A stretch of 64,000 nucleotides of DNA from Maricaulis salignorans (lineage in GTDB: Bacteria > Pseudomonadota > Alphaproteobacteria > Caulobacterales > Maricaulaceae). The notes under the pieces were generated by a model. The model was not told the DNA's origin. It saw only the letters and a list, made by a program, of their open reading frames with translations, and did not search any database. The stretch lies in contig NZ_FNHG01000016.1 in assembly GCF_900103475.1 (NCBI RefSeq), positions 1 through 64,000 of the forward strand, given 5' to 3'. Made by a program: the position numbers and the translations under genes. Below are positions 1 to 64,000 of this stretch, one piece after another; position 1 is the stretch's first letter, and the number at the start of each line of letters is the position of its first letter.

Positions 1-327
1 GACAAAACGATTGCGCCCCAACTCCTCGGTGCCTTGCCGCCCGGATGTGTGATCGCCGACCGAGGTTATGACAGCATGGCGCTCGTGAATTTTGTCCGGG
101 ACCGCGGCGGCGAGGCGCATATCCCCACCCAGAGCCGGGTTCGCATCCAGCGCAGCGTCCCTCCGAGCCTTTACCGTCAGCGCAATCTGGTCGAGCGCTT
201 CTTCTGCAAACTCAAACAGTTCCGCCGCATCGCCACACGCTTCGAAAAACACGCCGACAATTTCATGGCCGCCCTCGCGCTCGCCTCAGCCCGAATTTGG
301 ATGCGCGCAATTGAGTCCACGCCCTAG
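1..327 (+). CDS. IS5-family transposase, C-terminal part (cut by window edge)
   Basis: The reading frame is open from base 1, so the gene begins outside the window and only about 108 C-terminal residues are seen. The fragment holds the second catalytic Asp region (IADRGYDS) and the last catalytic block (NLVERFFCKLKQFRRIATRF, with the DDE Glu), which is typical of the IS5/IS427 group of cut-and-paste transposases. The stop is at 325-327. I could not identify a terminal inverted repeat between this stop and the next gene. Whether the copy is complete and active cannot be judged from this part. Confidence 0.85.
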   Translation, partial: DKTIAPQLLGALPPGCVIADRGYDSMALVNFVRDRGGEAHIPTQSRVRIQRSVPPSLYRQRNLVERFFCKLKQFRRIATRFEKHADNFMAALALASARIWMRAIESTP

Positions 328-345
328 GCAAGCGCGGTATCGGTA

Positions 346-1473
346 TTAGGGCTGTGCGGGCTCATCGTCCAGCTCGGCCGGGTCGAAGCGGCCGATAATT
401 CCGCCAAAGGCCGAGCCCAGCCATAATACGCCGCCCGGCCCCACCGTGACGCTGGAGAGATAGTTCAGCGCGCTGTCCGGATCGTGGAAGGCGTCACGGA
501 TCTGGCCGTCGCTCTCATTGATACGCAGGACGAAGCCGCGTGGCCGCGAATCTGTCGGGCGCAACCATTGTGGCAATTTGATCAGGACTTGCGTCAGGCC
601 CGGATTGCGGTGGGCGGTGGCGAGCAGGCGTGAACGCCGCGTTGCCATCGCCACGATCACATTGCCCTTGCCGTCGACGCTGAGGCCGGTAGGCATGCCG
701 GGCAGGTTCTTGGCGAAAACCTCGATCTCCCCGCGCCGTGGCCCGGCGATCCAGATCCGCTGGATCATGTAGCGGAAGCTTTCACTGACGAACAGGGACT
801 GTCCATCCGACGCAATGGCGATTCCGTTGGGGTAGTAGAGCCGGTCACGAATCTGGATCGCCTCACGCGATTGCGGGTCCCAGGCGTAGACCAGCCCGTT
901 TGGCCGGTTCTCCAGCATGTCATAATAGTAGCCCGGCCGGCGAGACGCATGATCCCACCGCGTCGAAGAATCGGTGAAATAGATTGTCCCGTCCTCTGCA
1001 ACGGCCAGATTGGTCAGGTGGCCGAAGGATTGGGACGTGCTTCCCGAGCTGAGCGTGCGGACTTCGAGGGTGGTCAGATTGAGCGAATGGAGGCTGCTGG
1101 CGGCCGCAATCGCCAACGTCGATTCATCGATCCAGGCCAGGCCGTAGATGGGTTCATCGGTGATGTGAGCGAGATGTTCGGGCTGGATGCCATTCTCCGC
1201 AATCCCGGCTCGAAGGCGCATGATATCGCCGTCCACACTGCCGAAATAGACCATGCCATCGGTTGACACGGCGACGCTGCGCGCAGTGCCCGGATCGCCA
1301 ACCGGGTAGAGCGTCGCAGCGGCAAGATCGTCATCGGGTGCGGTTGGGCCCGACAAGGCCGGGGCTGCCGGTTCGTCCCAGCGGATCGGATCGATGGGCG
1401 ACGGCCACATCAACCAGAGGATCAAGAAGGTCAATCCGAGCCCGCAGGGGATGGCGAGATATCTCAAAATCAT
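346..1473 (-). CDS. Strictosidine-synthase / SMP-30-like beta-propeller protein
   Basis: A 375-residue protein with an N-terminal hydrophobic segment (about residues 5-24, one membrane anchor or uncleaved signal), then a six-bladed propeller of the strictosidine synthase/gluconolactonase superfamily. The recognisable blocks are YYPNGIAIASDGQSLFVSES followed by a W-x-AGPRRG turn, and GMPTGLSVDGKGNVIVAMA, which match the APMAP/Str_synth pattern rather than classic SMP-30. Members hydrolyse lactones or esters using a central metal ion; the substrate here is unknown. It lies on the minus strand just downstream of the cupin oxygenase (55-bp gap), so the two may be co-transcribed. Confidence 0.8.
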   Translation of the reverse strand: MILRYLAIPCGLGLTFLILWLMWPSPIDPIRWDEPAAPALSGPTAPDDDLAAATLYPVGDPGTARSVAVSTDGMVYFGSVDGDIMRLRAGIAENGIQPEHLAHITDEPIYGLAWIDESTLAIAAASSLHSLNLTTLEVRTLSSGSTSQSFGHLTNLAVAEDGTIYFTDSSTRWDHASRRPGYYYDMLENRPNGLVYAWDPQSREAIQIRDRLYYPNGIAIASDGQSLFVSESFRYMIQRIWIAGPRRGEIEVFAKNLPGMPTGLSVDGKGNVIVAMATRRSRLLATAHRNPGLTQVLIKLPQWLRPTDSRPRGFVLRINESDGQIRDAFHDPDSALNYLSSVTVGPGGVLWLGSAFGGIIGRFDPAELDDEPAQP

Positions 1474-1528
1474 GCGGTGTGAGTCATCTCCATGACATGA
1501 GCTGATGATGGACCGGCATCGCCGGCGA

Positions 1529-2716
1529 CTATTCTGCTGGCGTGCAGAGTCCGAAGGCGAACAGCTTCTTCACTGTCTCGCGCCTCTGGTCTTCGTCGAG
1601 ATCGGCAAAGCTGCTTTCCGAGATCTCGCCTCCATCGAGCAAAATGTGAAGTCCGGGCTCGGCGGCTGCAGGGAAGCGCACTTCGCCGCCCGCGGTGATG
1701 ATGACGACCTCGTCACCATCCTCGGCCAGACGCCAGGGCACAAGGGGGCGAAGACGATAACGCTGGCCGGCCTTGTTCGGCGTGTCGAGATTCACGATCG
1801 TGCCGTGCGTGTTCGGGGTCCGGGACCGGATGAAATTATCGACGAAGATATCATAGGAGGAGTCGAGATCGGCCTCGCTATTGATCGCTGCCATCAATGT
1901 CTTGAAGTGGATCGCGCTCTGGGTGCGATCAAAGTCCGGACGCGCAAAGCCGACCGGAAGGGCATGGCGGAATTCCGGCCGTCGCAGGGCGACGTCGGAG
2001 ACCACTTCGAGCATCAGGTCGGCCCAGGTCTTGACGATGAGACCGACGGTGATGTGCAGGGAAACATCATGACCATGGGTCGAGGCATCATGCATCAGAC
2101 CGCGCGGTACATAGGCGCATTCGCCGGCGTGCAGGACGAATTCCTGAACGGGCTCGCCGACCTCGTGTGCGCCAGGCTGGAAGCCTTCGCCGCGATACGG
2201 GTTCTGGACAGGCGTGTCGTACAGGCGCCAGGATTTCGAACCTTCGACCTGAAGCACAAAGACATCATGGTCATCATAATGCGTTTTGAAGCCCTGGGCC
2301 TCGGGCGGGGTCAGGTAGATATTGGTCTGGACATGGCAGGAGAGCAGGGACTCGATCGAACGGGTGAAGCCGGCGAGGGTCGGGTCGACCTGGTGGAGCT
2401 GAGGCAGGACGATGGTTGCGCCTTGCTGGAAATTCCGCGCCACGGCACCGCGATCGATCATGCCGCTTTCAAAGCTGTAGTCCGGGCGGGAAATCGGTGG
2501 ATCCGAGCGCGCCATGTCGAGCATGCCGGGCTGGAAATCCATACCGGAAATCAGGTCATCAATCCGCTGGATCGAGAGGAGGGGGCGGTAACGTTCCGGG
2601 TCTTTGCGGTGAGCGATAAAGGCCTTCTTCTCGTGATAGTCGGCCAGGAATTCTTCTGGTTTCATCGGATCCAGCAGGTATCCGAGTACATCCTGCATCC
2701 ACTGTTGGTCGCTCAT
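1529..2716 (-). CDS. JmjC/cupin-4 family oxygenase (RoxA/YcfD-like)
   Basis: A 395-residue protein of the cupin-4/JmjC group of Fe(II)- and 2-oxoglutarate-dependent oxygenases, whose bacterial members include the ribosomal protein hydroxylase YcfD. The iron triad is visible as H146 and D148 in KTHYDDHDVFVLQVEGSKSW and H209 in YVPRGLMHD. The C-terminal part (about residues 290-395) resembles the winged dimerisation region of this family. The target protein cannot be told from the sequence. The ATG at 2716 is the first start in frame. Transcription runs toward the propeller gene. Confidence 0.82.
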   Translation of the reverse strand: MSDQQWMQDVLGYLLDPMKPEEFLADYHEKKAFIAHRKDPERYRPLLSIQRIDDLISGMDFQPGMLDMARSDPPISRPDYSFESGMIDRGAVARNFQQGATIVLPQLHQVDPTLAGFTRSIESLLSCHVQTNIYLTPPEAQGFKTHYDDHDVFVLQVEGSKSWRLYDTPVQNPYRGEGFQPGAHEVGEPVQEFVLHAGECAYVPRGLMHDASTHGHDVSLHITVGLIVKTWADLMLEVVSDVALRRPEFRHALPVGFARPDFDRTQSAIHFKTLMAAINSEADLDSSYDIFVDNFIRSRTPNTHGTIVNLDTPNKAGQRYRLRPLVPWRLAEDGDEVVIITAGGEVRFPAAAEPGLHILLDGGEISESSFADLDEDQRRETVKKLFAFGLCTPAE

Positions 2717-2819
2717 TGGTCCCCGCTTATTCCCGCATCGCAGATCGCAGCGGGTTTCTAGATGTTCTGGTGGGCCTGCGTGCTCACCGGGTGATCATGC
2801 AGGCTGATCGGTGCAGGCG

Positions 2820-2848
2820 CGGCGAACGGGCGTGCGGCCCGTTCGCCG
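2820..2848 (-). terminator. GC hairpin after first Tat-repeat gene
   Basis: Perfect 12-bp arms CGGCGAACGGGC (2820-2831) and GCCCGTTCGCCG (2837-2848) with a 5-nt loop lie about 20 bases past the stop of the 2869-3561 gene on the minus strand. No T-run follows, so it is a terminator or 3'-end stabilising stem by position only. Confidence 0.6.
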
Positions 2849-2868
2849 GCTGTGCTGGCTGATTGAAG

Positions 2869-3561
2869 TCAGTTTCCGCGACCTCGACCGATCGGATCGG
2901 CGTAGGAGCCGGTATCACTGTCGGTGACATTGCGACCGCGACCGCTGCGACCACGTCCACGGCCAACCGGGTCGGCATAGCTGCCGCTGTCATTGTCGGT
3001 GATGCCGCCGCCGCGACCGCGTCCAACCGGATCGGAATAGGCACCGGTATCGCTGTCGGTGATGCCACCGCCGGTATTGCCGCGCCCGCGCCCTGGCGGG
3101 TCGGCGTAACGGCCTGAATCACTGTCAGTGATACGGCTGCCGCCGCTACCACCGCGGCCGCGTCCGACCGGGTCGGAATAATTGCCGGTATCGCTATCGG
3201 TGATGCCGCTACTTCCACGTCCACGACCGACGGGATCGGCATAATTGCCTGTGTCGCTGTCGGTGACGCCGCCGCCGCGCCCACGTCCGACGGGGTCGGA
3301 ATAGCTGCCAGTGTCGGCATCGGTTACGCCGCCACCACGGCCATAGCCGGCCTGGTCGGCATAGCGGCCTGAATCGCTGTCCGTGACGCCGCCGGCACCA
3401 CGATAACCGCCGCCTCCGCCGCCAACGGGATCGTAGGGGTCTGCGTCTGTATACCCTGTCGTCGTGCAGGCCGAGACCACGCCGGTCGCGCCGACCGTCA
3501 GTGAAGCCCCGGCAACACGGGTCAGGAAGGATCGTCTGCTCAGTTTACCACGTTTGGCCAT
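2869..3561 (-). CDS. Tat-exported lipoprotein with TDSDTG-RGRG repeats (paralogue 1)
   Basis: A 230-residue protein that I do not recognise as a named family. It starts MAKRGKLSRRSFLTR, a twin-arginine signal, followed by a hydrophobic stretch and a lipobox VSAC (Cys32), so a Tat-exported lipoprotein is inferred. After a degenerate unit (TDADPYDPVG) come eight units of the form V/I-TDSDTG-x-Y-x-DPVGRGRG, each about 19-25 residues, joined by Gly/Ser/Arg linkers. The D-x-D-x-G-x3-D pattern recalls short Ca-binding loops, but that is inference. RBS GGGAGA lies 7-8 bases before the ATG. It is the longest of three adjacent paralogues. Confidence 0.85.
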   Translation of the reverse strand: MAKRGKLSRRSFLTRVAGASLTVGATGVVSACTTTGYTDADPYDPVGGGGGGYRGAGGVTDSDSGRYADQAGYGRGGGVTDADTGSYSDPVGRGRGGGVTDSDTGNYADPVGRGRGSSGITDSDTGNYSDPVGRGRGGSGGSRITDSDSGRYADPPGRGRGNTGGGITDSDTGAYSDPVGRGRGGGITDNDSGSYADPVGRGRGRSGRGRNVTDSDTGSYADPIGRGRGN

Positions 3562-3602
3562 TGCAAGATCTCCCTCATCAGAAGGTTTGGCGTCAAGAAA
3601 TT

Positions 3603-3631
3603 CGGGCGAGCCGCGTGGTGCGGCTCGCCCG
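3603..3631 (-). terminator. GC hairpin between paralogues 1 and 2
   Basis: Perfect 12-bp arms CGGGCGAGCCGC (3603-3614) and GCGGCTCGCCCG (3620-3631) with loop GTGGT lie 25 bases after the stop of the 3656-4279 gene. On the minus strand the stem is followed by AATTTCTTGAC, a partly T-rich tract, so an intrinsic terminator is plausible. Confidence 0.7.
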
Positions 3632-3655
3632 CAAATTCAGTCGCGAGCAAAGGCT

Positions 3656-4279
3656 CTAATAGCCAGGACGTCCACGTCCGCCCGGATCCGAGCATCCGCC
3701 GGAATCACTGTCGGAAGTCCCCTGGCGAACAGGGCCACGGCCGCGTCCACCCGGATCGGCGCAGCCGCCGGTATCGCTATCGGTAAAGTTCTGCGAACCG
3801 CGTCCGTTTCCGACCGGGTCGTTTGGATCGGAGTCGGTGAGGCCGGTTCTGTTGCCGCCGCGACCACGGCCGGCAGGATCGGCGTAACTGCCGCTGTCGC
3901 CGTCGGTCACGCCGGTCCGTCCACCGCGTCCGCGATTGGCTGGATCAGCATAGCTGCCTGTATCACTGTCGGTGACGCCGGTGCTGCCGCGGCCACGTCC
4001 GGCAGGGTCAGCCCAATTGCCGGTGTCATTATCAGTGTAGCCGGTGCTGCCGCGTCCATACCCGCCGCGATCCGCGTTCGAACCGCTATCGCTGTCGGTC
4101 AGGCCGGTGCGCCCGTATCCGGCGCGGTCGGAGTAATTCCCCGTATCGCTGTCCGTGCGGCCGGTATAGCGCTGGGCCTCCGAACCGCCCGTCACAACAG
4201 CGGCGGCGCCGGTTGCGACTGCTGCACCCGCAACGCTCGTCAGAAACGAACGGCGGCTGAGCTTTCCCTTTTTAGCCAT
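3656..4279 (-). CDS. Tat-exported repeat protein (paralogue 2)
   Basis: A 207-residue paralogue beginning MAKKGKLSRRSFLTSVAG, with the same twin-arginine signal as its neighbours but no lipobox Cys, so it is probably released to the periplasm or outside. About seven full TDSDTG-x-Y-x-DPAGRGRG units and one shortened unit (LTDSDPNDPVGNGRG) follow. The last two units carry Cys in place of the aromatic residue (TDSDTGGCADPGG and SDSDSGGCSDPGG), which could allow a disulfide or cross-link. RBS AAAGGA precedes the ATG. Function is unknown; the whole mature chain is low-complexity Gly/Asp/Arg. Confidence 0.83.
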   Translation of the reverse strand: MAKKGKLSRRSFLTSVAGAAVATGAAAVVTGGSEAQRYTGRTDSDTGNYSDRAGYGRTGLTDSDSGSNADRGGYGRGSTGYTDNDTGNWADPAGRGRGSTGVTDSDTGSYADPANRGRGGRTGVTDGDSGSYADPAGRGRGGNRTGLTDSDPNDPVGNGRGSQNFTDSDTGGCADPGGRGRGPVRQGTSDSDSGGCSDPGGRGRPGY

Positions 4280-4348
4280 GCCATTTTCCTTTGAGAACTA
4301 ATCCGACGCCTCCCCAGGGGCCGGCATGTCATCCCTCACAAGATGAAC

Positions 4349-4376
4349 GGGTTCGGACGGAGCACCGCCCGAACCC
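4349..4376 (-). terminator. Hairpin after third Tat-repeat gene
   Basis: Arms GGGTTCGG (4349-4356) and CCGAACCC (4369-4376) form an 8-bp stem that extends inward by CGG/CCG after one mismatch. It lies just past the stop of the 4391-4735 gene on the minus strand. Each of the three paralogues therefore has its own 3' hairpin. Confidence 0.6.
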
Positions 4377-4390
4377 TATAACTGTCTGGT

Positions 4391-4735
4391 TTAGCCGCCG
4401 CGTCCACGACCGGCTGGATCGGAGCAGCTGCCCCGGTCCGCATCGGTGTAGCCGGTATTGCCGCGACCGTGGCCGCCAGTATCGGCGCAGGCGCCGCTGT
4501 CAGCATCGGTATAGCCGGTGCTGCCCGTGCCATGGCCGGCCTGATCGGCGTAGCTGCCGGAATCGCTGTCTGTGATCGCCGTGCGGGCATTGCCGGCGCT
4601 GTCGGATGGGTCAGCATCGGTCGTGCGCTGGAGCATGGTCGCTCCGGCGACGGCGCCAACAGCACCAACGGCGATCGTGCCACCAGCAACGCGGGTCAGA
4701 AACGAGCGACGGCTCATCTTGCCTTTTTTAGCCAT
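4391..4735 (-). CDS. Tat-exported repeat protein (paralogue 3, short)
   Basis: A 114-residue short paralogue. The signal MAKKGKMSRRSFLTRVAGG is nearly identical to those of the two neighbours, and a hydrophobic stretch follows with no lipobox. The mature part has one shortened unit (TTDADPSDSAG) and three full units: TDSDSGSYADQ, TDADSGACADT and TDADRGSCSDPAGRGRG. Two of the three full units carry Cys. RBS AGGGGA lies about 8 bases before the ATG. It is the first of the three in transcription order, but each gene has its own RBS and 3' hairpin, so separate transcripts are possible. Confidence 0.82.
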   Translation of the reverse strand: MAKKGKMSRRSFLTRVAGGTIAVGAVGAVAGATMLQRTTDADPSDSAGNARTAITDSDSGSYADQAGHGTGSTGYTDADSGACADTGGHGRGNTGYTDADRGSCSDPAGRGRGG

Positions 4736-4879
4736 GAAATTATTCCCCTAATAGCGCGGCGAACCCAGCGTTCGCACGAATGCTTATTCAAGGGTCATCC
4801 TAGCCGGGCTAACGGAAGGTCGTCAAACGATACCGCGAAATTAAAATGACCGTTATTTCAATGTCTTATGGCTCATTTT

Positions 4880-4894
4880 TGCGAACAATTCGCA
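4880..4894. promoter_or_regulatory. Palindrome TGCGAA-CAA-TTCGCA in divergent intergenic region
   Basis: A perfect 6-bp inverted repeat with a 3-base centre lies in the AT-richer 305-bp region (4736-5040) between the divergent Tat-repeat gene and ruvC. The size and symmetry suit a dimeric regulator site, but no protein can be assigned. Apart from this and the LexA box, I saw no gene in the region. Confidence 0.3.
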
Positions 4895-4978
4895 CCCGCA
4901 ATGAGACTGAGAGGCGCTCTCAAACGAGAGCTTCGGTATTATGCGCGCTCTACGGGCATTCCCGGGCGCGGAAAATGC

Positions 4979-4993
4979 GTTCACCTCTTGTTC
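4979..4993 (+). promoter_or_regulatory. LexA (SOS) box upstream of ruvC
   Basis: The sequence GTTC-ACCTCTT-GTTC fits the alphaproteobacterial LexA consensus GTTC-N7-GTTC exactly and ends 47 bases before the ruvC start. Its second half overlaps a possible -35 (TTGTTC) that lies 17 bases before CTAACT, so LexA binding would block the promoter. Such an 8-base match is expected about twice by chance in a window this size (both strands), but its position before a classic SOS target makes it credible. Confidence 0.7.
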
Positions 4994-5040
4994 TTTTTAT
5001 CGGACTAGTGCTAACTCCTTGATCAAAGGCGGGCGTTATC

Positions 5041-5538
5041 GTGGCTGTGACCAGAATCCTTGGAATTGACCCTGGCCTGCGCCGGATGGGCTGGGGCGTT
5101 ATCACTGTCGATGGGAGCCGTCTCGTGGCCGTCGCGCACGGGGTTGTGACGCCGCCGACCGACGCGCCCCTCGCAATGCGTCTCAATCACATATTTGATG
5201 CCGTCAGCGAGCTGGTCCGCATCCATCAGCCCGATGAGTCGGCGATCGAGGAGGCCTTTATGGCGAATAACGCATCCTCGGCGCTCAAGCTGGGCCATGC
5301 CCGCGCCGCCGCCCTGCTGGCTCCGGCGCAGGCGGGTCTGCCGGTTGCCGAATACGCGGCCAGGCTGGTCAAGAAGTCGGTGGTTGGCACGGGTGCCGCC
5401 GACAAGGCGCAGGTTGCGGCGATGGTCGGCGTGCTCCTGCCGGGTACAAAAGCCACCGCCGATGCGGCTGACGCGCTGGCCATTGCGATCTGTCACGCCC
5501 ATCATCGCCGGGCACGAAGCATTGGGAGCATCGCATGA
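5041..5538 (+). CDS. ruvC: Holliday junction resolvase RuvC
   Basis: A 165-residue endonuclease that cuts Holliday junctions symmetrically, working with RuvAB in recombination repair. The catalytic acidic residues are visible: D10 in GIDPGLR, E70/E71 in AIEEAF, and D141/D144 in DAADALAIA, matching E. coli D7, E66, D138 and D141. The start is GTG. The gene overlaps ruvA by 4 bases (ATGA), so the two are translationally coupled. A LexA box lies 47 bases upstream. Confidence 0.97.
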   Translation: MAVTRILGIDPGLRRMGWGVITVDGSRLVAVAHGVVTPPTDAPLAMRLNHIFDAVSELVRIHQPDESAIEEAFMANNASSALKLGHARAAALLAPAQAGLPVAEYAARLVKKSVVGTGAADKAQVAAMVGVLLPGTKATADAADALAIAICHAHHRRARSIGSIA

Positions 5539-6182
5539 TCGGCATGTTGAAGGGGATCGTCGAGGCCATCGGCGCTGAGGAGGCGGTGATCGACGTCAAT
5601 GGCGTCGGCTACCTGGTCGGCGCGGGTACGCGCACCCTCTCGCGTCTGGAGCCGGGGCAGGCGGTCGTGCTTCACATCGAGACCCATGTTCGCGAAGACG
5701 CGTTCAAACTCTATGGCTTCACCGAAGATCTCGACCGGGCCTGGTTCGTCCGGCTGCAGGAAATCCAGGGTGTCGGCGCCAAGGCGGCGCTCTCCATCCT
5801 TGATGTGCTGCCACCGCACGAACTGGCCAATGCGACGGCGCTGGGAGACAAGGCCGCCTTTGCTCGCGCCAAGGGGGTCGGCCCCAAACTCGCCACGCGG
5901 ATCGCGACCGAGCTCAAGGACAAGGCGCCGCCGCTGGGCCGTAGTTTCTCGATCGGGCTGCCCGTTCATGGCGATGACAAGCCAGGCATTGATGCCGCCG
6001 CGCCGGTCGCCCTGCCGCCCTCGGCCGGAGCCGCGCGCGATGATGCGGTCTCGGCCCTGCTCAATCTCGGTTATCCGGAAAGCATTGCCCGCCAGGCCGT
6101 CGCCACAGTGATGCGCGATGCTGGCAGTGACGCACCCCTCTCGGATCTGATCCGGCTGTCCCTGCGCGTGCTGGCGCCATGA
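5535..6182 (+). CDS. ruvA: Holliday junction DNA helicase subunit RuvA
   Basis: A 215-residue junction-recognition subunit that forms a tetramer on the four-way junction and loads RuvB rings. The N-terminal OB fold begins MIGMLKGIVEAIG. The helix-hairpin-helix pair appears as LQEIQGVGAKAALSILD and FARAKGVGPKLATRIATELK. A flexible linker (about residues 145-165) leads to the C-terminal domain III (AVSALLNLGYPESIARQAV) that contacts RuvB. It overlaps ruvC by 4 bases and lies 57 bases before ruvB. Confidence 0.97.
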   Translation: MIGMLKGIVEAIGAEEAVIDVNGVGYLVGAGTRTLSRLEPGQAVVLHIETHVREDAFKLYGFTEDLDRAWFVRLQEIQGVGAKAALSILDVLPPHELANATALGDKAAFARAKGVGPKLATRIATELKDKAPPLGRSFSIGLPVHGDDKPGIDAAAPVALPPSAGAARDDAVSALLNLGYPESIARQAVATVMRDAGSDAPLSDLIRLSLRVLAP

Positions 6183-6239
6183 GCCGCGCGCACCGCGTCA
6201 TTGCTGGATCTGTCCGGATCAGGCTAAACCCGGTTCATC

Positions 6240-7295
6240 ATGACTGACGCCTTCAGCGAACCCACTGACGACCGTCTCGTCGACCACGCCCCGCAGCCGG
6301 GCGATAGTCGTGATAAGGCCCTGCGTCCGCTCTCCTTCGATGATTTCGTGGGTCAGAAAGCCTCGATCGCCAATCTGAAAGTCTTCGTCGACGCCGCCCG
6401 CCGCCGCGAGGAAGCGCTCGACCATGTTCTGTTGTCGGGGCCACCGGGCCTGGGCAAGACGACGCTGGCGCAGATCGTTGCCCGCGAGATGGGGGTCGGC
6501 TTCCGCGCCACCTCCGGGCCGGTGATCGCCAAGGCCGGCGATCTCGCCGCCATCCTGACCAATCTGGAACCGCGCGATGTGCTCTTCATCGACGAGATCC
6601 ACCGCTTGCCGCCCATCGTCGAGGAAATCCTCTATCCGGCGATGGAGGATTACTGCCTCGATCTGGTGATCGGCGAGGGGCCTTCGGCGCGTACGGTGCG
6701 GATCGAATTACCGCCCTTCACCCTGGTTGGCGCCACCACGCGCGCCGGACTGCTGGCCAACCCGCTGCGCGACCGGTTCGGCGTGCCCGTGCGGCTGGAA
6801 TTCTATGACGAGGCCGAGCTCGGCCTGATCGTCAGCCGCGCCGCCAACAAGCTCGGGATCAATGCCAGTCCCGACGGTGCCCGCGAAATCGCCCGCCGTG
6901 CCCGCGGCACGCCGCGCGTGGCCGGGCGGCTCTTGCGCCGGGTGCGCGATTTCGTCGAGGCCGATGGCAGCAATGAAATCACGGCCGCAACCGCCGACAA
7001 CGCCCTGAGAAGGCTCGAAGTCGATGCGCTCGGGCTCGACAGTCTCGACCGGCGCTACCTCAAGGCCTTGATGGTGAGCTTTGCCGGCGGCCCGGTCGGC
7101 GTTGAAACCCTCGCCGCCGCATTGGCAGAGGCCCGCGATGCGCTCGAGGACGTCGTCGAACCCTTCCTCATCCAGCAAGGCTTCCTGCAACGCACGCCGC
7201 GCGGCCGCGTCGCGACCGCGCGCGCCTGGGAGCATCTCGGCCTGACGCCACCAGTCGCGCCGGCGACCGGTCCGGTCAGCCTGTTCGGGAAATGA
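6240..7295 (+). CDS. ruvB: Holliday junction branch-migration ATPase RuvB
   Basis: A 351-residue AAA+ motor that drives branch migration with RuvA. Walker A is GPPGLGKTT at residues 67-75 and Walker B is [10 protein letters not shown]. The domain order is RuvB_N, the AAA lid (about residues 185-265), then the winged-helix C-domain ([16 protein letters not shown]). Length is normal for the family. It is third in the ruvCAB operon and is followed after 4 bases by ybgC, so the Tol-Pal cluster may receive readthrough from the repair operon. Confidence 0.97.
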
Positions 7296-7299
7296 GGCC

Positions 7300-7758
7300 G
7301 TGAACGACGAATTGCTGCCCACCTCCGGTGCTTTCGGTGCTGACCGCATCCATCGCCTGCCGGTGCGTGTCTATTACGAGGACACCGACTTTTCCGGCGT
7401 CGTCTATCACGCGCGCTATCTGCATTTCTTCGAGCGTGGCCGCACCGACAGCCTGCGCTGTCTCGGTATCAGTCATACCGAGCTTGCCACCCAGGCCGAT
7501 CCCATCGCGCTGGCCGTGCGGCGGATGAATGTCGAATTCGTGCGGGCGGCCAAGGTCGATGATGCACTCGTGGTCGAGACCATCTATCGGCCGCAGCAGG
7601 GCGCCCGGCTGATGCTCGACCAGATCTTGCGCCGCGATGGCGAAATAATCGCCACGGCCGCTGTCCAGGCCGTGTGCATGGACCCGTCCGGGCGCGCCAA
7701 ACGCCCGCCCAAATCCATGGCGCAGGCCTGGCTGCCCTATGTGATGGCCGAGAACTGA
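7300..7758 (+). CDS. ybgC: Acyl-CoA thioesterase YbgC
   Basis: A 152-residue hot-dog-fold thioesterase, conventionally the first gene of the tol-pal cluster. The active-site block VYYEDTDFSGVVYHARYLHFFER carries the conserved Asp and the Y-H-A-R-Y motif of the 4-hydroxybenzoyl-CoA thioesterase family. The start is GTG, 4 bases after the ruvB stop. In E. coli the protein acts on acyl-CoA or acyl-ACP at the membrane and is linked to phospholipid metabolism; the same role is inferred here. Confidence 0.93.
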   Translation: MNDELLPTSGAFGADRIHRLPVRVYYEDTDFSGVVYHARYLHFFERGRTDSLRCLGISHTELATQADPIALAVRRMNVEFVRAAKVDDALVVETIYRPQQGARLMLDQILRRDGEIIATAAVQAVCMDPSGRAKRPPKSMAQAWLPYVMAEN

Positions 7759-8016
7759 GCCGGCCGGCTGCAGAATTAAATCAGTGATTTTCAAGTTTGC
7801 GTCCCCGAAAGGCTTGAATTGGCGGCGTTCTGCGGTGAGGGTCTGCTGCGAAATTGACGGCAGGGACGCGTGATCATCTGAAATTTGCCGCAATCGCGAG
7901 CCATAGCGCTCCTATTGCACCGGATGACCCAGCGTCGCTTGGCCTGCAATGTGAATAGTGACGCGAAAGCCAATCGCCCGGCGTGTCGTGCCGGGACGCA
8001 AGTCGAGGGAAAATTC

Positions 8017-8685
8017 ATGGATGCAACTGCTGTAGACGTGGCTCAGGCGGTCGAGGGCTTCAGCTTCCTCGCCCTGTTCCTGCGCGCCGACTGGGTCGTG
8101 AAGGGCGTGATGTGCATCCTGGCCTTCATGTCGGTCTGGTCCTGGGCGATTGCGATCGACAAGTCGCTGCAATTGCGTGGCCTCCATGCCAAGGCGAAGA
8201 ATTTCGAACGGGAATTCTGGTCGGGGCGCTCGCTGGACGCGCTGGCGGATCAGTTTGCGAAAAATGCTCGCGAACCGTTCAGCCGCGTTTTTGCCGCCGG
8301 GCTGCGCGAATGGAAGGGTGCCCATCCGGGCGGCCGCGTCGCCAAGGCCGCGGGTGCCGAAGCCGGGCGCCAGCTGACAGACACTGAGAGCGGCCTCGGC
8401 GTGCTCGCGACGATTGCCTCCTCGGCACCTTTCGTCGGTCTGTTTGGTACGGTCTGGGGCATCATGAATGCCTTCCGGGCCATCGCTGCCTCCCAGGACA
8501 CCAATCTCGCCGTTGTCGCGCCCGGTATCGCCGAAGCCCTGTTCGCCACCGCGCTGGGCCTGCTGGCCGCTATTCCGGCCGTGATCTTCTTCAACACGCT
8601 GTCGGCCAATGTGGCCAAATATGCAGCGCGCCTCGACGGCTATGTCGATGAATTGTCGGCGCTGGCCGACCGCGACGAGCATTGA
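8017..8685 (+). CDS. tolQ: Tol-Pal system proton-channel subunit TolQ
   Basis: A 222-residue inner-membrane protein of the TolQ/ExbB/MotA family; it forms the proton channel with TolR that energises TolA. Three membrane helices are visible, near residues 28-46 (VMCILAFMSVWSWAIAI), 128-150 (LGVLATIASSAPFVGLFGTV) and 170-195. I chose the ATG at 8017 because GAGGGA sits 7 bases upstream and the protein then starts MDATAVDVAQAVEGFSFLAL; the open frame extends further upstream. The 258-bp gap after ybgC holds no gene, but a small GC hairpin (7977-7995) lies just before the RBS. Confidence 0.95.
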   Translation: MDATAVDVAQAVEGFSFLALFLRADWVVKGVMCILAFMSVWSWAIAIDKSLQLRGLHAKAKNFEREFWSGRSLDALADQFAKNAREPFSRVFAAGLREWKGAHPGGRVAKAAGAEAGRQLTDTESGLGVLATIASSAPFVGLFGTVWGIMNAFRAIAASQDTNLAVVAPGIAEALFATALGLLAAIPAVIFFNTLSANVAKYAARLDGYVDELSALADRDEH

Positions 8686-8688
8686 GCG

Positions 8689-9123
8689 ATGGCTGCTTCT
8701 CTCGATAGTGGGCGTTCCGGTCGCGGACGCGCCAAATGGAAGCCGAAGGCGGAAATCAACGTCACCCCCTTCGTCGACGTGATGCTCGTCCTGCTGATCG
8801 TCTTCATGATCACAGCGCCCCTGCTGACCGTCGGTGTGCCCGTCGATCTGCCGCGTACTGAAGCGCGCAATCTGCCGGCCGGCGAAGAGCCGTTGACGAT
8901 CTCCATCACGCTGGATGGCGAGATCTATCTGCAGGAAACCGTGGTGACGCTGGCGGAGCTGGCACCGCGACTGACGGCAATCGCGGGCACGGGCTATACC
9001 AGCCGGATCTATATCCGGGCTGATGACGGCGCACCCTATGGCGATGTCGCCCGCGTCATGGCGCGGGTCAATGCGGCGGGCTTCACCAATCTGGGTCTCG
9101 TCACGGACCCGATAGAGCGATAG
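8689..9123 (+). CDS. tolR: Tol-Pal system protein TolR
   Basis: A 144-residue ExbD/TolR protein with one membrane helix. The block INVTPFVDVMLVLLIVFMIT contains the essential membrane Asp that takes part in proton flow with TolQ. The periplasmic C-terminal domain (residues 45-144) binds peptidoglycan in the family. It starts 3 bases after the tolQ stop and is followed by tolA after 10 bases, a tight operon. Confidence 0.95.
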   Translation: MAASLDSGRSGRGRAKWKPKAEINVTPFVDVMLVLLIVFMITAPLLTVGVPVDLPRTEARNLPAGEEPLTISITLDGEIYLQETVVTLAELAPRLTAIAGTGYTSRIYIRADDGAPYGDVARVMARVNAAGFTNLGLVTDPIER

Positions 9124-9133
9124 CGGCCGGCGC

Positions 9134-9967
9134 GTGCGTGGTTTCATCCTCTCCCTCTTTGTTCATGCCGGCATTATCGCCGCGGGCATGATCTATCTGC
9201 CCCGCGCCGCGCAGATGTTCGACATCGCGCCGATCATTCCGGTTGATATCGTGACGGTGGGCGAACTGACGAGCGTGCGCGCACGGGCTCCCGAACCGGT
9301 GCCGGTGCCGGAAGAGGCGGTTGAGGAAGCCAGAATTGAGGACGAAATCGCCGCGCCGCCGCCCGCGCCCGAGCCTGAAGTTGAGCCGGAACAGGCACCT
9401 GAAATCATTGACGAGACACCGCAGAGCGTGCCCGAACCGGTGGCGCCTGAACCGGAGCCCGAGCCGGAACCCGAGCTGGCGCCGGTACGCCAGCCGCCAC
9501 AACGCACCGTACAGCCACCGCCGACGCGCCCGGCCGAGCCTTCCCTTGCAGATTTGCTAGGCGATCTGGAACGGCAGGTTGCGGATGCGCGGCAGGACGC
9601 CGGTGCGCCCGACCAGGGCGCCGAACGTGATGCGGTCGGCAGCGGCGCGACCGATACCGCCGACCTGGCAACCCTGATCCGCTCGCAGACCTATCGTTGC
9701 TGGCGTACGGTTGCCGACATGCCAAATCCGGAAAATCTCGGCGTCATCGTCGAGGTGCGCCTCAATCGCGATGGCAGCCTGTCCGGCCCGCCGCGGGTCA
9801 AGGATCTGGGCCGCATCCAGGCGTCCGGCAATTCATTCTGGCTGACCGCGGCCGAGCGGGCGCAGACCGCCGTGCTCGATTGCGCTCCTTACAGCCTGCC
9901 CGCCGGACGTTATTCACAGTGGCGCCTTATAGAAGTCAATTTTCACGTCGATCTTGCGGCCGGTTGA
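9134..9967 (+). CDS. tolA: Tol-Pal system protein TolA (TonB-like C-terminus)
   Basis: A 277-residue inner-membrane anchored protein that spans the periplasm and links TolQR to TolB/Pal. The N-terminal helix is FILSLFVHAGIIAAGMIYLP. The middle (about residues 50-155) is rich in Pro and Glu (PEPEPEPEPEL) rather than the long Ala/Lys helix of the E. coli protein, as in other alphaproteobacteria. The C-terminal TonB/TolA fold contains RSQTYRCWRTV and LGVIVEVRLNRDGSL. The GTG start at 9134 gives MRGFILS and fits the 10-base spacing from tolR. Confidence 0.9.
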   Translation: MRGFILSLFVHAGIIAAGMIYLPRAAQMFDIAPIIPVDIVTVGELTSVRARAPEPVPVPEEAVEEARIEDEIAAPPPAPEPEVEPEQAPEIIDETPQSVPEPVAPEPEPEPEPELAPVRQPPQRTVQPPPTRPAEPSLADLLGDLERQVADARQDAGAPDQGAERDAVGSGATDTADLATLIRSQTYRCWRTVADMPNPENLGVIVEVRLNRDGSLSGPPRVKDLGRIQASGNSFWLTAAERAQTAVLDCAPYSLPAGRYSQWRLIEVNFHVDLAAG

Positions 9968-9991
9968 TCCGCAGTCCTGGAGTTTGAGATC

Positions 9992-11353
9992 ATGACCCGA
10001 CTATTCCGAGCCCTTTCCGCCCTCCTCGTGAGCCTCGCGTTCGCGACCGCGGCAACTGCCCAGGAACCGCTGCGCGTCGACGTCACGCAAGGCAATCTCG
10101 ATCCGCTGCCGGTGGCGCTGCCCGATTTCATCGGTGCCAGCGACGAGGCTGCGACCCGCGGTAGTGACATCACCCGGGTCATCACCAATGACCTGGCCAG
10201 TTCGGGCCTGTTCGCCCCGGTTGATCCGGCCGCCTATATTGAGGCGATCGAGAATATCGATCTGCGTCCGCGCTTCTCCGACTGGCGTGTCATCAATGCC
10301 TCGGCTCTGCTGGCCGGCCGCGTCACCATCCAGGAGGATGGCCGCCTTCTGGTCGCCTTCCGGCTCTGGGACACCCGGCTTGAAGACCAGCTGCTGGGTC
10401 TGCAATTCGTCACCGCGCCGGAAAACTGGCGCCGCGTGGCCCACAAGGTTGCTGATGCCGTCTATCAGCGCCTGACCGGGGAAGCCGGCTATTTTGATAC
10501 GCGGATCGTCTATGTCTCTGAAGGGCGCGGCACCGAAGACGAGCCTGTGCGTCAGCTGGCGATGATGGACCAGGATGGCGCCAACCCGTCTTTCCTGACG
10601 GATCGGTCTTATATGGCCCTGTTGCCGAATTACTCGCCGACCACCCAGGAGATCACTTATGTCTCCTTCATCGAAGGCCAGGCGACGACCTATCTTTACG
10701 ACCTTCAGACCGGGCGCCAGGAAGCCTTGTTTGCCTCCAACGGCCGTGGTGCGGCCTCCCAGGTGAATCCCGAGGGGCAAAGCCTGTCGGCGCGTTTCTC
10801 GCCTGATGGGTCGCAGCTCGCAGTCTCCATCGAGACCCGTGGCGGCCATGACGTCCACCTGTTCGACCTGCGCACGCGCAATCTCGTCCGGCTGACTGAT
10901 CACCCGGCCGATGATGTCGAGCCGTCTTTTTCGCCTGACGGTCAACAAATCGTGTTTTCCTCGGCGCGTGGTGGCGGTTCGCAATTATATGTCATGAATG
11001 CCGACGGGACCGATGTGCATCGTGTCAGCTTTGGTGACGGCCGCTACACAACGCCGGTCTGGTCCCCGCGGGGCGATCTGATCGCGTTTACCAAACAGAG
11101 CGGCAACCAGTTCTCGCTTGGTGTGGTGCGGGCCGACGGCTCCGGCATCGAGCGCATCCTCTATGAGGGTTATTATGTCGATACGCCGGCCTGGTCGCCC
11201 AATGGACGCGTGCTTCTGTTCACGCGCGGCGAAGGGCGGTCCAATGGCACGCGCTATGAAATCTGGAGCATTGATCTGGCAGGATTCAACCTGCGGCGGC
11301 TGGCCACGGGCGGAATGGCGTCCGATCCGGCGTGGTCGCCCTTGATTGAATAG
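9992..11353 (+). CDS. tolB: Tol-Pal system beta-propeller protein TolB
   Basis: A 453-residue periplasmic protein with a Sec signal peptide (cleavage after ATAATAQ, about residue 24). The N-terminal TolB domain (GSDITRVITNDLASSGLFAP) is followed by a propeller with repeats such as FSPDGSQLAVSIETRGGHDV, FSPDGQQIVFSSARGGGSQL and WSPRGDLIAFTK. TolB binds Pal and the end of TolA and helps close the outer membrane at division. It lies 24 bases after tolA. Confidence 0.96.
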   Translation: MTRLFRALSALLVSLAFATAATAQEPLRVDVTQGNLDPLPVALPDFIGASDEAATRGSDITRVITNDLASSGLFAPVDPAAYIEAIENIDLRPRFSDWRVINASALLAGRVTIQEDGRLLVAFRLWDTRLEDQLLGLQFVTAPENWRRVAHKVADAVYQRLTGEAGYFDTRIVYVSEGRGTEDEPVRQLAMMDQDGANPSFLTDRSYMALLPNYSPTTQEITYVSFIEGQATTYLYDLQTGRQEALFASNGRGAASQVNPEGQSLSARFSPDGSQLAVSIETRGGHDVHLFDLRTRNLVRLTDHPADDVEPSFSPDGQQIVFSSARGGGSQLYVMNADGTDVHRVSFGDGRYTTPVWSPRGDLIAFTKQSGNQFSLGVVRADGSGIERILYEGYYVDTPAWSPNGRVLLFTRGEGRSNGTRYEIWSIDLAGFNLRRLATGGMASDPAWSPLIE

Positions 11354-11482
11354 AGATTTTCTGCGTAACGTTTCGACCGCAGTATGGCGCTGGCGGGATT
11401 TCATCCTGATCGCGACGTGTTGTGTGTGCAGGGGAGGACACCAAGCGCCATCATGGGCTTGGTCGGATGAGGGTGTACCGTT

Positions 11483-11998
11483 ATGAAAATGAAGTTGTTA
11501 GTTATCGCAGCGCTGGGCGCATTCGCCACGGCGTGTGCATCGACGCCGCCGGTGCAGGAAGCTGCCCCGATCGCGCGGCCGCCGGCTCAGCCGACGGCCC
11601 AGCCTCACGAACCAACCGGCCCAGTCGCCGGTTCGATCGCTGATTTCGTCCAGAATGCTGGCGACCGGGTATTCTACGGCTATGACCGTCACGACCTGAC
11701 CCCTGAAGCTCGCGAAACCCTGCGCCGCCAGGCCGCCTGGCTTGCCAGCTACAGCGGTACCCGCATTCTGGTCGCCGGCAATTGCGATGAGCGCGGTACG
11801 CGCGAATACAATCTGGCGCTTGGTGCCCGCCGCGCCAACGCCGCGCGTGACTATCTGGTCAGCCAGGGTGTTGACCCGTCGCGCATTTCCACCGTGTCCT
11901 ACGGCAAGGAACGCCCGGCATGCCGCGATTCCGGAGAGGCCTGCTGGGCCGTGAACCGGAATGCGACAACCACGATCACCGGTGGTTACACCAACTGA
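11483..11998 (+). CDS. pal: Peptidoglycan-associated lipoprotein Pal
   Basis: A 171-residue outer-membrane lipoprotein. The signal MKMKLLVIAALGAFATACAS ends in lipobox ATAC (Cys18). A Pro/Ala linker leads to an OmpA-like domain with the peptidoglycan-binding block AGNCDERGTREYNLALGARR and IGVDPSRIS-type continuation (QGVDPSRISTVSYGKERP). GAGGG lies 9 bases before the ATG. The 129-bp gap from tolB may hold its own promoter. A strong hairpin follows the stop, ending this block. Confidence 0.95.
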   Translation: MKMKLLVIAALGAFATACASTPPVQEAAPIARPPAQPTAQPHEPTGPVAGSIADFVQNAGDRVFYGYDRHDLTPEARETLRRQAAWLASYSGTRILVAGNCDERGTREYNLALGARRANAARDYLVSQGVDPSRISTVSYGKERPACRDSGEACWAVNRNATTTITGGYTN

Positions 11999-12026
11999 TC
12001 ATGCGTCGAAGTCTGGAATAAAGGAG

Positions 12027-12056
12027 CGCCCGTGACCGTGATGTCGCGGGCGTTTT
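12027..12056 (+). terminator. Intrinsic terminator after pal
   Basis: CGCCCG (12027-12032) pairs with CGGGCG (12047-12052); the stem continues inward with TGAC/GTCG (one wobble), leaving loop CGTGAT, and is followed by TTTT at 12053-12056. Good intrinsic terminator between pal and cpoB. Confidence 0.8.
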
Positions 12057-12130
12057 CCTTTGATAGACGCGTGTCGCTGAAATAGGCCGAATGCCGTATT
12101 TTTGCCGTCCTCTTGCATTAGGTGTGCATC

Positions 12131-13009
12131 ATGATCCGATCTGTTTGTCTTACCGTTCTTGCCCTCGCGATGTTCGCGACCGCACCGGCTCCTGCCCAGT
12201 CCCGCCGTGAAATGACCGAGCGCATCGATGCTACTGAAGTGCGCATAGGCCGGCTGGAAGAACGCTTCATGGCCGGTGACCCGGTTGCCGATACATTGAT
12301 GCAGCGCCTCGATGCGCTGGATTACCAGGTGCGCGAAATGACCGGTGAAATCGAACGCCTGTCGTTTGAAAATCGCCAGCTGCGCCAGCAGATCGAGCAG
12401 GCCGAACGTCAGCAGCGCGCCGCACGTGCGGCCGCGCCGACAGCCAATTTGCCCGCTGATGACGCTGCCGCGGCCTGGATGCAGGACGGGATCGGCGAGG
12501 CCGGCGATGCGGACACCGCCACCGGTCCGGCCATCGTCAATCCTGACGACCCCTTTGCGCCTCAGCGTGCCGCAGCGACCGGTGTACTGGGCGGGGCGCC
12601 GGGCGCGTCAGCCCTGCCGGCGAGCGATCCGGCGGTGCTTTATGAAGACGCCCGCGGGCGTCTGCTCGACGGTGACTTTGACGGCGCCGAGGCCGGATTC
12701 GAGCGTTTTGTCGCCGAGCATGGCGATGACCCGCGTGCCGGTGAAGCCTGGTATTGGCTTGGAGAGACCTTTTTCGTGCGCGGCCATCACGCCGAGTCCG
12801 CCGACGCCTATATCGCCTCATTGCGCGCCCAGCCTGCCGGTGAGCGCGCCCCTGACGCCCTGGTGCGTCTGGCCGCCTCCCTGCACGGGCTCGGGCAGAC
12901 CCGCGAGGCCTGCGCTACCCTGGCCCGCTTCGGCGGTCAGTTTCCCAATGCCTCGGCCGCATCGCGTGACCGGGCTGCCCGGGAATCGGCCCGCGCCGGC
13001 TGCCAGTGA
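12131..13009 (+). CDS. cpoB: Cell division coordinator CpoB (YbgF)
   Basis: A 292-residue periplasmic protein. A signal peptide (MIRSVCLTVLALAMFATAP) is followed by a short coiled coil (about residues 20-100, EIERLSFENRQLRQQIEQAE) and C-terminal TPR repeats (AEAGFERFVAEHGDDPRAGE and the next). CpoB couples outer-membrane constriction to septal peptidoglycan synthesis and binds TolA. I prefer the ATG at 12131, with TAGGTG 6 bases upstream, over the GTG at 12122. It overlaps tilS by 4 bases (GTGA). Confidence 0.92.
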   Translation: MIRSVCLTVLALAMFATAPAPAQSRREMTERIDATEVRIGRLEERFMAGDPVADTLMQRLDALDYQVREMTGEIERLSFENRQLRQQIEQAERQQRAARAAAPTANLPADDAAAAWMQDGIGEAGDADTATGPAIVNPDDPFAPQRAAATGVLGGAPGASALPASDPAVLYEDARGRLLDGDFDGAEAGFERFVAEHGDDPRAGEAWYWLGETFFVRGHHAESADAYIASLRAQPAGERAPDALVRLAASLHGLGQTREACATLARFGGQFPNASAASRDRAARESARAGCQ

Positions 13010-14349
13010 GGGCGGGCGCAGATTTTCCTGCGCGCCTGAACGCCTGGCTTGATCGCCATCATCCCGGCCCGGAGCCGATCGCCCTGGGCTATTCCGGTGG
13101 TGGCGATTCTCATGCCTTGCTTTGCTTGACCGCCAATTGGGCGCGCGCGCGCGGCATCGTTTTGCATGCTCTGATCGTTGATCATGGGCTGCGGCCGCAG
13201 AGCGCTGCCGAGGCCCGCCAGGCGATGGTGGCCGCACGGCGGCTGGGAGCCGCGCCGCAGATCCTGCGCTGGAGCGGCGACAAACCTGTGACCGGCCTCC
13301 AGGCCGCTGCACGTCAGGCACGCCATGTCCTGCTGGCGCAGGCCTGCAGGGCGCGTGGTATTGATCAATTATTGCTGGCCCATACGGGCGATGACCAGGC
13401 GGAGACGGTGTGGATGCGCCTGCAGGCCGGCGCCGGCTGGCGCGGCTGTGCCAGCATGGCTGAGCGGGTGGCGTCGCCGGTCTGGCCCCAGGGGCGGGGC
13501 GTCGAGATCCTTCGCCCCCTGCTCGATGCCCGGCGGGCCGAGTTGCGCGAGTATCTGACAGTCTCCGGCGAACGCTGGATCGAGGACCCGTCCAACCAGG
13601 ACACCCATTATACGCGCATTCGAATCCGGCAACGTCTCGAAGCCCTCGAAGCCGCGGGCTTTGTGCCGGGGCGGTTGAATGAACTGGCCCGGGATCTGGG
13701 CGCGATCGAGCGAAGCGAGCGGCTGGCGGTTGCGGCCGCCGCCCGGGAGGCTGTGCGGTTTCACTCCTGGGGTGGGGCGCAGCTGGATATTGACCGCTTG
13801 ATGCTGGCGGCGCCGGTGATCCGCCGGCGCCTGGTCGAAACGCTCGCCCTGGCAATCTCCGGCCGGGCCGTCACGGCGCGTCAGTCGGGGCTTGATGGTC
13901 TGGTAGAGCAGGTGCTGAGTGGCGGGTCCGGCAGCGCCGCCGGTGTGCAATCGACACGCTGGCGCGGTGGCAGCTGGATGTTCCGGGATCCGGGCGCTGT
14001 GCTCGGACGGGTCGACCGCCCCGGTGGCAAGTCGCTGGATTTGAAGCCAGACACTGCGCAAGTCTGGGATGGTCGTTACGAGATTGAAACCTCCATCGTG
14101 AATATCATCGCCGAACCCTTGGGCAAGGGGTATAAGGGGATTGGAGTGCGGCGCGACCTGGAGACAATCCCGGGCCCGGCGCGAACCGGTCTGCTGACGC
14201 TGCGCTGCGAGGGCGAGGTGTTGGCGATTGCCGGTGTGCGGCACCATCCTGATGTCGGGATTGTGCCATTGATGGAGCAGAGATTTCATAGCCGGTTGCT
14301 GTGTGATCCGGCCTTCAAGCCGGGTTTGGGCCAGCCCGCTCCGGCCTGA
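13006..14349 (+). CDS. tilS: tRNA(Ile)-lysidine synthase TilS
   Basis: A 447-residue ATP-pyrophosphatase that converts C34 of the CAU-anticodon isoleucine tRNA to lysidine, which is essential for AUA decoding. The PP-loop SGGGDS lies at residues 30-35, and the family blocks HALIVDHGLRPQS and LLLAHTGDDQAETVWMRL follow. Lysidine synthase motifs continue to EILRPLLDARRAELREYL and EDPSNQDTHYTRIRIR. The GTG start overlaps the cpoB stop. The tilS-ftsH pairing is widely conserved. Confidence 0.95.
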   Translation: MRAGADFPARLNAWLDRHHPGPEPIALGYSGGGDSHALLCLTANWARARGIVLHALIVDHGLRPQSAAEARQAMVAARRLGAAPQILRWSGDKPVTGLQAAARQARHVLLAQACRARGIDQLLLAHTGDDQAETVWMRLQAGAGWRGCASMAERVASPVWPQGRGVEILRPLLDARRAELREYLTVSGERWIEDPSNQDTHYTRIRIRQRLEALEAAGFVPGRLNELARDLGAIERSERLAVAAAAREAVRFHSWGGAQLDIDRLMLAAPVIRRRLVETLALAISGRAVTARQSGLDGLVEQVLSGGSGSAAGVQSTRWRGGSWMFRDPGAVLGRVDRPGGKSLDLKPDTAQVWDGRYEIETSIVNIIAEPLGKGYKGIGVRRDLETIPGPARTGLLTLRCEGEVLAIAGVRHHPDVGIVPLMEQRFHSRLLCDPAFKPGLGQPAPA

Positions 14350-14433
14350 CAGGGCTTGCGGGCTGCGCCTGTGACTCGCACTTGCGGCAAGGAATGCCCA
14401 TATCTGGTCCAAGATGACCGCTAGATTGAACGG

Positions 14434-16329
<1,896 letters not shown>

Positions 16330-16354
16330 TCCGGGCCTGGGACTGAGACATGAC

Positions 16355-16389
16355 AAACCCCCGGTGCGGCGCACCGGGGGTTTTGTTTT
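16355..16389 (+). terminator. Strong intrinsic terminator after ftsH
   Basis: AAACCCCCGGTGC (16355-16367) and GCACCGGGGGTTT (16371-16383) form a perfect 13-bp stem with a 3-base loop, followed by TTTTGTTTT. It ends the tilS-ftsH transcript before folP. Confidence 0.92.
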
Positions 16390-16455
16390 GGCGGCGATAG
16401 TGCCGCGCTTGCCCTGCGTCTTGCCATTCCGATCCGGGCGGCTTAGCAGGGTTGG

Positions 16456-17286
16456 ATGCGCAATCATCGATCCCGCCGCCAGCCCGGCATCCCCTTCATC
16501 ATGGGCGTTCTCAACGTCACGCCGGACAGTTTTTCCGATGGCGGTGATTTCATCGACCAGCAGGCAGCGGTCGCGCGCGGGCTGGAAATGCTCGGCAATG
16601 GCGCCGATGTCATCGATATCGGTGGCGAGTCGACCCGGCCCGGCGCCGCTCCGGTCGATGCGGCCGAGGAGATGCGCCGCGTCATTCCGGTCATCAAGGC
16701 CCTGCGCGAACAGACGGCGGCGCGGATCTCGATCGACACCTGCAAGCCGGAGGTGGCCCGCGCGGCGATCGGGGCCGGAGCCGATATCTGGAATGACGTC
16801 ATGGCGCTGCGAGCCGAGGGCGCGATCGAGGCTGCGGCGGAACTCGGCGTCCCGGTCATTCTGATGCATATGGCGGGCACACCCACAACCATGCAGCAGG
16901 CGCCGCGCTATGACGATGTCGTCAGCGACGTGTGTGATTTCCTCACCGAGCGCGCTGATATTGCCATGGCGGGCGGTGTCGATGCCGGCAGTATCTGGCT
17001 CGATCCAGGGATCGGTTTCGGCAAGTCGCTCGATCACAATCTGGCCCTGATGCATGATCTCGATCAGGTGATAGCGCTGGGTTATCCGGTTCTGTTCGGC
17101 GCATCGCGCAAACGCTTCATCGCCGCCATTGATGAGGGCGCAGCCGAGACCGAGCGGCTTGGCGGCTCGCTTGCCGCCGCCCTGCGCGCCGCCCAGGCGG
17201 GTGCGTCCATGGTGCGCGTCCATGATATCCGTATGACGCTGCAGGCACTCAAGGTCCAGGCGGCCATTCGTGAGGGCAGGGCATGA
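16456..17286 (+). CDS. folP: Dihydropteroate synthase FolP
   Basis: A 276-residue TIM-barrel enzyme that condenses 4-aminobenzoate with dihydropterin pyrophosphate to make dihydropteroate in folate synthesis; it is the sulfonamide target. The two signatures are clear: IMGVLNVTPDSFSDGGDF near residues 15-32 and DIGGESTRPGA near 55-65, with the C-terminal FGASRKRFI block. It lies after the ftsH terminator and overlaps the next gene by 4 bases, so it heads a three-gene operon with a glutathione transferase and an SMR exporter. Confidence 0.96.
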   Translation: MRNHRSRRQPGIPFIMGVLNVTPDSFSDGGDFIDQQAAVARGLEMLGNGADVIDIGGESTRPGAAPVDAAEEMRRVIPVIKALREQTAARISIDTCKPEVARAAIGAGADIWNDVMALRAEGAIEAAAELGVPVILMHMAGTPTTMQQAPRYDDVVSDVCDFLTERADIAMAGGVDAGSIWLDPGIGFGKSLDHNLALMHDLDQVIALGYPVLFGASRKRFIAAIDEGAAETERLGGSLAAALRAAQAGASMVRVHDIRMTLQALKVQAAIREGRA

Positions 17287-17930
17287 GCTATACGCTCTAC
17301 GGCCAGCAAGGCTTCGGCTCGACCTGTGTCGAGGCGGCGCTGGAGCTGCACGGCATCGATTATGATTTCGAGGAAGCCGACCCGCTTGATGGGGCCGCGG
17401 GCCTCGCCCGGGTCAAATCGGTTAATCCGCTTGGCCAGGTGCCGGCGCTGATCCTGCCCAATGATGATGTCATGACCGAAAGCGCCGCGATCCTGATCTG
17501 GCTGGGTGATCTCGACGGCCAGTATCGCTGGGCCCCACGCCCCGATGCACCCGAGCGCGCCGAGTATCTGCGCTGGATGATTTTCATGTCATCGAGCTTC
17601 TATTCGACCCTCACCATCACCGACGGACCGGCCCGCTTCCATCCCGATCCGGCGACCCATAAAACCCTGCTGCACCAGGCTGTCGAGCGTCGCAAACAGA
17701 TGTGGCGTATTATCGACACAGCCTTCAAGGGCGCGACGCGGCCCTATCTGCTCGGGGAGACAATGAGCCTGCTCGATGTCTATGTCGCGATGATGAGCCA
17801 TTGGTCGCCGTGCGGTGGCTGGTTCCTCGAGCATTGCCCCAATCTGGCCGGGGCTGTCCGGGCGACCGAGAAGCATCCGGTGATCCGCGACGTCTGGCGC
17901 CGTAATTTTGATCTTGAGGTGCAGGCATGA
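17283..17930 (+). CDS. Glutathione S-transferase family protein
   Basis: A 215-residue cytosolic protein with a thioredoxin-like N-domain (MSYTLYGQQGFGSTCVEAAL, LGQVPALILPNDDVMTESAAI) containing the cis-Pro VPAL and the E-S glutathione-binding pair, then an all-helical C-domain with the LLGETMSLLDVYVA motif. The substrate is unknown. ATGA overlaps couple it to folP upstream and to the SMR exporter downstream, so detoxification with export is a possible joint role, which is inference only. Confidence 0.88.
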   Translation: MSYTLYGQQGFGSTCVEAALELHGIDYDFEEADPLDGAAGLARVKSVNPLGQVPALILPNDDVMTESAAILIWLGDLDGQYRWAPRPDAPERAEYLRWMIFMSSSFYSTLTITDGPARFHPDPATHKTLLHQAVERRKQMWRIIDTAFKGATRPYLLGETMSLLDVYVAMMSHWSPCGGWFLEHCPNLAGAVRATEKHPVIRDVWRRNFDLEVQA

Positions 17931-18271
17931 TGGCGTTTCTCACAGGCCCCTGGTCGCTGCTGGTCATGGGCGGGGTCTTCGAGATGGCCTGGGCGCTCGG
18001 CTTCAAATATGTCGACCGCCAGGCGCCGCTCTGGCAGCACGCTGCGGTACTCGCCGCCCTGGCGGCCTCCATGGTGCTGTTGTTTGCCGCGATGAAGCAT
18101 CTGCCCGCCGGCACCGCCTATGCGGTGTGGACCGGGATCGGCACGCTTGGCGTCGCCACCATCGGCATTCTCGTGTTCAAGGAGCCGGTGACGATTGCCC
18201 GCATCCTGTTCCTGACCCTGATCATGGTCGGGATATTGGGCCTTCGGCTCAGCGGCGACAGCTCACACTAG
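17927..18271 (+). CDS. sugE: SMR-family exporter, Gdx/SugE type
   Basis: A 114-residue four-helix small multidrug resistance protein. The conserved membrane Glu lies in MGGVFEMAWALGFKYVDRQ, and the block LPAGTAYAVWTGIGTLG closely matches E. coli SugE/Gdx, a guanidinium/proton antiporter, rather than EmrE. I saw no guanidine riboswitch; the gene is instead coupled by a 4-base overlap to the glutathione transferase. The stop overlaps that of the convergent M24 peptidase gene by 4 bases. Confidence 0.88.
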   Translation: MMAFLTGPWSLLVMGGVFEMAWALGFKYVDRQAPLWQHAAVLAALAASMVLLFAAMKHLPAGTAYAVWTGIGTLGVATIGILVFKEPVTIARILFLTLIMVGILGLRLSGDSSH

Positions 18272-19473
18272 CCGAACGGATCCTCGATTGATTTCGACGG
18301 CTCGGTAAACCAGCGCGGGCCATCGGCGGTCATGTAGAAATGATCCTCCAGCCGGATGCCGAATTCGCCCGGCACACAGATCATCGGCTCGTTGGAAAAA
18401 CACATCCCAATGTCGAGCAGCGTCTCGTCGCCGCCGACCAGATAGGGCGCTTCGTGAATGTCGAGCCCGATGCCGTGCCCGGTGCGGTGCGGGATGCCGG
18501 GCAGTTGATAGCCCGGCCCGAAGCCGCGGCGTTCGGCCTCGGCACGCGCGGCCGCATCGACGCTGGCGCAGGTCTGGCCCAGCCGGGCCGCCTCAAGGGC
18601 GGCGATCTGGCAGGCCTTTTCCGCATCCCAGACTTCGCGCTGCCGCGCCGTCGGCGCGCCGAACACATAGGTGCGCGTGATGTCGGATTGATAGCCATGC
18701 ATGGCACAACCGGTATCGATCAGCACGACATCGCCTTCATCGAGCGTCTTGGGGCGGGCGACACCGTGCGGGAAGGCGGTGTCGGGCCCGAACAACACGA
18801 TGCAGAAGGTCGAGCCGCCGGGTGAACCGATCTTCTTGTGGGCGGCATGGATGAACTCGGTCACTTCGGCGGTGGTGATACCGGGTCGCAGGATGGCCGC
18901 GGCCGCCTTGTGCACTTCGATCGTTGCGGTTTTGGTCGCCTGCATCAGCGCCAGCTCGGCCGGTGATTTGCGGGCGCGGCCGAACAGGACGACATCGCCG
19001 GCATTGCTGGCGCTGCCATTCAGGGCTTCGCTCAGACCGGTGATGGTGAAATAGGGCGCTGCCGGATCAATCCCCAGCTTCGCACCAGACGCCAGGAGGG
19101 ACGCGACACAGGCATAGGGGTTCTCATGCTCCTCCCAGCCGCGAAGCGGTGCCTCGACGCCCATATAGAGCTTGAGCGTGCCTTCCTCGAAGGCAGGGCC
19201 GACATAGGTCACGCCGGCGTCCGCATCGACCAGGGCGCCGACCAGGCGCTCCGAGGCGCGCCATTTCATGCCGGTATAATAGGTCAGATTGCTGCCGGCA
19301 TCGAGCCAGACCGCATCCAGCCCGGCCTGCACCATACGCTGCGCCAGCCCGGCCAGCCGGTTGCGGTGCTCGTCATGGCTGATCGGCTGGCAATCGCCCA
19401 GCATCGGCTTGAGACGGGCAAGTTCCGCTTCGGCGGTCGAGCCGCCAATACCTTTGGTCATCATCGAAGTCAT
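18268..19473 (-). CDS. M24 family metallopeptidase (Xaa-Pro aminopeptidase-like)
   Basis: A 401-residue creatinase/aminopeptidase P-type protein. The N-terminal creatinase domain (about 30-165) precedes the pita-bread catalytic domain. The five metal ligands are visible as D in VLIDTGCAMHG, D in YQSDITRT, H in RTGHGIGLDIHE, E in SNEPMI and E in IRLEDHF. I chose the ATG at 19473, with AGGAG 7 bases upstream; the open frame runs further into rluD but without coding sense. The preferred substrate (Xaa-Pro dipeptide or other) is not determined. Confidence 0.9.
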   Translation of the reverse strand: MTSMMTKGIGGSTAEAELARLKPMLGDCQPISHDEHRNRLAGLAQRMVQAGLDAVWLDAGSNLTYYTGMKWRASERLVGALVDADAGVTYVGPAFEEGTLKLYMGVEAPLRGWEEHENPYACVASLLASGAKLGIDPAAPYFTITGLSEALNGSASNAGDVVLFGRARKSPAELALMQATKTATIEVHKAAAAILRPGITTAEVTEFIHAAHKKIGSPGGSTFCIVLFGPDTAFPHGVARPKTLDEGDVVLIDTGCAMHGYQSDITRTYVFGAPTARQREVWDAEKACQIAALEAARLGQTCASVDAAARAEAERRGFGPGYQLPGIPHRTGHGIGLDIHEAPYLVGGDETLLDIGMCFSNEPMICVPGEFGIRLEDHFYMTADGPRWFTEPSKSIEDPFG

Positions 19474-19484
19474 GGTCCGTCTCC

Positions 19485-20501
19485 TCAGTATGGGAGTTGC
19501 TCGAGCACGCTCTCGAGCTGTTTCATATCGTCGGGCAATTCGCTCTCGAAGCGCAGATCGACGCCGGTGACCGGGTGTTTGAAACCGAGCACGGCGGCAT
19601 GCAATGCCTGACGGCGGAAATCGCGCAGGAAGGGGTCGCATATCTCCGAGCCGAGCAGGCGGCCGCGCTTGGAGCCATAGACCGGATCGCCGAGCATGTG
19701 GCAGCCGATATGCGCCATGTGGACGCGAATCTGGTGCGTGCGACCGGTTTCGAGGCGGCATTCCACCTTGGCCGCCAGCCCGGCGCCGACCGAGGCGTGC
19801 GGATCCTGGCCATAACGCGCCAGGGTGACGTAATTGGTGATGGCGTGTTTGCCGGCCGTGCTGTTGGGGTCGTGCGGGACTTCAAACTTGGTGCGGTCAC
19901 GCGAGGAGCGCATCAATTGCGTCTCGATGCGGCCATCCTTCGGATTGGGCGAATGCCGGGTGAAGGCGATATAGGCGCGCTCGACCGTGTGGCGCGAGAA
20001 CTGGATCGTCATCCCCTTGTGCGCCGCATCGGATTTCGCTGCCACCATCACGCCCGACGTATCCTTGTCGAGGCGGTGGACAATGCCGGGCCGTTCGACG
20101 CCGCCAATGCCCGACAGCGAGCCGGCGCAATGATGCAGCAGGCCATGGACAAGCGTGCCCGACCAATTGCCCGGCGCCGGATGCACGGCGAGACCCACCG
20201 GTTTGACCAGCACGACCAGGTCATCATCCTCATACAGGATGTCGAGATCCATCTTTTCAGGCACCGGATCGGCCGCGACGGGCGGTGGCACGGTCAGGGC
20301 ATAGACTGCGCCGGGGATAACCTTGGCGGAGCAATCGGCCAGCACGGCGCCATTGCAGGTCAGCTGACCGCTATCGATCAGGGCCTTCAGACGCGAGCGC
20401 GAGAACTCCTCCAGCGCGTCGGTCAGCCAGCGATCAATGCGCTGATTGACCTGTTCGTCGTCAGCGGTGAGGGTGCGGATATCGGGATTTTCAGTGCTCA
20501 T
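19485..20501 (-). CDS. rluD: 23S rRNA pseudouridine synthase, RluA/RluD family
   Basis: A 338-residue enzyme that isomerises uridines in rRNA. An S4 RNA-binding domain lies at about residues 18-75 (QRIDRWLTDALEEFSRSRLK), and the catalytic signature HRLDKDTSG has the nucleophile D145. The block GRTHQIRVHMAHIGCHMLGD is typical of RluD, which modifies helix 69 of 23S rRNA; RluC or RluA assignment cannot be fully excluded. It lies 11 bases upstream of the M24 gene on the same strand and is divergent from the PhoD gene. Confidence 0.92.
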   Translation of the reverse strand: MSTENPDIRTLTADDEQVNQRIDRWLTDALEEFSRSRLKALIDSGQLTCNGAVLADCSAKVIPGAVYALTVPPPVAADPVPEKMDLDILYEDDDLVVLVKPVGLAVHPAPGNWSGTLVHGLLHHCAGSLSGIGGVERPGIVHRLDKDTSGVMVAAKSDAAHKGMTIQFSRHTVERAYIAFTRHSPNPKDGRIETQLMRSSRDRTKFEVPHDPNSTAGKHAITNYVTLARYGQDPHASVGAGLAAKVECRLETGRTHQIRVHMAHIGCHMLGDPVYGSKRGRLLGSEICDPFLRDFRRQALHAAVLGFKHPVTGVDLRFESELPDDMKQLESVLEQLPY

Positions 20502-20607
20502 TCACAAGCGAGTAGCCTTGCTGTCGCGAACACGCAACAATCGCACGCTATGGCGGATGCACAAGAGCGGCTTCGTCGATGCCGGTTTGGGCTTTGGGGA
20601 GAGCAAG

Positions 20608-22311
20608 ATGAACAAGATCAATCTGACACGGCGCGCGGCGCTGATGGGCGCTGCGGGCGCGTCTTTGACTGTCGGTGCCTGTGCGCCACAGATCGAGGCA
20701 TTCCGGCCCGCCAGCGATGATGGCCCCTTCCGCCACGGCATCGCTTCCGGCGATCCGGACCAGACCAGTGTGATGCTGTGGACGGCCCTGACCAATGATG
20801 GTGGCGGCTATCGCGGTGTCGAGGTTGCATCAGATGCGGCGTTCGAGACGATCGTGTTCGAGAGCGGCGAAGACATTCGCTATGTCATGATGCAGCCGCT
20901 GGGGACATTGAAGATCCTGGCCACCGGGCTGGAGCCGGGCCGCGCCTATTTCTACCGCTTCCGCCTCGGCGAGACCTATTCGCCCACCGGTGTGACCCGC
21001 ACCCTGCCGGCCGGGGCGCTGGACAGCTATACGATCGGGATCATGTCCTGCTCCAATTTCCCGGCGGGGCATTTCAATGTCTATCGCGAGGCAGCGGAGA
21101 ATGGCGGTCTCGATCTCGTCCTTCACCTCGGCGATTATCTCTATGAGTATGCGATGGGCCAGTATGCGACCGGCAATGCCGAGGCGCTGAACCGCGTGCC
21201 CGACCCCATCCATGAGATGGTCTCGCCGGCCGATTATGTTGCCCGTCACGCCCAGTACAAGACCGATCCCGACCTGCAGGCGCTGCATGCCGCGGCGCCC
21301 TGGATCATGAGCTGGGACGATCACGAGACCGCCAATGACAGTTATCGCGACGGCGCCGAGAACCATGATGCGGATGAAGGTCCCTGGGCGGCTCGCCGCA
21401 CAGCGGCCCTGCGCGCCTGGTATGACTGGACACCGACGCGCGAACCGGAAGGCGATAATCGCCAGCGCTTCGGCAATTACGAAATCGGCGATCTGGCGAC
21501 CCTGGTCATGCTGGAATCACGTCTGACGGACCGGGACCAGCAAATCTCGCTCGAGAGTTTCCCGGTCGCCTCTGACGCCGACGACAGCGATCCGGAAGTT
21601 CTCGCCGCTGTCGCCGCCTGGAAGCGCGATGTGGTCGGCGATGAGAGCCGCAGCCTGATCGGTGAAGAACAGATCGCCGGTATTCGCGATGCCTGCGCGG
21701 CCTCGCTCGCGGCGGGCAAGCCTTGGCGCATTCTGGGCAATCAGGTGATCATGGCGCGGGTCAATTTCCCCAATTTCGCCACCGAAATGCCGGCCTGGCT
21801 GCGCTGGTATGCAACGCGTGACAGCGAGTTCGCGCGCTCGATGATCATGCGTACCCGCTTTGGTATCCCGTTCAATCTCGACATGTGGGATGGCTATCCC
21901 GCCGAGCGCGACCGGCTTTATGCCGCCCTGCGCGAGGTTGGTGCGGATGTCATCACCGTCACCGGCGATGTCCACTCCTTCTGGGCCAATGACCTGCTCG
22001 ACAAGGATGGTCACCGGATTGGCACCGAACTGGTCGGGGCGTCGGTCTCCAGTCCCTCGCCCTTTTCCGGTTTCGCCGCGCCGGGAGTCGACTATGGCAA
22101 GATGATGCGCGAGGCCAATAGCGAGGTCGCCCAGTGCAATATGGTCGATCACGGCTATATCCGCCTGACCCTGACCCCCGACGAGGCGCTGGCCGACTAC
22201 GTCACCGTCTCCACCCTTGATAGTCGTGACTATCGCGCCGGCCTCGACAGCCAGTGGCGTATCGCCCGCGCGTCAGGCGGTGAGGTGCCGATGGCCGAAC
22301 GGGTCGGCTAG
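20608..22311 (+). CDS. phoD: PhoD-family alkaline phosphatase/phosphodiesterase (Tat lipoprotein)
   Basis: A 567-residue secreted metallophosphoesterase. The start at 20608 has GGGGAGAG upstream and gives a Tat signal NLTRRAALMGAAG ending in lipobox VGAC, so it is a Tat-exported lipoprotein. The N-terminal PhoD domain (FRHGIASGDPDQTSVMLWTA) is followed by metal-binding blocks GIMSCSNFPAGHFNVYREAA, LHLGDYLYEY, SWDDHETANDSY and VTGDVHSFWANDLL. The family releases phosphate from phosphodiesters outside the cytoplasm using Fe and Ca. I saw no clear Pho box. Confidence 0.93.
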   Translation: MNKINLTRRAALMGAAGASLTVGACAPQIEAFRPASDDGPFRHGIASGDPDQTSVMLWTALTNDGGGYRGVEVASDAAFETIVFESGEDIRYVMMQPLGTLKILATGLEPGRAYFYRFRLGETYSPTGVTRTLPAGALDSYTIGIMSCSNFPAGHFNVYREAAENGGLDLVLHLGDYLYEYAMGQYATGNAEALNRVPDPIHEMVSPADYVARHAQYKTDPDLQALHAAAPWIMSWDDHETANDSYRDGAENHDADEGPWAARRTAALRAWYDWTPTREPEGDNRQRFGNYEIGDLATLVMLESRLTDRDQQISLESFPVASDADDSDPEVLAAVAAWKRDVVGDESRSLIGEEQIAGIRDACAASLAAGKPWRILGNQVIMARVNFPNFATEMPAWLRWYATRDSEFARSMIMRTRFGIPFNLDMWDGYPAERDRLYAALREVGADVITVTGDVHSFWANDLLDKDGHRIGTELVGASVSSPSPFSGFAAPGVDYGKMMREANSEVAQCNMVDHGYIRLTLTPDEALADYVTVSTLDSRDYRAGLDSQWRIARASGGEVPMAERVG

Positions 22312-22315
22312 GGCG

Positions 22316-23629
22316 TCAAAATATCAGTCTGAAACCGGCTCGGGCCCGGGCGGCGAGATCGTCCGGCACGCCGGCGGCCCGGGCATGCCTGTTCCAGTCT
22401 TCTGCCGCCGCGAGAACCTCGCCCAGCATCCGCTTGAGCCGGGCTGGCTTGATATCCGCATAGCGGCCGAAGCGGAGCAGATCATCCAGCTCGAAGCCCT
22501 TGGTCTTGCCGGCCAGGGACATCTGATGCTGGTGGGTCCATTGGCCGTCTGGATTGTGGGCGTAGACAAGGTCGAAGGCGGGCGAGAGCTGCCACTGGCC
22601 GGTCTTGTCCATCAGATAGGCGATATTCTTGACGTGGTCGTCCTGGTTGCGAATGACGATGTTGAGCAAGGCGCGGCGCACTTGTTGTTCGATCGCATCC
22701 GGGCCAAGGCCGAGCAGGCGGATTGTCTCGATTGCCTGTTCATAGGAATAGGCGCGCGGCAGGTTGAAATCGAAATGCCGCATCGCGCAAAGCGATTGCA
22801 TATGCAGCTTCTCGCCCGTCTCCGTGCGATCAAAGCGCCGGGTCATGAAGTGGGCGCGGCCGCCTTCCTCGTGCAGGCGTGCCGGGCTCATCTCCACGCC
22901 GGCCTCGCGCGCCAGTCGATAACAGGCATATTCCAGCCGGCCATAGCCGAGCGGGTCGGCGACTTCCTTGTCGGCATTGCCGCTGACACCGTCGAATTTC
23001 ATTAGCCAGTGGGTGAAGCCGGATCCGGTCTCGACCTGGCCGGAATGGAATTCGCTGGTGGCTTCATTCCACGCCAGCACCGCCTTGGCGCGGGCGCCGC
23101 CGGCCGAGGTGCCGACGCGCAATATGTCGCGCAGGGCGTCGCGATCATCATCGCCCTCAAGCGTGCCGCCGAGGGCTTGGCGATCATGGATGACGCGGGC
23201 GGCCAGTTCGACCAGGGGCGCGATATCCAGTGTGCGCCCGGCCTGGCCCGGTGCCGCGCGCGAGGGTTGGAATTCGAGCGCGCCCATGCCGCGTGTGCCC
23301 GTATAGCAAAGCCGCTCGACCGGGTTGAAACTGTCAGGCGTGCGGCCCTGTTCGGCCAGCCAGCGGTCGATTAACAGATTGCCGAACTTGTCCGGCAGGC
23401 TGTCGGCGAGCAGGCCGGGCAGGCCCTTGAAGGTTTCGCGGGGCAGGGCGGGGAAATCATAGACGCCGCGCCGCAAGGGCATGGTCAGTGGCGCGACCTC
23501 GATCTGCGAGGCGGCAAATTCCGGGGTGTATTCGAACACGGCGACATCGCGCCGGGCATCCCAGACGATGGCGCCAATCATCCGGCCCCAGAGATTGACC
23601 CGGGCGCGTGTGTTGGGGGTGTCGTTCAT
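22316..23629 (-). CDS. hipA: HipA-family toxin kinase
   Basis: A 437-residue Ser/Thr kinase toxin. The HipA N-domain includes LPRETFKGLPGLLADSLPDK, the Gly-rich loop is VGTSAGGARAKAVLAWN, and the catalytic block RNQDDHVKNIAYLMD carries D330 by alignment with the E. coli DGHAKN motif, with the Mg-binding FDLVYAHN following. HipA toxins phosphorylate glutamyl-tRNA synthetase or other synthetases and cause growth arrest. Its ATG overlaps the hipB stop by 4 bases. All key residues seem present, so the toxin looks intact. Its 3' end lies 4 bases from that of the convergent phoD gene. Confidence 0.93.
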   Translation of the reverse strand: MNDTPNTRARVNLWGRMIGAIVWDARRDVAVFEYTPEFAASQIEVAPLTMPLRRGVYDFPALPRETFKGLPGLLADSLPDKFGNLLIDRWLAEQGRTPDSFNPVERLCYTGTRGMGALEFQPSRAAPGQAGRTLDIAPLVELAARVIHDRQALGGTLEGDDDRDALRDILRVGTSAGGARAKAVLAWNEATSEFHSGQVETGSGFTHWLMKFDGVSGNADKEVADPLGYGRLEYACYRLAREAGVEMSPARLHEEGGRAHFMTRRFDRTETGEKLHMQSLCAMRHFDFNLPRAYSYEQAIETIRLLGLGPDAIEQQVRRALLNIVIRNQDDHVKNIAYLMDKTGQWQLSPAFDLVYAHNPDGQWTHQHQMSLAGKTKGFELDDLLRFGRYADIKPARLKRMLGEVLAAAEDWNRHARAAGVPDDLAARARAGFRLIF

Positions 23630-23979
23630 TGACCGGGTTCGTCCCCCCAGCTCCAGGCTGGCTGATCAGATTTGCGGTCGCGCACGCGCATGCGGCGCTG
23701 GCCGGTCTCGCTCATCGGGTCGAGCGGGCTGAGCGCCGCATCGGGGACGAGGTCGAGGATACGGTCGGTGAGATCGAGTGCTTGCAGGACGCGGACCAGG
23801 CTGTCGATCGTGCCGCTGCTGCCGGCCTCGAGCCGCATCAGGGTCGAGCGGGAGATCCCGGCCCTGGCTGCCAGATCCGCCTGCTTGATGCCGCGCGATA
23901 TCCGGTAGGCTTCTAGCCGGGTGCCGAGTTGTTCGACAATCCGGGCGATCGGTTGGGTGTTCTCGTTTTTATATACCAT
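23626..23979 (-). CDS. hipB: HipB-type antitoxin (XRE repressor)
   Basis: A 117-residue protein with an XRE helix-turn-helix at about residues 15-72 (YRISRGIKQADLAARAGISR, then STLMRLEAG). The C-terminal tail (about 80-117) is polar and probably flexible, as in antitoxins cut by proteases. HipB normally binds HipA and represses the operon. The ATG at 23979 is the outer end of the first operator arm, and no clear Shine-Dalgarno sequence lies upstream. It is first in the hipBA operon. Confidence 0.9.
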   Translation of the reverse strand: MVYKNENTQPIARIVEQLGTRLEAYRISRGIKQADLAARAGISRSTLMRLEAGSSGTIDSLVRVLQALDLTDRILDLVPDAALSPLDPMSETGQRRMRVRDRKSDQPAWSWGDEPGQ

Positions 23980-24024
23980 ATTTGCTACATTACGCCGCTT
24001 AGCCGCGATAATGTAGCAAATATG
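23977..24024 (-). promoter_or_regulatory. hipBA operator O1, perfect 16-bp inverted repeat
   Basis: CATATTTGCTACATTA (23977-23992) is repeated exactly in inverse as TAATGTAGCAAATATG (24009-24024) with a 16-base spacer. The left arm contains the hipB start codon and the right arm contains the predicted -10. The arrangement fits autorepression by dimeric HipB. Confidence 0.85.
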
Positions 24025-24038
24025 CTGCCTTCAATCAA
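24010..24038 (-). promoter_or_regulatory. Predicted hipBA promoter
   Basis: On the minus strand, TTGATT (24038-24033) as -35 and TACATT (24015-24010) as -10 are separated by exactly 17 bases. The -10 lies inside operator O1. The expected transcript start is about 25-30 bases before the hipB ATG. Confidence 0.55.
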
Positions 24039-24055
24039 CGTGTCGAATGAGTGAA

Positions 24056-24097
24056 ATTTGACGCATTAACGGGGTTGATCCGGTTAATGTGTCAAAT
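24056..24097 (-). promoter_or_regulatory. hipBA operator O2, second inverted repeat
   Basis: ATTTGACGCATTAAC (24056-24070) and GTTAATGTGTCAAAT (24083-24097) are inverted copies with one mismatch in 15. The half-site resembles that of O1: TTAATG-N2/3-CAAAT against TAATG-TAG-CAAAT. Its centre lies 76 bases upstream of the O1 centre, so two HipB dimers could cooperate or loop DNA. Confidence 0.75.
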
Positions 24098-24112
24098 ATG
24101 CAGCTTTGTTGA

Positions 24113-24736
24113 TCAGGCTTTTTCGGCCAGGCGCATGAAGCGGTCGCGCAGATTGGCGTCGGTCTTGAACTCGCCGGTGAAGGTCGAGGTGATGGTCGAC
24201 ACATTCGGGTGATGCACGCCGCGCGTCGTCATGCACTGGTGCTTGGCATCGATCAGGATCGCGACGCCACGTGGGTTCATCGCATCCATCAGCGCATCGG
24301 CGATCTGGGCGGTCATCGTCTCCTGCGTCTGCATACGCTTGCAGAAGATCTCGACGACGCGGGCAATCTTGGAAATTCCGACGACGGCGGCCGAAGGCAG
24401 ATAGGCGACATGCGCCACGCCCATGATCGGCGCGAGATGGTGTTCGCAATGGCTCTCGACATCGATATTGGTCAGCATGACCATGTCGTCATAGCCCTGC
24501 ACATCCTCAAACGTCTTGCCGAGGGCGGCAGCCGGGTCGGCGCCATAGCCGGAGAACCATTCCTCATACGCCTTGGCGACGCGCTTGGGGGTGTCGAGCA
24601 GGCCTTCACGAGCCGGATCATCACCGGCCCAGGCGATCAGCGTGCGCACGGCTTCCTCGGCTTCGTGGCGCGAAGGGCGGGCGGGTTTCGCTTCGGTCAG
24701 GCGGGTCGAATCTGTAGTCACAGCGTCCATCTCCAT
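24113..24736 (-). CDS. folE: GTP cyclohydrolase I FolE
   Basis: A 207-residue enzyme that converts GTP to 7,8-dihydroneopterin triphosphate, the first step of folate (and queuosine) synthesis. The zinc site and catalytic blocks are clear: VESHCEHHLAPIMGVAHVAY, LPSAAVVGISKIARVVEIF, QTQETMTAQIADALMDAM, and KHQCMTTRGVHHPNVSTIT with the third Cys. I chose the ATG at 24736 after AAAGGA, but the spacing is only 3 bases; the ATG at 24730 (spacing 9) is equally possible. It is divergent from cysS with about 230 bp between them. Confidence 0.94.
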   Translation of the reverse strand: MEMDAVTTDSTRLTEAKPARPSRHEAEEAVRTLIAWAGDDPAREGLLDTPKRVAKAYEEWFSGYGADPAAALGKTFEDVQGYDDMVMLTNIDVESHCEHHLAPIMGVAHVAYLPSAAVVGISKIARVVEIFCKRMQTQETMTAQIADALMDAMNPRGVAILIDAKHQCMTTRGVHHPNVSTITSTFTGEFKTDANLRDRFMRLAEKA

Positions 24737-24967
24737 GGATCCTTTCGTTGTCGGGTCGGCCCTGCCATCGGGGCAGAGTCCGTAGTGCCGGTTTCCGGAT
24801 CGGGGATGGTCCGGTGGGTGCTTTCGCAACCAAATCCGTATACCCACCGTGTCCACGCTTGCGCGTCGGGAAGCATTTAGGCCTTCCCTGCGGCAATTCC
24901 AATGATATGACCGCATCCGAACGACAGTTTTTTCAGCACCGACCTATTGAGCGAACGGAAAATTCCC

Positions 24968-26359
24968 ATGGCATCCCTCACCCTTTTCGACACGATGGCC
25001 CGTCACAAACGGCCGTTCGAACCGATCGATCCGGACCGGGTGACGATGTATGTCTGTGGTCCAACCGTTTATAATTACGCACATATCGGCAATGCCCGGC
25101 CTGTGGTCGTGTTTGATGTCCTGTACCGTATTCTACGTCGGGAATTCGGCGTGGATCACGTCACCTATGCGCGCAACATCACCGATGTCGACGACAAGAT
25201 TATCGCTGCGGCGCGCGAGCTCGGCGAGCCGATGTCCGAGATCACCGAGAAATTCGCAGCGATCTACAATGCCGACATGGCCGCGCTGGGGGCCCTGCCG
25301 CCCACCATCACGCCGAAAGCGACCGAGCATATCGGCCAGATGATCGGCATGATCCAGTCGCTCGTTTATGGCGGTCACGCCTATGAAGCTGACGGGCATG
25401 TCCTGTTCGATGTCGATTCCTTCGAGAAATACGGCAAGCTCTCCAATCGCGATCTCGAAGACATGATTGCCGGCGCCCGCGTTGAAGTGGCCGCCTACAA
25501 GCGCAATCCGGCCGATTTCGTGCTGTGGAAGCCGGCCGCCGATGACGAGCCGGGCTGGGACAGCCAGTGGGGCCGGGGCCGTCCGGGCTGGCATCTGGAA
25601 TGCTCGGCGATGAGTGCGGCCCATCTCGGCGACACGATCGACATTCATGGCGGCGGCGTCGACCTGGTCTTCCCGCACCATGAGAACGAGATCGCCCAGT
25701 CGGTCTGCGCCCATGACGGTGCGCCGATGGCCAATTACTGGCTCCATAACGGCTTTCTCACCATGGGCACCGACAAGATGTCGAAATCCCTCGGCAATGT
25801 TCAACTCGTCCATGATCTCACGGAGCATTATTCCGGCGAGGTGCTGCGCTATGCCCTGCTGACAGCGCATTATCGCGCGCCGCTGACCTGGACGACGGAT
25901 CTTCTGACCAAGACCCGCCGTGCCCTCGACCGTGTCTATGGCGTGCTGCGCCGGCTTGGCGCTGTCGAGGCTGCCGAGACCGAAGCGCCTGAAGCTTTCC
26001 TTGAAGCGCTGTATGACGATCTCAACACGCCCAAGGCGCTGTCGGAATTGTTCCAGATTGCCGGCGAGGCGAACAAGGCCGACACCGACGAAGCCAAGGC
26101 TCGCGCCAAGGGCGAATTGCTCGCTGCCGGCGCACTGCTCGGTATCGGCCAGGGCGATCCGGACGAATGGTTCGGTCTCAATGAGCTCGACGCTGCCGAG
26201 CGCGCCGCGATCGATGATCTCATCGTCAAGCGCCAGGTGGCCCGTGAGACCAAGGACTGGGCCGCTGCCGACGCGGTGCGCGCCGAGCTGACGGCGCTCA
26301 ATGTCCAGGTCGATGACGGGCCTGAGGGCTCGACCTGGCGCAAGCTGGAACAGGCCTGA
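24968..26359 (+). CDS. cysS: Cysteinyl-tRNA synthetase CysS
   Basis: A 463-residue class I synthetase that charges tRNA(Cys). The HIGH motif is HIGN at residues 39-42, zinc ligands include C30 in MYVCGPTVYNY and C-x-H blocks in GWHLECSAMSA and FPHHENEIAQS, and KMSKS is at 270-274. The C-terminal DALR and binding helices complete a normal length. The ATG at 24968, with GGAA about 8 bases upstream, is preferred over TTG at 24947. The stop overlaps the next ATG by one base. Confidence 0.95.
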   Translation: MASLTLFDTMARHKRPFEPIDPDRVTMYVCGPTVYNYAHIGNARPVVVFDVLYRILRREFGVDHVTYARNITDVDDKIIAAARELGEPMSEITEKFAAIYNADMAALGALPPTITPKATEHIGQMIGMIQSLVYGGHAYEADGHVLFDVDSFEKYGKLSNRDLEDMIAGARVEVAAYKRNPADFVLWKPAADDEPGWDSQWGRGRPGWHLECSAMSAAHLGDTIDIHGGGVDLVFPHHENEIAQSVCAHDGAPMANYWLHNGFLTMGTDKMSKSLGNVQLVHDLTEHYSGEVLRYALLTAHYRAPLTWTTDLLTKTRRALDRVYGVLRRLGAVEAAETEAPEAFLEALYDDLNTPKALSELFQIAGEANKADTDEAKARAKGELLAAGALLGIGQGDPDEWFGLNELDAAERAAIDDLIVKRQVARETKDWAAADAVRAELTALNVQVDDGPEGSTWRKLEQA

Positions 26360-26655
26360 TGGCGCTCACCGGCTTCAACGTTCTGGTCCAGGTCGAGGAT
26401 GCGGTCGGCGAGGGCTTCGTCACCTATGGTGTCGTCGCCGCCGACAAGGACCAGGCCTGCAAGCTGGCCGCCGGCGCAGCGCAGGCGGAAGGCTTCTGGA
26501 ATGTCGAGATTGACGAGGCCTGGTGTCCCGAGGGCGTCGACCCGGCCGATCTGGGCGATATCCCCGAAGTGCTCGGCCGCACCGAGCCGACCTATCTCGA
26601 CGAGGATGAGCTCGACGAAGCCGATGAACTCGCCCCGGATGATGACGAGGAATAG
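26359..26655 (+). CDS. Small acidic protein coupled to cysS, unknown function
   Basis: A 98-residue protein that I do not recognise. The ATG overlaps the cysS stop (TGATG), so translation is coupled. The first 55 residues look like a small alpha/beta fold (FNVLVQVEDAVGEGFVTYGV, DKDQACKLAAGAAQAEGFWN). The C-terminal third is a highly acidic tail (YLDEDELDEADELAPDDDEE), probably disordered. There are no membrane segments. Codon use matches its neighbours, which supports a real gene. A role with CysS is only suggested by position. Confidence 0.75.
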   Translation: MALTGFNVLVQVEDAVGEGFVTYGVVAADKDQACKLAAGAAQAEGFWNVEIDEAWCPEGVDPADLGDIPEVLGRTEPTYLDEDELDEADELAPDDDEE

Positions 26656-26722
26656 CCAGGCCGCCTGAGCGGCATCGCCGCATCTGGCGCTGGCGCGCAA
26701 AACCGCTTACATTCACCGCGAC

Positions 26723-27175
26723 ATGACAGACGATCTCTACTCCAACGCCGTTCTGCGGCTCGCGGCGGATATTCCGCGCATCGGACGCCTGGCGCGGCCG
26801 CAGGCCTCCGTGCGCAAGGTTTCGCGCCTGTGTGGCTCGGAAATCGAGCTCGATATCATCGTCCAGTCCGGCCATGTCGCCGATCTCGCCTTGCGGGTGA
26901 AGGCCTGCGCGCTGGGGCAGGCTTCGGCCGCAATCCTGGCCCGCGCCGCCATTGGCGCCTCGCTGCGCGAACTGGAACTGGCCCGCGATGGTCTCAAGGC
27001 GATGTTGAAGCAAAATGGCCCGGCGCCGCGGGGCCGTTTCGCCGAGTTGCAATTGCTGCAGAGCGCCCGCGCCTATCCGGCGCGCCACCAGTCGATCCTG
27101 CTGGCCTTCGACGCCGCTGTCGAGGCGGTCGGCCAGGCGAGCACGACCCGACTTGCCACCCCGCTGACCGGCTAG
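26723..27175 (+). CDS. NifU/SufU-like iron-sulfur scaffold homologue
   Basis: A 150-residue protein of the IscU/SufU superfamily. C37 in RLCGSEIELDI and C62 in VKACALGQASAA match the first two cluster-binding Cys of SufU. The third Cys is replaced by Ser (S124 in YPARHQSILLAF), and the usual Asp of CGD is Ser. As I recall, this divergent form is common in alphaproteobacteria next to yidD, so it is a subfamily trait rather than local damage. Whether it carries a cluster is uncertain. A long stem-loop follows the stop. Confidence 0.8.
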   Translation: MTDDLYSNAVLRLAADIPRIGRLARPQASVRKVSRLCGSEIELDIIVQSGHVADLALRVKACALGQASAAILARAAIGASLRELELARDGLKAMLKQNGPAPRGRFAELQLLQSARAYPARHQSILLAFDAAVEAVGQASTTRLATPLTG

Positions 27176-27219
27176 GGTTGTCCGCTCCTGCCCAGCCGGC
27201 AGGATGGCGCGGACAGCCC
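27175..27219 (+). terminator. Long bulged stem-loop after the scaffold gene
   Basis: An outer 11-bp stem (27175-27185 with 27209-27219, one wobble) encloses a perfect 7-bp stem TCCTGCC/GGCAGGA with a 5-base loop, with a 4-base bulge (TGGC). It begins at the last base of the stop codon. No T-run follows, so it may be a Rho-independent-like stop, an RNA-stabilising stem, or an attenuator before yidD. Confidence 0.5.
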
Positions 27220-27322
27220 GTAAAACGAAGCAAACCCAATCCGAATTTCATGCGGCCGGCTTCGCCCGTCTCATCTCCATGGTGGACAGGGCGCAGTGCG
27301 GCGTTAAAAGGCTTGAATCCAA

Positions 27323-27697
27323 ATGCGTTCGAGCGACGGGATAAATCAGGCCAGGGGGCCGATGGGATGGTTGATGGTGGGCGCAATCCGCGTCTATCAA
27401 TACAGCCTGTCACCGGTTTTCTATGCCTTTGGCGTGCGGTGCCGCCATGAGCCGACCTGTTCGGCCTATGGTATCGAGGCGATCCGCGCCCAGGGTGGCT
27501 GGCGCGGCTTCTGGCTGACCTTTGGTCGGCTGGGACGTTGCCGTCCGGGAGGAAGCCATGGCTTCGACCCGGCCCCGATCATTCGCACGCAAGTGCCCTG
27601 GTGGGCGGTCTGGCGTTTCAGATCCCGCCCCATCCTCGACGCTTCGGAAAAGCTTCCGCCGGCAGGCCGCGCCGACGACAAGGACGAAGACCAATGA
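27323..27697 (+). CDS. yidD: Membrane protein insertion efficiency factor YidD
   Basis: A 124-residue (or 111-residue) YidD protein that assists insertion of membrane proteins with YidC. The family core is [20 protein letters not shown], then [20 protein letters not shown] and [14 protein letters not shown], with the conserved Cys positions. The N-terminal amphipathic helix is [10 protein letters not shown]. The ATG at 27362 (AGGGGG close upstream) gives the usual family start, so the 27323 start may be 13 residues too long. The stop overlaps the thrS ATG by 4 bases (ATGA). Confidence 0.9.
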
Positions 27698-29628
27698 TCA
27701 ATATTACGCTTCCCGATGGTTCCATCCGCGAATTGCCCGAAGGCGCAACGCCGATGGACCTGGCCGAGAATATCTCGAAATCCCTCGCCAAGGTGGCGAT
27801 GATCGCCAAGGTGAATGGCGATGACTGGGATCTGATGCGGCCGCTTCCCGGCGATTCTTCCGTTGCCCTGGTGACGCGCAAGGATGAGGAGGCCCTCGAG
27901 GTCATCCGCCATGATACGGCGCATATCCTCGCCCAGGCGGTGCAGGAGCTTTTCCCCGGCACGCAGGTCACGATCGGCCCCTCGATCGAGGACGGTTTCT
28001 ATTATGATTTCGCCCGCGACGAGCCCTTCTCGACGGATGATTTCGCCGCGATCGAAAAGCGCATGGCCGAGATCGTCGATGCCGACCTGCCCTTCGAGCG
28101 CGAGGAAATGGACCGCGATGCGGCCATCGCCATGTTCGAGAAAATGGGTGAGAGCTACAAGGCCGAACTGATCCGCGATCTGCCCGAGGGCGAAACGATC
28201 ACGATCTATCGCCAGGGCGAATGGTTCGATCTGTGCCGCGGGCCGCACCTGCCCTCGACGGGCAAGATCGGCAAGGCGTTCAAACTGATGAAGGTGGCCG
28301 GTGCCTATTGGCGTGGCGATCATCGCAACGCCATGCTGCAGCGTATCTACGGCACGGCCTGGGCCGATGACAAACAGCTCAAGGCGCATCTCTTCCGCCT
28401 CGAAGAAGCCGAGAAACGCGACCACCGCCGTCTCGGCCGCCAGATGGAATTGTTCCATTTCCAGGAAGAAGCCCAGGGCCAGGTCTTCTGGCATCCGGCC
28501 GGCTGGCGTCTCTACCGCACGGTGACGAGCTATATGCGCCGGCGTCTGGAAGCCAATGGCTATCAGGAAATCCGCACGCCCCAGCTGATGGACCGGAAAT
28601 TCTGGGAAGCCTCGGGCCATTGGGACAAATATCGCGAAAACATGTTCATCTCCTCGATCGACCAGGAAGAAAAAATCCTGGCCGTGAAGCCGATGAATTG
28701 TCCCTGCCATGTCCAGGTCTTCAACCAGGGCCAGAAATCCTATCGCGACCTGCCACTGCGCCTGGCCGAGTTCGGCTCCTGCCACCGTTATGAGCCGTCC
28801 GGCTCCCTGCATGGCCTGATGCGCGTGCGCGGCTTCGTGCAGGATGATGCCCATATCTTCTGTACGGTCGAGCAGATCGTCGAGGAGGTGAAGGCCTTCT
28901 GTGAACTGCTCAAGTCGGTCTATGCCGATTTCGGCTTCGAGGAGCCGCGGGTCAAATTCGCCGACCGTCCGGAACAGCGCGTCGGGTCGGACGAGGTCTG
29001 GGACAAGGCCGAGGCCGCATTGCGCACGGCGGCCGAGGCCTCCGGTCTCGACTTCGAATACAATCCCGGCGATGGCGCCTTTTACGGTCCCAAGCTCGAC
29101 TTCGTCGTCAAGGATGCGATCGGACGTGAATGGCAGACGGGCACGATCCAGTGCGATTTCAACCTGCCGGAACGTCTCGATGCCCATTATATCGGCGACG
29201 ATAATGACAAGCATCGCCCGGTCATGCTCCACCGCGCCATTCTCGGTTCGCTGGAACGCTTCCTTGGCGTCTTGCTGGAAAACTACTCCGGCAAACTGCC
29301 CTTCTGGCTGGCGCCGCGCCAGGTCGTGATCGCGACAATCACCTCCGATGCCGATCCCTATGCCGAACAGGTCCTGGCCGCCATGAAGGCCGCCGGCCTG
29401 AATGCCGAGACCGATCTTCGCAATGAGAAGATCAACTACAAGGTCCGCGAACATTCGGTCGGCAAGATCCCGGTTATTGCCGTGATCGGACGCAAGGAAG
29501 CGGAGGAGGGCACGCTCGCCCTGCGTTTCCTGGGCGAGGAAGGCAATAAGCAGGAAGTCCTGCCGCTGGCCGAGGCCATCGCACGCCTGTGCGATGATGC
29601 CCGGGCACCTGACCTGAAACGCGGCTGA
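27694..29628 (+). CDS. thrS: Threonyl-tRNA synthetase ThrS
   Basis: A 644-residue class II synthetase. The order is an N-terminal TGS domain (residues 1-62, [20 protein letters not shown]), the editing domain with HDTAH at 73-77, the catalytic core (motif 1 near [23 protein letters not shown], motif 2 [20 protein letters not shown], motif 3 [13 protein letters not shown]), and the anticodon domain ([20 protein letters not shown]). I chose the ATG at 27694, which overlaps the yidD stop. Length is normal. Confidence 0.96.
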
Positions 29629-29650
29629 TCTGAAGCGGGCGGCACTGACG

Positions 29651-30862
29651 ATGGCACAGGGGCAAGACAGGGTTGGTTGGGTTGGTGTCACAACCTTTGC
29701 CTTTGCCCTGCCCTGGTGCATCGCCGGTGCCGGCCTGCTGCCGCCCATGGCGGTGCTGATGTCGCTGGCCGCCTTCCCCGTTGATGCGCGCTTCTGGCGG
29801 CCTCGCGGGTTCTCGCTGCCACTGGCCCTCGGCGGTCTTTTCCTGGCCTGGGTCGGGATCAGCTATCTGTGGTCGCCCTATGATAATCCGGAACAATTGC
29901 CCAAAACCCTGATCGGCGTGCCGCTCTACCTCCTGCTGGCTCTCCGGGTTGGCGGGCTGGACGGGCGCTGGCGGACCCGCTGCGAGGCGTCCATGATCTT
30001 CCTCGTCGTGGCGCTGGGTCTGTACCTGCTCGCCGAGACGCTGACCGGCGGCGCCATGACCCATGCGTTCAAGATCGCTGTCGAGGGCTATGACGCCCTG
30101 CCTGAGGCGGATGTGATGATCTACGTCAATCGCAATCTGGGGCATGCCGCCGTTCCGCTCATCCTGCTGGCCGGTCCCGCAGCGCTGATCGCCTATCGCG
30201 CCGGCGGCCTGATCGTCGGTGTCGCCGTGATCGTACTGGCGGCGATTTCCGCCTTCAGCTTTGGCACTGAAGTCAATGCGGTCGCCTTCACGCTGGGACT
30301 GTTGGCGGCGATCTCGACCGCATTCTGGCCCCGCCCGATGATTGCCGGCATTTTCGGCGTGGTTGCCGGCGGTGTGCTGGTCGTGCCGGTGGTCCTGCCG
30401 GGCCTGATTGCTGTCATGCCGGAAGGCCTGCGCGACAGCCTGCCCCTGTCCTGGGTCTGGCGGCTGGAGATCTGGACCTATGTCAGTGAGCTGATCAAGG
30501 ACAAGCCGCTTTTCGGCTATGGCCTGGATGCATCACGGCCCTTGAATGGTGAAATGGAACTTGCCGGCTACCAGATCGAAATGCTGCCGATGCACCCGCA
30601 TAATGCCAGTTTGCAGATCTGGCTGGAAACCGGTCTGATCGGTGCGACCCTGCTGACCTGTGCGCTGGTCTTCCTCGGCGGGCGCATCGCCAGTGCATCG
30701 CGATTGACCCGGGATCAGGCCATGGCGACATCCTGGGTGCTGGTCAGCTATGTATCACTGGTTTTGTTTTCCTATGGCGTCTGGCAAGAGTGGCATCAGG
30801 CCGCTGCGGCACTCGCGGTGACGGCTGTTCTGTTCCTGGGCGCCCGAAAGCCAGCGCAATGA
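29651..30862 (+). CDS. O-antigen ligase/polymerase family membrane protein
   Basis: A 403-residue protein with about 10-11 hydrophobic helices across its length and the Wzy_C/WaaL-type periplasmic loop between the late helices (FGYGLDASRPLNGEM, then MLPMHPHNASLQIWLETGLI), with the conserved H-P-H-N block. Such proteins ligate or polymerise surface polysaccharide. The true acceptor (lipid A core or other) is unknown. The stop overlaps the ATG of the next GT2 gene by 4 bases (ATGA), which points to a shared glycan pathway. Confidence 0.85.
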   Translation: MAQGQDRVGWVGVTTFAFALPWCIAGAGLLPPMAVLMSLAAFPVDARFWRPRGFSLPLALGGLFLAWVGISYLWSPYDNPEQLPKTLIGVPLYLLLALRVGGLDGRWRTRCEASMIFLVVALGLYLLAETLTGGAMTHAFKIAVEGYDALPEADVMIYVNRNLGHAAVPLILLAGPAALIAYRAGGLIVGVAVIVLAAISAFSFGTEVNAVAFTLGLLAAISTAFWPRPMIAGIFGVVAGGVLVVPVVLPGLIAVMPEGLRDSLPLSWVWRLEIWTYVSELIKDKPLFGYGLDASRPLNGEMELAGYQIEMLPMHPHNASLQIWLETGLIGATLLTCALVFLGGRIASASRLTRDQAMATSWVLVSYVSLVLFSYGVWQEWHQAAAALAVTAVLFLGARKPAQ

Positions 30863-31728
30863 GTGAAGTGCGTCTCAGCGTCGTAACCGTATCCTGGATG
30901 ACCGGGCCGCATCTGATGGATGCGGTCGCTGCCGTGCTGGCCGCGCCGGGCGTCGATGAATTCGTCATGGTCAGTCACGAGAACCCGCCCGCGGCCGTCG
31001 CAGCCTTGCGTGAACTGGCAGCGAGCCACGCCAATTTTGTCCTGATCGAGACTGACGCCAATCTCGGTTTCGCCAAAGGGTGCAATATCGGCGCCCGCGC
31101 CGCGAGTGGCGATCTGGTACTTTTCCTCAACCCCGACGCCATTCTGGCACCGGGCGCCGGAGAGCAGCTCAAACGATCGGCCCAGATGGCCCTGACGCGT
31201 CCCTGGATCATTGGTGCGCGCATTCTCAACCGGGATGGCAGCGAACAGGCCGGCGGCCGTCGCGGTGAATTGACGCCGCGCAGTGCGGCGGTCAGCTTTT
31301 TGCGCCTCGACCGGTTGTTTCCGGGCCTGCGCAACCTGCATTGGGAAGCCGACGACGTCCCGGACGACATGACTGAAGTGCCCACTGTCTCGGGCGCGGC
31401 CATGATGATGCGCCGTGATGATTTCCTTGAAATTGGCGGGTTTGACGAAAGCTATTTCCTGCACGTCGAGGACATCGATATCTGTCGCAGCGTCCGCATG
31501 GCGGGCGGGCAGGTCTGGTTCGAGCCGCGGGTGGAAATTCTGCATTTCGGCGGCACCAGCAAGTCCAGCCCGATGCGCGTCGAGACCCACAAGGCGGCGG
31601 GTTTCGTCAAATATTTCTGGAAATTCTATCCCGGCCCCATCCAGCGCATGGCCACCATCCTGCTGATCGCGCCGATCTATGGCGCGATCTGGGCGCGTGT
31701 GGTCTGGCTATGGCTGCGCGGGCGTTAG
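30859..31728 (+). CDS. GT2 glycosyltransferase (rhamnosyltransferase-like)
   Basis: A 289-residue GT-A enzyme. It begins SVVTVSWMTGPHLMDAVAAV, with ANLGFAKGCNIGARAASGDL followed by the metal-binding LFLNPDA, and a later block GGFDESYFLHVEDIDICRSV with the ED catalytic pair. These are typical of WbbL-like rhamnosyltransferases; the donor sugar is not provable. A C-terminal hydrophobic segment (MATILLIAPIYGAIWARVVW) suggests membrane attachment. The ATG at 30859 overlaps the ligase gene. Confidence 0.87.
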   Translation: MSEVRLSVVTVSWMTGPHLMDAVAAVLAAPGVDEFVMVSHENPPAAVAALRELAASHANFVLIETDANLGFAKGCNIGARAASGDLVLFLNPDAILAPGAGEQLKRSAQMALTRPWIIGARILNRDGSEQAGGRRGELTPRSAAVSFLRLDRLFPGLRNLHWEADDVPDDMTEVPTVSGAAMMMRRDDFLEIGGFDESYFLHVEDIDICRSVRMAGGQVWFEPRVEILHFGGTSKSSPMRVETHKAAGFVKYFWKFYPGPIQRMATILLIAPIYGAIWARVVWLWLRGR

Positions 31729-31737
31729 CCTGATCGC

Positions 31738-32646
31738 TCAGGCCTGGGGCGCGGGAAATCCACCGGCGCGCTTGAGTGCCGAGTCCACCGGATGTTTCAA
31801 CGCCACATCCTCAAGCCATTTCGCCGTTGCGATCATTCGGCCCAGATCAATCCCGGTCTCGAAACCGCCGCGCTCAAGCATGTAGATCACGTCTTCGCTG
31901 GCGACATTGCCGGTCGCCGCCGGCGCAAACGGGCAGCCGCCAATTCCGCCGCACGAGGCGTCGATCACATCAATCCCGGCATCAACCGCCGCGGCGATAT
32001 TCGCCATCGCGGTGTTGCGCGTATTGTGGAAATGCATCCGAAGCCGCATGTCGCCGCTCTGCGCCCTGACGATATCGAGCGCCTTGCGCACGCGCCACGG
32101 ATCAGCGACGCCGATCGTATCACCGAGCGCAAACTCGCAGGCCCCGGCGGCTCTGGCCCGCGCGGCCAGCATGCCGAGAATCTTGGGATCAACCTCGCCA
32201 TCGAAGGGGTCGCCAAAGGCCACCGAGACCGTCACCGAGATCGGCACGGCCTCGTCATGGGCGAGGATGGCGATCTTGTCGAACAGGTCGGCGGTCTGCT
32301 CTGGCGTTGCATTCTGGTTCTTGAGGCCAAAGCCGGGCGAGGCGACCATCACATAATTGATCTCGTCGCAGCCCGCCTCGAGGGCGCGGCGCAGCCCGCG
32401 TTCATTGAGCGCCAGCCCGATATATTTCACGCCATCCAGCCTCGGTGCCAGCGCCATCACCTCGGCACTGTCGGCCATCGCCGGCACCAGCTTTGGATGG
32501 ACAAAGCTCGCGGCCTCCATCCGGTTGACCCCGGCATCGATCAGCCGCGAGATGAATTCGAGCTTCATCTCGGTCGACAGCAGGACCGGGTCATTCTGGA
32601 GCCCGTCGCGCGGCCCGACTTCAACGATTTCAATCTTGCGGGTCAT
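31738..32646 (-). CDS. Hydroxymethylglutaryl-CoA lyase family protein
   Basis: A 302-residue TIM-barrel of the HMGL family that cleaves HMG-CoA to acetoacetate and acetyl-CoA, usually in leucine breakdown. Signatures are EIVEVGPRDGLQNDPVLLST with the metal Asp, SVAFGDPFDGEVDP, and the Gly-rich loop GGIGGCPFAPAATGNVASED with the catalytic Cys. The start at 32646 overlaps the end of the upstream ArnT-like gene (ATGA), an odd partnership because the usual leucine-degradation genes are absent nearby. RBS GGAAGG is 9 bases upstream. Confidence 0.9.
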   Translation of the reverse strand: MTRKIEIVEVGPRDGLQNDPVLLSTEMKLEFISRLIDAGVNRMEAASFVHPKLVPAMADSAEVMALAPRLDGVKYIGLALNERGLRRALEAGCDEINYVMVASPGFGLKNQNATPEQTADLFDKIAILAHDEAVPISVTVSVAFGDPFDGEVDPKILGMLAARARAAGACEFALGDTIGVADPWRVRKALDIVRAQSGDMRLRMHFHNTRNTAMANIAAAVDAGIDVIDASCGGIGGCPFAPAATGNVASEDVIYMLERGGFETGIDLGRMIATAKWLEDVALKHPVDSALKRAGGFPAPQA

Positions 32647-34454
32647 TGATCCATACCTTCCCGGGCGGCGCCGGTCCCGCAGCGTGTGAACATCAGGACC
32701 AGTGTGGTTTCGTCGCCGCGTGAATAATTCGTCCCCGAGGCCAGACCGCGATGACATTCGCCGAGGGCATGCAGGCGTTCGAAAAACTCATATTCACGCC
32801 AGGCGCTGTCCGCCGCAATTGTGTCGCCAAACCAGAGCGCGCGCAGATCGGCGTCGCGCGACAGATCGAGCACGATCAATATGGGGTCCGAACGGCTCTC
32901 CGCAAAGGCCAGCACTTCCTCTGCCGTGCCCAGCATTGTGTCGGTACCCAGCGAGAAGACCAGGCTCGGCTCGGTATAGGAGGAGGCGGTGGCGATATCC
33001 TCCGGCGCGATACCGGCAATCGTCTGCGAATAGCTGCGTGCCGCCCGCACCTGATCGGCCAGTCGAACCGCATAGGCATTCGGTGCCGCGGCTGCGCGCC
33101 CCATCACCTGCCAGCCGAGCCCGGCCGCGACCGCGAGGCAGAGCACCATAACCGCAGAGCGTCCGCGCGCGGCCATCAGCGCTGCACCGGTCAGGATCGC
33201 GAATAGTGCGGCGGTCAGGAAAACAATCGCTGCTATGGCCGGATCAAGACCGAGTTCGAACCCGCCTTCGAAGCCCGCAAGGGAGAGCCGCACCGCGTCC
33301 CAGCTCGCATTATTGCCGTAGACGACAAACAGCACCGGCATCAAAATCGCGAACACCAGGCCGGCGAAGGCGAACAGGGCCCAGCTGGTCCATTTTTGCC
33401 AGGCCGCGACCTTGTTCATCTGCATCAGCCCCCAGCCGGCAATCAGGGCCAGGGCGGGATAGGCGGGCAAGACATAATGGGGGAGTTTGGTCGGCAGGAG
33501 TTCGAACACGAGCCAGACCGGAATCGCCCAGGCGAGGAGAAAACGCGCCGCGCCGGCGGTTTTCTCGTCGCTCCGGCCACGCAGGGCTGACGTCAGGCAG
33601 GCCAGCCCGGGTATAACGGTCAGCGTAGCGGGGAATAACAATAGGGGAGCGAGTAGTAAGTGGTAGCCGAACAGACCACCATGGCGCTCCGCCGCGCCGG
33701 CCAGTTTGGGGGCCAGATCATCGCCGATCGCCTGGCGCAGGAAACCACCATCGGTGGCGATCTGGATCGAGATCAACCAGGGCAATATCATCGCAATGGC
33801 CAGCAGTGGTCCGGGCCAGAAGCCCAAGGGTTTCAACCAGTTCGCCTTGCGCTCCCAAATCACCAGCACCAGTATGGCCAGGCCCGCAACCATCGGCGTC
33901 ACCGGTCCCTTGATCAGCGCCCCCAATCCGATGGCAAACCAGAAGAGCAGGGCGGTTTTCTTGCCCTTCCCGGCGCGCAACTGCGCCAGGGCCGCCATCG
34001 CCAATGTCGTGCAACCCACCAACATTGCATCGGTTTTCGCGATCCCGCCCTCAATGCCGAGCAGCACTGTCACCGCAAAAAGCGCCGCTCCGGCAAAGGC
34101 CGCCTTGCGTCCGACCAGTCTTTGTCCAGCCCAGAAACAGGCCAGCGCCGCCAGGATGGCTCCGAACATGGAGGGCAGGCGATAGGCCCAGATCTCACGC
34201 GCTTCAGCGCTCGAGAATGCGGCGACGCTGACGGCCTGAAGCCAATGAATTCCAACGGGTTTTTTATTGCGGGCTTCGTCCAGGAAATTGATCGAGACGT
34301 AGTCGCCGCTCTCCAGCATCTGCGCCGTCGCCTGGGCAAAACGGCTCTCATCCCGGTCGAGCGGCGGCAGGGTGAAGATCCCCGCAAGGGCCGCCAGTCC
34401 TGCCAGCAGGCCTATGATAATATAGGCGCGAATTCCCTTGGCTAGCTCGGCCAT
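32643..34454 (-). CDS. ArnT/PMT-type membrane glycosyltransferase
   Basis: A 603-residue polytopic GT39/GT83-type protein that moves sugar from a lipid carrier to an acceptor on the outer face of the inner membrane. The first periplasmic loop has the signature PPLDRDESRFAQATAQMLES with the catalytic D-E pair and NKKPVGIHWLQAVSVAAF, both typical of ArnT. About 11-12 helices follow, with a periplasmic C-domain. The ATG at 34454 has GGAG 7 bases upstream. It is divergent from a lipid-linked sugar synthase, a logical donor-maker. Confidence 0.87.
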   Translation of the reverse strand: MAELAKGIRAYIIIGLLAGLAALAGIFTLPPLDRDESRFAQATAQMLESGDYVSINFLDEARNKKPVGIHWLQAVSVAAFSSAEAREIWAYRLPSMFGAILAALACFWAGQRLVGRKAAFAGAALFAVTVLLGIEGGIAKTDAMLVGCTTLAMAALAQLRAGKGKKTALLFWFAIGLGALIKGPVTPMVAGLAILVLVIWERKANWLKPLGFWPGPLLAIAMILPWLISIQIATDGGFLRQAIGDDLAPKLAGAAERHGGLFGYHLLLAPLLLFPATLTVIPGLACLTSALRGRSDEKTAGAARFLLAWAIPVWLVFELLPTKLPHYVLPAYPALALIAGWGLMQMNKVAAWQKWTSWALFAFAGLVFAILMPVLFVVYGNNASWDAVRLSLAGFEGGFELGLDPAIAAIVFLTAALFAILTGAALMAARGRSAVMVLCLAVAAGLGWQVMGRAAAAPNAYAVRLADQVRAARSYSQTIAGIAPEDIATASSYTEPSLVFSLGTDTMLGTAEEVLAFAESRSDPILIVLDLSRDADLRALWFGDTIAADSAWREYEFFERLHALGECHRGLASGTNYSRGDETTLVLMFTRCGTGAAREGMDQ

Positions 34455-34557
34455 GAAAGTCTCCAATGGTCGCAGGGCTGTGAAACCCCTCGCGTCATGT
34501 GCTAGACGCGGTATGTAAAGCAGACCCCGTTTTCCGCAAGCGCAAGCAGAACCCCTT

Positions 34558-35292
34558 ATGAGTCAGACCCCTGATATATCCGTCGTTGTGCCCGCCTATA
34601 ATGAGGCTGGCAATGTTGTGCCGCTGGCGCGCGAAATCGCTGCCGCACTCGAGGGCCGCAATTTCGAAATCCTGTTCGTCGATGATTGCTCCACCGATGG
34701 CACCCGCGAAGAACTGATTGCAGCAAAAGAAGAATTACCGATGCTGCGGGTGGTCGGGCATCGTCATAATGCCGGTCAGTCGCGCTCGGTGCGGACCGGT
34801 GTGATGCAGGCCCGCGGCGCGATTGTCGCGACGCTGGACGGCGATGGCCAGAACCCGCCCGACGGTCTGCCGATCGTGATCGAGGCCCTGATGCGCGCCG
34901 ATGCACCGGAGAATCTCGCCCTGGTCGGCGGCGACCGCAGTCAGAACCGGCAGGATTCAGCCTGGAAGAAATTCGCCTCGCGTTTTGGCAATGGTATCCG
35001 CAAGCGCATGCTCAATGATAATTGCAATGATACCGGCTGTGGTCTCAAGGCTTTCAAACGACAGGCTTATCTGGAACTTCCCTTCTTCGATCACCAGCAT
35101 CGTTTCCTGCCGGCCCTGATGAATCGCGAGGGCTATTTGTGTGAATTCCGCCCCGTCAGCCATCGTCATCGCACCATTGGCGCGTCGAAATATACGAATT
35201 TTGGTCGTCTTTTCGCCTCTTTGACAGACATGATGGGAATGATGTGGTTAAATTCACGAGCGCGGAACCCGCGTGGTTCAGACGAATTATAG
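34558..35292 (+). CDS. GT2 polyprenyl-phosphate sugar synthase (DPM1/ArnC-like)
   Basis: A 244-residue soluble GT-A enzyme with the blocks ISVVVPAYNEAGNVVPLARE, LFVDDCSTDGTREEL, TLDGDGQNPPDGLP, and the late GASKYTNFGRLFASLTDM motif of dolichol/undecaprenyl-phosphate sugar synthases. It lacks C-terminal membrane helices, so it resembles DPM1 more than GtrB. It probably supplies a lipid-linked sugar for the divergent ArnT-like enzyme. It overlaps the frame of the next open reading frame but ends 14 bases before the next chosen start. Confidence 0.88.
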   Translation: MSQTPDISVVVPAYNEAGNVVPLAREIAAALEGRNFEILFVDDCSTDGTREELIAAKEELPMLRVVGHRHNAGQSRSVRTGVMQARGAIVATLDGDGQNPPDGLPIVIEALMRADAPENLALVGGDRSQNRQDSAWKKFASRFGNGIRKRMLNDNCNDTGCGLKAFKRQAYLELPFFDHQHRFLPALMNREGYLCEFRPVSHRHRTIGASKYTNFGRLFASLTDMMGMMWLNSRARNPRGSDEL

Positions 35293-35305
35293 TGAGGATC
35301 TGATT

Positions 35306-35815
35306 ATGTCAGGTGGCGGGGATAATGGTGTAATGTTGGGTATGATGGCTGCCAATCGCGCACAGCGAGGCGGCTCTGCCAAGGGGAAGAGTTCTATGTT
35401 CAATGTATTTCCACTGATGATCATTCCGGTCATCGTCTATGTCGTGATCGCCTTTGTACTGGGCGGTCCTGACCAGGCTTCGATGGCGCTGGCGCTCGAT
35501 CAGACCGTTTTTCAGATCGATATGGTTTCAGGGCCCTGGGCGCTGCCGGTCGGTGATCTCCTGATCATTCTGGGCATGCTCTTCCTGTTCGTCGAGCTGA
35601 TCAAATCGGCCGGTTCGGGCACAGCCACGATCATTAATCACGGCCTCTCCATGGCCGTATTCGTGCTTTCGATGACGCTGTTTTTGCTGGTCGGGAAGTT
35701 CGGCACTTCGGCCTTCTTCCTGATCACCCTGATGACGTTGATGGATACGGTTGCCGGTTTTGTGGTCACGATCATCGCCGCGCGGCGGGATCTGGCGGTC
35801 GGCGGCGAAGCCTAG
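35306..35815 (+). CDS. Conserved four-helix membrane protein, unknown function
   Basis: A 169-residue protein with an N-terminal Gly/Ser/Lys-rich cytosolic segment (residues 1-34) and four clear membrane helices: FPLMIIPVIVYVVIAFVLGG, PVGDLLIILGMLFLFVELI, GLSMAVFVLSMTLFLLVGKF and ITLMTLMDTVAGFVVTII. I do not assign a function. The ATG at 35306 has GAGG 8 bases upstream. It follows the lipid-sugar synthase closely and may share its transcript. A short 8-bp hairpin with one wobble (35824-35843) follows. Confidence 0.8.
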   Translation: MSGGGDNGVMLGMMAANRAQRGGSAKGKSSMFNVFPLMIIPVIVYVVIAFVLGGPDQASMALALDQTVFQIDMVSGPWALPVGDLLIILGMLFLFVELIKSAGSGTATIINHGLSMAVFVLSMTLFLLVGKFGTSAFFLITLMTLMDTVAGFVVTIIAARRDLAVGGEA

Positions 35816-35851
35816 GGGGTTTTCATTGACCTTGAGGTCAGTGAGAACGCG

Positions 35852-35935
35852 CTAGAACAGCACGAAGACCAGGCCGGCGCCAAAGGCGGCGTCGCACCAG
35901 AAGCCAAGACGGCGCAGGATTGCGTCGGTTACCAT
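35852..35935 (-). CDS. Possible 27-residue membrane peptide, coupled to upstream gene
   Basis: The frame MVTDAILRRLGFWCDAAFGA, ending in GLVFVLF, starts in the TGATG overlap with the stop of the 108-residue gene upstream on the minus strand. The C-terminal half is hydrophobic and could insert in the membrane. It is too short for statistical certainty; the translational coupling and high third-position GC are the arguments for it. No homologue is recognised. Confidence 0.4.
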   Translation of the reverse strand: MVTDAILRRLGFWCDAAFGAGLVFVLF

Positions 35936-36261
35936 CAGGCGCGTCGCTCCCATTGCGGGGGCGGCGCGCTTTTTTGTGTCGCCTGATGATAGGCGCGGCG
36001 ATAGCGGGCCTGCTCGCTGTTCTCGGCGCGGATGCCACGCCGCGGCGTGCCGGCGATGATCTGGACAATAAGTTCAGCCGGGGCGACCTGCGCCCTCACA
36101 GACGACTGCGGTTGGGCTGCAGTAGAATGCGGGGTCGGGACAGGAGCGTGGGCGCGGTCCTGCCGCGGCTGGCGATCATTCGACCCGCATGCCGAACCAG
36201 CTGGCTCAATACGCCGGCTGGTCAGGGTCGGGACAGGATATGGGCTGCGGATCGTGATCAT
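35935..36261 (-). CDS. Hypothetical 108-residue protein behind a CtrA box
   Basis: A basic, Pro/Gln/Arg-rich 108-residue protein with no family I recognise. The N-terminal two-thirds look disordered; the C-terminal part (GIRAENSEQARYRRAYHQAT) is probably helical. AGGG lies 7 bases before the ATG at 36261. A full CtrA-type box lies 32 bases upstream, and the stop overlaps a tiny membrane ORF. Codon third positions are mostly G/C as in real genes here. The opposite strand also has an open frame (from 35920), but without a comparable RBS. Confidence 0.55.
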   Translation of the reverse strand: MITIRSPYPVPTLTSRRIEPAGSACGSNDRQPRQDRAHAPVPTPHSTAAQPQSSVRAQVAPAELIVQIIAGTPRRGIRAENSEQARYRRAYHQATQKSAPPPQWERRA

Positions 36262-36292
36262 ATCAATACCCTCGCAAGGGTGATGCCAGACT

Positions 36293-36308
36293 TTAACGCC
36301 TCATTAAC
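36293..36308 (-). promoter_or_regulatory. CtrA-type box TTAA-N7-TTAAC
   Basis: TTAA-CGCCTCA-TTAAC matches the CtrA consensus of Caulobacter relatives exactly. It lies 32-47 bases upstream of the ATG of the 108-residue gene, where it would cover the promoter. A nine-base AT-rich match is rare by chance in this GC-rich sequence. Confidence 0.65.
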
Positions 36309-36408
36309 CATGATTCTGGTCGTAAAAGCGAACCGGATGACAGTTTTCCGTCCGGATCGGGGCCATCTGGCCCGTGCGCTGGTCTGAAATGATACGAAAG
36401 TGTTAACG

Positions 36409-36430
36409 CGGCCCGGCGGTGGCCGGGCCG
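36409..36430 (-). terminator. GC hairpin after phaR
   Basis: CGGCCCGGC (36409-36417) and GCCGGGCCG (36422-36430) form a perfect 9-bp stem with loop GGTG, 41 bases beyond the phaR stop on the minus strand. No good T-run follows; a terminator is likely by position. Confidence 0.55.
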
Positions 36431-36470
36431 GTGTCAGCGAGGCACCGCATCAGCGGGAAGAGGCGGTTGC

Positions 36471-37073
36471 CTATTCCTTGGCCTTGAGGATCTGGTCGAG
36501 CTTGGCGCGCATATCGTCGAGCTCGTCGCGCATCCGTGCGATATCGTCTTCGCCCTCTCTCGCCGCTGCGGCGGGGGCGTCAGCCTCATGCGCTTCCGGC
36601 CCTGTGGTCGGGACAAAGGGCGTGAACATGCGCATGGTCTTGCCGAAGGCTTCCATATTGCGCCGGGTCTGTTCCTCGATCAGCGCCATGGTGGCTTGCG
36701 GCGACATCATCGCCTCGCCGACCTTGGTGCGATATTCTTCCTGCTGCTGCGTGAAATTATTCATCGACATCTGCAGATAGCCGGGGACGACGGTTTGCAG
36801 ACTGTCGCCATAAAACCCGATCAATTGCCGAAGAAAGTCGACCGGGAGAAGATTCGCGCCACGCGATTCTTCCTCGAAGATGATCTGGGCCAGCACACCA
36901 TGCGTCAGGTCTTCGCCGCTCTTCGCGTCGATGACCTGGAAATGGACGCCCTTTTTCACGAGGTCCCGCAAATGGTCGAGGGTCACGTATTGGCTGGTCG
37001 AGGTGTCATACAAGCGCCGGTTAGCGTATTTCTTGATGATAATTTCCGACTTGCTGCCTTTGGTTTTACTCAC
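36471..37073 (-). CDS. phaR: Polyhydroxyalkanoate synthesis repressor PhaR
   Basis: A 200-residue DNA-binding protein that senses PHB and represses phasin genes. The N-terminal PhaR DNA-binding domain is IIIKKYANRRLYDTSTSQYV, then TLDHLRDLVKKG; the PHB-accumulation regulatory domain follows (LPVDFLRQLIGFYGDSLQTV, PGYLQMSMNNF). The C-terminus is an acidic linker plus coiled coil (ARMRDELDDMRAKLDQILKA). I chose GTG at 37073 because AGGGGAAG lies about 5 bases upstream. It is divergent from phaB. Confidence 0.94.
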   Translation of the reverse strand: MSKTKGSKSEIIIKKYANRRLYDTSTSQYVTLDHLRDLVKKGVHFQVIDAKSGEDLTHGVLAQIIFEEESRGANLLPVDFLRQLIGFYGDSLQTVVPGYLQMSMNNFTQQQEEYRTKVGEAMMSPQATMALIEEQTRRNMEAFGKTMRMFTPFVPTTGPEAHEADAPAAAAREGEDDIARMRDELDDMRAKLDQILKAKE

Positions 37074-37161
37074 AGCGCTTCCCCTATTCGTGTAGAATGC
37101 GTGCTCCGCTCTCGATATTCGCTCGACACGGACGCGCACCTATTTCATTAGGGTTTACGCT

Positions 37162-37178
37162 CAGCAAGTGGTCTGCTG
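37162..37178. promoter_or_regulatory. Inverted repeat CAGCA-N7-TGCTG between phaR and phaB
   Basis: A 5-bp inverted repeat with a 7-base spacer, followed by another TGCAAGC, lies in the 157-bp divergent region. Known PhaR sites are TGC-rich, so this is a candidate operator, but the match is short. Confidence 0.3.
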
Positions 37179-37230
37179 CAAGCGCGAAGACTTAATGCTC
37201 AACTCAAGAACAAGAATTTGGGGATTGAAT

Positions 37231-37956
37231 ATGACACGCACAGCGCTGGTTACAGGCGGTACCCGGGGTATCGGGGCGGCCATTTGTCTTGAGCTCAAGG
37301 CGGCAGGTTATACGGTTGTCGCGAACTATGCCGGCAATGAAGAGGCGGCAAAATCCTTCACCGCGGAAACCGGAATCAGCGCCGTCAAATGGGATGTCGG
37401 CGACTATCAGTCCTGTGTCGACGGCATTGCTGCGGCCGAAGCCAAAGCCGGTGCGCCCTTTGACATCCTTGTCAACAATGCCGGCATCACGCGCGACGGC
37501 ATGTTCCACAAGATGACGCCGGAGCACTGGAATGAAGTCATCCGGATCGATCTGACCTCGATGTTCAACATGACGCGACCAGTCATTGATGGCATGCGCG
37601 AGCGCGGGTTCGGGCGCATCATCAATATCTCCTCGATCAATGGCCAGAAGGGTCAGATGGGCCAGGTCAACTACTCCGCGGCGAAGGCCGGAGTGATCGG
37701 GTTCACCAAGGCTCTGGCACAGGAGACGGCCCGCAAGGGTATCACGGTCAATTGCATCGCTCCGGGTTATATCAATACCGAGATGGTCGCTGCAGTGCCG
37801 GCCAATGTGCTGCAATCCATCATCGCGGGCATTCCGGTAAACCGGCTCGGTGAAGCCTCGGAAATCGGTGGCCTGGTGACGTATCTGGCCTCTGATGCCG
37901 CTGGTTTCATGACCGGATCGGTGCTGACGATCAATGGCGGGCAGTACATGGCATGA
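37231..37956 (+). CDS. phaB: Acetoacetyl-CoA reductase PhaB
   Basis: A 241-residue short-chain dehydrogenase that reduces acetoacetyl-CoA to (R)-3-hydroxybutyryl-CoA with NADPH, the second step of PHB synthesis. The NADP loop TGGTRGIG, the NNAG motif in ILVNNAGITRDGMFHKMTPE, and the catalytic Ser/Tyr/Lys in INISSINGQKGQMGQVNYSA and AKAGVIGF are all present and closely match PhaB. The start at 37231 has GGGGA about 6 bases upstream. The thiolase phaA and synthase phaC are not in the window. Confidence 0.93.
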   Translation: MTRTALVTGGTRGIGAAICLELKAAGYTVVANYAGNEEAAKSFTAETGISAVKWDVGDYQSCVDGIAAAEAKAGAPFDILVNNAGITRDGMFHKMTPEHWNEVIRIDLTSMFNMTRPVIDGMRERGFGRIINISSINGQKGQMGQVNYSAAKAGVIGFTKALAQETARKGITVNCIAPGYINTEMVAAVPANVLQSIIAGIPVNRLGEASEIGGLVTYLASDAAGFMTGSVLTINGGQYMA

Positions 37957-38002
37957 CAGTTGATGTGGCGTCTGCCCAAAAATTGCCGTCTTGCCAGTGT
38001 CA

Positions 38003-38749
38003 ATGCTGACCTCGATGACCCGTTTGCTGATTGTAATACTCACCGCGGCCTTGTGCGCGGGTGCCGCCATCGGGTTTCAGAACCCGTTGCGCGATCGCCT
38101 GCTTCGCAATGAACGAGCCCAGGAAGTCGTGGGTTGGTATCAGCGCGCCGATACCGGCGAGTTCTTCCTGTTCGACCGGTCGAATACGGTTGCCCTCCTG
38201 AGTGAGCGTGATGATCCGACGGGCGAGGTCCTGGTTCTGTTCGCCAACCGTGCACCGGGCGGGGGCACCGCCTATGTGACCGATACCGGCCGCGAAGTTG
38301 TCCGTCTGACCGGATTGGGCGGCGCGACCTATTTTCCCACAGATGCGCCCAACGGGGTTATCGCCGATTTCGCCAGCGAGGCGGGCGGGCTTGCCCCGCC
38401 GCCGCGCTCGACCGAGGAAGTGCGGTTGCGGGCGGAAGATCTGGCCAATGAGCTGACGGCTGAGCTGGACCGCAGTATTTCTGTTGGTTACGCCCCCGCA
38501 CCGCGCGCCGGGCTGGGCGTCCAGCACGACAGCCTGCACATGATTGCCCTGGCTTTTCGCTCGCTGCGCAATGAGCGCCGGCGCCTGCGCGGCATCGACC
38601 GGGTCGAGATCTCGATCGGTGAGCAACCCGCAGCCTATCGGCGCGGCAACAGCCTGATCGTCGTGATCGCACCGGAATTCGGCTTTGCCGGCCGTTCTTC
38701 GTCGGCCTTCATTGCGCGATCCTTGCTGGCCGAAGACCGGCCGACCTGA
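38003..38749 (+). CDS. DUF4908-like exported protein
   Basis: A 248-residue protein with an N-terminal signal or anchor (MTRLLIVILTAALCAGAAIG). The mature part (ERAQEVVGWYQRADTGEFFL, FDRSNTVALL; SVGYAPAPRAGLGVQHDSLHMI) resembles, from memory, the DUF4908 family of alphaproteobacteria. Function is unknown; it is probably periplasmic. The start is uncertain between 38003 and 38015, as neither has a strong RBS. It converges on the cupin/gloB pair with no gap. Confidence 0.7.
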   Translation: MLTSMTRLLIVILTAALCAGAAIGFQNPLRDRLLRNERAQEVVGWYQRADTGEFFLFDRSNTVALLSERDDPTGEVLVLFANRAPGGGTAYVTDTGREVVRLTGLGGATYFPTDAPNGVIADFASEAGGLAPPPRSTEEVRLRAEDLANELTAELDRSISVGYAPAPRAGLGVQHDSLHMIALAFRSLRNERRRLRGIDRVEISIGEQPAAYRRGNSLIVVIAPEFGFAGRSSSAFIARSLLAEDRPT

Positions 38750-39184
38750 TCAGGTCGACGTCTTGCCGGGCTGCCAGCCCGGCGCGGCCATTTCAAACCC
38801 CGAGAACTCGAATCCCGGCGTGACTGTGCAACCGACCAGACTCCACGCGCCGAGGGCATGCGCGCTCTGCCAGACATGTGGCATTACCAGCGCCTGGGGT
38901 CGCTGCCCCGTTTCGATATCCGGCCCGAGTGTGAGACCGGTCTGCTGCAGGCCGTCCGTGCTGAGGTCCAGCTGCAGGGCCGCTCCGGCATGCCAGTGCC
39001 AGATCTCGGTTGCATCGACCCGGTGCCAGTGTGAGCGGTCGCCTGCTTCCAGCAGATAATAGATCGCCGTGCCGCGTGATCGCCCGTCGGGCCCCGCCGC
39101 ATCGCGCCAGGTCTCGACATACCAGCCGCCTTCAGGGTGGGGCTGCATGCCGAGCGCCTGGATGATGGCGTTGGCCGCGGCCAT
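38750..39184 (-). CDS. Cupin-5 (DUF985) family protein
   Basis: A 144-residue single-domain cupin. The conserved pattern LGMQPHPEGGWYVETWRDAA, then GTAIYYLLEAGDRSHWHRVD, and the core EIWHWHAGAALQL with metal-binding His are typical of the YML079-like cupin-5 family. The biochemical role is not settled. The ATG lies in a TGATG overlap with the gloB stop, so the two are coupled, which may hint at a sugar-like ligand. Confidence 0.85.
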   Translation of the reverse strand: MAAANAIIQALGMQPHPEGGWYVETWRDAAGPDGRSRGTAIYYLLEAGDRSHWHRVDATEIWHWHAGAALQLDLSTDGLQQTGLTLGPDIETGQRPQALVMPHVWQSAHALGAWSLVGCTVTPGFEFSGFEMAAPGWQPGKTST

Positions 39185-39954
39185 CAGAATATATCCTTGC
39201 GGCGTCGTATTTCGGCAAACACATCGGTATCGCTCGCATCGGCCAGGCCAAGCCGGTCGCGGATGGCGCGGTCAGCGGGACGCAGGAAGGGATTGGCTGC
39301 CTTCTCATGCGCGATTGTCGTCGGCACCGTCGCTTCGCCGCGCGCCCGCCGGGCTTCGACCGTGGCGGCGTAGGCCTGCAGTGCGGGATTATCCGGATCG
39401 ACGCTCAGCGCGAAACGGGCATTGGCCTGGGTGTATTCATGCGCGCAATAGATCACCGTGTCGTCCGGCAGCATCGCCAGCCGTGACAGGCTGGTCCACA
39501 TCTGCTGCGGTGTGCCCTCGAACAGGCGGCCACAGCCCAGCGCGAACAGGGTGTCGCCGACAAAGGCGACCTGCTCGCCTGGCAGGTTGTAGACGATATG
39601 CCCGCTGGTATGGCCGGGTGTGAAGATCACTTTCGCCTCGGTCTTTCCAAGCCAGACACTGTCGCCGTCCGAGACCGGCTGATCAATACCGGGGATGCGA
39701 TCACTCTCATAGGCAGGCGCCACGATGCGGGCTCCGGTCGCCGCCTTGATCGCGGCATTGCCGCCGGCATGGTCGAAATGGTGATGCGTGTTCCAGATCT
39801 GGGTAATGGTCCAACCCGCCGCCTTCGCCTCGGCGAGGATGCGGTCGGGGTCCGGCGTGTCGATCGTGGCGGTTTCGCCGCTTGCCGCGTCGTGGATGAG
39901 AAAGCCGTAATTGTCGGACAGGCAGGGAAATTGCCGGATGCTCAGTTCGCTCAT
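39184..39954 (-). CDS. gloB: Hydroxyacylglutathione hydrolase (glyoxalase II) GloB
   Basis: A 256-residue metallo-beta-lactamase-fold enzyme that hydrolyses S-lactoylglutathione in methylglyoxal detoxification. The metal motif THHHFDH lies at residues 56-62; further ligands are in FTPGHTSGHIVYNLPGEQVA and FVGDTLFALGCGR, and YCAHEYTQANARFALSVDPD is the glyoxalase II block. The C-terminal HAGH helical domain ends RRRKDIF. It is divergent from the methyltransferase gene, an arrangement I recall as common in this class. Confidence 0.94.
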   Translation of the reverse strand: MSELSIRQFPCLSDNYGFLIHDAASGETATIDTPDPDRILAEAKAAGWTITQIWNTHHHFDHAGGNAAIKAATGARIVAPAYESDRIPGIDQPVSDGDSVWLGKTEAKVIFTPGHTSGHIVYNLPGEQVAFVGDTLFALGCGRLFEGTPQQMWTSLSRLAMLPDDTVIYCAHEYTQANARFALSVDPDNPALQAYAATVEARRARGEATVPTTIAHEKAANPFLRPADRAIRDRLGLADASDTDVFAEIRRRKDIF

Positions 39955-40027
39955 TGTCGATTTCGCCGCTATGGTTAGTGTTGCGCTGGAATCCCCATGA
40001 TCGGGGTAAAACCGTGGAGTGTGAAGG

Positions 40028-40786
40028 GTGCGTCGCGAAGCTCTTGAACTGGACCGTTTCTATCGCAGCCGCCAGGGACTGGTGGCACGCGAGATGATCG
40101 GCCGCCGTCTGGCTGCGATCTGGCCCGATGCCAGGGGGCTCGACATGCTCGGACTCGGGTTCGCGACGCCGTATCTGGAGGCCTATCGCGACACCGCCCG
40201 GCGCACTGTCTGCTTCATGCCGGCCTCCCAGGGCGCGGTGGTGGCCAATACGGGCTGTTCCGGCATCGCGCTGGGCGATGAGACACATCTGCCCTTTCCC
40301 GAGGCCCTGTTTGACCGTGTGCTGCTGGTTCACGCCCTGGAAGAGGCCGATTCCCTTCAGGCCACCTTGCGCGAAATCTGGCGGGTGCTGGCGCCGGAAG
40401 GCCGGGTGGTGATTGTCACCGCCGCGAGATCGGGCATCTGGGCCTGGCTGGACTCGACTCCCTTCGGCCATGGCCGGCCGTTTTCCCGGGCCCAGCTCTC
40501 GCAATTGCTTGATGACGCCTTGTTCGAGCCGACCGCCTGGTCGCGGGCCCTTTATGCGCCGCCCTGGAAATGGAGCACTCATACGCGTATCGCGCGGATG
40601 TGGGAGGAGACAGGTGAGCGGGCCTGGCCAGCGCTGGGGGGTGTGGTCCTGGTCGAGGCCGTGAAGCGCACGATGGCACTGCGTCCGCGTCCGGCAACTG
40701 CGCCCGTCCGCGCCAAACCCCTTGAAGCACGAACCCGGCCCGCGTTATCCCGTCACGACAACCCTTCCGACCTTTCGGACAGCTGA
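40028..40786 (+). CDS. Class I SAM-dependent methyltransferase
   Basis: A 252-residue protein of the methyltransferase-11 type. The first strand is GLDMLGLGFATPYLEAY, a variant of the usual Gly-rich motif I; GDETHLPFPEALFDRVLLVH and LREIWRVLAPEGRVVIVTAA are motifs II-IV. The N-terminus (LDRFYRSRQGLVAREMIGRR) matches methyltransferases found next to gloB in other alphaproteobacteria. The substrate is unknown. The start codon is GTG. The C-terminus is Pro/Arg-rich. It ends 9 bases before hisC. Confidence 0.85.
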   Translation: MRREALELDRFYRSRQGLVAREMIGRRLAAIWPDARGLDMLGLGFATPYLEAYRDTARRTVCFMPASQGAVVANTGCSGIALGDETHLPFPEALFDRVLLVHALEEADSLQATLREIWRVLAPEGRVVIVTAARSGIWAWLDSTPFGHGRPFSRAQLSQLLDDALFEPTAWSRALYAPPWKWSTHTRIARMWEETGERAWPALGGVVLVEAVKRTMALRPRPATAPVRAKPLEARTRPALSRHDNPSDLSDS

Positions 40787-40795
40787 GGAAATCCC

Positions 40796-41884
40796 ATGGC
40801 CATCGAACCGCGCGCCGGCATTCTCGACATCCAGCCCTACAAGCCAGGCGCTGCTGATGCACCCGGTGTGGCCAATCCGGCCAAACTCTCCTCGAACGAG
40901 AATGCGCTGGGTTGTTCGCTCAAGGCAGTGAAGGCCTTCGAGACCGCCGCCTCCCGTCTGCACCGCTATCCCGATGGTGGCGCCAGCCGTCTGCGCGATG
41001 CCATCGCCCGGGAAGAGGGGATTGATGCCGACCATATCGTCTGCGGCACAGGCTCCGATGAGATCCTGCAATTGCTCGGTCGCGCCTATCTCAATCCCGG
41101 CGACAAGGTCGTGCAGTCGCAATACGGCTTCCTGGTCTACCGCCTCGTCGCGATGCAAAGCTGTGCCCGCCTCGTTTCAGCTCCCGAGCGTGGCTATACG
41201 ACCGATGTCGATGCGGTCATCGCGGCGGCCGGGGACGACACCCGCATCGTCTTCATCGCAAATCCCAATAACCCCACCGGCACCTATATCTCCGACGCAG
41301 AAATCCGCCGTTTGCGTGACGCACTGCCGCCGACCACCTTGCTGGTCATCGACGCTGCCTACACGGAATTTGTCGATGCCGAGGATTATGATTCCGGCAT
41401 GGCGCTGGCGCGCGAGCGCGACGATGTCATCGTGACGCGAACCTTCTCCAAGATTCATGGTCTGGCCGGTTTGCGCCTGGGCTGGGGTTATGGCTCCAAG
41501 GCCATTATCGACGTGCTCAACCGTGTGCGCGGCCCGTTCAACGTCAATCTGCCGGCGATCGAAGCCGGGGCTGCGGCGATTGCGGACCGCGATTTCATGC
41601 AGCGCTCCGCGCAGCACAACGCGACCTGGGTTGATTTCCTGCGCCAGCAGATTGGCGGACTCGGTCTGGAAGTGACGCCGAGCGTGTGTAATTTCGTACT
41701 GGTGCATTTCCCGCAAACGGCTGGCAAGACGGCCGCCGATGCCGATGCCTTCCTGACCCGGAACGGGTTGATTGTTCGCGGTGTCGCGCCCTATGGCCTG
41801 CCTGATGCGCTCCGCATCACGGTTGGCAAGGAAGCGGATAACCGGCGGCTGGTGGATGCGCTGACCGAGTTCATGGGGCAGTGA
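40796..41884 (+). CDS. hisC: Histidinol-phosphate aminotransferase HisC
   Basis: A 362-residue PLP-dependent class I/II aminotransferase. The PLP lysine is K219 in TFSKIHGLAGLRLGWGYG; NPNNPTGTYI and VIDAAYTEF are the cofactor-binding blocks. It starts IQPYKPG as HisC proteins do. It makes histidinol phosphate, and in many alphaproteobacteria also serves in aromatic amino acid synthesis. AGGAAA lies before the ATG. In relatives tyrA often follows; here the next gene is the convergent DUF2125 gene. Confidence 0.93.
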   Translation: MAIEPRAGILDIQPYKPGAADAPGVANPAKLSSNENALGCSLKAVKAFETAASRLHRYPDGGASRLRDAIAREEGIDADHIVCGTGSDEILQLLGRAYLNPGDKVVQSQYGFLVYRLVAMQSCARLVSAPERGYTTDVDAVIAAAGDDTRIVFIANPNNPTGTYISDAEIRRLRDALPPTTLLVIDAAYTEFVDAEDYDSGMALARERDDVIVTRTFSKIHGLAGLRLGWGYGSKAIIDVLNRVRGPFNVNLPAIEAGAAAIADRDFMQRSAQHNATWVDFLRQQIGGLGLEVTPSVCNFVLVHFPQTAGKTAADADAFLTRNGLIVRGVAPYGLPDALRITVGKEADNRRLVDALTEFMGQ

Positions 41885-41912
41885 TTGCGGCCGGCGGCCA
41901 GACCGCCAGTCG

Positions 41913-42923
41913 TCAATTCTCCAGATCGCCGAGCCTGACCGGTCCGAGATAGACGCCGCCATCGCGAATACGGAAGGGCAGGGCGACGCCGTCCGGGCCG
42001 CGCGGTGCCATCATCGCCGCCAGGCGCAGCGCCTGTTCATTCTCGGTCGGCACCAGACGCGCCTGTACCAAGGCGTCGGCGAGCGCGTCCGGGTCGGTGA
42101 TGTGCAGGGAAAGGCGGCCATCGGGCTCTGCGCTCGCATCGAGGGTGAATTCGCCAACGCCCGACAATTGAGCCGGACCCCATTCCAGGGCCGATTCGGC
42201 GATCAGCAATTGCCCGCCGGCACGGCTCCATGCGGCGGCATCGGCATCAATGGCCAGCGTCGCCCATTGCGTCACGGTCAGGTCCATTCGCGCCAGGTCG
42301 GCCGAATTCCCGAATGCGCGCTCGATCTCGGGCGAAATAACGGTCGGGCTGGCTGACAGGCCTGTGGCCTCGAGCCGGAGGCGCAATGTGTCATCCTCGG
42401 CGACGACGCCGGAAAACAACAGGCTCTCCACGGCTTCGAGGCCGGGCGCCCGACCCGAACGGGTCGCGATCCGCATATCGTTGAATTCGGCCCCGATCCG
42501 GACCGTCACGCCGCGGTCATTGCTGGCGAGGCTGACCAGCGCGAGTTCCGCGTCAATTTCCAGCGATGTTGGCGTTTCGGCGTCGTATTCCAGCCAGAGT
42601 GGCCCGTCGAATTCAATGATCCAGTGACGGAAGTCGTAGAAGAGGGCGTGCGCCTTGAGCATTTCCAGCCGCGCATTCCAGCCGCCATCGCTTTGCGGCG
42701 CCTGCATGCGCGGTGCCGTCAGTTCGACCTGGAAGCGATAGGGGAAGCCGGTGACGCGTACCCGCTCCTGCTCGATGAGATAGCCGGCGCTTTCCTGGCG
42801 CGCGATCCAGACGCCGACTTCGCGCTCGATCGTGCTCTTGGCGTGCAGCCAGTAGGCCGTATAGAGGACCAGAACAACCAGAATGCCGAGAACCGGAAAC
42901 AAAAAACGCTTTGGAATACTCAC
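41913..42923 (-). CDS. DUF2125 family membrane-anchored protein
   Basis: A 336-residue protein with one N-terminal anchor (RFLFPVLGILVVLVLYTAYW) and a large periplasmic part. The block ARQESAGYLIEQERVRVTGF followed by PYRFQVELTAP is the DUF2125 signature, and repeated beta-rich segments suggest an AsmA-like or lipid-binding groove, which is inference. It is the last gene of the plsC-side operon, whose stop overlaps the DUF2125 start by 4 bases. Confidence 0.85.
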   Translation of the reverse strand: MSIPKRFLFPVLGILVVLVLYTAYWLHAKSTIEREVGVWIARQESAGYLIEQERVRVTGFPYRFQVELTAPRMQAPQSDGGWNARLEMLKAHALFYDFRHWIIEFDGPLWLEYDAETPTSLEIDAELALVSLASNDRGVTVRIGAEFNDMRIATRSGRAPGLEAVESLLFSGVVAEDDTLRLRLEATGLSASPTVISPEIERAFGNSADLARMDLTVTQWATLAIDADAAAWSRAGGQLLIAESALEWGPAQLSGVGEFTLDASAEPDGRLSLHITDPDALADALVQARLVPTENEQALRLAAMMAPRGPDGVALPFRIRDGGVYLGPVRLGDLEN

Positions 42924-43660
42924 GCAAGGCTCTCCTGGTCGGCAGTCTCTTCTGGCTGTTCGAGCAGGGCGTCGGCAGCCAGATTGATACGCTCATGCAG
43001 GGTTTGCATGAATTGGGCCTTGGGGAGGCCGGGGGCGATCGGCTCGAGAAATTCGACCACGATCAGACCCGGCTTTTTCAGCCCGCAATAGGGTTGGAGA
43101 TGGACGCCGGAATTGAGCGCTACCGGGACGCAGGGCAGGTTCATCGACCCGTAGAGACCGGCAATGCCGGGCTTGAAATCGGGATGCTCACCGGGATCGA
43201 CCCGCGTGCCTTCCGGGAAGATCAGGACCTGACGGCCCTCGCTGCCGCGCGTGGCCGCATCGCGCAGCATTTTGCGCAGCGCCTTTGAGCCGGCGGTGCG
43301 ATCCACATTGATATTGCCCAGCTTGACCGCGAACCAGCCGAAGAAAGGCATGAAGATCAGCGAACGCTTCAGGATGATCGCCGGATCATCGAGAATGCCC
43401 CAGAAGGCCAGCGTCTCCCACATGCTCTGATGTTTCGAGGCAATCAGCGCGCCGCCCTCGGGCAGGTGTTCGCGGCCGCGAACCTCGAAACGGACACCGC
43501 AGATCCAGCGCAGGCCGAACCAGATGATGGCGAGGTAGAGCCGTAGATAATTGCGCGCCCAGCGCCGCGGACCGAGCAGAAGCGGTGTACCCGCCAAGCC
43601 CATGATCGCCATCAGCCCATACATGTAGATCTGGAAGATAATCGAACGGATGGCGGTCAT
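42920..43660 (-). CDS. plsC: 1-acyl-glycerol-3-phosphate acyltransferase PlsC
   Basis: A 246-residue membrane acyltransferase that makes phosphatidic acid. The catalytic motif is KHQSMWETLAF, the common HX4E variant of HX4D; GNINVDRTAGSKALRKML and FPEGTRVDPGE are motifs II and III, and CVPVALNSGVH is motif IV. An N-terminal hydrophobic helix (IYMYGLMAIMGLAGTPLLLG) anchors it. It overlaps ydcF upstream by 4 bases and DUF2125 downstream by 4 bases. Confidence 0.93.
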   Translation of the reverse strand: MTAIRSIIFQIYMYGLMAIMGLAGTPLLLGPRRWARNYLRLYLAIIWFGLRWICGVRFEVRGREHLPEGGALIASKHQSMWETLAFWGILDDPAIILKRSLIFMPFFGWFAVKLGNINVDRTAGSKALRKMLRDAATRGSEGRQVLIFPEGTRVDPGEHPDFKPGIAGLYGSMNLPCVPVALNSGVHLQPYCGLKKPGLIVVEFLEPIAPGLPKAQFMQTLHERINLAADALLEQPEETADQESLA

Positions 43661-44247
43661 GATGCGGTGTCCTGTGACGGCAGCAGGATGCGGCCAAGCC
43701 GGACCGTCGCGTATTTCGCGTATTCCTGCAGCCAGAGCCGGGCCGAACGGGGATTACGCCAGGGCGGGGTTGTGCGGACCGGATAGGCGATGAATTCAAC
43801 GTCGGGCATGGCCATATCCATCTCGATCAGACTGCGGGGCAGATGATAGTCTGAGGTCACGATGATCAAGCGCCGATAGCCGTTCGTGCGCACCCATTGC
43901 GCCGTTTCGCGGGCATTGCCAACCGTGTCGCTCGCCTGGCGGCCGAGCTCGACGCAGCAGGTGAATTGCTCGTTTGAAAGTGTGGTGTGGGCGCGCAGTT
44001 GTTCGGTCGTCACCGAGGCATGAACGCCGGAAATCAGCAAATGCGCCGAGCGCCCGTCCTGCAGCAATCGCGCGCCGGCCGTCAGCCGGCCCTGGTCGCC
44101 GGTCAGCACAACAATGCCATCGGCGCTGAGGTCTTCATCGGGCAGGGCATAGCTGGAGACGAGTCCGGCATAGGCCGCGAAGCCGATCAGGCTCGCTGCC
44201 AGGATCACAAAGGCCAAGGCCCGAAAGATACCGATGCCCTGTGTCAT
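43657..44247 (-). CDS. YdcF/ElyC-family DUF218 protein
   Basis: A 196-residue protein with one N-terminal membrane helix (ALAFVILAASLIGFAAYAGL) and a DUF218 domain: DGIVVLTGDQGRLTAGARLL, LISGVHASVTTEQLR, DTVGNARETAQWVR and IIVTSDYHLPRSLIEM. Family members such as ElyC affect peptidoglycan and lipid-carrier handling. The ATG at 44247 was chosen over the longer frame. The gene lies between ftsX and plsC, a conserved alphaproteobacterial order. Confidence 0.88.
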   Translation of the reverse strand: MTQGIGIFRALAFVILAASLIGFAAYAGLVSSYALPDEDLSADGIVVLTGDQGRLTAGARLLQDGRSAHLLISGVHASVTTEQLRAHTTLSNEQFTCCVELGRQASDTVGNARETAQWVRTNGYRRLIIVTSDYHLPRSLIEMDMAMPDVEFIAYPVRTTPPWRNPRSARLWLQEYAKYATVRLGRILLPSQDTAS

Positions 44248-44347
44248 GCGTTCACTCGCTCTGGCGTAAAGGCATGAGCTGACATGCCTGACCCGTCGTA
44301 AATATCGACAGACCATTTATTGCTGCGATTGAGGCCGATTTTGGCCA

Positions 44348-45253
44348 TTACCACCGCCCCCGCAAGTCCGAGGCAACAGCAAGCCGGGCCGAAATAGCGG
44401 CTGTGGCTCCGGCCAGGACGGGCGCGAGCAGCAGCAGGGCAAGCTCGAACGGGTCCATCGCCCAATGGGGGAGGAAGAAAGCCATGTCGGCCGGGCCCTG
44501 GCCAAGGCTCGCGAGCACGGCGACCAGTCCGGCGCAGGCTGCTCCGGCGATGCCGGCCTTCAGCCCGAGCATGAAGAAACGGCGCTCAAACAGACCGGCG
44601 ACGAAGCGGTCCTCGGCGCCGCAGATATGCAGGGCATCGATCACATTGATCCGGGCCGCCAGACTCGCCCGGGCGGCAAAGGCGACGACCGCAGCGGCAG
44701 CGCCAGCCAGCAGGAACATCATTGCGAGGCCAAGCGTCTGCGCAGTTCGCGCTGCACGGCGGACCGCGCCGGCCCAGCGGCTGTTATCATCGACCGATGC
44801 CGACAGACCGGCCGCGTCGAGGGCCGCCTGGAGGGCATCGCCCGGCGGCGGCAATTGCGGGTCCAGCTGGACCTCGACCATGAGCGGCAAGGGCAGGTCG
44901 TCGGGCAGGTTTCCCGAGCCCAGCCACGGCGCCAACAAGGCCTCGGCATGAGCGCGATCATGCGCTGTCGCGCTGAGAATGCCGGGCACGGTCAGGGCGA
45001 TTCGGGCCGCTTCTTCGGCATCGAGCTGGGCGTCGCGCAGTTCGACCGGCCGGATCTGGATGGTGATGCTGCTCTCCAGATCCGAGGTCCAGTTCTGGGC
45101 CTGCAGCCAGGCGCCGCGTGCGCCGAGGGCCGCAATACAGGCCAGGAAGACCAGGATGGCAGCAACCACGAAAAGCGGACGGTCACGTCCGGAATCGGGG
45201 GGCAGCAATGCCCCGGCGCCGCCGGCCGGCGGTGGTGGAACCCGGTTACTCAT
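44348..45253 (-). CDS. ftsX: Cell division protein FtsX
   Basis: A 301-residue integral membrane partner of FtsE. Four helices are visible: LFVVAAILVFLACIAALGAR, TLGLAMMFLLAGAAAAVVAF, GLKAGIAGAACAGLVAVLAS and LALLLLAPVLAGATAAISAR. A periplasmic domain lies between helices 1 and 2, which in other bacteria activates peptidoglycan hydrolases. The sequence is divergent, as usual for FtsX in this class. The start at 45253 overlaps the ftsE end by 8 bases. The N-terminus is Pro-rich and cytosolic. Confidence 0.9.
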   Translation of the reverse strand: MSNRVPPPPAGGAGALLPPDSGRDRPLFVVAAILVFLACIAALGARGAWLQAQNWTSDLESSITIQIRPVELRDAQLDAEEAARIALTVPGILSATAHDRAHAEALLAPWLGSGNLPDDLPLPLMVEVQLDPQLPPPGDALQAALDAAGLSASVDDNSRWAGAVRRAARTAQTLGLAMMFLLAGAAAAVVAFAARASLAARINVIDALHICGAEDRFVAGLFERRFFMLGLKAGIAGAACAGLVAVLASLGQGPADMAFFLPHWAMDPFELALLLLAPVLAGATAAISARLAVASDLRGRW

Positions 45254-45965
45254 CGGGCGTCTCCATGGCCGCGGTTTCGGCAGCAGCTTCTTCCGGGGCG
45301 GCATTGGCCTGTGCCTGGCGCTGGCTGCGCGGTGCGCGGATATGCAGGTGCCCGTTCGACAGCGACATTACCGGCGCGTCGAGCATGCGCACCAGGGAGA
45401 GGTCATGCGTCGCGATGATGATGGTGGTACCCAGCTTGTTGAGTTCGGCGAACAGCCGCAGCAGCCGCATGCCCATTTCCGGATCGACATTGCCGGTCGG
45501 TTCATCGGCGATGAGGATTTCCGGTTGCCCGACAACGGCGCGGGCGATGGCGACGCGCTGTTGTTCGCCGCCGGACAATGTGGCGGGCACGACATCCATT
45601 TTCTCGCCCAGTCCGACCCAGGCGAGTAATTCGGCGACGTCCTCGGCATAGTCCTGGCGCCGTCGACCGGCGATGCGCAGGGGCAGGGCGACATTGTCGA
45701 ACACGCTGAGATGATTGAGTAACCGGAATTCCTGAAAGACCACGCCGATGCGTCGCCGCAGGAGGGGCATTTCCTTGCGCGTCAGCTCTGCCGCATCGCG
45801 TCCGAAATAGGATATCCGGCCGCTCGATGGTTTGGCGGCAAGATAGATCAGCCGCAAAAGCGATGTCTTGCCGGCACCGGACGGTCCGGTGAGGAATTGG
45901 AAAGAACCACGTGGTAAATCAAATGAGAGATCACGCAGCACTTCGGGACCGTGCCCGTACCGCAT
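45246..45965 (-). CDS. ftsE: Cell division ATP-binding protein FtsE
   Basis: A 239-residue ABC ATPase that drives FtsX. Walker A is GPSGAGKTS, the signature is LSGGEQQRVAIARA, and Walker B is ILIADEPTGNVDPE, followed by THDLS. The first in-frame ATG, at 45965, lies inside the expected N-terminal strand: the upstream codons read VIRFDNVG, just as in FtsE, yet no ATG, GTG or TTG occurs in that frame back to the stop at 46098-46100. GTA stands where a GTG start would be expected (45987-45989). The C-terminal tail is Ala/Glu-rich. Confidence 0.9.
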   Translation of the reverse strand: MRYGHGPEVLRDLSFDLPRGSFQFLTGPSGAGKTSLLRLIYLAAKPSSGRISYFGRDAAELTRKEMPLLRRRIGVVFQEFRLLNHLSVFDNVALPLRIAGRRRQDYAEDVAELLAWVGLGEKMDVVPATLSGGEQQRVAIARAVVGQPEILIADEPTGNVDPEMGMRLLRLFAELNKLGTTIIIATHDLSLVRMLDAPVMSLSNGHLHIRAPRSQRQAQANAAPEEAAAETAAMETPDE

Positions 45966-46084
45966 TCCGACATTGTCGAAGCGGATTACCGGTTCTGCGG
46001 CGCTGTTTGGCGATTGTGCAAGGCTCGGGTCGATGGAATGTCTCCATGGGCGCGGATGAACCGGATAAGGCGTAAGCGACTCAG

Positions 46085-46876
46085 ATGAGCATAGTACTCA
46101 GCTGCCCTTCATGTTCTACGCGGTATCGCGCCGATCCGCATGCGATTGGCCTGAATGGCCGCCGCGTGCGTTGCGCGTCCTGCGCCCATGTCTGGACCGC
46201 CGAAGCCGAGGATCCCTCGGATCTGCCGACACTGCAACCGGCACCCCCAGAAGCCGAGCCCGCGGCCGAGAGCAAACCGCACACAGCTTTTCGTGAACGT
46301 CAGGCCAAGAAACGCCGGACCATGTCGGCCGCCGTTGCCGGCAGCGCCTGGGGTGGACTTGCCATTGCCTGTGCCCTGTTGCTGACCGCGTCCTGGATGT
46401 TCCGCGTTGATATCGTCACCCTGTGGCCCCGCGCATCCTCTGCCTATGCCGCGATTGGCGCGGAAGTGAATGCCTATGGCTTCACCGTCGGCGAGCTCAC
46501 CGTCACGCGTGACAACGCCCATGGCGTGCCGCTGCTGGTGATTGAAGGCACGATCAGCAATCTCGACCGCCGGTCGCGGGCGCTGCCCGCCCTGCGCGCC
46601 ATACTGCGGGACGAAAACAGCGAGTCACTGCTGGAATGGAGTGTGGGCCTGCAGGGCGCTGCTGTCCCGGCCGGCCAGGTCCGCGAATTCCGCACCGTGG
46701 TGAGCGACCCACCGCCGGCCTCGGCTGAGGTTGAGGTTGTGCTGGTCGCGGATGCCATGCCGGTTCACCGCGCCACCCCCGAGGGCGCGCATACACCCGA
46801 ACAGGTTGCCGCCAGCGATACGCACGCGGCACCCGCTGCCGGTCACGCGCCGGAACCGGACACCGGTCACCACTGA
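46085..46876 (+). CDS. MJ0042-type zinc-ribbon membrane protein
   Basis: A 263-residue protein with an N-terminal zinc ribbon using C7, C10, C30 and C33 (LSCPSCSTRY, RVRCASCAHVW), one membrane helix near residues 83-103 (GSAWGGLAIACALLLTASWM), and a C-terminal beta domain of DUF3426 type (GVPLLVIEGTISNLDRRSRA, LPALRAILRD). It is divergent from ftsE, a conserved pairing in alphaproteobacteria. Function is unknown, possibly envelope related. Confidence 0.87.
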   Translation: MSIVLSCPSCSTRYRADPHAIGLNGRRVRCASCAHVWTAEAEDPSDLPTLQPAPPEAEPAAESKPHTAFRERQAKKRRTMSAAVAGSAWGGLAIACALLLTASWMFRVDIVTLWPRASSAYAAIGAEVNAYGFTVGELTVTRDNAHGVPLLVIEGTISNLDRRSRALPALRAILRDENSESLLEWSVGLQGAAVPAGQVREFRTVVSDPPPASAEVEVVLVADAMPVHRATPEGAHTPEQVAASDTHAAPAAGHAPEPDTGHH

Positions 46877-46905
46877 TTTCTGGTGAATGGATGCGTTCGC
46901 CGACG

Positions 46906-49449
46906 CTAGAAGCGGTCGAGCAGGCGTTCGATATAGTCGAGCTCGTCCTGGGGGCGGCCGGCTTCGGCTGCGCGGCGGCGTAATTCCTCAAGAATGCTGC
47001 GTGCACGGGCCCGGGACATTTCCTCGGGAATTTCAACGCCGGTACCGTCGGCAAAGGCGCCTTCCGACGGACGGCCGAGCGGGTCGCGTTCCTGCTCGCC
47101 TTCGCCAGCCTCGCCCTGGGCATCCTGCATACGCTCGAGCAATTCCTCGGCCAATTGTTCAGCCCCGGCGCGCAGATCGGCCAAGGCATCATCCTGGGCT
47201 TCCAGAGCGGCTGCCGCATCACCTTCGCCGAGTGCATCAGCCGCCGCCCGCATCGCGTCTCCGGCCTGGGCGAGAGAATCGCTGCCGCCATCCGGCAGGG
47301 CTTGCTGGGCCTCGGCGAGCTGCTGGGCCAGCGCATCCTGCATGGCGCCGAGCGATTGCGCACTGGCACCGCCGCCATTCTGGTTCTCCGCCAGGCTTTG
47401 CGGCATGTTTCCGTCCTGCTGACCGGTCTGGCCGCCCGACTGGGGCTGTGAGGCACCACCGGATTCCTGCTCCTGATTGAGCCCGAAAGTCTGGTCTTGC
47501 AAATCGCGCTGGTTGCCGATGACGTCCCCAAGCTCCTCGAGCGCTTGCTGGATCGCCTCGGAAACCGCATCGCTCTGTTCGCCCTCGCCAGAGCCCTGTC
47601 CCATTTGCATCTGCATATTGCGCAGCAATTCGCTTAATTGCTGCAAGGCCTGGCGGGCATCGGCGGTGTCGCCAAGCTCGGCGGCTTCGCGCAGGGCATC
47701 GAGCATCTCCTGTAGCGCGCTGTCGTCGAGAGACGGGCCTTCGGCATCGTCACTCTCGCCGCGCCGTGCGGCTTCGGCGGCCATCGCCGCCATGTAATTA
47801 TCCATCGCTTCCTGGAAAGCGTCGAACAGGGCGGCCAGCTCGGTCTCGTCAGCGCCGCGCGCGAGCGCTTCCATCAGGGCACGCTCGGCAGCGCGCAGGG
47901 CGGCCTCCGCATCGGCCAGTGAGCCCAGTTCGGCGCGCAGGGCGATCTGCCATAAATCGGCGTCCAGCCCGGTCAGGTCTGCCTGCCGGCGCGAGCGCCG
48001 CAGCCGTTGAACGCTGGCGCGCAGGCCAAGATAGACGACGGCATCCTCAAAAAAGCGCGCCGGCGCATCGGTGATGGCATCCAGCGCGCGGGCAGCGAAT
48101 TGCAGGCCCTCCGGCGCACGCTCAATACGGCGCTCCGGTTCGTCGGCGAGATAGGCCATCCCCGGTGCGATATCCTCGGGATACAGCACAGGCCGGACCG
48201 GCAGCGGCGCATAGGCCTGATCGGCCATGAGGACATTGCGGCGTTGTTCGGCAACGGCGCGAGCGAGTGCATCAAGGAATACCCGCGACGGGAGCGTGAT
48301 CCCCAGTTCCGGCGAGCGGCCGGTATTGCCGCCGGCATCATCGGCGGCGATGCGGATCGTGACCCGGCTGCCGGCCAGTTTGTGCTGTGCGGTTTCAAGC
48401 AGGGTGCGTACGCCGTTCTCCGTGTCGAGATTGGTGATGCCGGCCGGGGTAACTTCGATGCGTTCCCAGGGCGCGTCGGGCTCGGTCTCGGGCCGCAATT
48501 CCAGCGCATAGGCGGTCGCGCCATAATCATCGACGACGGAGAATTGCAGGTCGATCTCGCCGCTGGAATTGGCGTCGGGCACGGCGAGCAGGCGCACAAT
48601 GGGCGCGCGGTCGGGGATGACGGTCAGGGTCCAGTTCTGGCGGGTCGGGCCCGCGGCAAGCCGGATGGTCGCATCATTGGTAATCGCCAGGCGGCTATCC
48701 CAGACGCTGTCGCCGATCGCGCTGGCAGTGGCACGTTCCGAACCGGCGTCGTCGCGGCGCGTCAGCACCGGGGCGCGGCGGCTGCCGGCGATACGGGCGA
48801 TGAAGCTCGATCCGGCCGGGACGTCCACCGTGCGGGTTTCCGCCGACAGGAAGATCGGCGCGCGGCCGGTATAGGCCGGCGGATCGATCCAGGCATCTAC
48901 GCTGACATCCAGCCCGCCGACCTGGATTGGCGCGAGGCTGAAGGCTTCGCCGAGACGGTCCTGTGCTGCCGGTCCGGCCATGAACCAGGAGACCAGCAGG
49001 GCCAGGGTCAGGCTTCCGCGCAGCGCCCAGCGGTCCTGTTGCGCCCAGGCAGCCTTGGGCCGACGAGCCCGGGCCAGGTCCAGCCGCCGGGCCATACGGG
49101 CCTGGTGTTCGTGCCAGACCTGGAGCGCGACGGGATCATTGGTGGGGGGGGTATCAAGCAGGGCTTCGTGCGGCCGGGCACTGATACCGGAATCTTCTTC
49201 AACGCGGCGGGCGAGGTCTTCAACCTGCGGCCAGGCAAAACCATTGAGGCCCTTGCGGGTCAGCCAGACGGCGCCGGCCAGTGTTGCGAGTGCATAAATG
49301 GCGCGCCAGGGGTCGCCGATCATTTCCCACAGCCCCAGCAGGGCAAGCACGGCAAAGCTCGCTGCCCAGGCAAGGCCTGGCCAGACCACAGGCACAGCGC
49401 GCTCCCACATCAGAGCGCACCATGCGACGATCAGGGACCGACGGTGCAT
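46906..49449 (-). CDS. DUF4175 / TIGR02302 family large membrane protein
   Basis: An 847-residue protein. N-terminal membrane helices lie at about residues 15-65 (WPGLAWAASFAVLALLGLWE) and near 145-165 (LTLALLVSWFMAGPAA). A periplasmic region follows with PPAYTGRAPIFLS and IRLAAGPTRQNWTLTVIPDR, then a long Gln/Ala/Glu-rich helical and disordered C-terminal half (MQDALAQQLAEAQQALPDGG). This layout is typical of TIGR02302. Function is unknown; it is conserved beside ftsEX and argH. The ATG at 49449 was used. Confidence 0.87.
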   Translation of the reverse strand: MHRRSLIVAWCALMWERAVPVVWPGLAWAASFAVLALLGLWEMIGDPWRAIYALATLAGAVWLTRKGLNGFAWPQVEDLARRVEEDSGISARPHEALLDTPPTNDPVALQVWHEHQARMARRLDLARARRPKAAWAQQDRWALRGSLTLALLVSWFMAGPAAQDRLGEAFSLAPIQVGGLDVSVDAWIDPPAYTGRAPIFLSAETRTVDVPAGSSFIARIAGSRRAPVLTRRDDAGSERATASAIGDSVWDSRLAITNDATIRLAAGPTRQNWTLTVIPDRAPIVRLLAVPDANSSGEIDLQFSVVDDYGATAYALELRPETEPDAPWERIEVTPAGITNLDTENGVRTLLETAQHKLAGSRVTIRIAADDAGGNTGRSPELGITLPSRVFLDALARAVAEQRRNVLMADQAYAPLPVRPVLYPEDIAPGMAYLADEPERRIERAPEGLQFAARALDAITDAPARFFEDAVVYLGLRASVQRLRRSRRQADLTGLDADLWQIALRAELGSLADAEAALRAAERALMEALARGADETELAALFDAFQEAMDNYMAAMAAEAARRGESDDAEGPSLDDSALQEMLDALREAAELGDTADARQALQQLSELLRNMQMQMGQGSGEGEQSDAVSEAIQQALEELGDVIGNQRDLQDQTFGLNQEQESGGASQPQSGGQTGQQDGNMPQSLAENQNGGGASAQSLGAMQDALAQQLAEAQQALPDGGSDSLAQAGDAMRAAADALGEGDAAAALEAQDDALADLRAGAEQLAEELLERMQDAQGEAGEGEQERDPLGRPSEGAFADGTGVEIPEEMSRARARSILEELRRRAAEAGRPQDELDYIERLLDRF

Positions 49450-49533
49450 GGATCAAATCTAGCACGCTGCGGCGCGCCGGATAGCGCGGTAAGCATTACG
49501 TTTTGTTGAAGTGGGACGTCTGCGGGCAATGCG

Positions 49534-49695
49534 TTATCGACCGGCACTGTCATCCGGCGTGTCGGCCGCAGTTTCCGCGTCCTGCGGATGGCCCCACATC
49601 GGCTCGGGCCGTTCGAGATCGCCGCGCAGGCCGCAGGCCGCCAGCGATGCGGTGCCGAGGAGGATCAGGATCAGGCTATACAGGCGTTTCATCAT
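49534..49695 (-). CDS. lptM: LptM (YifL-like) small lipoprotein
   Basis: A 52- or 53-residue lipoprotein too short for most gene callers. The sequence MKRLYSLILILLGTASLAAC is a signal with lipobox LAAC, followed by GLRGDLERPEPMWG and a disordered acidic tail. The C-G-L-R/K-G-x-L pattern is the YifL/LptM signature; in E. coli LptM helps LptD assemble. AAAGGA lies just upstream of the first ATG. It starts 8 bases after argH, the usual neighbour, but lysA, which commonly follows, is absent. Confidence 0.87.
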   Translation of the reverse strand: MMKRLYSLILILLGTASLAACGLRGDLERPEPMWGHPQDAETAADTPDDSAGR

Positions 49696-49703
49696 GCTTT
49701 CCT

Positions 49704-51119
49704 TTATGCCGACAGGCGGGCTTTCCAGGCTTCGACCTGCTCGCGCACCCGCACCGGCGAGGTGCCGCCAAAGCTGGTGCGGCTCTGCATCGAGGCGCGT
49801 GCACTCAACACTGAATAGATGCGTTCGTCGAGGCCGGGCTCGACCGATTGCATGGTCTCCAGTGGCAGTTCAGCCAGTGGCACGCCGGCCGCTTCGGCGA
49901 GGCGGACAATCGATCCGGAGATGTGATGGGCATCGCGGAAGGGCTTGCCCAGTTCGCGCACGACGAAATCGGCCAGATCAGTCGCATCGGAATAGGCTTC
50001 GCCCGCGGCTTCTTCCATCGCATCGCCATAGAAGGTGAGATCGGCCGCCATGCCAGCCATGGCCGCCAGGGCCAGTTCCAGATCATCGACGGCCTGGAAG
50101 GCGGGCGCCTTGTCTTCCTGCAGGTCTTTGGAATAGGCCAGCGGCAGGCCCTTCACCACGACCAGCAGTCCGGTCAGCGAACCGATAATCCGGCCCGGCT
50201 TGGCGCGAACGAGTTCGGCAGCGTCCGGATTGCGTTTTTGCGGCATGATGGAGGAGCCGGTCGACCAGGCATCTGACAGGGTGGCGAAGCCGAAGCGGCG
50301 CGTGCACCACAGCACGATCTCTTCGGCAAAACGGGACAGGTTCACGGCACAGATCGCGGCGGCTGCCATCACCTCCAGCGCGAAATCACGCGCCGCGACA
50401 CCGTCGAGCGAATTGGCCATCGGCCGGTCAAAGCCGAGTGCCCTGGCGGTCATGTCGCGGTCGATCGGGAAGGCCGTTCCGGCCAGGGCGGCGCAACCAA
50501 GCGGACTTTCATTGAGGCGTTTGCGAGCGTCGGCAAAGCGGCCGCGATCGCGTTGCGCCAGTTCGACATAGCTCAGGAGATGATGTGCCAGCGAGACCGG
50601 CTGGGCGGTCTGCAGATGCGTAAAGCCGGGCATCACCTGGTCGATATGCTTTTCGGCCTGTTCGACGAGTGCGCGCTGATAGGCCTCGAGCCCGGCATCA
50701 ATGCGGTCACAGGCGGCGCGCAGCCAGAGGCGGAAATCGGTCGCGACCTGGTCATTGCGCGAGCGTGCCGTGTGCAGGCGTCCCGCCGGTTCGCCGATGA
50801 TATCCTTCAGGCGGGATTCGACATTCATGTGCACGTCTTCAAGCGCGGCCGACCAGGGAAAGTTGCCGGCGCGGATCTCTTCACGCACTTGTGTCAGCCC
50901 GCGCGTGATCTCCGCAGCATCGGCACTTGATATCACCCCGGTCGCCGCCAACATCGCGGCATGAGCCAGCGATCCGGCGATATCTTCTTCGGCCATGCGC
51001 TGATCGATATCGATCGAGGCATTGATCGCTTCCATCACCGCCGAGGGTCCGGCCGCAAAACGGCCGCCCCACATGGCGCTCGCACTGGATGTTGGTGTCT
51101 TTTTGGTGTCGTCTGCCAT
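49704..51119 (-). CDS. argH: Argininosuccinate lyase ArgH
   Basis: A 471-residue fumarase/aspartase-superfamily enzyme that splits argininosuccinate into arginine and fumarate. Signature [20 protein letters not shown] holds the catalytic Ser loop; [20 protein letters not shown] and [20 protein letters not shown] are the other conserved regions. I chose ATG at 51119 ([20 protein letters not shown]), as WGGRF is the normal N-terminal block. It is divergent from tlpA with only 27 bases between the starts, so the promoters must overlap. Confidence 0.95.
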
Positions 51120-51146
51120 GAGCGCCCCGCCGATCAGGAGAATGAA

Positions 51147-51731
51147 ATGCAAATATCGCCCGTCAAAGCCGGTATCACGGCCATGCTCGTCATCGGACTG
51201 GTCGGGTTTCTATACGTGTTCATATCCGGCACGGGCAAGAGTGAAACCGGCTCGCTGGACAGCTATGCGCGCGGGGAGATGGGCGGATTCGTCACCCTGG
51301 ATGATGCGCCGGCCCAACCGGCGATGGTCTATACCGATCCGGATGGCGGTGAGCACTTGCTGTCGAATTATCGCGGCAAGGTGATCCTGTTGAATCTGTG
51401 GGCGACCTGGTGCGGGCCCTGCGTCGAGGAAATGCCCGCGCTCAACCGGCTGCAGCAGCAAATGGGAGGCGATGATTTTGACGTCGTCACCATCAGCTTC
51501 GACCGGTCCTTTGACCCGATTATCGAATTCTTCGAGCGTGAGGAAATCGATGCCTTGCCGGCCCTGCGCGATGCCAGCTTCACCAGCCATAATCTGGTTG
51601 GCGCGCTCGGCCTGCCCATGTCGATCCTCTATGACACCCGGGGCCGCGAGATTGGCCGCATGCCGGCCCCGGCCGACTGGGACAGTGAGGACGCGCACCG
51701 CCTTGTGCAGGCGGCGATCAATCGCGGCTAA
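51147..51731 (+). CDS. tlpA: TlpA-family membrane-anchored thioredoxin
   Basis: A 194-residue protein with one N-terminal helix ([20 protein letters not shown]) and a periplasmic redoxin domain with active site WCGPC at residues 88-92. It resembles TlpA/ResA reductases that supply electrons for cytochrome c or Cu-center assembly. AGGAG lies 6 bases before the ATG at 51147. Its placement divergent from argH is conserved in alphaproteobacteria. Confidence 0.92.
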
Positions 51732-51761
51732 AAAAAACGGGCCGCCCCGCAGGACGGCCCG
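51731..51761 (-). terminator. Hairpin with T-run on the minus strand, after tlpA
   Basis: CGGGCCG (51738-51744) and CGGCCCG (51755-51761) form a perfect 7-bp stem. Seven A bases precede it, so the T-run is on the minus strand: it would stop transcription moving into tlpA from the right. On the plus strand it may still act as a 3' stem for tlpA. Confidence 0.55.
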
Positions 51762-52125
51762 AGTCGTGTATCTGGCCCGGAGGGATACCGAGCAGTGAGA
51801 CTGATCCGGGGAGGGATAGTTTCGGGATCCTGACTAGGCGCGGCGCACGACGGTTTGATGACGACAGTGCGACGCTTTTGCGGCGTATCCAGACAAAATA
51901 GGGGCCGTCACGTCAGGTCCGATGCGCCGGATCCGACGATGCAGCGTAGGCCGGGCGCCGCATTCCAGATCCAGCCGGACTGGCGTGGTAGCTGGTGCCC
52001 CGGCGGATGTCCTGATGGTCCAGGATGATCAGACCGATACGGGCGGGCAGAGTTTCAAGTTTGTTGATTCGCGGTCTGTGATCGCGGCGATTGAGGCGAG
52101 TGCCATCGCGGACTAGACAGTCGGG
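51762..52125. other. 364-bp intergenic region, no convincing gene
   Basis: Between tlpA and the next gene I see only a weak plus-strand frame (51922-52116, 64 codons) whose second half has good third-position GC but no RBS or homology. No tRNA or clear promoter was found. It could be a gene remnant. Confidence 0.4.
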
Positions 52126-52425
52126 ATGGCCTTGCTCGTCCCGATCGTCCTCGTCCTGATCCTGGTTTTCCTGGCCCTGCGCTATCGCTCGCGCGATAGC
52201 GGGCTAAAGGCCTGTCTGTGGCGTATCGAGCAATCCCTGGCCGATACACCGGAGCACGGCGAGACCATGGGCCTGGCGCAGGCCGATGCCGATGCGCTGC
52301 GCGAGGCACCGGAACACCTCTTTCGGCTGGTCATCTCGGCGATGGAGGACGGGACCCCTCGCACGAGAGCGCAAACGCTCACCGCGATCCGCGAGTATCG
52401 CGAGTTCCGGGGCTGGAAAGTTTGA
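52126..52425 (+). CDS. Small membrane-anchored protein, unknown function
   Basis: A 99-residue protein with an N-terminal helix (ALLVPIVLVLILVFLALRYR) and a soluble helical remainder (ACLWRIEQSLADTPEHGETM, LFRLVISAMEDG). I do not recognise it. It lies 44 bases upstream of the AraC-type membrane regulator on the same strand, so the two may be co-transcribed. The RBS is weak. Codon use and hydrophobic pattern support a real gene. Confidence 0.6.
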   Translation: MALLVPIVLVLILVFLALRYRSRDSGLKACLWRIEQSLADTPEHGETMGLAQADADALREAPEHLFRLVISAMEDGTPRTRAQTLTAIREYREFRGWKV

Positions 52426-52469
52426 TGGCCGGAGATTGCCTTCGTTCCGGGGGCGGCTAGTCTCTCGTT

Positions 52470-53582
52470 ATGACCCTGTTCGCTGTCAATCTCCTGCAAT
52501 TTGCCCTGATCGCGGTGGCCGGTCTGGGTGTCGCTCTGACCGTGACCCAGCCGAGATTGCGGGCCGTGTCGGCCGTGCTGGCCATGTCGGCGATCTGGAT
52601 GGTCTTCAATTTTCTGGAAGAGACATCCGGCTTCCGGCAGATATGGCTGGTCACGCCGGCTTTTCGACTGGCCTATCCGCCTCTGGTCTATCTGCTGGTG
52701 CGCGGCGTGATGATTGCCGGGCCGGCCCTGCGCTGGCGCGACTGGCCACACGCCCTGCCATTCCTGGCCGCGCTCGCGCTGACATCGCAGATCGAGCTGG
52801 TCGAACACGCTGCCCGGATCAGTCTGTTTGCCTATTCCGCCGCCGCCCTCCTGCTGGTCCGTCGTTTTCACCACGCGACCCGGGACATGCGCTCCGATGC
52901 GCGGACCATCCAGTTAAACTGGATGGTCGCGATGATCGCCTTCTACGTCCTGGACGGTGTGTTTGATATTTTGCGTATGGATGCCCACTGGCTGCACTCC
53001 TACTGGCCTTGGCTGGGCACGTCGTCGGCCTATGTTTTCCAGATCGCGGTGTCGCTGGTTTTCGTCGGTGTCCTGGTCGTTCTGGCCGTCCAGCATACCC
53101 GCCTGTTTGCGGGCCTCGATGACCGGGTCCTGGAGGCCTGGGCCGAAGGGCGTGCCGCTTCACAATCGCCCGATGACGCGGCCGTTGCCGGCGCGGCTGC
53201 GATCGCGGATTTCAAGCGGGTCGAGACCGCAGTCCGCGATGGGGCGCTCTACACCGAACCCCGGCTGACCCGGCAGGAGGTCGCGGCGGCCTCCGGCCTG
53301 ACCGAACGCGCCGTGACCCTGGCCATCAAGTCGGCGACGGGGCGGAATTTCAATGACTATATCAACTCGCTTCGGATCGAGGATGTCTGCGCGATGATGC
53401 AGGAAGATGCCCGGACGGGGACGCGCCAGCGTGTGATTGACCTCGCCTTCACGGCCGGCTTCAGCTCCAAGTCCGTTTTCAACGCGGTCTTCAAGCGCGA
53501 GACCGGCCTGACGCCATCGGCCTTCGCGGCCGCCAGGGATGCCGCGCCAACAGGTGCGAAATCCGGTTCGGCCGACAGCTGA
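52470..53582 (+). CDS. Membrane-bound AraC-family regulator
   Basis: A 370-residue protein with about seven membrane helices in the first 215 residues (for example LLQFALIAVAGLGVALTV and SAYVFQIAVSLVFVGVLVVL) and a C-terminal AraC DNA-binding domain (about 255-360). The two HTH helices are in EVAAASGLTERAVTLAIKSA and VIDLAFTAGFSSKSVFNAVF, then KRETGLTPSAF. It probably senses a signal in the membrane and controls nearby genes. The amidohydrolase gene begins 88 bases later and is a natural candidate target. Confidence 0.87.
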   Translation: MTLFAVNLLQFALIAVAGLGVALTVTQPRLRAVSAVLAMSAIWMVFNFLEETSGFRQIWLVTPAFRLAYPPLVYLLVRGVMIAGPALRWRDWPHALPFLAALALTSQIELVEHAARISLFAYSAAALLLVRRFHHATRDMRSDARTIQLNWMVAMIAFYVLDGVFDILRMDAHWLHSYWPWLGTSSAYVFQIAVSLVFVGVLVVLAVQHTRLFAGLDDRVLEAWAEGRAASQSPDDAAVAGAAAIADFKRVETAVRDGALYTEPRLTRQEVAAASGLTERAVTLAIKSATGRNFNDYINSLRIEDVCAMMQEDARTGTRQRVIDLAFTAGFSSKSVFNAVFKRETGLTPSAFAAARDAAPTGAKSGSADS

Positions 53583-53670
53583 CGCATTCCGCACGTCCGG
53601 AATCCGGATCTCGGGCGATCCGTCCGGATGCCTGTGATCCTGTCATCCCGTCATCAATCGGGAGACAGAC

Positions 53671-55083
53671 ATGCTTCGACTTTTTATGGCCTTCGGGCTT
53701 CTCGTCAGTATCGCCGCCGCGTTGCTCGTCGCTTGGGCGCATCAATTGCCGGCGGTGATGCGTCCGGATCGTGAGGCGCCGCGATCCTATCTGATCACCA
53801 ATGCAAGCCTGCTCGACCCCGCGGCAGGGAGTGTGCAGGCAAATGGTCATGTCATGGTGATCGACGGGCGGATCGATCTCGTCGGGACGGGGCCCCTGCC
53901 GGCACGGCCCGGCGGTATCGCGCAGATCGATGCAGGCGGGCGCGTCCTGATGCCGGGCCTGATTGATGTGCATGTCCATGTTTTCGACGAGACGGATCTG
54001 GCGGCGGGCCTGGCCCGCGGCGTCACGACGGTGCGCAATATGGGCGGCTTTCCCTTTCACCTGCCGCTTGCCTCGCAAGTTGAGCGCGGGGAAATACTGG
54101 GGCCGCGCCTGTTGACGACCGGTCCGATCCTCAATGAGGTTGGTGGCCGCAATGGCAATGCCCTGCATGAAGCGGTCGACGGCGCGGACGAGGCGCGGGC
54201 CAGTGTGCGCCGGCAATACGCGGCCGGTTTTCGCCATCTCAAACTCTACTCGAACCTCTCCCGGGAAAGCTTCGCGGCAATCCGCGACGAGGCGGCCGTT
54301 CTGGGCATGACGATGGGCGGACACCCGGTCGAAGGCACACAGGCCGATCCGGTCGACTTCGCGGCCTCGCTGGATGCGGGTTTCCAGACGCTCGAACACA
54401 CCGAGTCAATCGTCTGGCACGCGTTGAATGACGAGACTGAGCCGGAGGGCGTTCGACAGCTTGCCGAGCAGATCGCTGCCTCAGGCACGATGATCGATCC
54501 GACATTGGTGGTGCATGAAAACCTGGCGCGGATCGTGGAGACCGAGGGGGCTCATATCACCCGCCCCGCCATGGCGAGCTATAATCCGGTGATTGCCGGG
54601 TATGAGCAGGAGAATTTCGAATTCTGGTCGCAATACCAGCCGGATGACCGCTCCCGCATGCAGGCCTTCTATGTCGAGGTCACCGGCGCCCTGCACGCCG
54701 CCGGTGTGCGCCTGACAGTCGGGACGGATTCCGGTGTCATGGCAACGCCGCACGGCATCTCGACCGTGCGCGAAATGGAGATACTGGTTGATGCCGGACT
54801 GACCCCGTCCGAGGCGATCCGCGCCGCGACGCTGAACGGGGCGGAGGTGTTGGGGCTGGACGGGCAGATCGGTTGCCTGGCGCCGGGCTGCGCCGCCGAC
54901 CTTGTCCTGGTCGCAGGCGATCCAACGCAGGACATCGCATGGCTCTACGAGATCGACGCAGTGATGCGCGATGGGCGCTGGCTTGATTTTGACACGCTGA
55001 CGGCCCTTGAAGAGGCGGGACATCACCCCTCATCACTGCGCACCTGGTGGCGTCTGGGACAGCACACCCGGGCGATACACTGA
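53671..55083 (+). CDS. Exported/membrane-anchored amidohydrolase
   Basis: A 470-residue metal-dependent hydrolase of the imidazolonepropionase/prolidase-like amidohydrolase group. The N-terminal hydrophobic stretch (FMAFGLLVSIAAALLVAWAH) is a signal or anchor. Metal ligands are H101 and H103 in GLIDVHVHVFDE, a Lys in HLKLYSNLS, His in MGGHPVEGTQ and LEHTESIVWH, and Asp in VGTDSGVMATPHG. The substrate is unknown. A strong bidirectional terminator follows. It is probably linked to the AraC-type regulator upstream. Confidence 0.88.
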   Translation: MLRLFMAFGLLVSIAAALLVAWAHQLPAVMRPDREAPRSYLITNASLLDPAAGSVQANGHVMVIDGRIDLVGTGPLPARPGGIAQIDAGGRVLMPGLIDVHVHVFDETDLAAGLARGVTTVRNMGGFPFHLPLASQVERGEILGPRLLTTGPILNEVGGRNGNALHEAVDGADEARASVRRQYAAGFRHLKLYSNLSRESFAAIRDEAAVLGMTMGGHPVEGTQADPVDFAASLDAGFQTLEHTESIVWHALNDETEPEGVRQLAEQIAASGTMIDPTLVVHENLARIVETEGAHITRPAMASYNPVIAGYEQENFEFWSQYQPDDRSRMQAFYVEVTGALHAAGVRLTVGTDSGVMATPHGISTVREMEILVDAGLTPSEAIRAATLNGAEVLGLDGQIGCLAPGCAADLVLVAGDPTQDIAWLYEIDAVMRDGRWLDFDTLTALEEAGHHPSSLRTWWRLGQHTRAIH

Positions 55084-55101
55084 CGGTAAACCGCCAAGAA
55101 A

Positions 55102-55128
55102 AAGGCCCGGCTGAAACAGCCGGGCCTT
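55102..55128. terminator. Bidirectional terminator between amidohydrolase and etfA
   Basis: AAGGCCCGGCTG (55102-55113) and CAGCCGGGCCTT (55117-55128) form a perfect 12-bp stem with loop AAA. AAGAAAA before it gives a T-run on the minus strand, serving etfA; the plus strand has only TT-GATCG-TTT. It sits between two convergent genes. Confidence 0.85.
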
Positions 55129-55151
55129 GATCGTTTCGATGCGAAGTCGGT

Positions 55152-56081
55152 CTAGCCCAGCGCCGCGTCGAGCTCGGGCAGGGCCACGAACAGGTCTGCG
55201 ACGAGGCCGTAATCGGCAACCTGGAAGATCGGGGCTTCCTCGTCCTTGTTGATGGCAACAATGACCTTGGAATCCTTCATGCCGGCGAGATGCTGGATCG
55301 CACCGGAAATGCCGACCGCGATATAAAGGTCAGGCGCGACGATCTTGCCGGTCTGGCCGACCTGGTAATCATTCGGCACGAAGCCGGCGTCGACCGCAGC
55401 GCGCGAGGCGCCGACGGCGGCACCGAGCTTGTCGGCGATGGAATCGAGCAGGTGGAAATTATCGCCCGATTGCATGCCGCGTCCGCCGGAGATGACGATC
55501 TTGGCCGCGGTCAGTTCCGGACGGTCCGATTTGGACATTTCTTCCGAGACATATTCCGATTTGAACGGGCCGGAGGAGGCCGCCATATTGTCCTGGGCCG
55601 CCGAACCGCCATCGCCAGCCTTGGCGAAATTGGTTGGGCGCACCGTGATGACTTTCTTGGCGTCGCTCGATTTGACCGTCATCAGCGCATTGCCGGCATA
55701 GACCGGGCGCACAAATGTGTCCGGGCTGACGACTTCGATGATTTCGGAAATCTGCATCACATCGAGATGGGCCGCGATGCGGGGCATGAAATTCTTGCCC
55801 GTCGTGGTCGCAGCGGCGAGCACCGCGTCATAATCGCCCATCATCGGGGTGATCAGGGCGTCGAGTGCTTCCGCAGTTGGCTTGGCGAAGACATCGGCTT
55901 CGGCATGGATCACCTTGGTGACGCCATCGAGCTTGGCAGCGGCATCGGCGACGCCCTGCGCGCCGGAACCGGCCACGAGGACATGAATATCCCCGCCCAG
56001 GGCCGCGGCGGCGGTGACGACGGCACGGGTGGCGTCATTGAGCTCTTGATTGTCATGTTCGGCAAAAACGAGAACAGCCAT
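55152..56081 (-). CDS. etfA: Electron transfer flavoprotein alpha subunit EtfA
   Basis: A 309-residue FAD-binding subunit that, with EtfB, takes electrons from acyl-CoA dehydrogenases and passes them to ETF-ubiquinone oxidoreductase. The C-terminal FAD block is [20 protein letters not shown], then [20 protein letters not shown] and [20 protein letters not shown]. It starts 1 base after the etfB stop. Length is normal. Confidence 0.96.
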
Positions 56082-56082
56082 A

Positions 56083-56832
56083 TCAGATCACTCCCGCTTC
56101 GTTTTTCAGTTTGTCGACCAGTTGAGCGACGGATTCGACCTTGATACCGGCCTCGCGCTTCTTCGGTTCGGTCACCTTGACCACTTGCAGACGCGGCGCG
56201 AAATCGACGCCGTAATCGGCCGGGGTTTTCATGTCGATCGGCTTGCGCTTCGCCTTCATGATATTCGGCAGCGAGGCATAGCGTGGCTCATTGAGGCGCA
56301 GGTCGGTGGTGACGATGGCTGGCAATTGCAGCTTCACCGTCTGCAAACCGCCATCAATTTCGCGGGTTACGCTGGCAGCACCATCGGCAATCGCGACTTC
56401 CGAAGCGAATGTGCCTTGCGGCCAGTCGAGCAGGGCGGCGAGCATCTGGCCGGTCTGATTGCTGTCATCATCAATCGCCTGCTTGCCCAGGATCACCAGT
56501 TCCGGTGATTCTTCCGCGACAACGGCTTTCAGCGCCTTGGCGACGCCGAGCGGTTCGACCAGATCATCGGTCTGAATCAGAATGCCGCGATCGGCGCCCA
56601 TGGCAAGCGCGGTGCGGATCGTTTCCTGCGCCTGGGTCGGTCCGACCGAGACGACGATGATTTCTGTCGCGACACCCTTTTCCTTGAGACGGATCGCTTC
56701 TTCGACCGCAATCTCGCAGAACGGGTTCATGGACATTTTGACGTTGGCGAGGTCAACACCTGACTGATCAGGCTTCACGCGGACCTTCACGTTGTAATCA
56801 ACGACCCGTTTGATGGGGACGAGAATCTTCAT
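56083..56832 (-). CDS. etfB: Electron transfer flavoprotein beta subunit EtfB
   Basis: A 249-residue AMP-binding subunit of the ETF. It starts [20 protein letters not shown] and contains the family signature [16 protein letters not shown] near residues 196-211 and the recognition-loop region [21 protein letters not shown] chose the ATG at 56832. The upstream region 56833-56963 has no gene. In related genomes etfBA lies near the cobalamin adenosyltransferase and HIG1-like genes that also occur in this window at 60-62 kb. Confidence 0.96.
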
Positions 56833-56963
56833 GCCGGAGCTCCGAATTTGGACGCGCACGGGGAGGGGCGCACCTTGAAAGGACAGGCGCCGAACCTGCC
56901 TATGCCTGCGCTTTAAGTCAATGTGACGCGTTGGCTGACGTGCGCGTCAAATCACAGCAGGTC

Positions 56964-57512
56964 TCAATCCTTCATCCAGGCCGAAACCGCGCCTCCCGGC
57001 GCAACCGCGAAACGCCACAGGGCGTAGAGCCCGGCCGAGGCGATGGCACATATTGTCAGGATCGCCGGGATGAACCAGGCGCCGAGCACTTCCTCGGCAC
57101 CGTCCTGCGCTTCGTAGGAGAGGGCCCAGTCGCCGCTCGCGAAGTGCCACAGGCCGACGCCCTGCGCATTGAAGATTTCCATCACCGCCATATGGAGAAA
57201 GATCAGCACGAAGATCCCGGCGACGCCGAGCGCCAGGATTGAGCCGTAGTGGAGGAGAATGGCGGCCGGGCGGCGCCAGGTCGGCGGCGCGGCAGGCAGA
57301 TCGCCATAGCCGGCGATGGCGGCCTGAAGCCGTGTAAACTCGTCACCCTCGGTCAGCTCCGCCATCGCGTCGCGGATATGGGTGGCGGCTTCGGCGCTGA
57401 TGTCTGCGCGGTCGGCGGCGTCGAGATTGCGATTGGCCCAGCCGAGACGGCGCTGGAAATCCTGCCACAGGCGGCGGGCCTGCGGCGTTGAGAATGCGAG
57501 AAGCCCGGTCAT
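56964..57512 (-). CDS. HAAS/DUF1700-like membrane protein paired with PadR
   Basis: A 182-residue protein. The first 85 residues are helical (LWQDFQRRLGWANRNLDAAD and ISAEAATHIRDAMAEL, ending GYGDLP), resembling the HAAS/DUF1700 domain; two to three membrane helices follow (HYGSILALGVAGIFVLIFLH and AWFIPAILTICAIASAGLYA). The start at 57512 overlaps the PadR stop by 4 bases (ATGA). PadR-HAAS pairs are known sensor/regulator modules, so signalling across the membrane is likely. The assignment is moderate. Confidence 0.75.
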   Translation of the reverse strand: MTGLLAFSTPQARRLWQDFQRRLGWANRNLDAADRADISAEAATHIRDAMAELTEGDEFTRLQAAIAGYGDLPAAPPTWRRPAAILLHYGSILALGVAGIFVLIFLHMAVMEIFNAQGVGLWHFASGDWALSYEAQDGAEEVLGAWFIPAILTICAIASAGLYALWRFAVAPGGAVSAWMKD

Positions 57513-57868
57513 GATGTCACCTCCTGGGCATCCAGCGCGGCACTCATCGCCGCCCAGATGGCCTTCATCTCGGCGAGCACTTCGGCGCCGAATTGTGTGG
57601 TTGTGTAGTATTTGCGCGGTGCGCCGCTGTCCTCGGCCACCCATTCGGCGGTGACCAGCCCGTCATTGCGCATCCGCGTCAGCACCGGATAGACCGTGCC
57701 TTCGGCGAGGTTTTCGAAGCCGGGCACCTGTTTCAGGCTGGCGACGATCTGATAGCCATAGGCGCGGCCGGCCTGCAGGCGGGCCAGCAGCAACATCTCG
57801 AAATACCCCTTGCGGGCCTGGGAAATCCAGCGTTCCAGCACGCCTGCCTTATCCGTCATGTCCGCCAT
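57509..57868 (-). CDS. PadR-family transcriptional regulator
   Basis: A 119-residue winged-helix regulator. Signature blocks are KGYFEMLLLARLQAGRAYGY, then QIVASLKQVPGFENLAEGTV, YPVLTRMRNDGLV and APRKYYTTTQFGAEVLAEM. PadR proteins bind inverted repeats as dimers and usually repress a neighbouring operon. It is divergent from the serine hydrolase gene, and an inverted-repeat site lies between them. It is coupled to the HAAS-like gene by a 4-base overlap. Confidence 0.92.
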   Translation of the reverse strand: MADMTDKAGVLERWISQARKGYFEMLLLARLQAGRAYGYQIVASLKQVPGFENLAEGTVYPVLTRMRNDGLVTAEWVAEDSGAPRKYYTTTQFGAEVLAEMKAIWAAMSAALDAQEVTS

Positions 57869-57916
57869 GAATGCCTCGCCGATCTAGTTCGCCCATTGGT
57901 ATCCCTTGTATTCCCT

Positions 57917-57954
57917 TATAGCAAGATATATAGCAATGCATAGTAGTTGCTATA
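57917..57954. promoter_or_regulatory. Candidate PadR operator: TATAGCAA repeats
   Basis: TATAGCAA occurs at 57917-57924 and 57929-57936, and its inverse TTGCTATA at 57947-57954. The second and third copies form a perfect 8-bp inverted repeat with a 10-base spacer. The site lies in the short AT-rich gap between the divergent PadR and serine hydrolase genes. Confidence 0.65.
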
Positions 57955-57970
57955 ACCAAGGAATAGACCA

Positions 57971-59485
57971 ATGCGCACACTCAACCTCGTCCGCCTCGTC
58001 GCGGGATTAGCGGCGCTGGGCTGGGTCGCCTTCATTGCGGCAGACCTGCGCCCCTTCACCGGCATTGATCCGGACGCCTCGCCGGCAGAGATGGCGGCGG
58101 AGCTCGACAGCGTGCTCGACCGGGCGATGCGGCAATATTCGATCGCTGGCGTCGCCGCCGGTGCGCTGCGCGATGGGGAGGTCATCTGGTCGGCCCGCCG
58201 CGGCGCGGCGCGCGAAGACGGCTCGCCCGTGACCGGCCAGACCGCCTTCAATCTCGGCTCGATCTCCAAACCGGTCACGGTCTGGGCCGTTCTCACCCTG
58301 GCTCGGGACGGACGCATCGATCTAGACGCGCCGGTCCAGTCCTACCTGACCCGCTTCACCCTGCCCGAAAGTGAATTCGACCCCTCGGGTGTGACCATTC
58401 GCCGGCTGCTGCAGCATGTCGGCGGCATCAATATCCATGGCTATGGCGGCTACAGCCCCGAGGAGGACCAGCCCGCCGATATCGTCGAGCTGTCACAGAC
58501 CTATGAGCCGCTCCAGCTGGTGCGCGAGCCGGGTAGTGCGCCGAGTTATTCCGGCGGCGGCTATGTCATGCTGCAGATGATGATCGAGGATGTGAGCGGG
58601 CAGGGCTTTGATGCCTATGTGCGCGAGCAGGTCTTCGCGCCGCTGGGCATGAACGATAGCGGCTTCATCGAGGCCGATCTTCCCACCCGATCGGCGGCGT
58701 TCAATTATTATCGCCGGGAAATCGAGGATTTGCGCGATGTCGCGCTGGCGGCCGCCGGTGTCTATGTCTCGGGCGATGACCTGGAGGCTTTCCTGCGCGC
58801 CCATCTCGATGGCGGCGGTGTGCTGTCCGCTCTGTGGCTCGACCAGGCCTTCGCCCCGTCGGAAGGTACGCCCGGAATCGGCATGAGCTATACCCGCCTC
58901 GAAACACCGGCCGGACTACTGATTGGCCATGGCGGCAATAATTCCAGCTGGAATGCCCAGATCTATGTCCGTCCGGCAACCGGCGACGCCTTCTACTTCA
59001 TGACCAATGCGACCTCGGGCGCCCAGCTCGACTTCGATCTCAGCTGCACCTGGTTGTCAGCGGCCCGCGAGATGGATGTGGAGGCGGTCTGCGCCGAGGC
59101 TCTCGAGCTGACGCACCAGATCAGCCTGGCGGCAGGCCTGACCGGCCTGGGCGCGATCGCGGTTTTCTATTGGTTGCTGGCTGGTTTCGCCGCGGGGCGA
59201 CGGCGCTTCAGTGTTCCGCCAAAGGGTCGCGGTCCGCTGCGTTTGACCGTGCGGCTGGTTCTTTGCGCGGTGTCCGTGATCGCCGCGAGCGTCGCTGCTT
59301 GGTTCTTCTACACCAACTCAGTGATGTGGCGTACGCAGGTCATCCTGATCGACGAGATGCCGGTCGATGAATTTGAACGCCTCTTGCCGATGGTTCTCGC
59401 CTTGCTGACCGGTTTGGCCCTGAGCCTGTGGTCCAGTCCGGTTCCGCGAGCTGTCAGCGGCGCGGGAAAAACGCGGCAGGCCTGA
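57971..59485 (+). CDS. Membrane serine hydrolase (beta-lactamase/PBP4-like)
   Basis: A 504-residue protein with an N-terminal helix (LVRLVAGLAALGWVAFIAAD), a class C beta-lactamase-like domain, and C-terminal membrane helices near residues 385-410, 425-450 and 460-485. The SxxK nucleophile motif is S97-K100 in NLGSISKPVTVW; the second motif is YSGGGYVML (Y-x-G variant), and the third is GHGGNN (H-x-G). The substrate may be a peptide, ester or cell-wall fragment. It is probably controlled by the divergent PadR. Confidence 0.87.
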   Translation: MRTLNLVRLVAGLAALGWVAFIAADLRPFTGIDPDASPAEMAAELDSVLDRAMRQYSIAGVAAGALRDGEVIWSARRGAAREDGSPVTGQTAFNLGSISKPVTVWAVLTLARDGRIDLDAPVQSYLTRFTLPESEFDPSGVTIRRLLQHVGGINIHGYGGYSPEEDQPADIVELSQTYEPLQLVREPGSAPSYSGGGYVMLQMMIEDVSGQGFDAYVREQVFAPLGMNDSGFIEADLPTRSAAFNYYRREIEDLRDVALAAAGVYVSGDDLEAFLRAHLDGGGVLSALWLDQAFAPSEGTPGIGMSYTRLETPAGLLIGHGGNNSSWNAQIYVRPATGDAFYFMTNATSGAQLDFDLSCTWLSAAREMDVEAVCAEALELTHQISLAAGLTGLGAIAVFYWLLAGFAAGRRRFSVPPKGRGPLRLTVRLVLCAVSVIAASVAAWFFYTNSVMWRTQVILIDEMPVDEFERLLPMVLALLTGLALSLWSSPVPRAVSGAGKTRQA

Positions 59486-59541
59486 GCCTGACCTGATGCT
59501 GCAGGCGCGCCGGGCGCGTCTGCAGCATCTGCGTCAAGTCG

Positions 59542-60135
59542 CTATTCGGCTGGCGCGGGAACTTCCATCTCGGTCGAGATGAAAAGGTCGATCTCGTCGG
59601 AGACATAAGGGACGGCATAGCCCATATCCCATTGCGAACGGACCAGCATGCCAGTGGCGGTGAAACCGAGCTTGGAGCGGCCATCGCGGGTTTCGCCGGC
59701 ATTATTGAGCGTGACATCCAGGGAGACCGGGTGGGTCTGGCCATTCATGGTCAGATCGCCGGTCATCACGCCGGTCTCGCCATCTTCGGTCTCAAAACCG
59801 GTGCCGACAAAATGCGCCGTCGGGGTGAGAGCCGTGTCGAAGAAGTCACCGGAATTGAGATGGCCGATGAAAGCGTCCTGCCCGGCACCCGCCCACAGGC
59901 CGCTGATCAGGTTGAAGGTGATATCGACCGTTGAATTCGCCGGAGTCTCCAGGTCGAGATCGAGCGTGCCGTCATAATCGGTGAATTGCAGAGACTGGCG
60001 TGAATAGCCCTGGTGGTCCCAGCTGGCGCTGACGACGGTGTGGCTGCGGTCGAATTCATAGGCGACAGGCTCGGCTGACGCGCTGGAGAAAGCCAGCAGG
60101 GCAGCCGGGGCAGCGGCGAGAAAAAGGCGGAACAT
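59542..60135 (-). CDS. YceI-family periplasmic lipid-binding protein
   Basis: A 197-residue secreted protein. The signal MFRLFLAAAPAALLAFSSAS is cleaved after ASA. The mature lipocalin-like domain starts YEFDRSHTVVSASWDHQGYS and continues with FFDTALTPTAHFVGTGFETE and VSLDVTLNN. YceI proteins bind polyisoprenoids or amphiphiles; the ligand here is unknown. GGGAG lies 8 bases before the ATG at 60135. It stands alone between two larger genes. Confidence 0.9.
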   Translation of the reverse strand: MFRLFLAAAPAALLAFSSASAEPVAYEFDRSHTVVSASWDHQGYSRQSLQFTDYDGTLDLDLETPANSTVDITFNLISGLWAGAGQDAFIGHLNSGDFFDTALTPTAHFVGTGFETEDGETGVMTGDLTMNGQTHPVSLDVTLNNAGETRDGRSKLGFTATGMLVRSQWDMGYAVPYVSDEIDLFISTEMEVPAPAE

Positions 60136-60264
60136 GCGGTCACTCCCAGGTGATTTGAAAACAGTGTGCATTGAAAACTGTTCGCAACACATAATGCGTC
60201 TGGCGGGGAAATCGAGCCCGCTCGCGCGAAGTTGATGTTTCCATGCCGGAAAGAATGCGCGGCC

Positions 60265-60840
60265 TCAGCGTTCGCCGCCGGGCACCCAGAGCACATCGCT
60301 GCGCCCTTCATCATTGGTGATGCGGGCCATCACGAAAATCAGATCGGACAGGCGGTTGAGATATTTCAGCGCTGCCGGATTGATGCGGGCGCCACCGGCG
60401 ATAAGGGCGGAGAGTTTGCGTTCGGCGCGGCGGCAAATGGTGCGCGACAGGTGCAGACGTGCGGCCGCCTCGCTGCCGCCGGGCAGGATGAAGGAGTTCA
60501 GCCGCGACAGGCGCGCATTGAGCGCGTCGATCTCGGTTTCCAGACGGGTCACCTGGCCCTCGGTGATGCGCAGGGGCTCGAAGCCAAGCGGTTCATCGCT
60601 TTCAGGCACACACAAATCACCGCCCAGATCGAACAGGTCATTCTGGATCCGCTTCAGGGCCGCATCGAGTTCATGCCCGCCGCCGAGTGCGGCGCGGGCA
60701 AGACCGAGGGAGGAATTCGTCTCGTCAACATCCCCGTAGGCATCGACCCTCGGGTCATGCTTCACTGTCAGGGACATGTCGCCGAGACGGGTTTGGCCGG
60801 CGTCGCCGGTACGGGTGTAGATTTTGTTGAGCTTGACCAT
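60265..60840 (-). CDS. Cob(I)alamin adenosyltransferase, PduO type
   Basis: A 191-residue trimeric ATP:corrinoid adenosyltransferase that makes adenosylcobalamin. The ATP-binding N-terminus is KIYTRTGDAGQTRLGDMSLT, then VDAYGDVDETNSSLGLARAA; the later block is HLSRTICRRAERKLSALI. A role supplying the cofactor to methylmalonyl-CoA mutase is likely but no mutase gene is present here. It is divergent from the second serine hydrolase. Confidence 0.94.
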   Translation of the reverse strand: MVKLNKIYTRTGDAGQTRLGDMSLTVKHDPRVDAYGDVDETNSSLGLARAALGGGHELDAALKRIQNDLFDLGGDLCVPESDEPLGFEPLRITEGQVTRLETEIDALNARLSRLNSFILPGGSEAAARLHLSRTICRRAERKLSALIAGGARINPAALKYLNRLSDLIFVMARITNDEGRSDVLWVPGGER

Positions 60841-60930
60841 GATGTCTGTCTAGCGCTTCGGCGCGCGCGGCGCGAGCCCCGCATCAGAGACAGGTGCCTG
60901 GCCAATCGCGCAACAGTTCAGGGAGATGAG

Positions 60931-62049
60931 ATGATGATCCGCAATGTCGCAATCGCGTTGGCCGTACTGGCCAGCCCTACAGCCCTCGCACAATCCGCAG
61001 CCAATGATGCCAGGCTCGCGGCCCTGGCGCAGCAGGCGCGCGCAGCGAGCGGATCGCCGGCGGTTGCGGTGATGCTCTGGCAGGACGGCGAGACGCGCAT
61101 CGGTGTGGCCGGCGTTCGTGCCGAGGGCAGTGATGTGGCGGTTACGCCTGATGATCTCTGGCATATCGGCTCCGACACCAAGGCGATGACGGCGATGCTG
61201 GCGGCGCGGCTGGTGGAGGCAGGTGTCATCAGCTGGGACGACACGATTGGCGAGCATCTTGGCGGTGTGATCGAGGACATGGACCCGGCCTATCCGGCGC
61301 TGACCTTTCGCCATCTTCTCAGTCATCGTGCCGGACTGCCGGCCAATATAGGTCTGGTCGACATGATCCGCTTTCAGATGGAAGGCACCGGTGGCCGGTC
61401 CATGCCGGAGCAGCGGCTGGACTACGCTCTCAGAATGTTGCGCACGGCACCCGCGGCCGATGCCGAAACCGAATTCCTCTATTCCAATGCCGGCTATGTC
61501 GTCGCCGGTGCCATGCTCGAACAGGCCACCGGGCAGAGCTGGGAAAACCTGATGGCGGCCCAGGTATTCGAACCACTCGGCCTGGCCTCGGCCGGTTTCG
61601 GACCTCCGGGCAGCGCCGACGAACTCGACCAGCCGCGCGGTCACCGCTCCGGCCTGCTCGGCGGTTTGACGGCCGTGCCGCCGGGGCCGCGGGCCGACAA
61701 TCCGCCCGTGCTCGGACCGGCGGGAACCGTGCATGTCTCGCTGGTGGATCTTGGACGCTATCTGGGCGCCCAAATGGCGGGTAATCGTGGAGAGGCGGGC
61801 GATTACCTGACGGCAGACAGCTGGCAGACCCTGCACACGCCGCCCTTCGGCGGCGATTATGCCCTGGGCTGGGCGCTCCAGAATGGCCGCCTGATCCATG
61901 CCGGGTCGAACACGATGTGGTTTGTGCAGATCGTGATGGATCCGCAGCGCGACCGTGCTGTGGTCATTGCCTTCAATGATGGCCGGGTGGACAGGGTCGC
62001 GCCGACGATGGCGCCGGTTTTCGAGGCCTTGCTGCCAGAGGCCGACTAG
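60931..62049 (+). CDS. Exported serine hydrolase (beta-lactamase family)
   Basis: A 372-residue secreted protein with a signal peptide (RNVAIALAVLASPTALAQ). The SxxK motif is S81-K84 in HIGSDTKAMTAML, the second motif is YSNAGY, and the third is HAGSNTMW. It has no C-terminal membrane helices, unlike the serine hydrolase at 58 kb, so the two are distinct subtypes. The start at 60931 (or 60934) follows GGGAG. The open frame upstream overlaps the adenosyltransferase gene and is not coding. Confidence 0.88.
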   Translation: MMIRNVAIALAVLASPTALAQSAANDARLAALAQQARAASGSPAVAVMLWQDGETRIGVAGVRAEGSDVAVTPDDLWHIGSDTKAMTAMLAARLVEAGVISWDDTIGEHLGGVIEDMDPAYPALTFRHLLSHRAGLPANIGLVDMIRFQMEGTGGRSMPEQRLDYALRMLRTAPAADAETEFLYSNAGYVVAGAMLEQATGQSWENLMAAQVFEPLGLASAGFGPPGSADELDQPRGHRSGLLGGLTAVPPGPRADNPPVLGPAGTVHVSLVDLGRYLGAQMAGNRGEAGDYLTADSWQTLHTPPFGGDYALGWALQNGRLIHAGSNTMWFVQIVMDPQRDRAVVIAFNDGRVDRVAPTMAPVFEALLPEAD

Positions 62050-62255
62050 CCGCCCCAGTGTTCCTTGGCGAAATAGATCAGCCCGATCAGCACGACCGCA
62101 GAGAATTGCAGCACGATCCGCAGCCGCATCAGCTTGTTGGAGCGCGAACGTGCCTCATCGCCGGAGCGGTAGAGGGTATAGATGCCGAAACCAAGCACGA
62201 TCACGACAGCGAGCATGGCGATGTAGAGCAGTCCGGTTAGCAGATCGACGGCCAT
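62046..62255 (-). CDS. HIG1-like twin-transmembrane small protein
   Basis: A 69-residue protein with two helices (LLYIAMLAVVIVLGFGIYTL and LQFSAVVLIGLIYFA) joined by the loop RSGDEARSRSNKLMRLRI. The NKLMRLRIVLQ block matches the HIG1 pattern, and such small proteins lie next to cobalamin adenosyltransferase in many alphaproteobacteria, perhaps helping respiratory complexes. The ATG overlaps the Rieske gene stop (TGATG). The stop overlaps the end of the convergent serine hydrolase gene by 4 bases. Confidence 0.8.
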   Translation of the reverse strand: MAVDLLTGLLYIAMLAVVIVLGFGIYTLYRSGDEARSRSNKLMRLRIVLQFSAVVLIGLIYFAKEHWGG

Positions 62256-63298
62256 CAGCTTCTCCAGCGTAGGGTGGCGGGTTTGACAGGATTGACGAAA
62301 GCCTCGCCGGTTTCGCGATGCTTCGTCCAGGCGCGTTTGAGCGCGAAATACCATTTCGCCTGCACGTCGGCATCGTGGATCAGCATCAGGTCCGGATCAT
62401 AGGCGAGCCCGATCTGTTGCGCATTCACAGCCTCGCGATCCTGGCCGACGAAAATCTCGATCCCCTTGCGGATCAGGAAATTCGGCGTGATGTGCAGGAG
62501 CGGGTGATCCCAGTAGACGACGATGGTGATGGCGGTCGAATTCTCATTGGTCGGCGTCACCGCGGTGAAGCCGGTGAAATGCTTGCCGCCCGCCTTGACG
62601 TATTCGGTACGCAGGCCGGGAATCTCGAAGCGGATCTCGGTCTGCGGCTCACCGAGCAGGGCGTAGAGATAGGAATTCTTCGACGGCACGTGCGGCAGCA
62701 TGGAAAAGCCGCGTCCGACGGGCCCGAACTGCTTGGCCTTGTCGTGTACCGACTTGCCCGAGCGCCACCACCATTGCCGGTGGATGAAGGGAATGTGCGC
62801 CGGGTCCATCAGGCCGATCACGGCATGGTCGACATGGCAGTTGAAGACGTCATGGATCACCATGCGCGGCTTCTCGCCCTCGGGCAGATCCAGTTTCGGC
62901 GGCGCGATCGTCGGCTCGGGATTTTCGTCGGATCCGTAATAGATCCAGACCAGGCCCTGGTCCTCATGCAGCGGGAAGGTGCGGGTGCGGATCTTGGTGA
63001 GGTCCATCGCTTCGGTCTGGTCGGCGGTCAGCGAGGGAATGGCGGCGCAAGAACCGTCCGTGCGGAAACGCCAGCCATGATAGGGGCATTCCACCTGGCT
63101 CTCGCCGTCATGGCATTGCATTTTGCCGCCGGAGAGGAGAATGCCGCGATGCGGGCAGACATCCTTCATCGCGAAGGCGCGGCCCTCATGGTCGCGGCCG
63201 AACAGGATCGCCTGGCCCAGCAACTCGCGGTGGAGATGCTGGCCCGGTTTGAGCTCGCTCGAAAGCGCCCCGAAATACCAAAGATCGCGCAAAAACAT
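62255..63298 (-). CDS. Rieske oxygenase alpha subunit (VanA-like)
   Basis: A 347-residue non-haem iron oxygenase. The Rieske cluster is C48-P-H50 and C71-P-Y-H74 in VCPHRGILLS and VECPYHGWRF. The catalytic iron site is in NCHVDHAVIGLMDPAHIPFI, with the bridging Asp and two His. It resembles VanA/PobA-type demethylases or ring hydroxylases; the substrate is unknown. No reductase gene is nearby in the window, so an external reductase would be needed. It is coupled to the HIG1-like gene. Confidence 0.9.
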   Translation of the reverse strand: MFLRDLWYFGALSSELKPGQHLHRELLGQAILFGRDHEGRAFAMKDVCPHRGILLSGGKMQCHDGESQVECPYHGWRFRTDGSCAAIPSLTADQTEAMDLTKIRTRTFPLHEDQGLVWIYYGSDENPEPTIAPPKLDLPEGEKPRMVIHDVFNCHVDHAVIGLMDPAHIPFIHRQWWWRSGKSVHDKAKQFGPVGRGFSMLPHVPSKNSYLYALLGEPQTEIRFEIPGLRTEYVKAGGKHFTGFTAVTPTNENSTAITIVVYWDHPLLHITPNFLIRKGIEIFVGQDREAVNAQQIGLAYDPDLMLIHDADVQAKWYFALKRAWTKHRETGEAFVNPVKPATLRWRS

Positions 63299-63378
63299 GT
63301 TCGCGTGATAGCGGCTCAGACGGCGCTTGCCTAGTTCCGGTGCCCGGCACCGGCTGCGACATGATCGCGGGGCCGGGT

Positions 63379-64000
63379 CTAGCGGCCGAGAAAGGCTGAG
63401 ACCACGGCGTCCGACGCGACCAGGATTTCCGGCTTGTCAGTGCGCAGCGCAATCTGGTCGCCGGGGAAGAATTCCAGGCCGGGCGGCACGGCGGCGGCGG
63501 GTTCGCCATACTGCGCGGTGAGCATGTCGCGCAGCCGCGCTTCATCACCGACACCGGTGAGGATCCAGGCCAGGGCAAGCCGGCCATCGGCAAATACGAA
63601 TTCAATCTTCCGGTCGAAGCCGGCGACGTCATAGCCGAAACAATCAATCTGGGTCTGGGTCGTATTGCCGGTCGGCAGGCCGGGCTCGTCGTCGAAGGTT
63701 CGGGTAAAGGCGCAGGCGGCCTCGATTTCCGGCGCCAGAACCTCCAGCGTTTCGCCCAGACGGATTTCAGCAGGCATTGTAAAGCTCAACGCCTGCGCCG
63801 CAGGCAGGGCGGCCCCGTCGAGGGCGGGATGGCGCCACATGAAGAGATTGGTGTGTAGCCCGTCGGGATTGAGCACCCAGACCGTGTCGCTGGCACTATC
63901 AATCAGCACGCCCGCGTCCGGCCAGACGGTGAAGTCGCGAAACTGCTGGGCCTCGCCTTGCTGGGTCAGAGCCCCGGCGCCGCCCGTGGCATTGAGCTGA
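63379..64000 (-). CDS. Hypothetical protein, 5' part outside the window
   Basis: At least 206 residues; the frame is open to the right edge, so the start lies beyond it. Readable parts are VWPDAGVLIDSASDTVWVLN, then PDGLHTNLFMWRHPALDG, and QTQIDCFGYDVAGFDRKIEF. It appears as a beta-rich soluble or periplasmic protein. I recognise no family. A GTG at 63909 is only an internal codon by this reading, since the upstream codons continue with good coding character. Confidence 0.75.
   Translation of the reverse strand, partial: QLNATGGAGALTQQGEAQQFRDFTVWPDAGVLIDSASDTVWVLNPDGLHTNLFMWRHPALDGAALPAAQALSFTMPAEIRLGETLEVLAPEIEAACAFTRTFDDEPGLPTGNTTQTQIDCFGYDVAGFDRKIEFVFADGRLALAWILTGVGDEARLRDMLTAQYGEPAAAVPPGLEFFPGDQIALRTDKPEILVASDAVVSAFLGR

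Follow-up and report, generated by a model that had tools for sequence, protein, structure and literature searches.

Tat-exported Asp/Gly/Arg repeat proteins and a linked JmjC_2 oxygenase: a proposed modification-and-export system

What is the role of three adjacent bacterial genes whose products consist almost wholly of one short Asp/Gly/Arg repeat, and does another protein act upon them? The genes lie on the minus strand within the stretch of DNA analysed here (the window; 64,000 nucleotides of Maricaulis salignorans, contig NZ_FNHG01000016.1) and encode repeat protein 1 (4391-4735; 114 amino acids, three full units and one short), repeat protein 2 (3656-4279; 207 amino acids, seven full and one short) and repeat protein 3 (2869-3561; 230 amino acids, eight full and one short). 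An initial annotation had placed the genes at these positions and counted 18 full and three short units, and both placement and count are exact. It had also described a shared twin-arginine signal and a single lipoprotein, as we find: the N-terminus MAK(K/R)GK(M/L)SRRSFLT, a canonical Tat motif, is common to all three proteins, with SRRSFL, of the form S/T-R-R-x-F-L, and a hydrophobic stretch in each, R9 and R10 of the signal are invariant in alignment A2, and only repeat protein 3 carries a lipobox (VSAC). The family was not recognised at that stage, and searches of Pfam and NCBIfam with the repeat proteins return little beyond the Tat signal, every match being under the curated cut-off. This family of Tat-exported Asp/Gly/Arg repeat proteins is real and unnamed. 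What the annotation left out of the locus was the adjacent partner gene (1529-2716), which lies directly downstream of the repeat genes on the same strand and encodes a JmjC_2 oxygenase.

Over 690 units, the full unit has the consensus T-D-S-D-[ST]-G-x-Y-A-D-P-x-G-x-G-R-G and the short unit T-D-S-D-P-x-D-P-x-G-x-G-R-G (TDSDTGSYADPVGRGRGG gives a single unit as a one-unit peptide), with Lys essentially absent, Glu scarce and His almost absent. When one position was freed at a time and all others were fixed, Asp was found in 621/621 units at each of D2, D4 and D10, and Gly in 621/632 units at G6, 605/623 at G13 and 621/624 at G15, whilst R16 was kept in 586/621 (94%) and Y8 in 403/621; the set holds 421 distinct 16-residue units, includes related species and is not one of independent events. 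Where R16 is replaced (35/621 units), the substitutes are T, D, Q, V, H, Y and A. Synonymous codons differ between units at invariant residues (11 GAT and 7 GAC for D4, four Gly codons for G13) and dN/dS is 0.05-0.15 for orthologous pairs of repeat genes; selection therefore acts on the protein, and the array is neither a product of chance nor a DNA-level repeat but is under strong protein-level selection.

The D-x-D-x-G-x3-D segment of the unit resembles calcium loops, which provides one possible account of the locus, namely that the repeats are calcium loops of an EF-hand, thrombospondin-3 or dockerin-like kind and that the JmjC gene shares their regulon or hitchhikes beside them. Cys residues often bracket one unit, the C-terminal one in 50/117 repeat proteins, as if every unit formed a closed loop, which would suit such an account; the repeats of repeat protein 3 have no Cys, and many members have few or none. 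However, no Pfam calcium-repeat profile (EF-hand, TSP3, dockerin or RTX) matches the repeats, and solved structures yield weak low-complexity matches at most as relatives. Furthermore, calcium loops usually tolerate N, S or E at some ligand positions, whereas here Asp is kept at all three positions without exception. We regard the calcium account as improbable. An AF2 model of the repeat has a pLDDT of 46 and gives no information on its fold. Two relatives (L043:6884-7432 and L061:6638-7171) end in a charged, coiled-coil-like tail (ENARIRAENRRVEEENRRIRAMERQRDQLETEMQALGG).

The partner gene encodes a protein of 395 amino acids that matches Pfam JmjC_2 (E 4.8e-28), a predicted Fe(II)/2-oxoglutarate (2OG) oxygenase and the predicted modifier of the repeats; it is the only JmjC_2 gene in this genome. 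Its Fe ligands are H146, D148 and H209 and its 2OG lysine is K161, and these residues, together with N132 and Y134, are invariant in 51/51 oxygenase sequences. AF2 models the protein with confidence (pLDDT 94.5), and a Foldseek search with the model finds 4ccn (E 2.1e-28, TM 0.77, 447 columns), the order of closeness being NO66, then MINA53, YcfD, YxbC and FIH. Thus the JmjC_2 domain with its HxD...H iron site, the 2OG lysine and the full-length architecture are all shared with the ROX enzymes NO66/RIOX1, MINA53/RIOX2 and RoxA/YcfD (JmjC_2, PF08007), although identity to NO66 is 22-23%. In NO66 the residues reported to touch the histidine substrate are R297, Y328 and S421 (PMC6006756), and one of the three is kept here (Y328 is Y134), with R297 replaced by V103 and S421 by an invariant glycine (G225). 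The oxygenase therefore looks like a ROX-type hydroxylase with a predicted pocket unlike that of the histidyl enzymes, as only the Tyr of the contact residues is retained.

Orthologues of this oxygenase follow the repeats from genome to genome. Among 99 genomes sampled from the family, 30 hold both repeats and JmjC orthologue (E < 1e-97 in 30/30), none the repeats only, one the JmjC gene only and 68 neither (Fisher 1.5e-24), and among 385 genomes of the class the corresponding numbers are 11, none, one and 373 (Fisher 2e-20); genomes within each sample share ancestry, so these values overstate the number of independent events, and the family, class and phylum samples overlap by a few genomes. 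In the phylum sample (398 genomes), all seven repeat genomes fall among the eight with the JmjC gene, and in the eighth (G777) a short two-unit Tat protein adjoins the enzyme (L137). The JmjC gene is without visible repeats in two genomes only, G002 and G300, the latter being the JmjC-only genome of the class sample, and in both it sits at a contig edge.

This bears upon a reading of the JmjC protein as a common ribosomal oxygenase, adjacent by chance to unrelated envelope proteins. Its fold is the same as that of NO66, MINA53 and YcfD and it is the sole JmjC_2 protein of this genome, both as such a role would have it, but the orthologue is tied to the repeats and absent from 68/99 family genomes, certain other genomes with repeats encode a further JmjC_2 protein that is only distantly related (about 30% identity), and two of the three NO66 contacts are changed. 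The phyletic linkage to the repeats thus argues against a ribosomal-protein substrate, and we consider a chance neighbour of this kind very unlikely indeed.

The linkage also outlasts changes of arrangement. Repeat genes and enzyme are adjacent in about ten lineages in which order, strand and other neighbours vary, and wherever the neighbourhood is intact the enzyme has a repeat gene beside it: most lineages have the repeats upstream of the enzyme and on its strand, L111 and L114 have them downstream, and in L137 and L138 the two are divergent. A repeat gene was found apart from the enzyme only where the genome encodes the enzyme elsewhere, as in the L075 and L078 genomes, in which it lies beside other repeat genes; repeat loci are often several per genome among the 30 family genomes that have them. 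Homologues of the repeats occur in Maricaulis, Brevundimonas, Aurantiacibacter, Parasphingopyxis, Sphingomonadaceae and other Sphingomonadales, and none was found on a plasmid. Across the lineages, we found neither a third gene nor a protease shared by the loci, and the members inspected carry a twin-arginine signal. Linkage retained through rearrangement is the strongest evidence that the two genes form a functional pair, and hitchhiking, as the calcium account would have it, fails to explain it.

A gene for a Strictosidine synthase/SMP-30-like beta-propeller (346-1473, minus strand; Str_synth E 5e-17) was considered as a core component and rejected as clade-limited and optional: most Maricaulis-type operons have it 3' of the JmjC gene, at a gap of 34-124 bases or, in four genomes, of about 2.1 kb, and no lineage outside that clade does. 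In lineages other than Maricaulis, a TLxDxDI(V)-like motif precedes the twin arginine and may be a leader recognised by the enzyme (L112:5836-6108, L111:4585-5859, L108:7871-8650, L114:7259-7744 and L137:7462-7986).

We propose, with a probability of roughly 0.7, that the locus encodes an enzyme-substrate-export core, in which the repeat protein is the substrate, the JmjC protein a cytoplasmic hydroxylase and Tat the exporter. The repeat protein would be made in the cytoplasm, where the JmjC_2 oxygenase would hydroxylate residues of the repeat using Fe(II), 2-oxoglutarate and O2; the modified and possibly metal-loaded chain would then leave by Tat, a route that suits a protein modified or loaded with metal in the cytoplasm beforehand, to become either a free periplasmic protein or an anchored lipoprotein. 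Although co-occurrence by itself is no proof of an enzyme-substrate relation, we judge it very probable that the repeat proteins are the substrate of the oxygenase. A periplasmic location is supported by one relative (L143:7355-8164), a repeat protein with a PG_binding_1 domain at its C-terminus (E 1.6e-18), whose genome has two further repeat loci. The earlier idea of a surface or periplasmic matrix gains as to the periplasmic location, whereas a surface matrix, like the binding of polyanions by the RGRG segments, is unsupported so far; as a structural reading that idea had missed the obligate JmjC_2 partner and an iron-type operator, and is here revised to an enzyme-modified exported protein.

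As to the residue that would be modified, the likeliest target is the invariant Asp, giving beta-hydroxyaspartate, and it is favoured because the three Asp never vary whilst R16 does, and because the L112 units adjoining the enzyme gene (SDYDPNDPIGGG and SDTDPVDPIGEG) are without Arg16. However, the ROX enzymes known so far act on His or Arg rather than Asp, and the invariant Asp might bind metal directly with no need of modification, so that we put the chances for Asp at about even. The enzyme could instead hydroxylate Arg16 of each unit to C-3 hydroxyarginine, in the way that E. coli RoxA/YcfD acts on an Arg of L16, leaving the Asp as metal or structural ligands. This would accord with the conservation of R16 within a G-x-G-R-G context and with an oxygenase fold related to YcfD, which is an arginyl hydroxylase (PMC9994133, PMC6006756), but it sits poorly with the 35 units lacking R16 and with the partner units of L112. 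Moreover, the enzyme is nearer to NO66 and MINA53, both of which rejected Arg substituted for His (PMC9994133). Arg16 thus appears a rather unlikely target.

Evidence on what the product might do comes from the region 5' of the repeat operon, which contains Fur-type palindromes, among them an iron box TGCGAACAATTCGCA (minus strand TGCGAATTGTTCGCA) at 4880-4894, upstream of the first repeat gene. The motif TGMRAATNATTYKCA, allowing at most one mismatch, has seven sites in five places of the 3.1 Mb genome, against none for a reversed control; this degenerate consensus was picked after the palindromes had been viewed, a choice on which neither the exact E. coli-type boxes nor the companions found genome-wide depend. 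Apart from 4880-4894 there are four such places: one next to a TonB receptor gene with PepSY_TM, one next to an operon for ExbB/ExbD, one next to a TonB receptor gene with DUF6607 and one next to a gene for a beta-CASP nuclease; the type of box predicted upstream of the repeats is hence also found beside genes of iron uptake in this genome. The best site has p <= 0.045 against shuffles in 17/20 Maricaulis-type operons, and exact TGATAATGATTATCA is present in L045-L048. Since the operon lies under a Fur-type box, its product in the Maricaulis-type clade is probably made under iron limitation. A general control of the module by Fur was rejected: outside that clade no Fur-type box was seen except at L108 and at an orphan repeat locus (L041), and therefore iron control, as predicted from these sites, is lineage-specific. 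At L165:3011-6213, tandem Fur-type boxes serve both a DUF6607 gene and the TonB receptor gene divergent from it, which suggests that DUF6607 takes part in iron uptake.

The product of the Maricaulis-type operon, with its predicted iron box, may bind or buffer iron. Metal binding by the repeats, which had been suggested with calcium to the fore, is plausible, and the iron-regulation signal points to iron and not calcium. An iron-binding product is also suggested because beta-hydroxyaspartate is an established iron ligand of siderophores such as cupriachelin (PMC12971057, PMC10484230), a ligand that the repeats would share should Asp hydroxylation be right, although those siderophores are small nonribosomal peptides and the repeats are genetically encoded proteins. 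Iron binding as the function of the repeats is nonetheless a tentative assignment, and the fuller proposition of a protein siderophore or iron buffer, with JmjC-made beta-hydroxyaspartate, many Fe(III) ligands per chain and induction by iron starvation in some lineages, seems to us doubtful.

Several known systems invite comparison. The ROX enzymes act on ribosomal proteins, whereas the oxygenase described here is tied to a Tat-exported repeat protein. Biphenomycin-type RiPP clusters likewise encode a JmjC/cupin-like oxygenase (BipG/BpmG, PbsQ) alongside its precursor, as a precursor gene here adjoins a dedicated modifying enzyme, but they target Orn in a short core, use several enzymes and end in proteolysis (PMC12707348, PMC12257519), in contrast to the single enzyme, long tandem repeats and Tat export of the present system, in which no further gene is shared. 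Bufferins and other MNIO RiPPs with signal peptides resemble the system in being exported, enzyme-modified, metal-handling proteins from a small gene set; they depend, however, on an MNIO enzyme with a partner protein, Cys targets, a Sec signal and copper (PMC12452194), whereas here the JmjC_2 gene is the sole gene common across lineages, the signal is Tat, many members have few or no Cys and control is of an iron type. The nearest systems are the ROX and biphenomycin-type JmjC hydroxylases in chemistry and the bufferins in logic; in neither case do enzyme class, target, route of export and architecture all agree. We found no description of a JmjC and Tat-exported repeat pair in the open-licence literature searched.

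The unit to study is the repeats together with the JmjC enzyme, and not the repeats alone; with two genes only, it should be easy to reconstitute. If correct, our proposal would add a new class of substrate for the JmjC_2 oxygenases of bacteria, which until now have been known chiefly as hydroxylases of ribosomal proteins, and would provide a modified protein with a signal peptide that leaves by Tat rather than Sec. It would also offer a rationale for the use of Tat, in that modification or metal loading precedes export, and would tie the module to iron in one clade of marine bacteria.

Lastly, the operon has strong predicted hairpins on the minus strand in each of its gaps: between repeat genes 1 and 2 (4349-4376; fold of 4280-4390, z -2.15), between repeat genes 2 and 3 (3603-3631; fold of 3562-3655, z -4.05) and between repeat gene 3 and the JmjC gene (2820-2849; fold of 2717-2866, z -3.38), the last being a possible attenuator or processing site. 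Such hairpins are also present in some relatives (L044, L053 and L056) but not all, and may set the ratio of substrate to enzyme. At the edge of the window, an open reading frame (34-327) resembles the tail of an IS5-type transposase. The intergenic region of the repeat operon is shared with an ordinary ruvCAB promoter, whose alphaproteobacterial LexA (SOS) box, GTTC-N7-GTTC, lies at 4979-4993, about 50 bases 5' of ruvC (5041).
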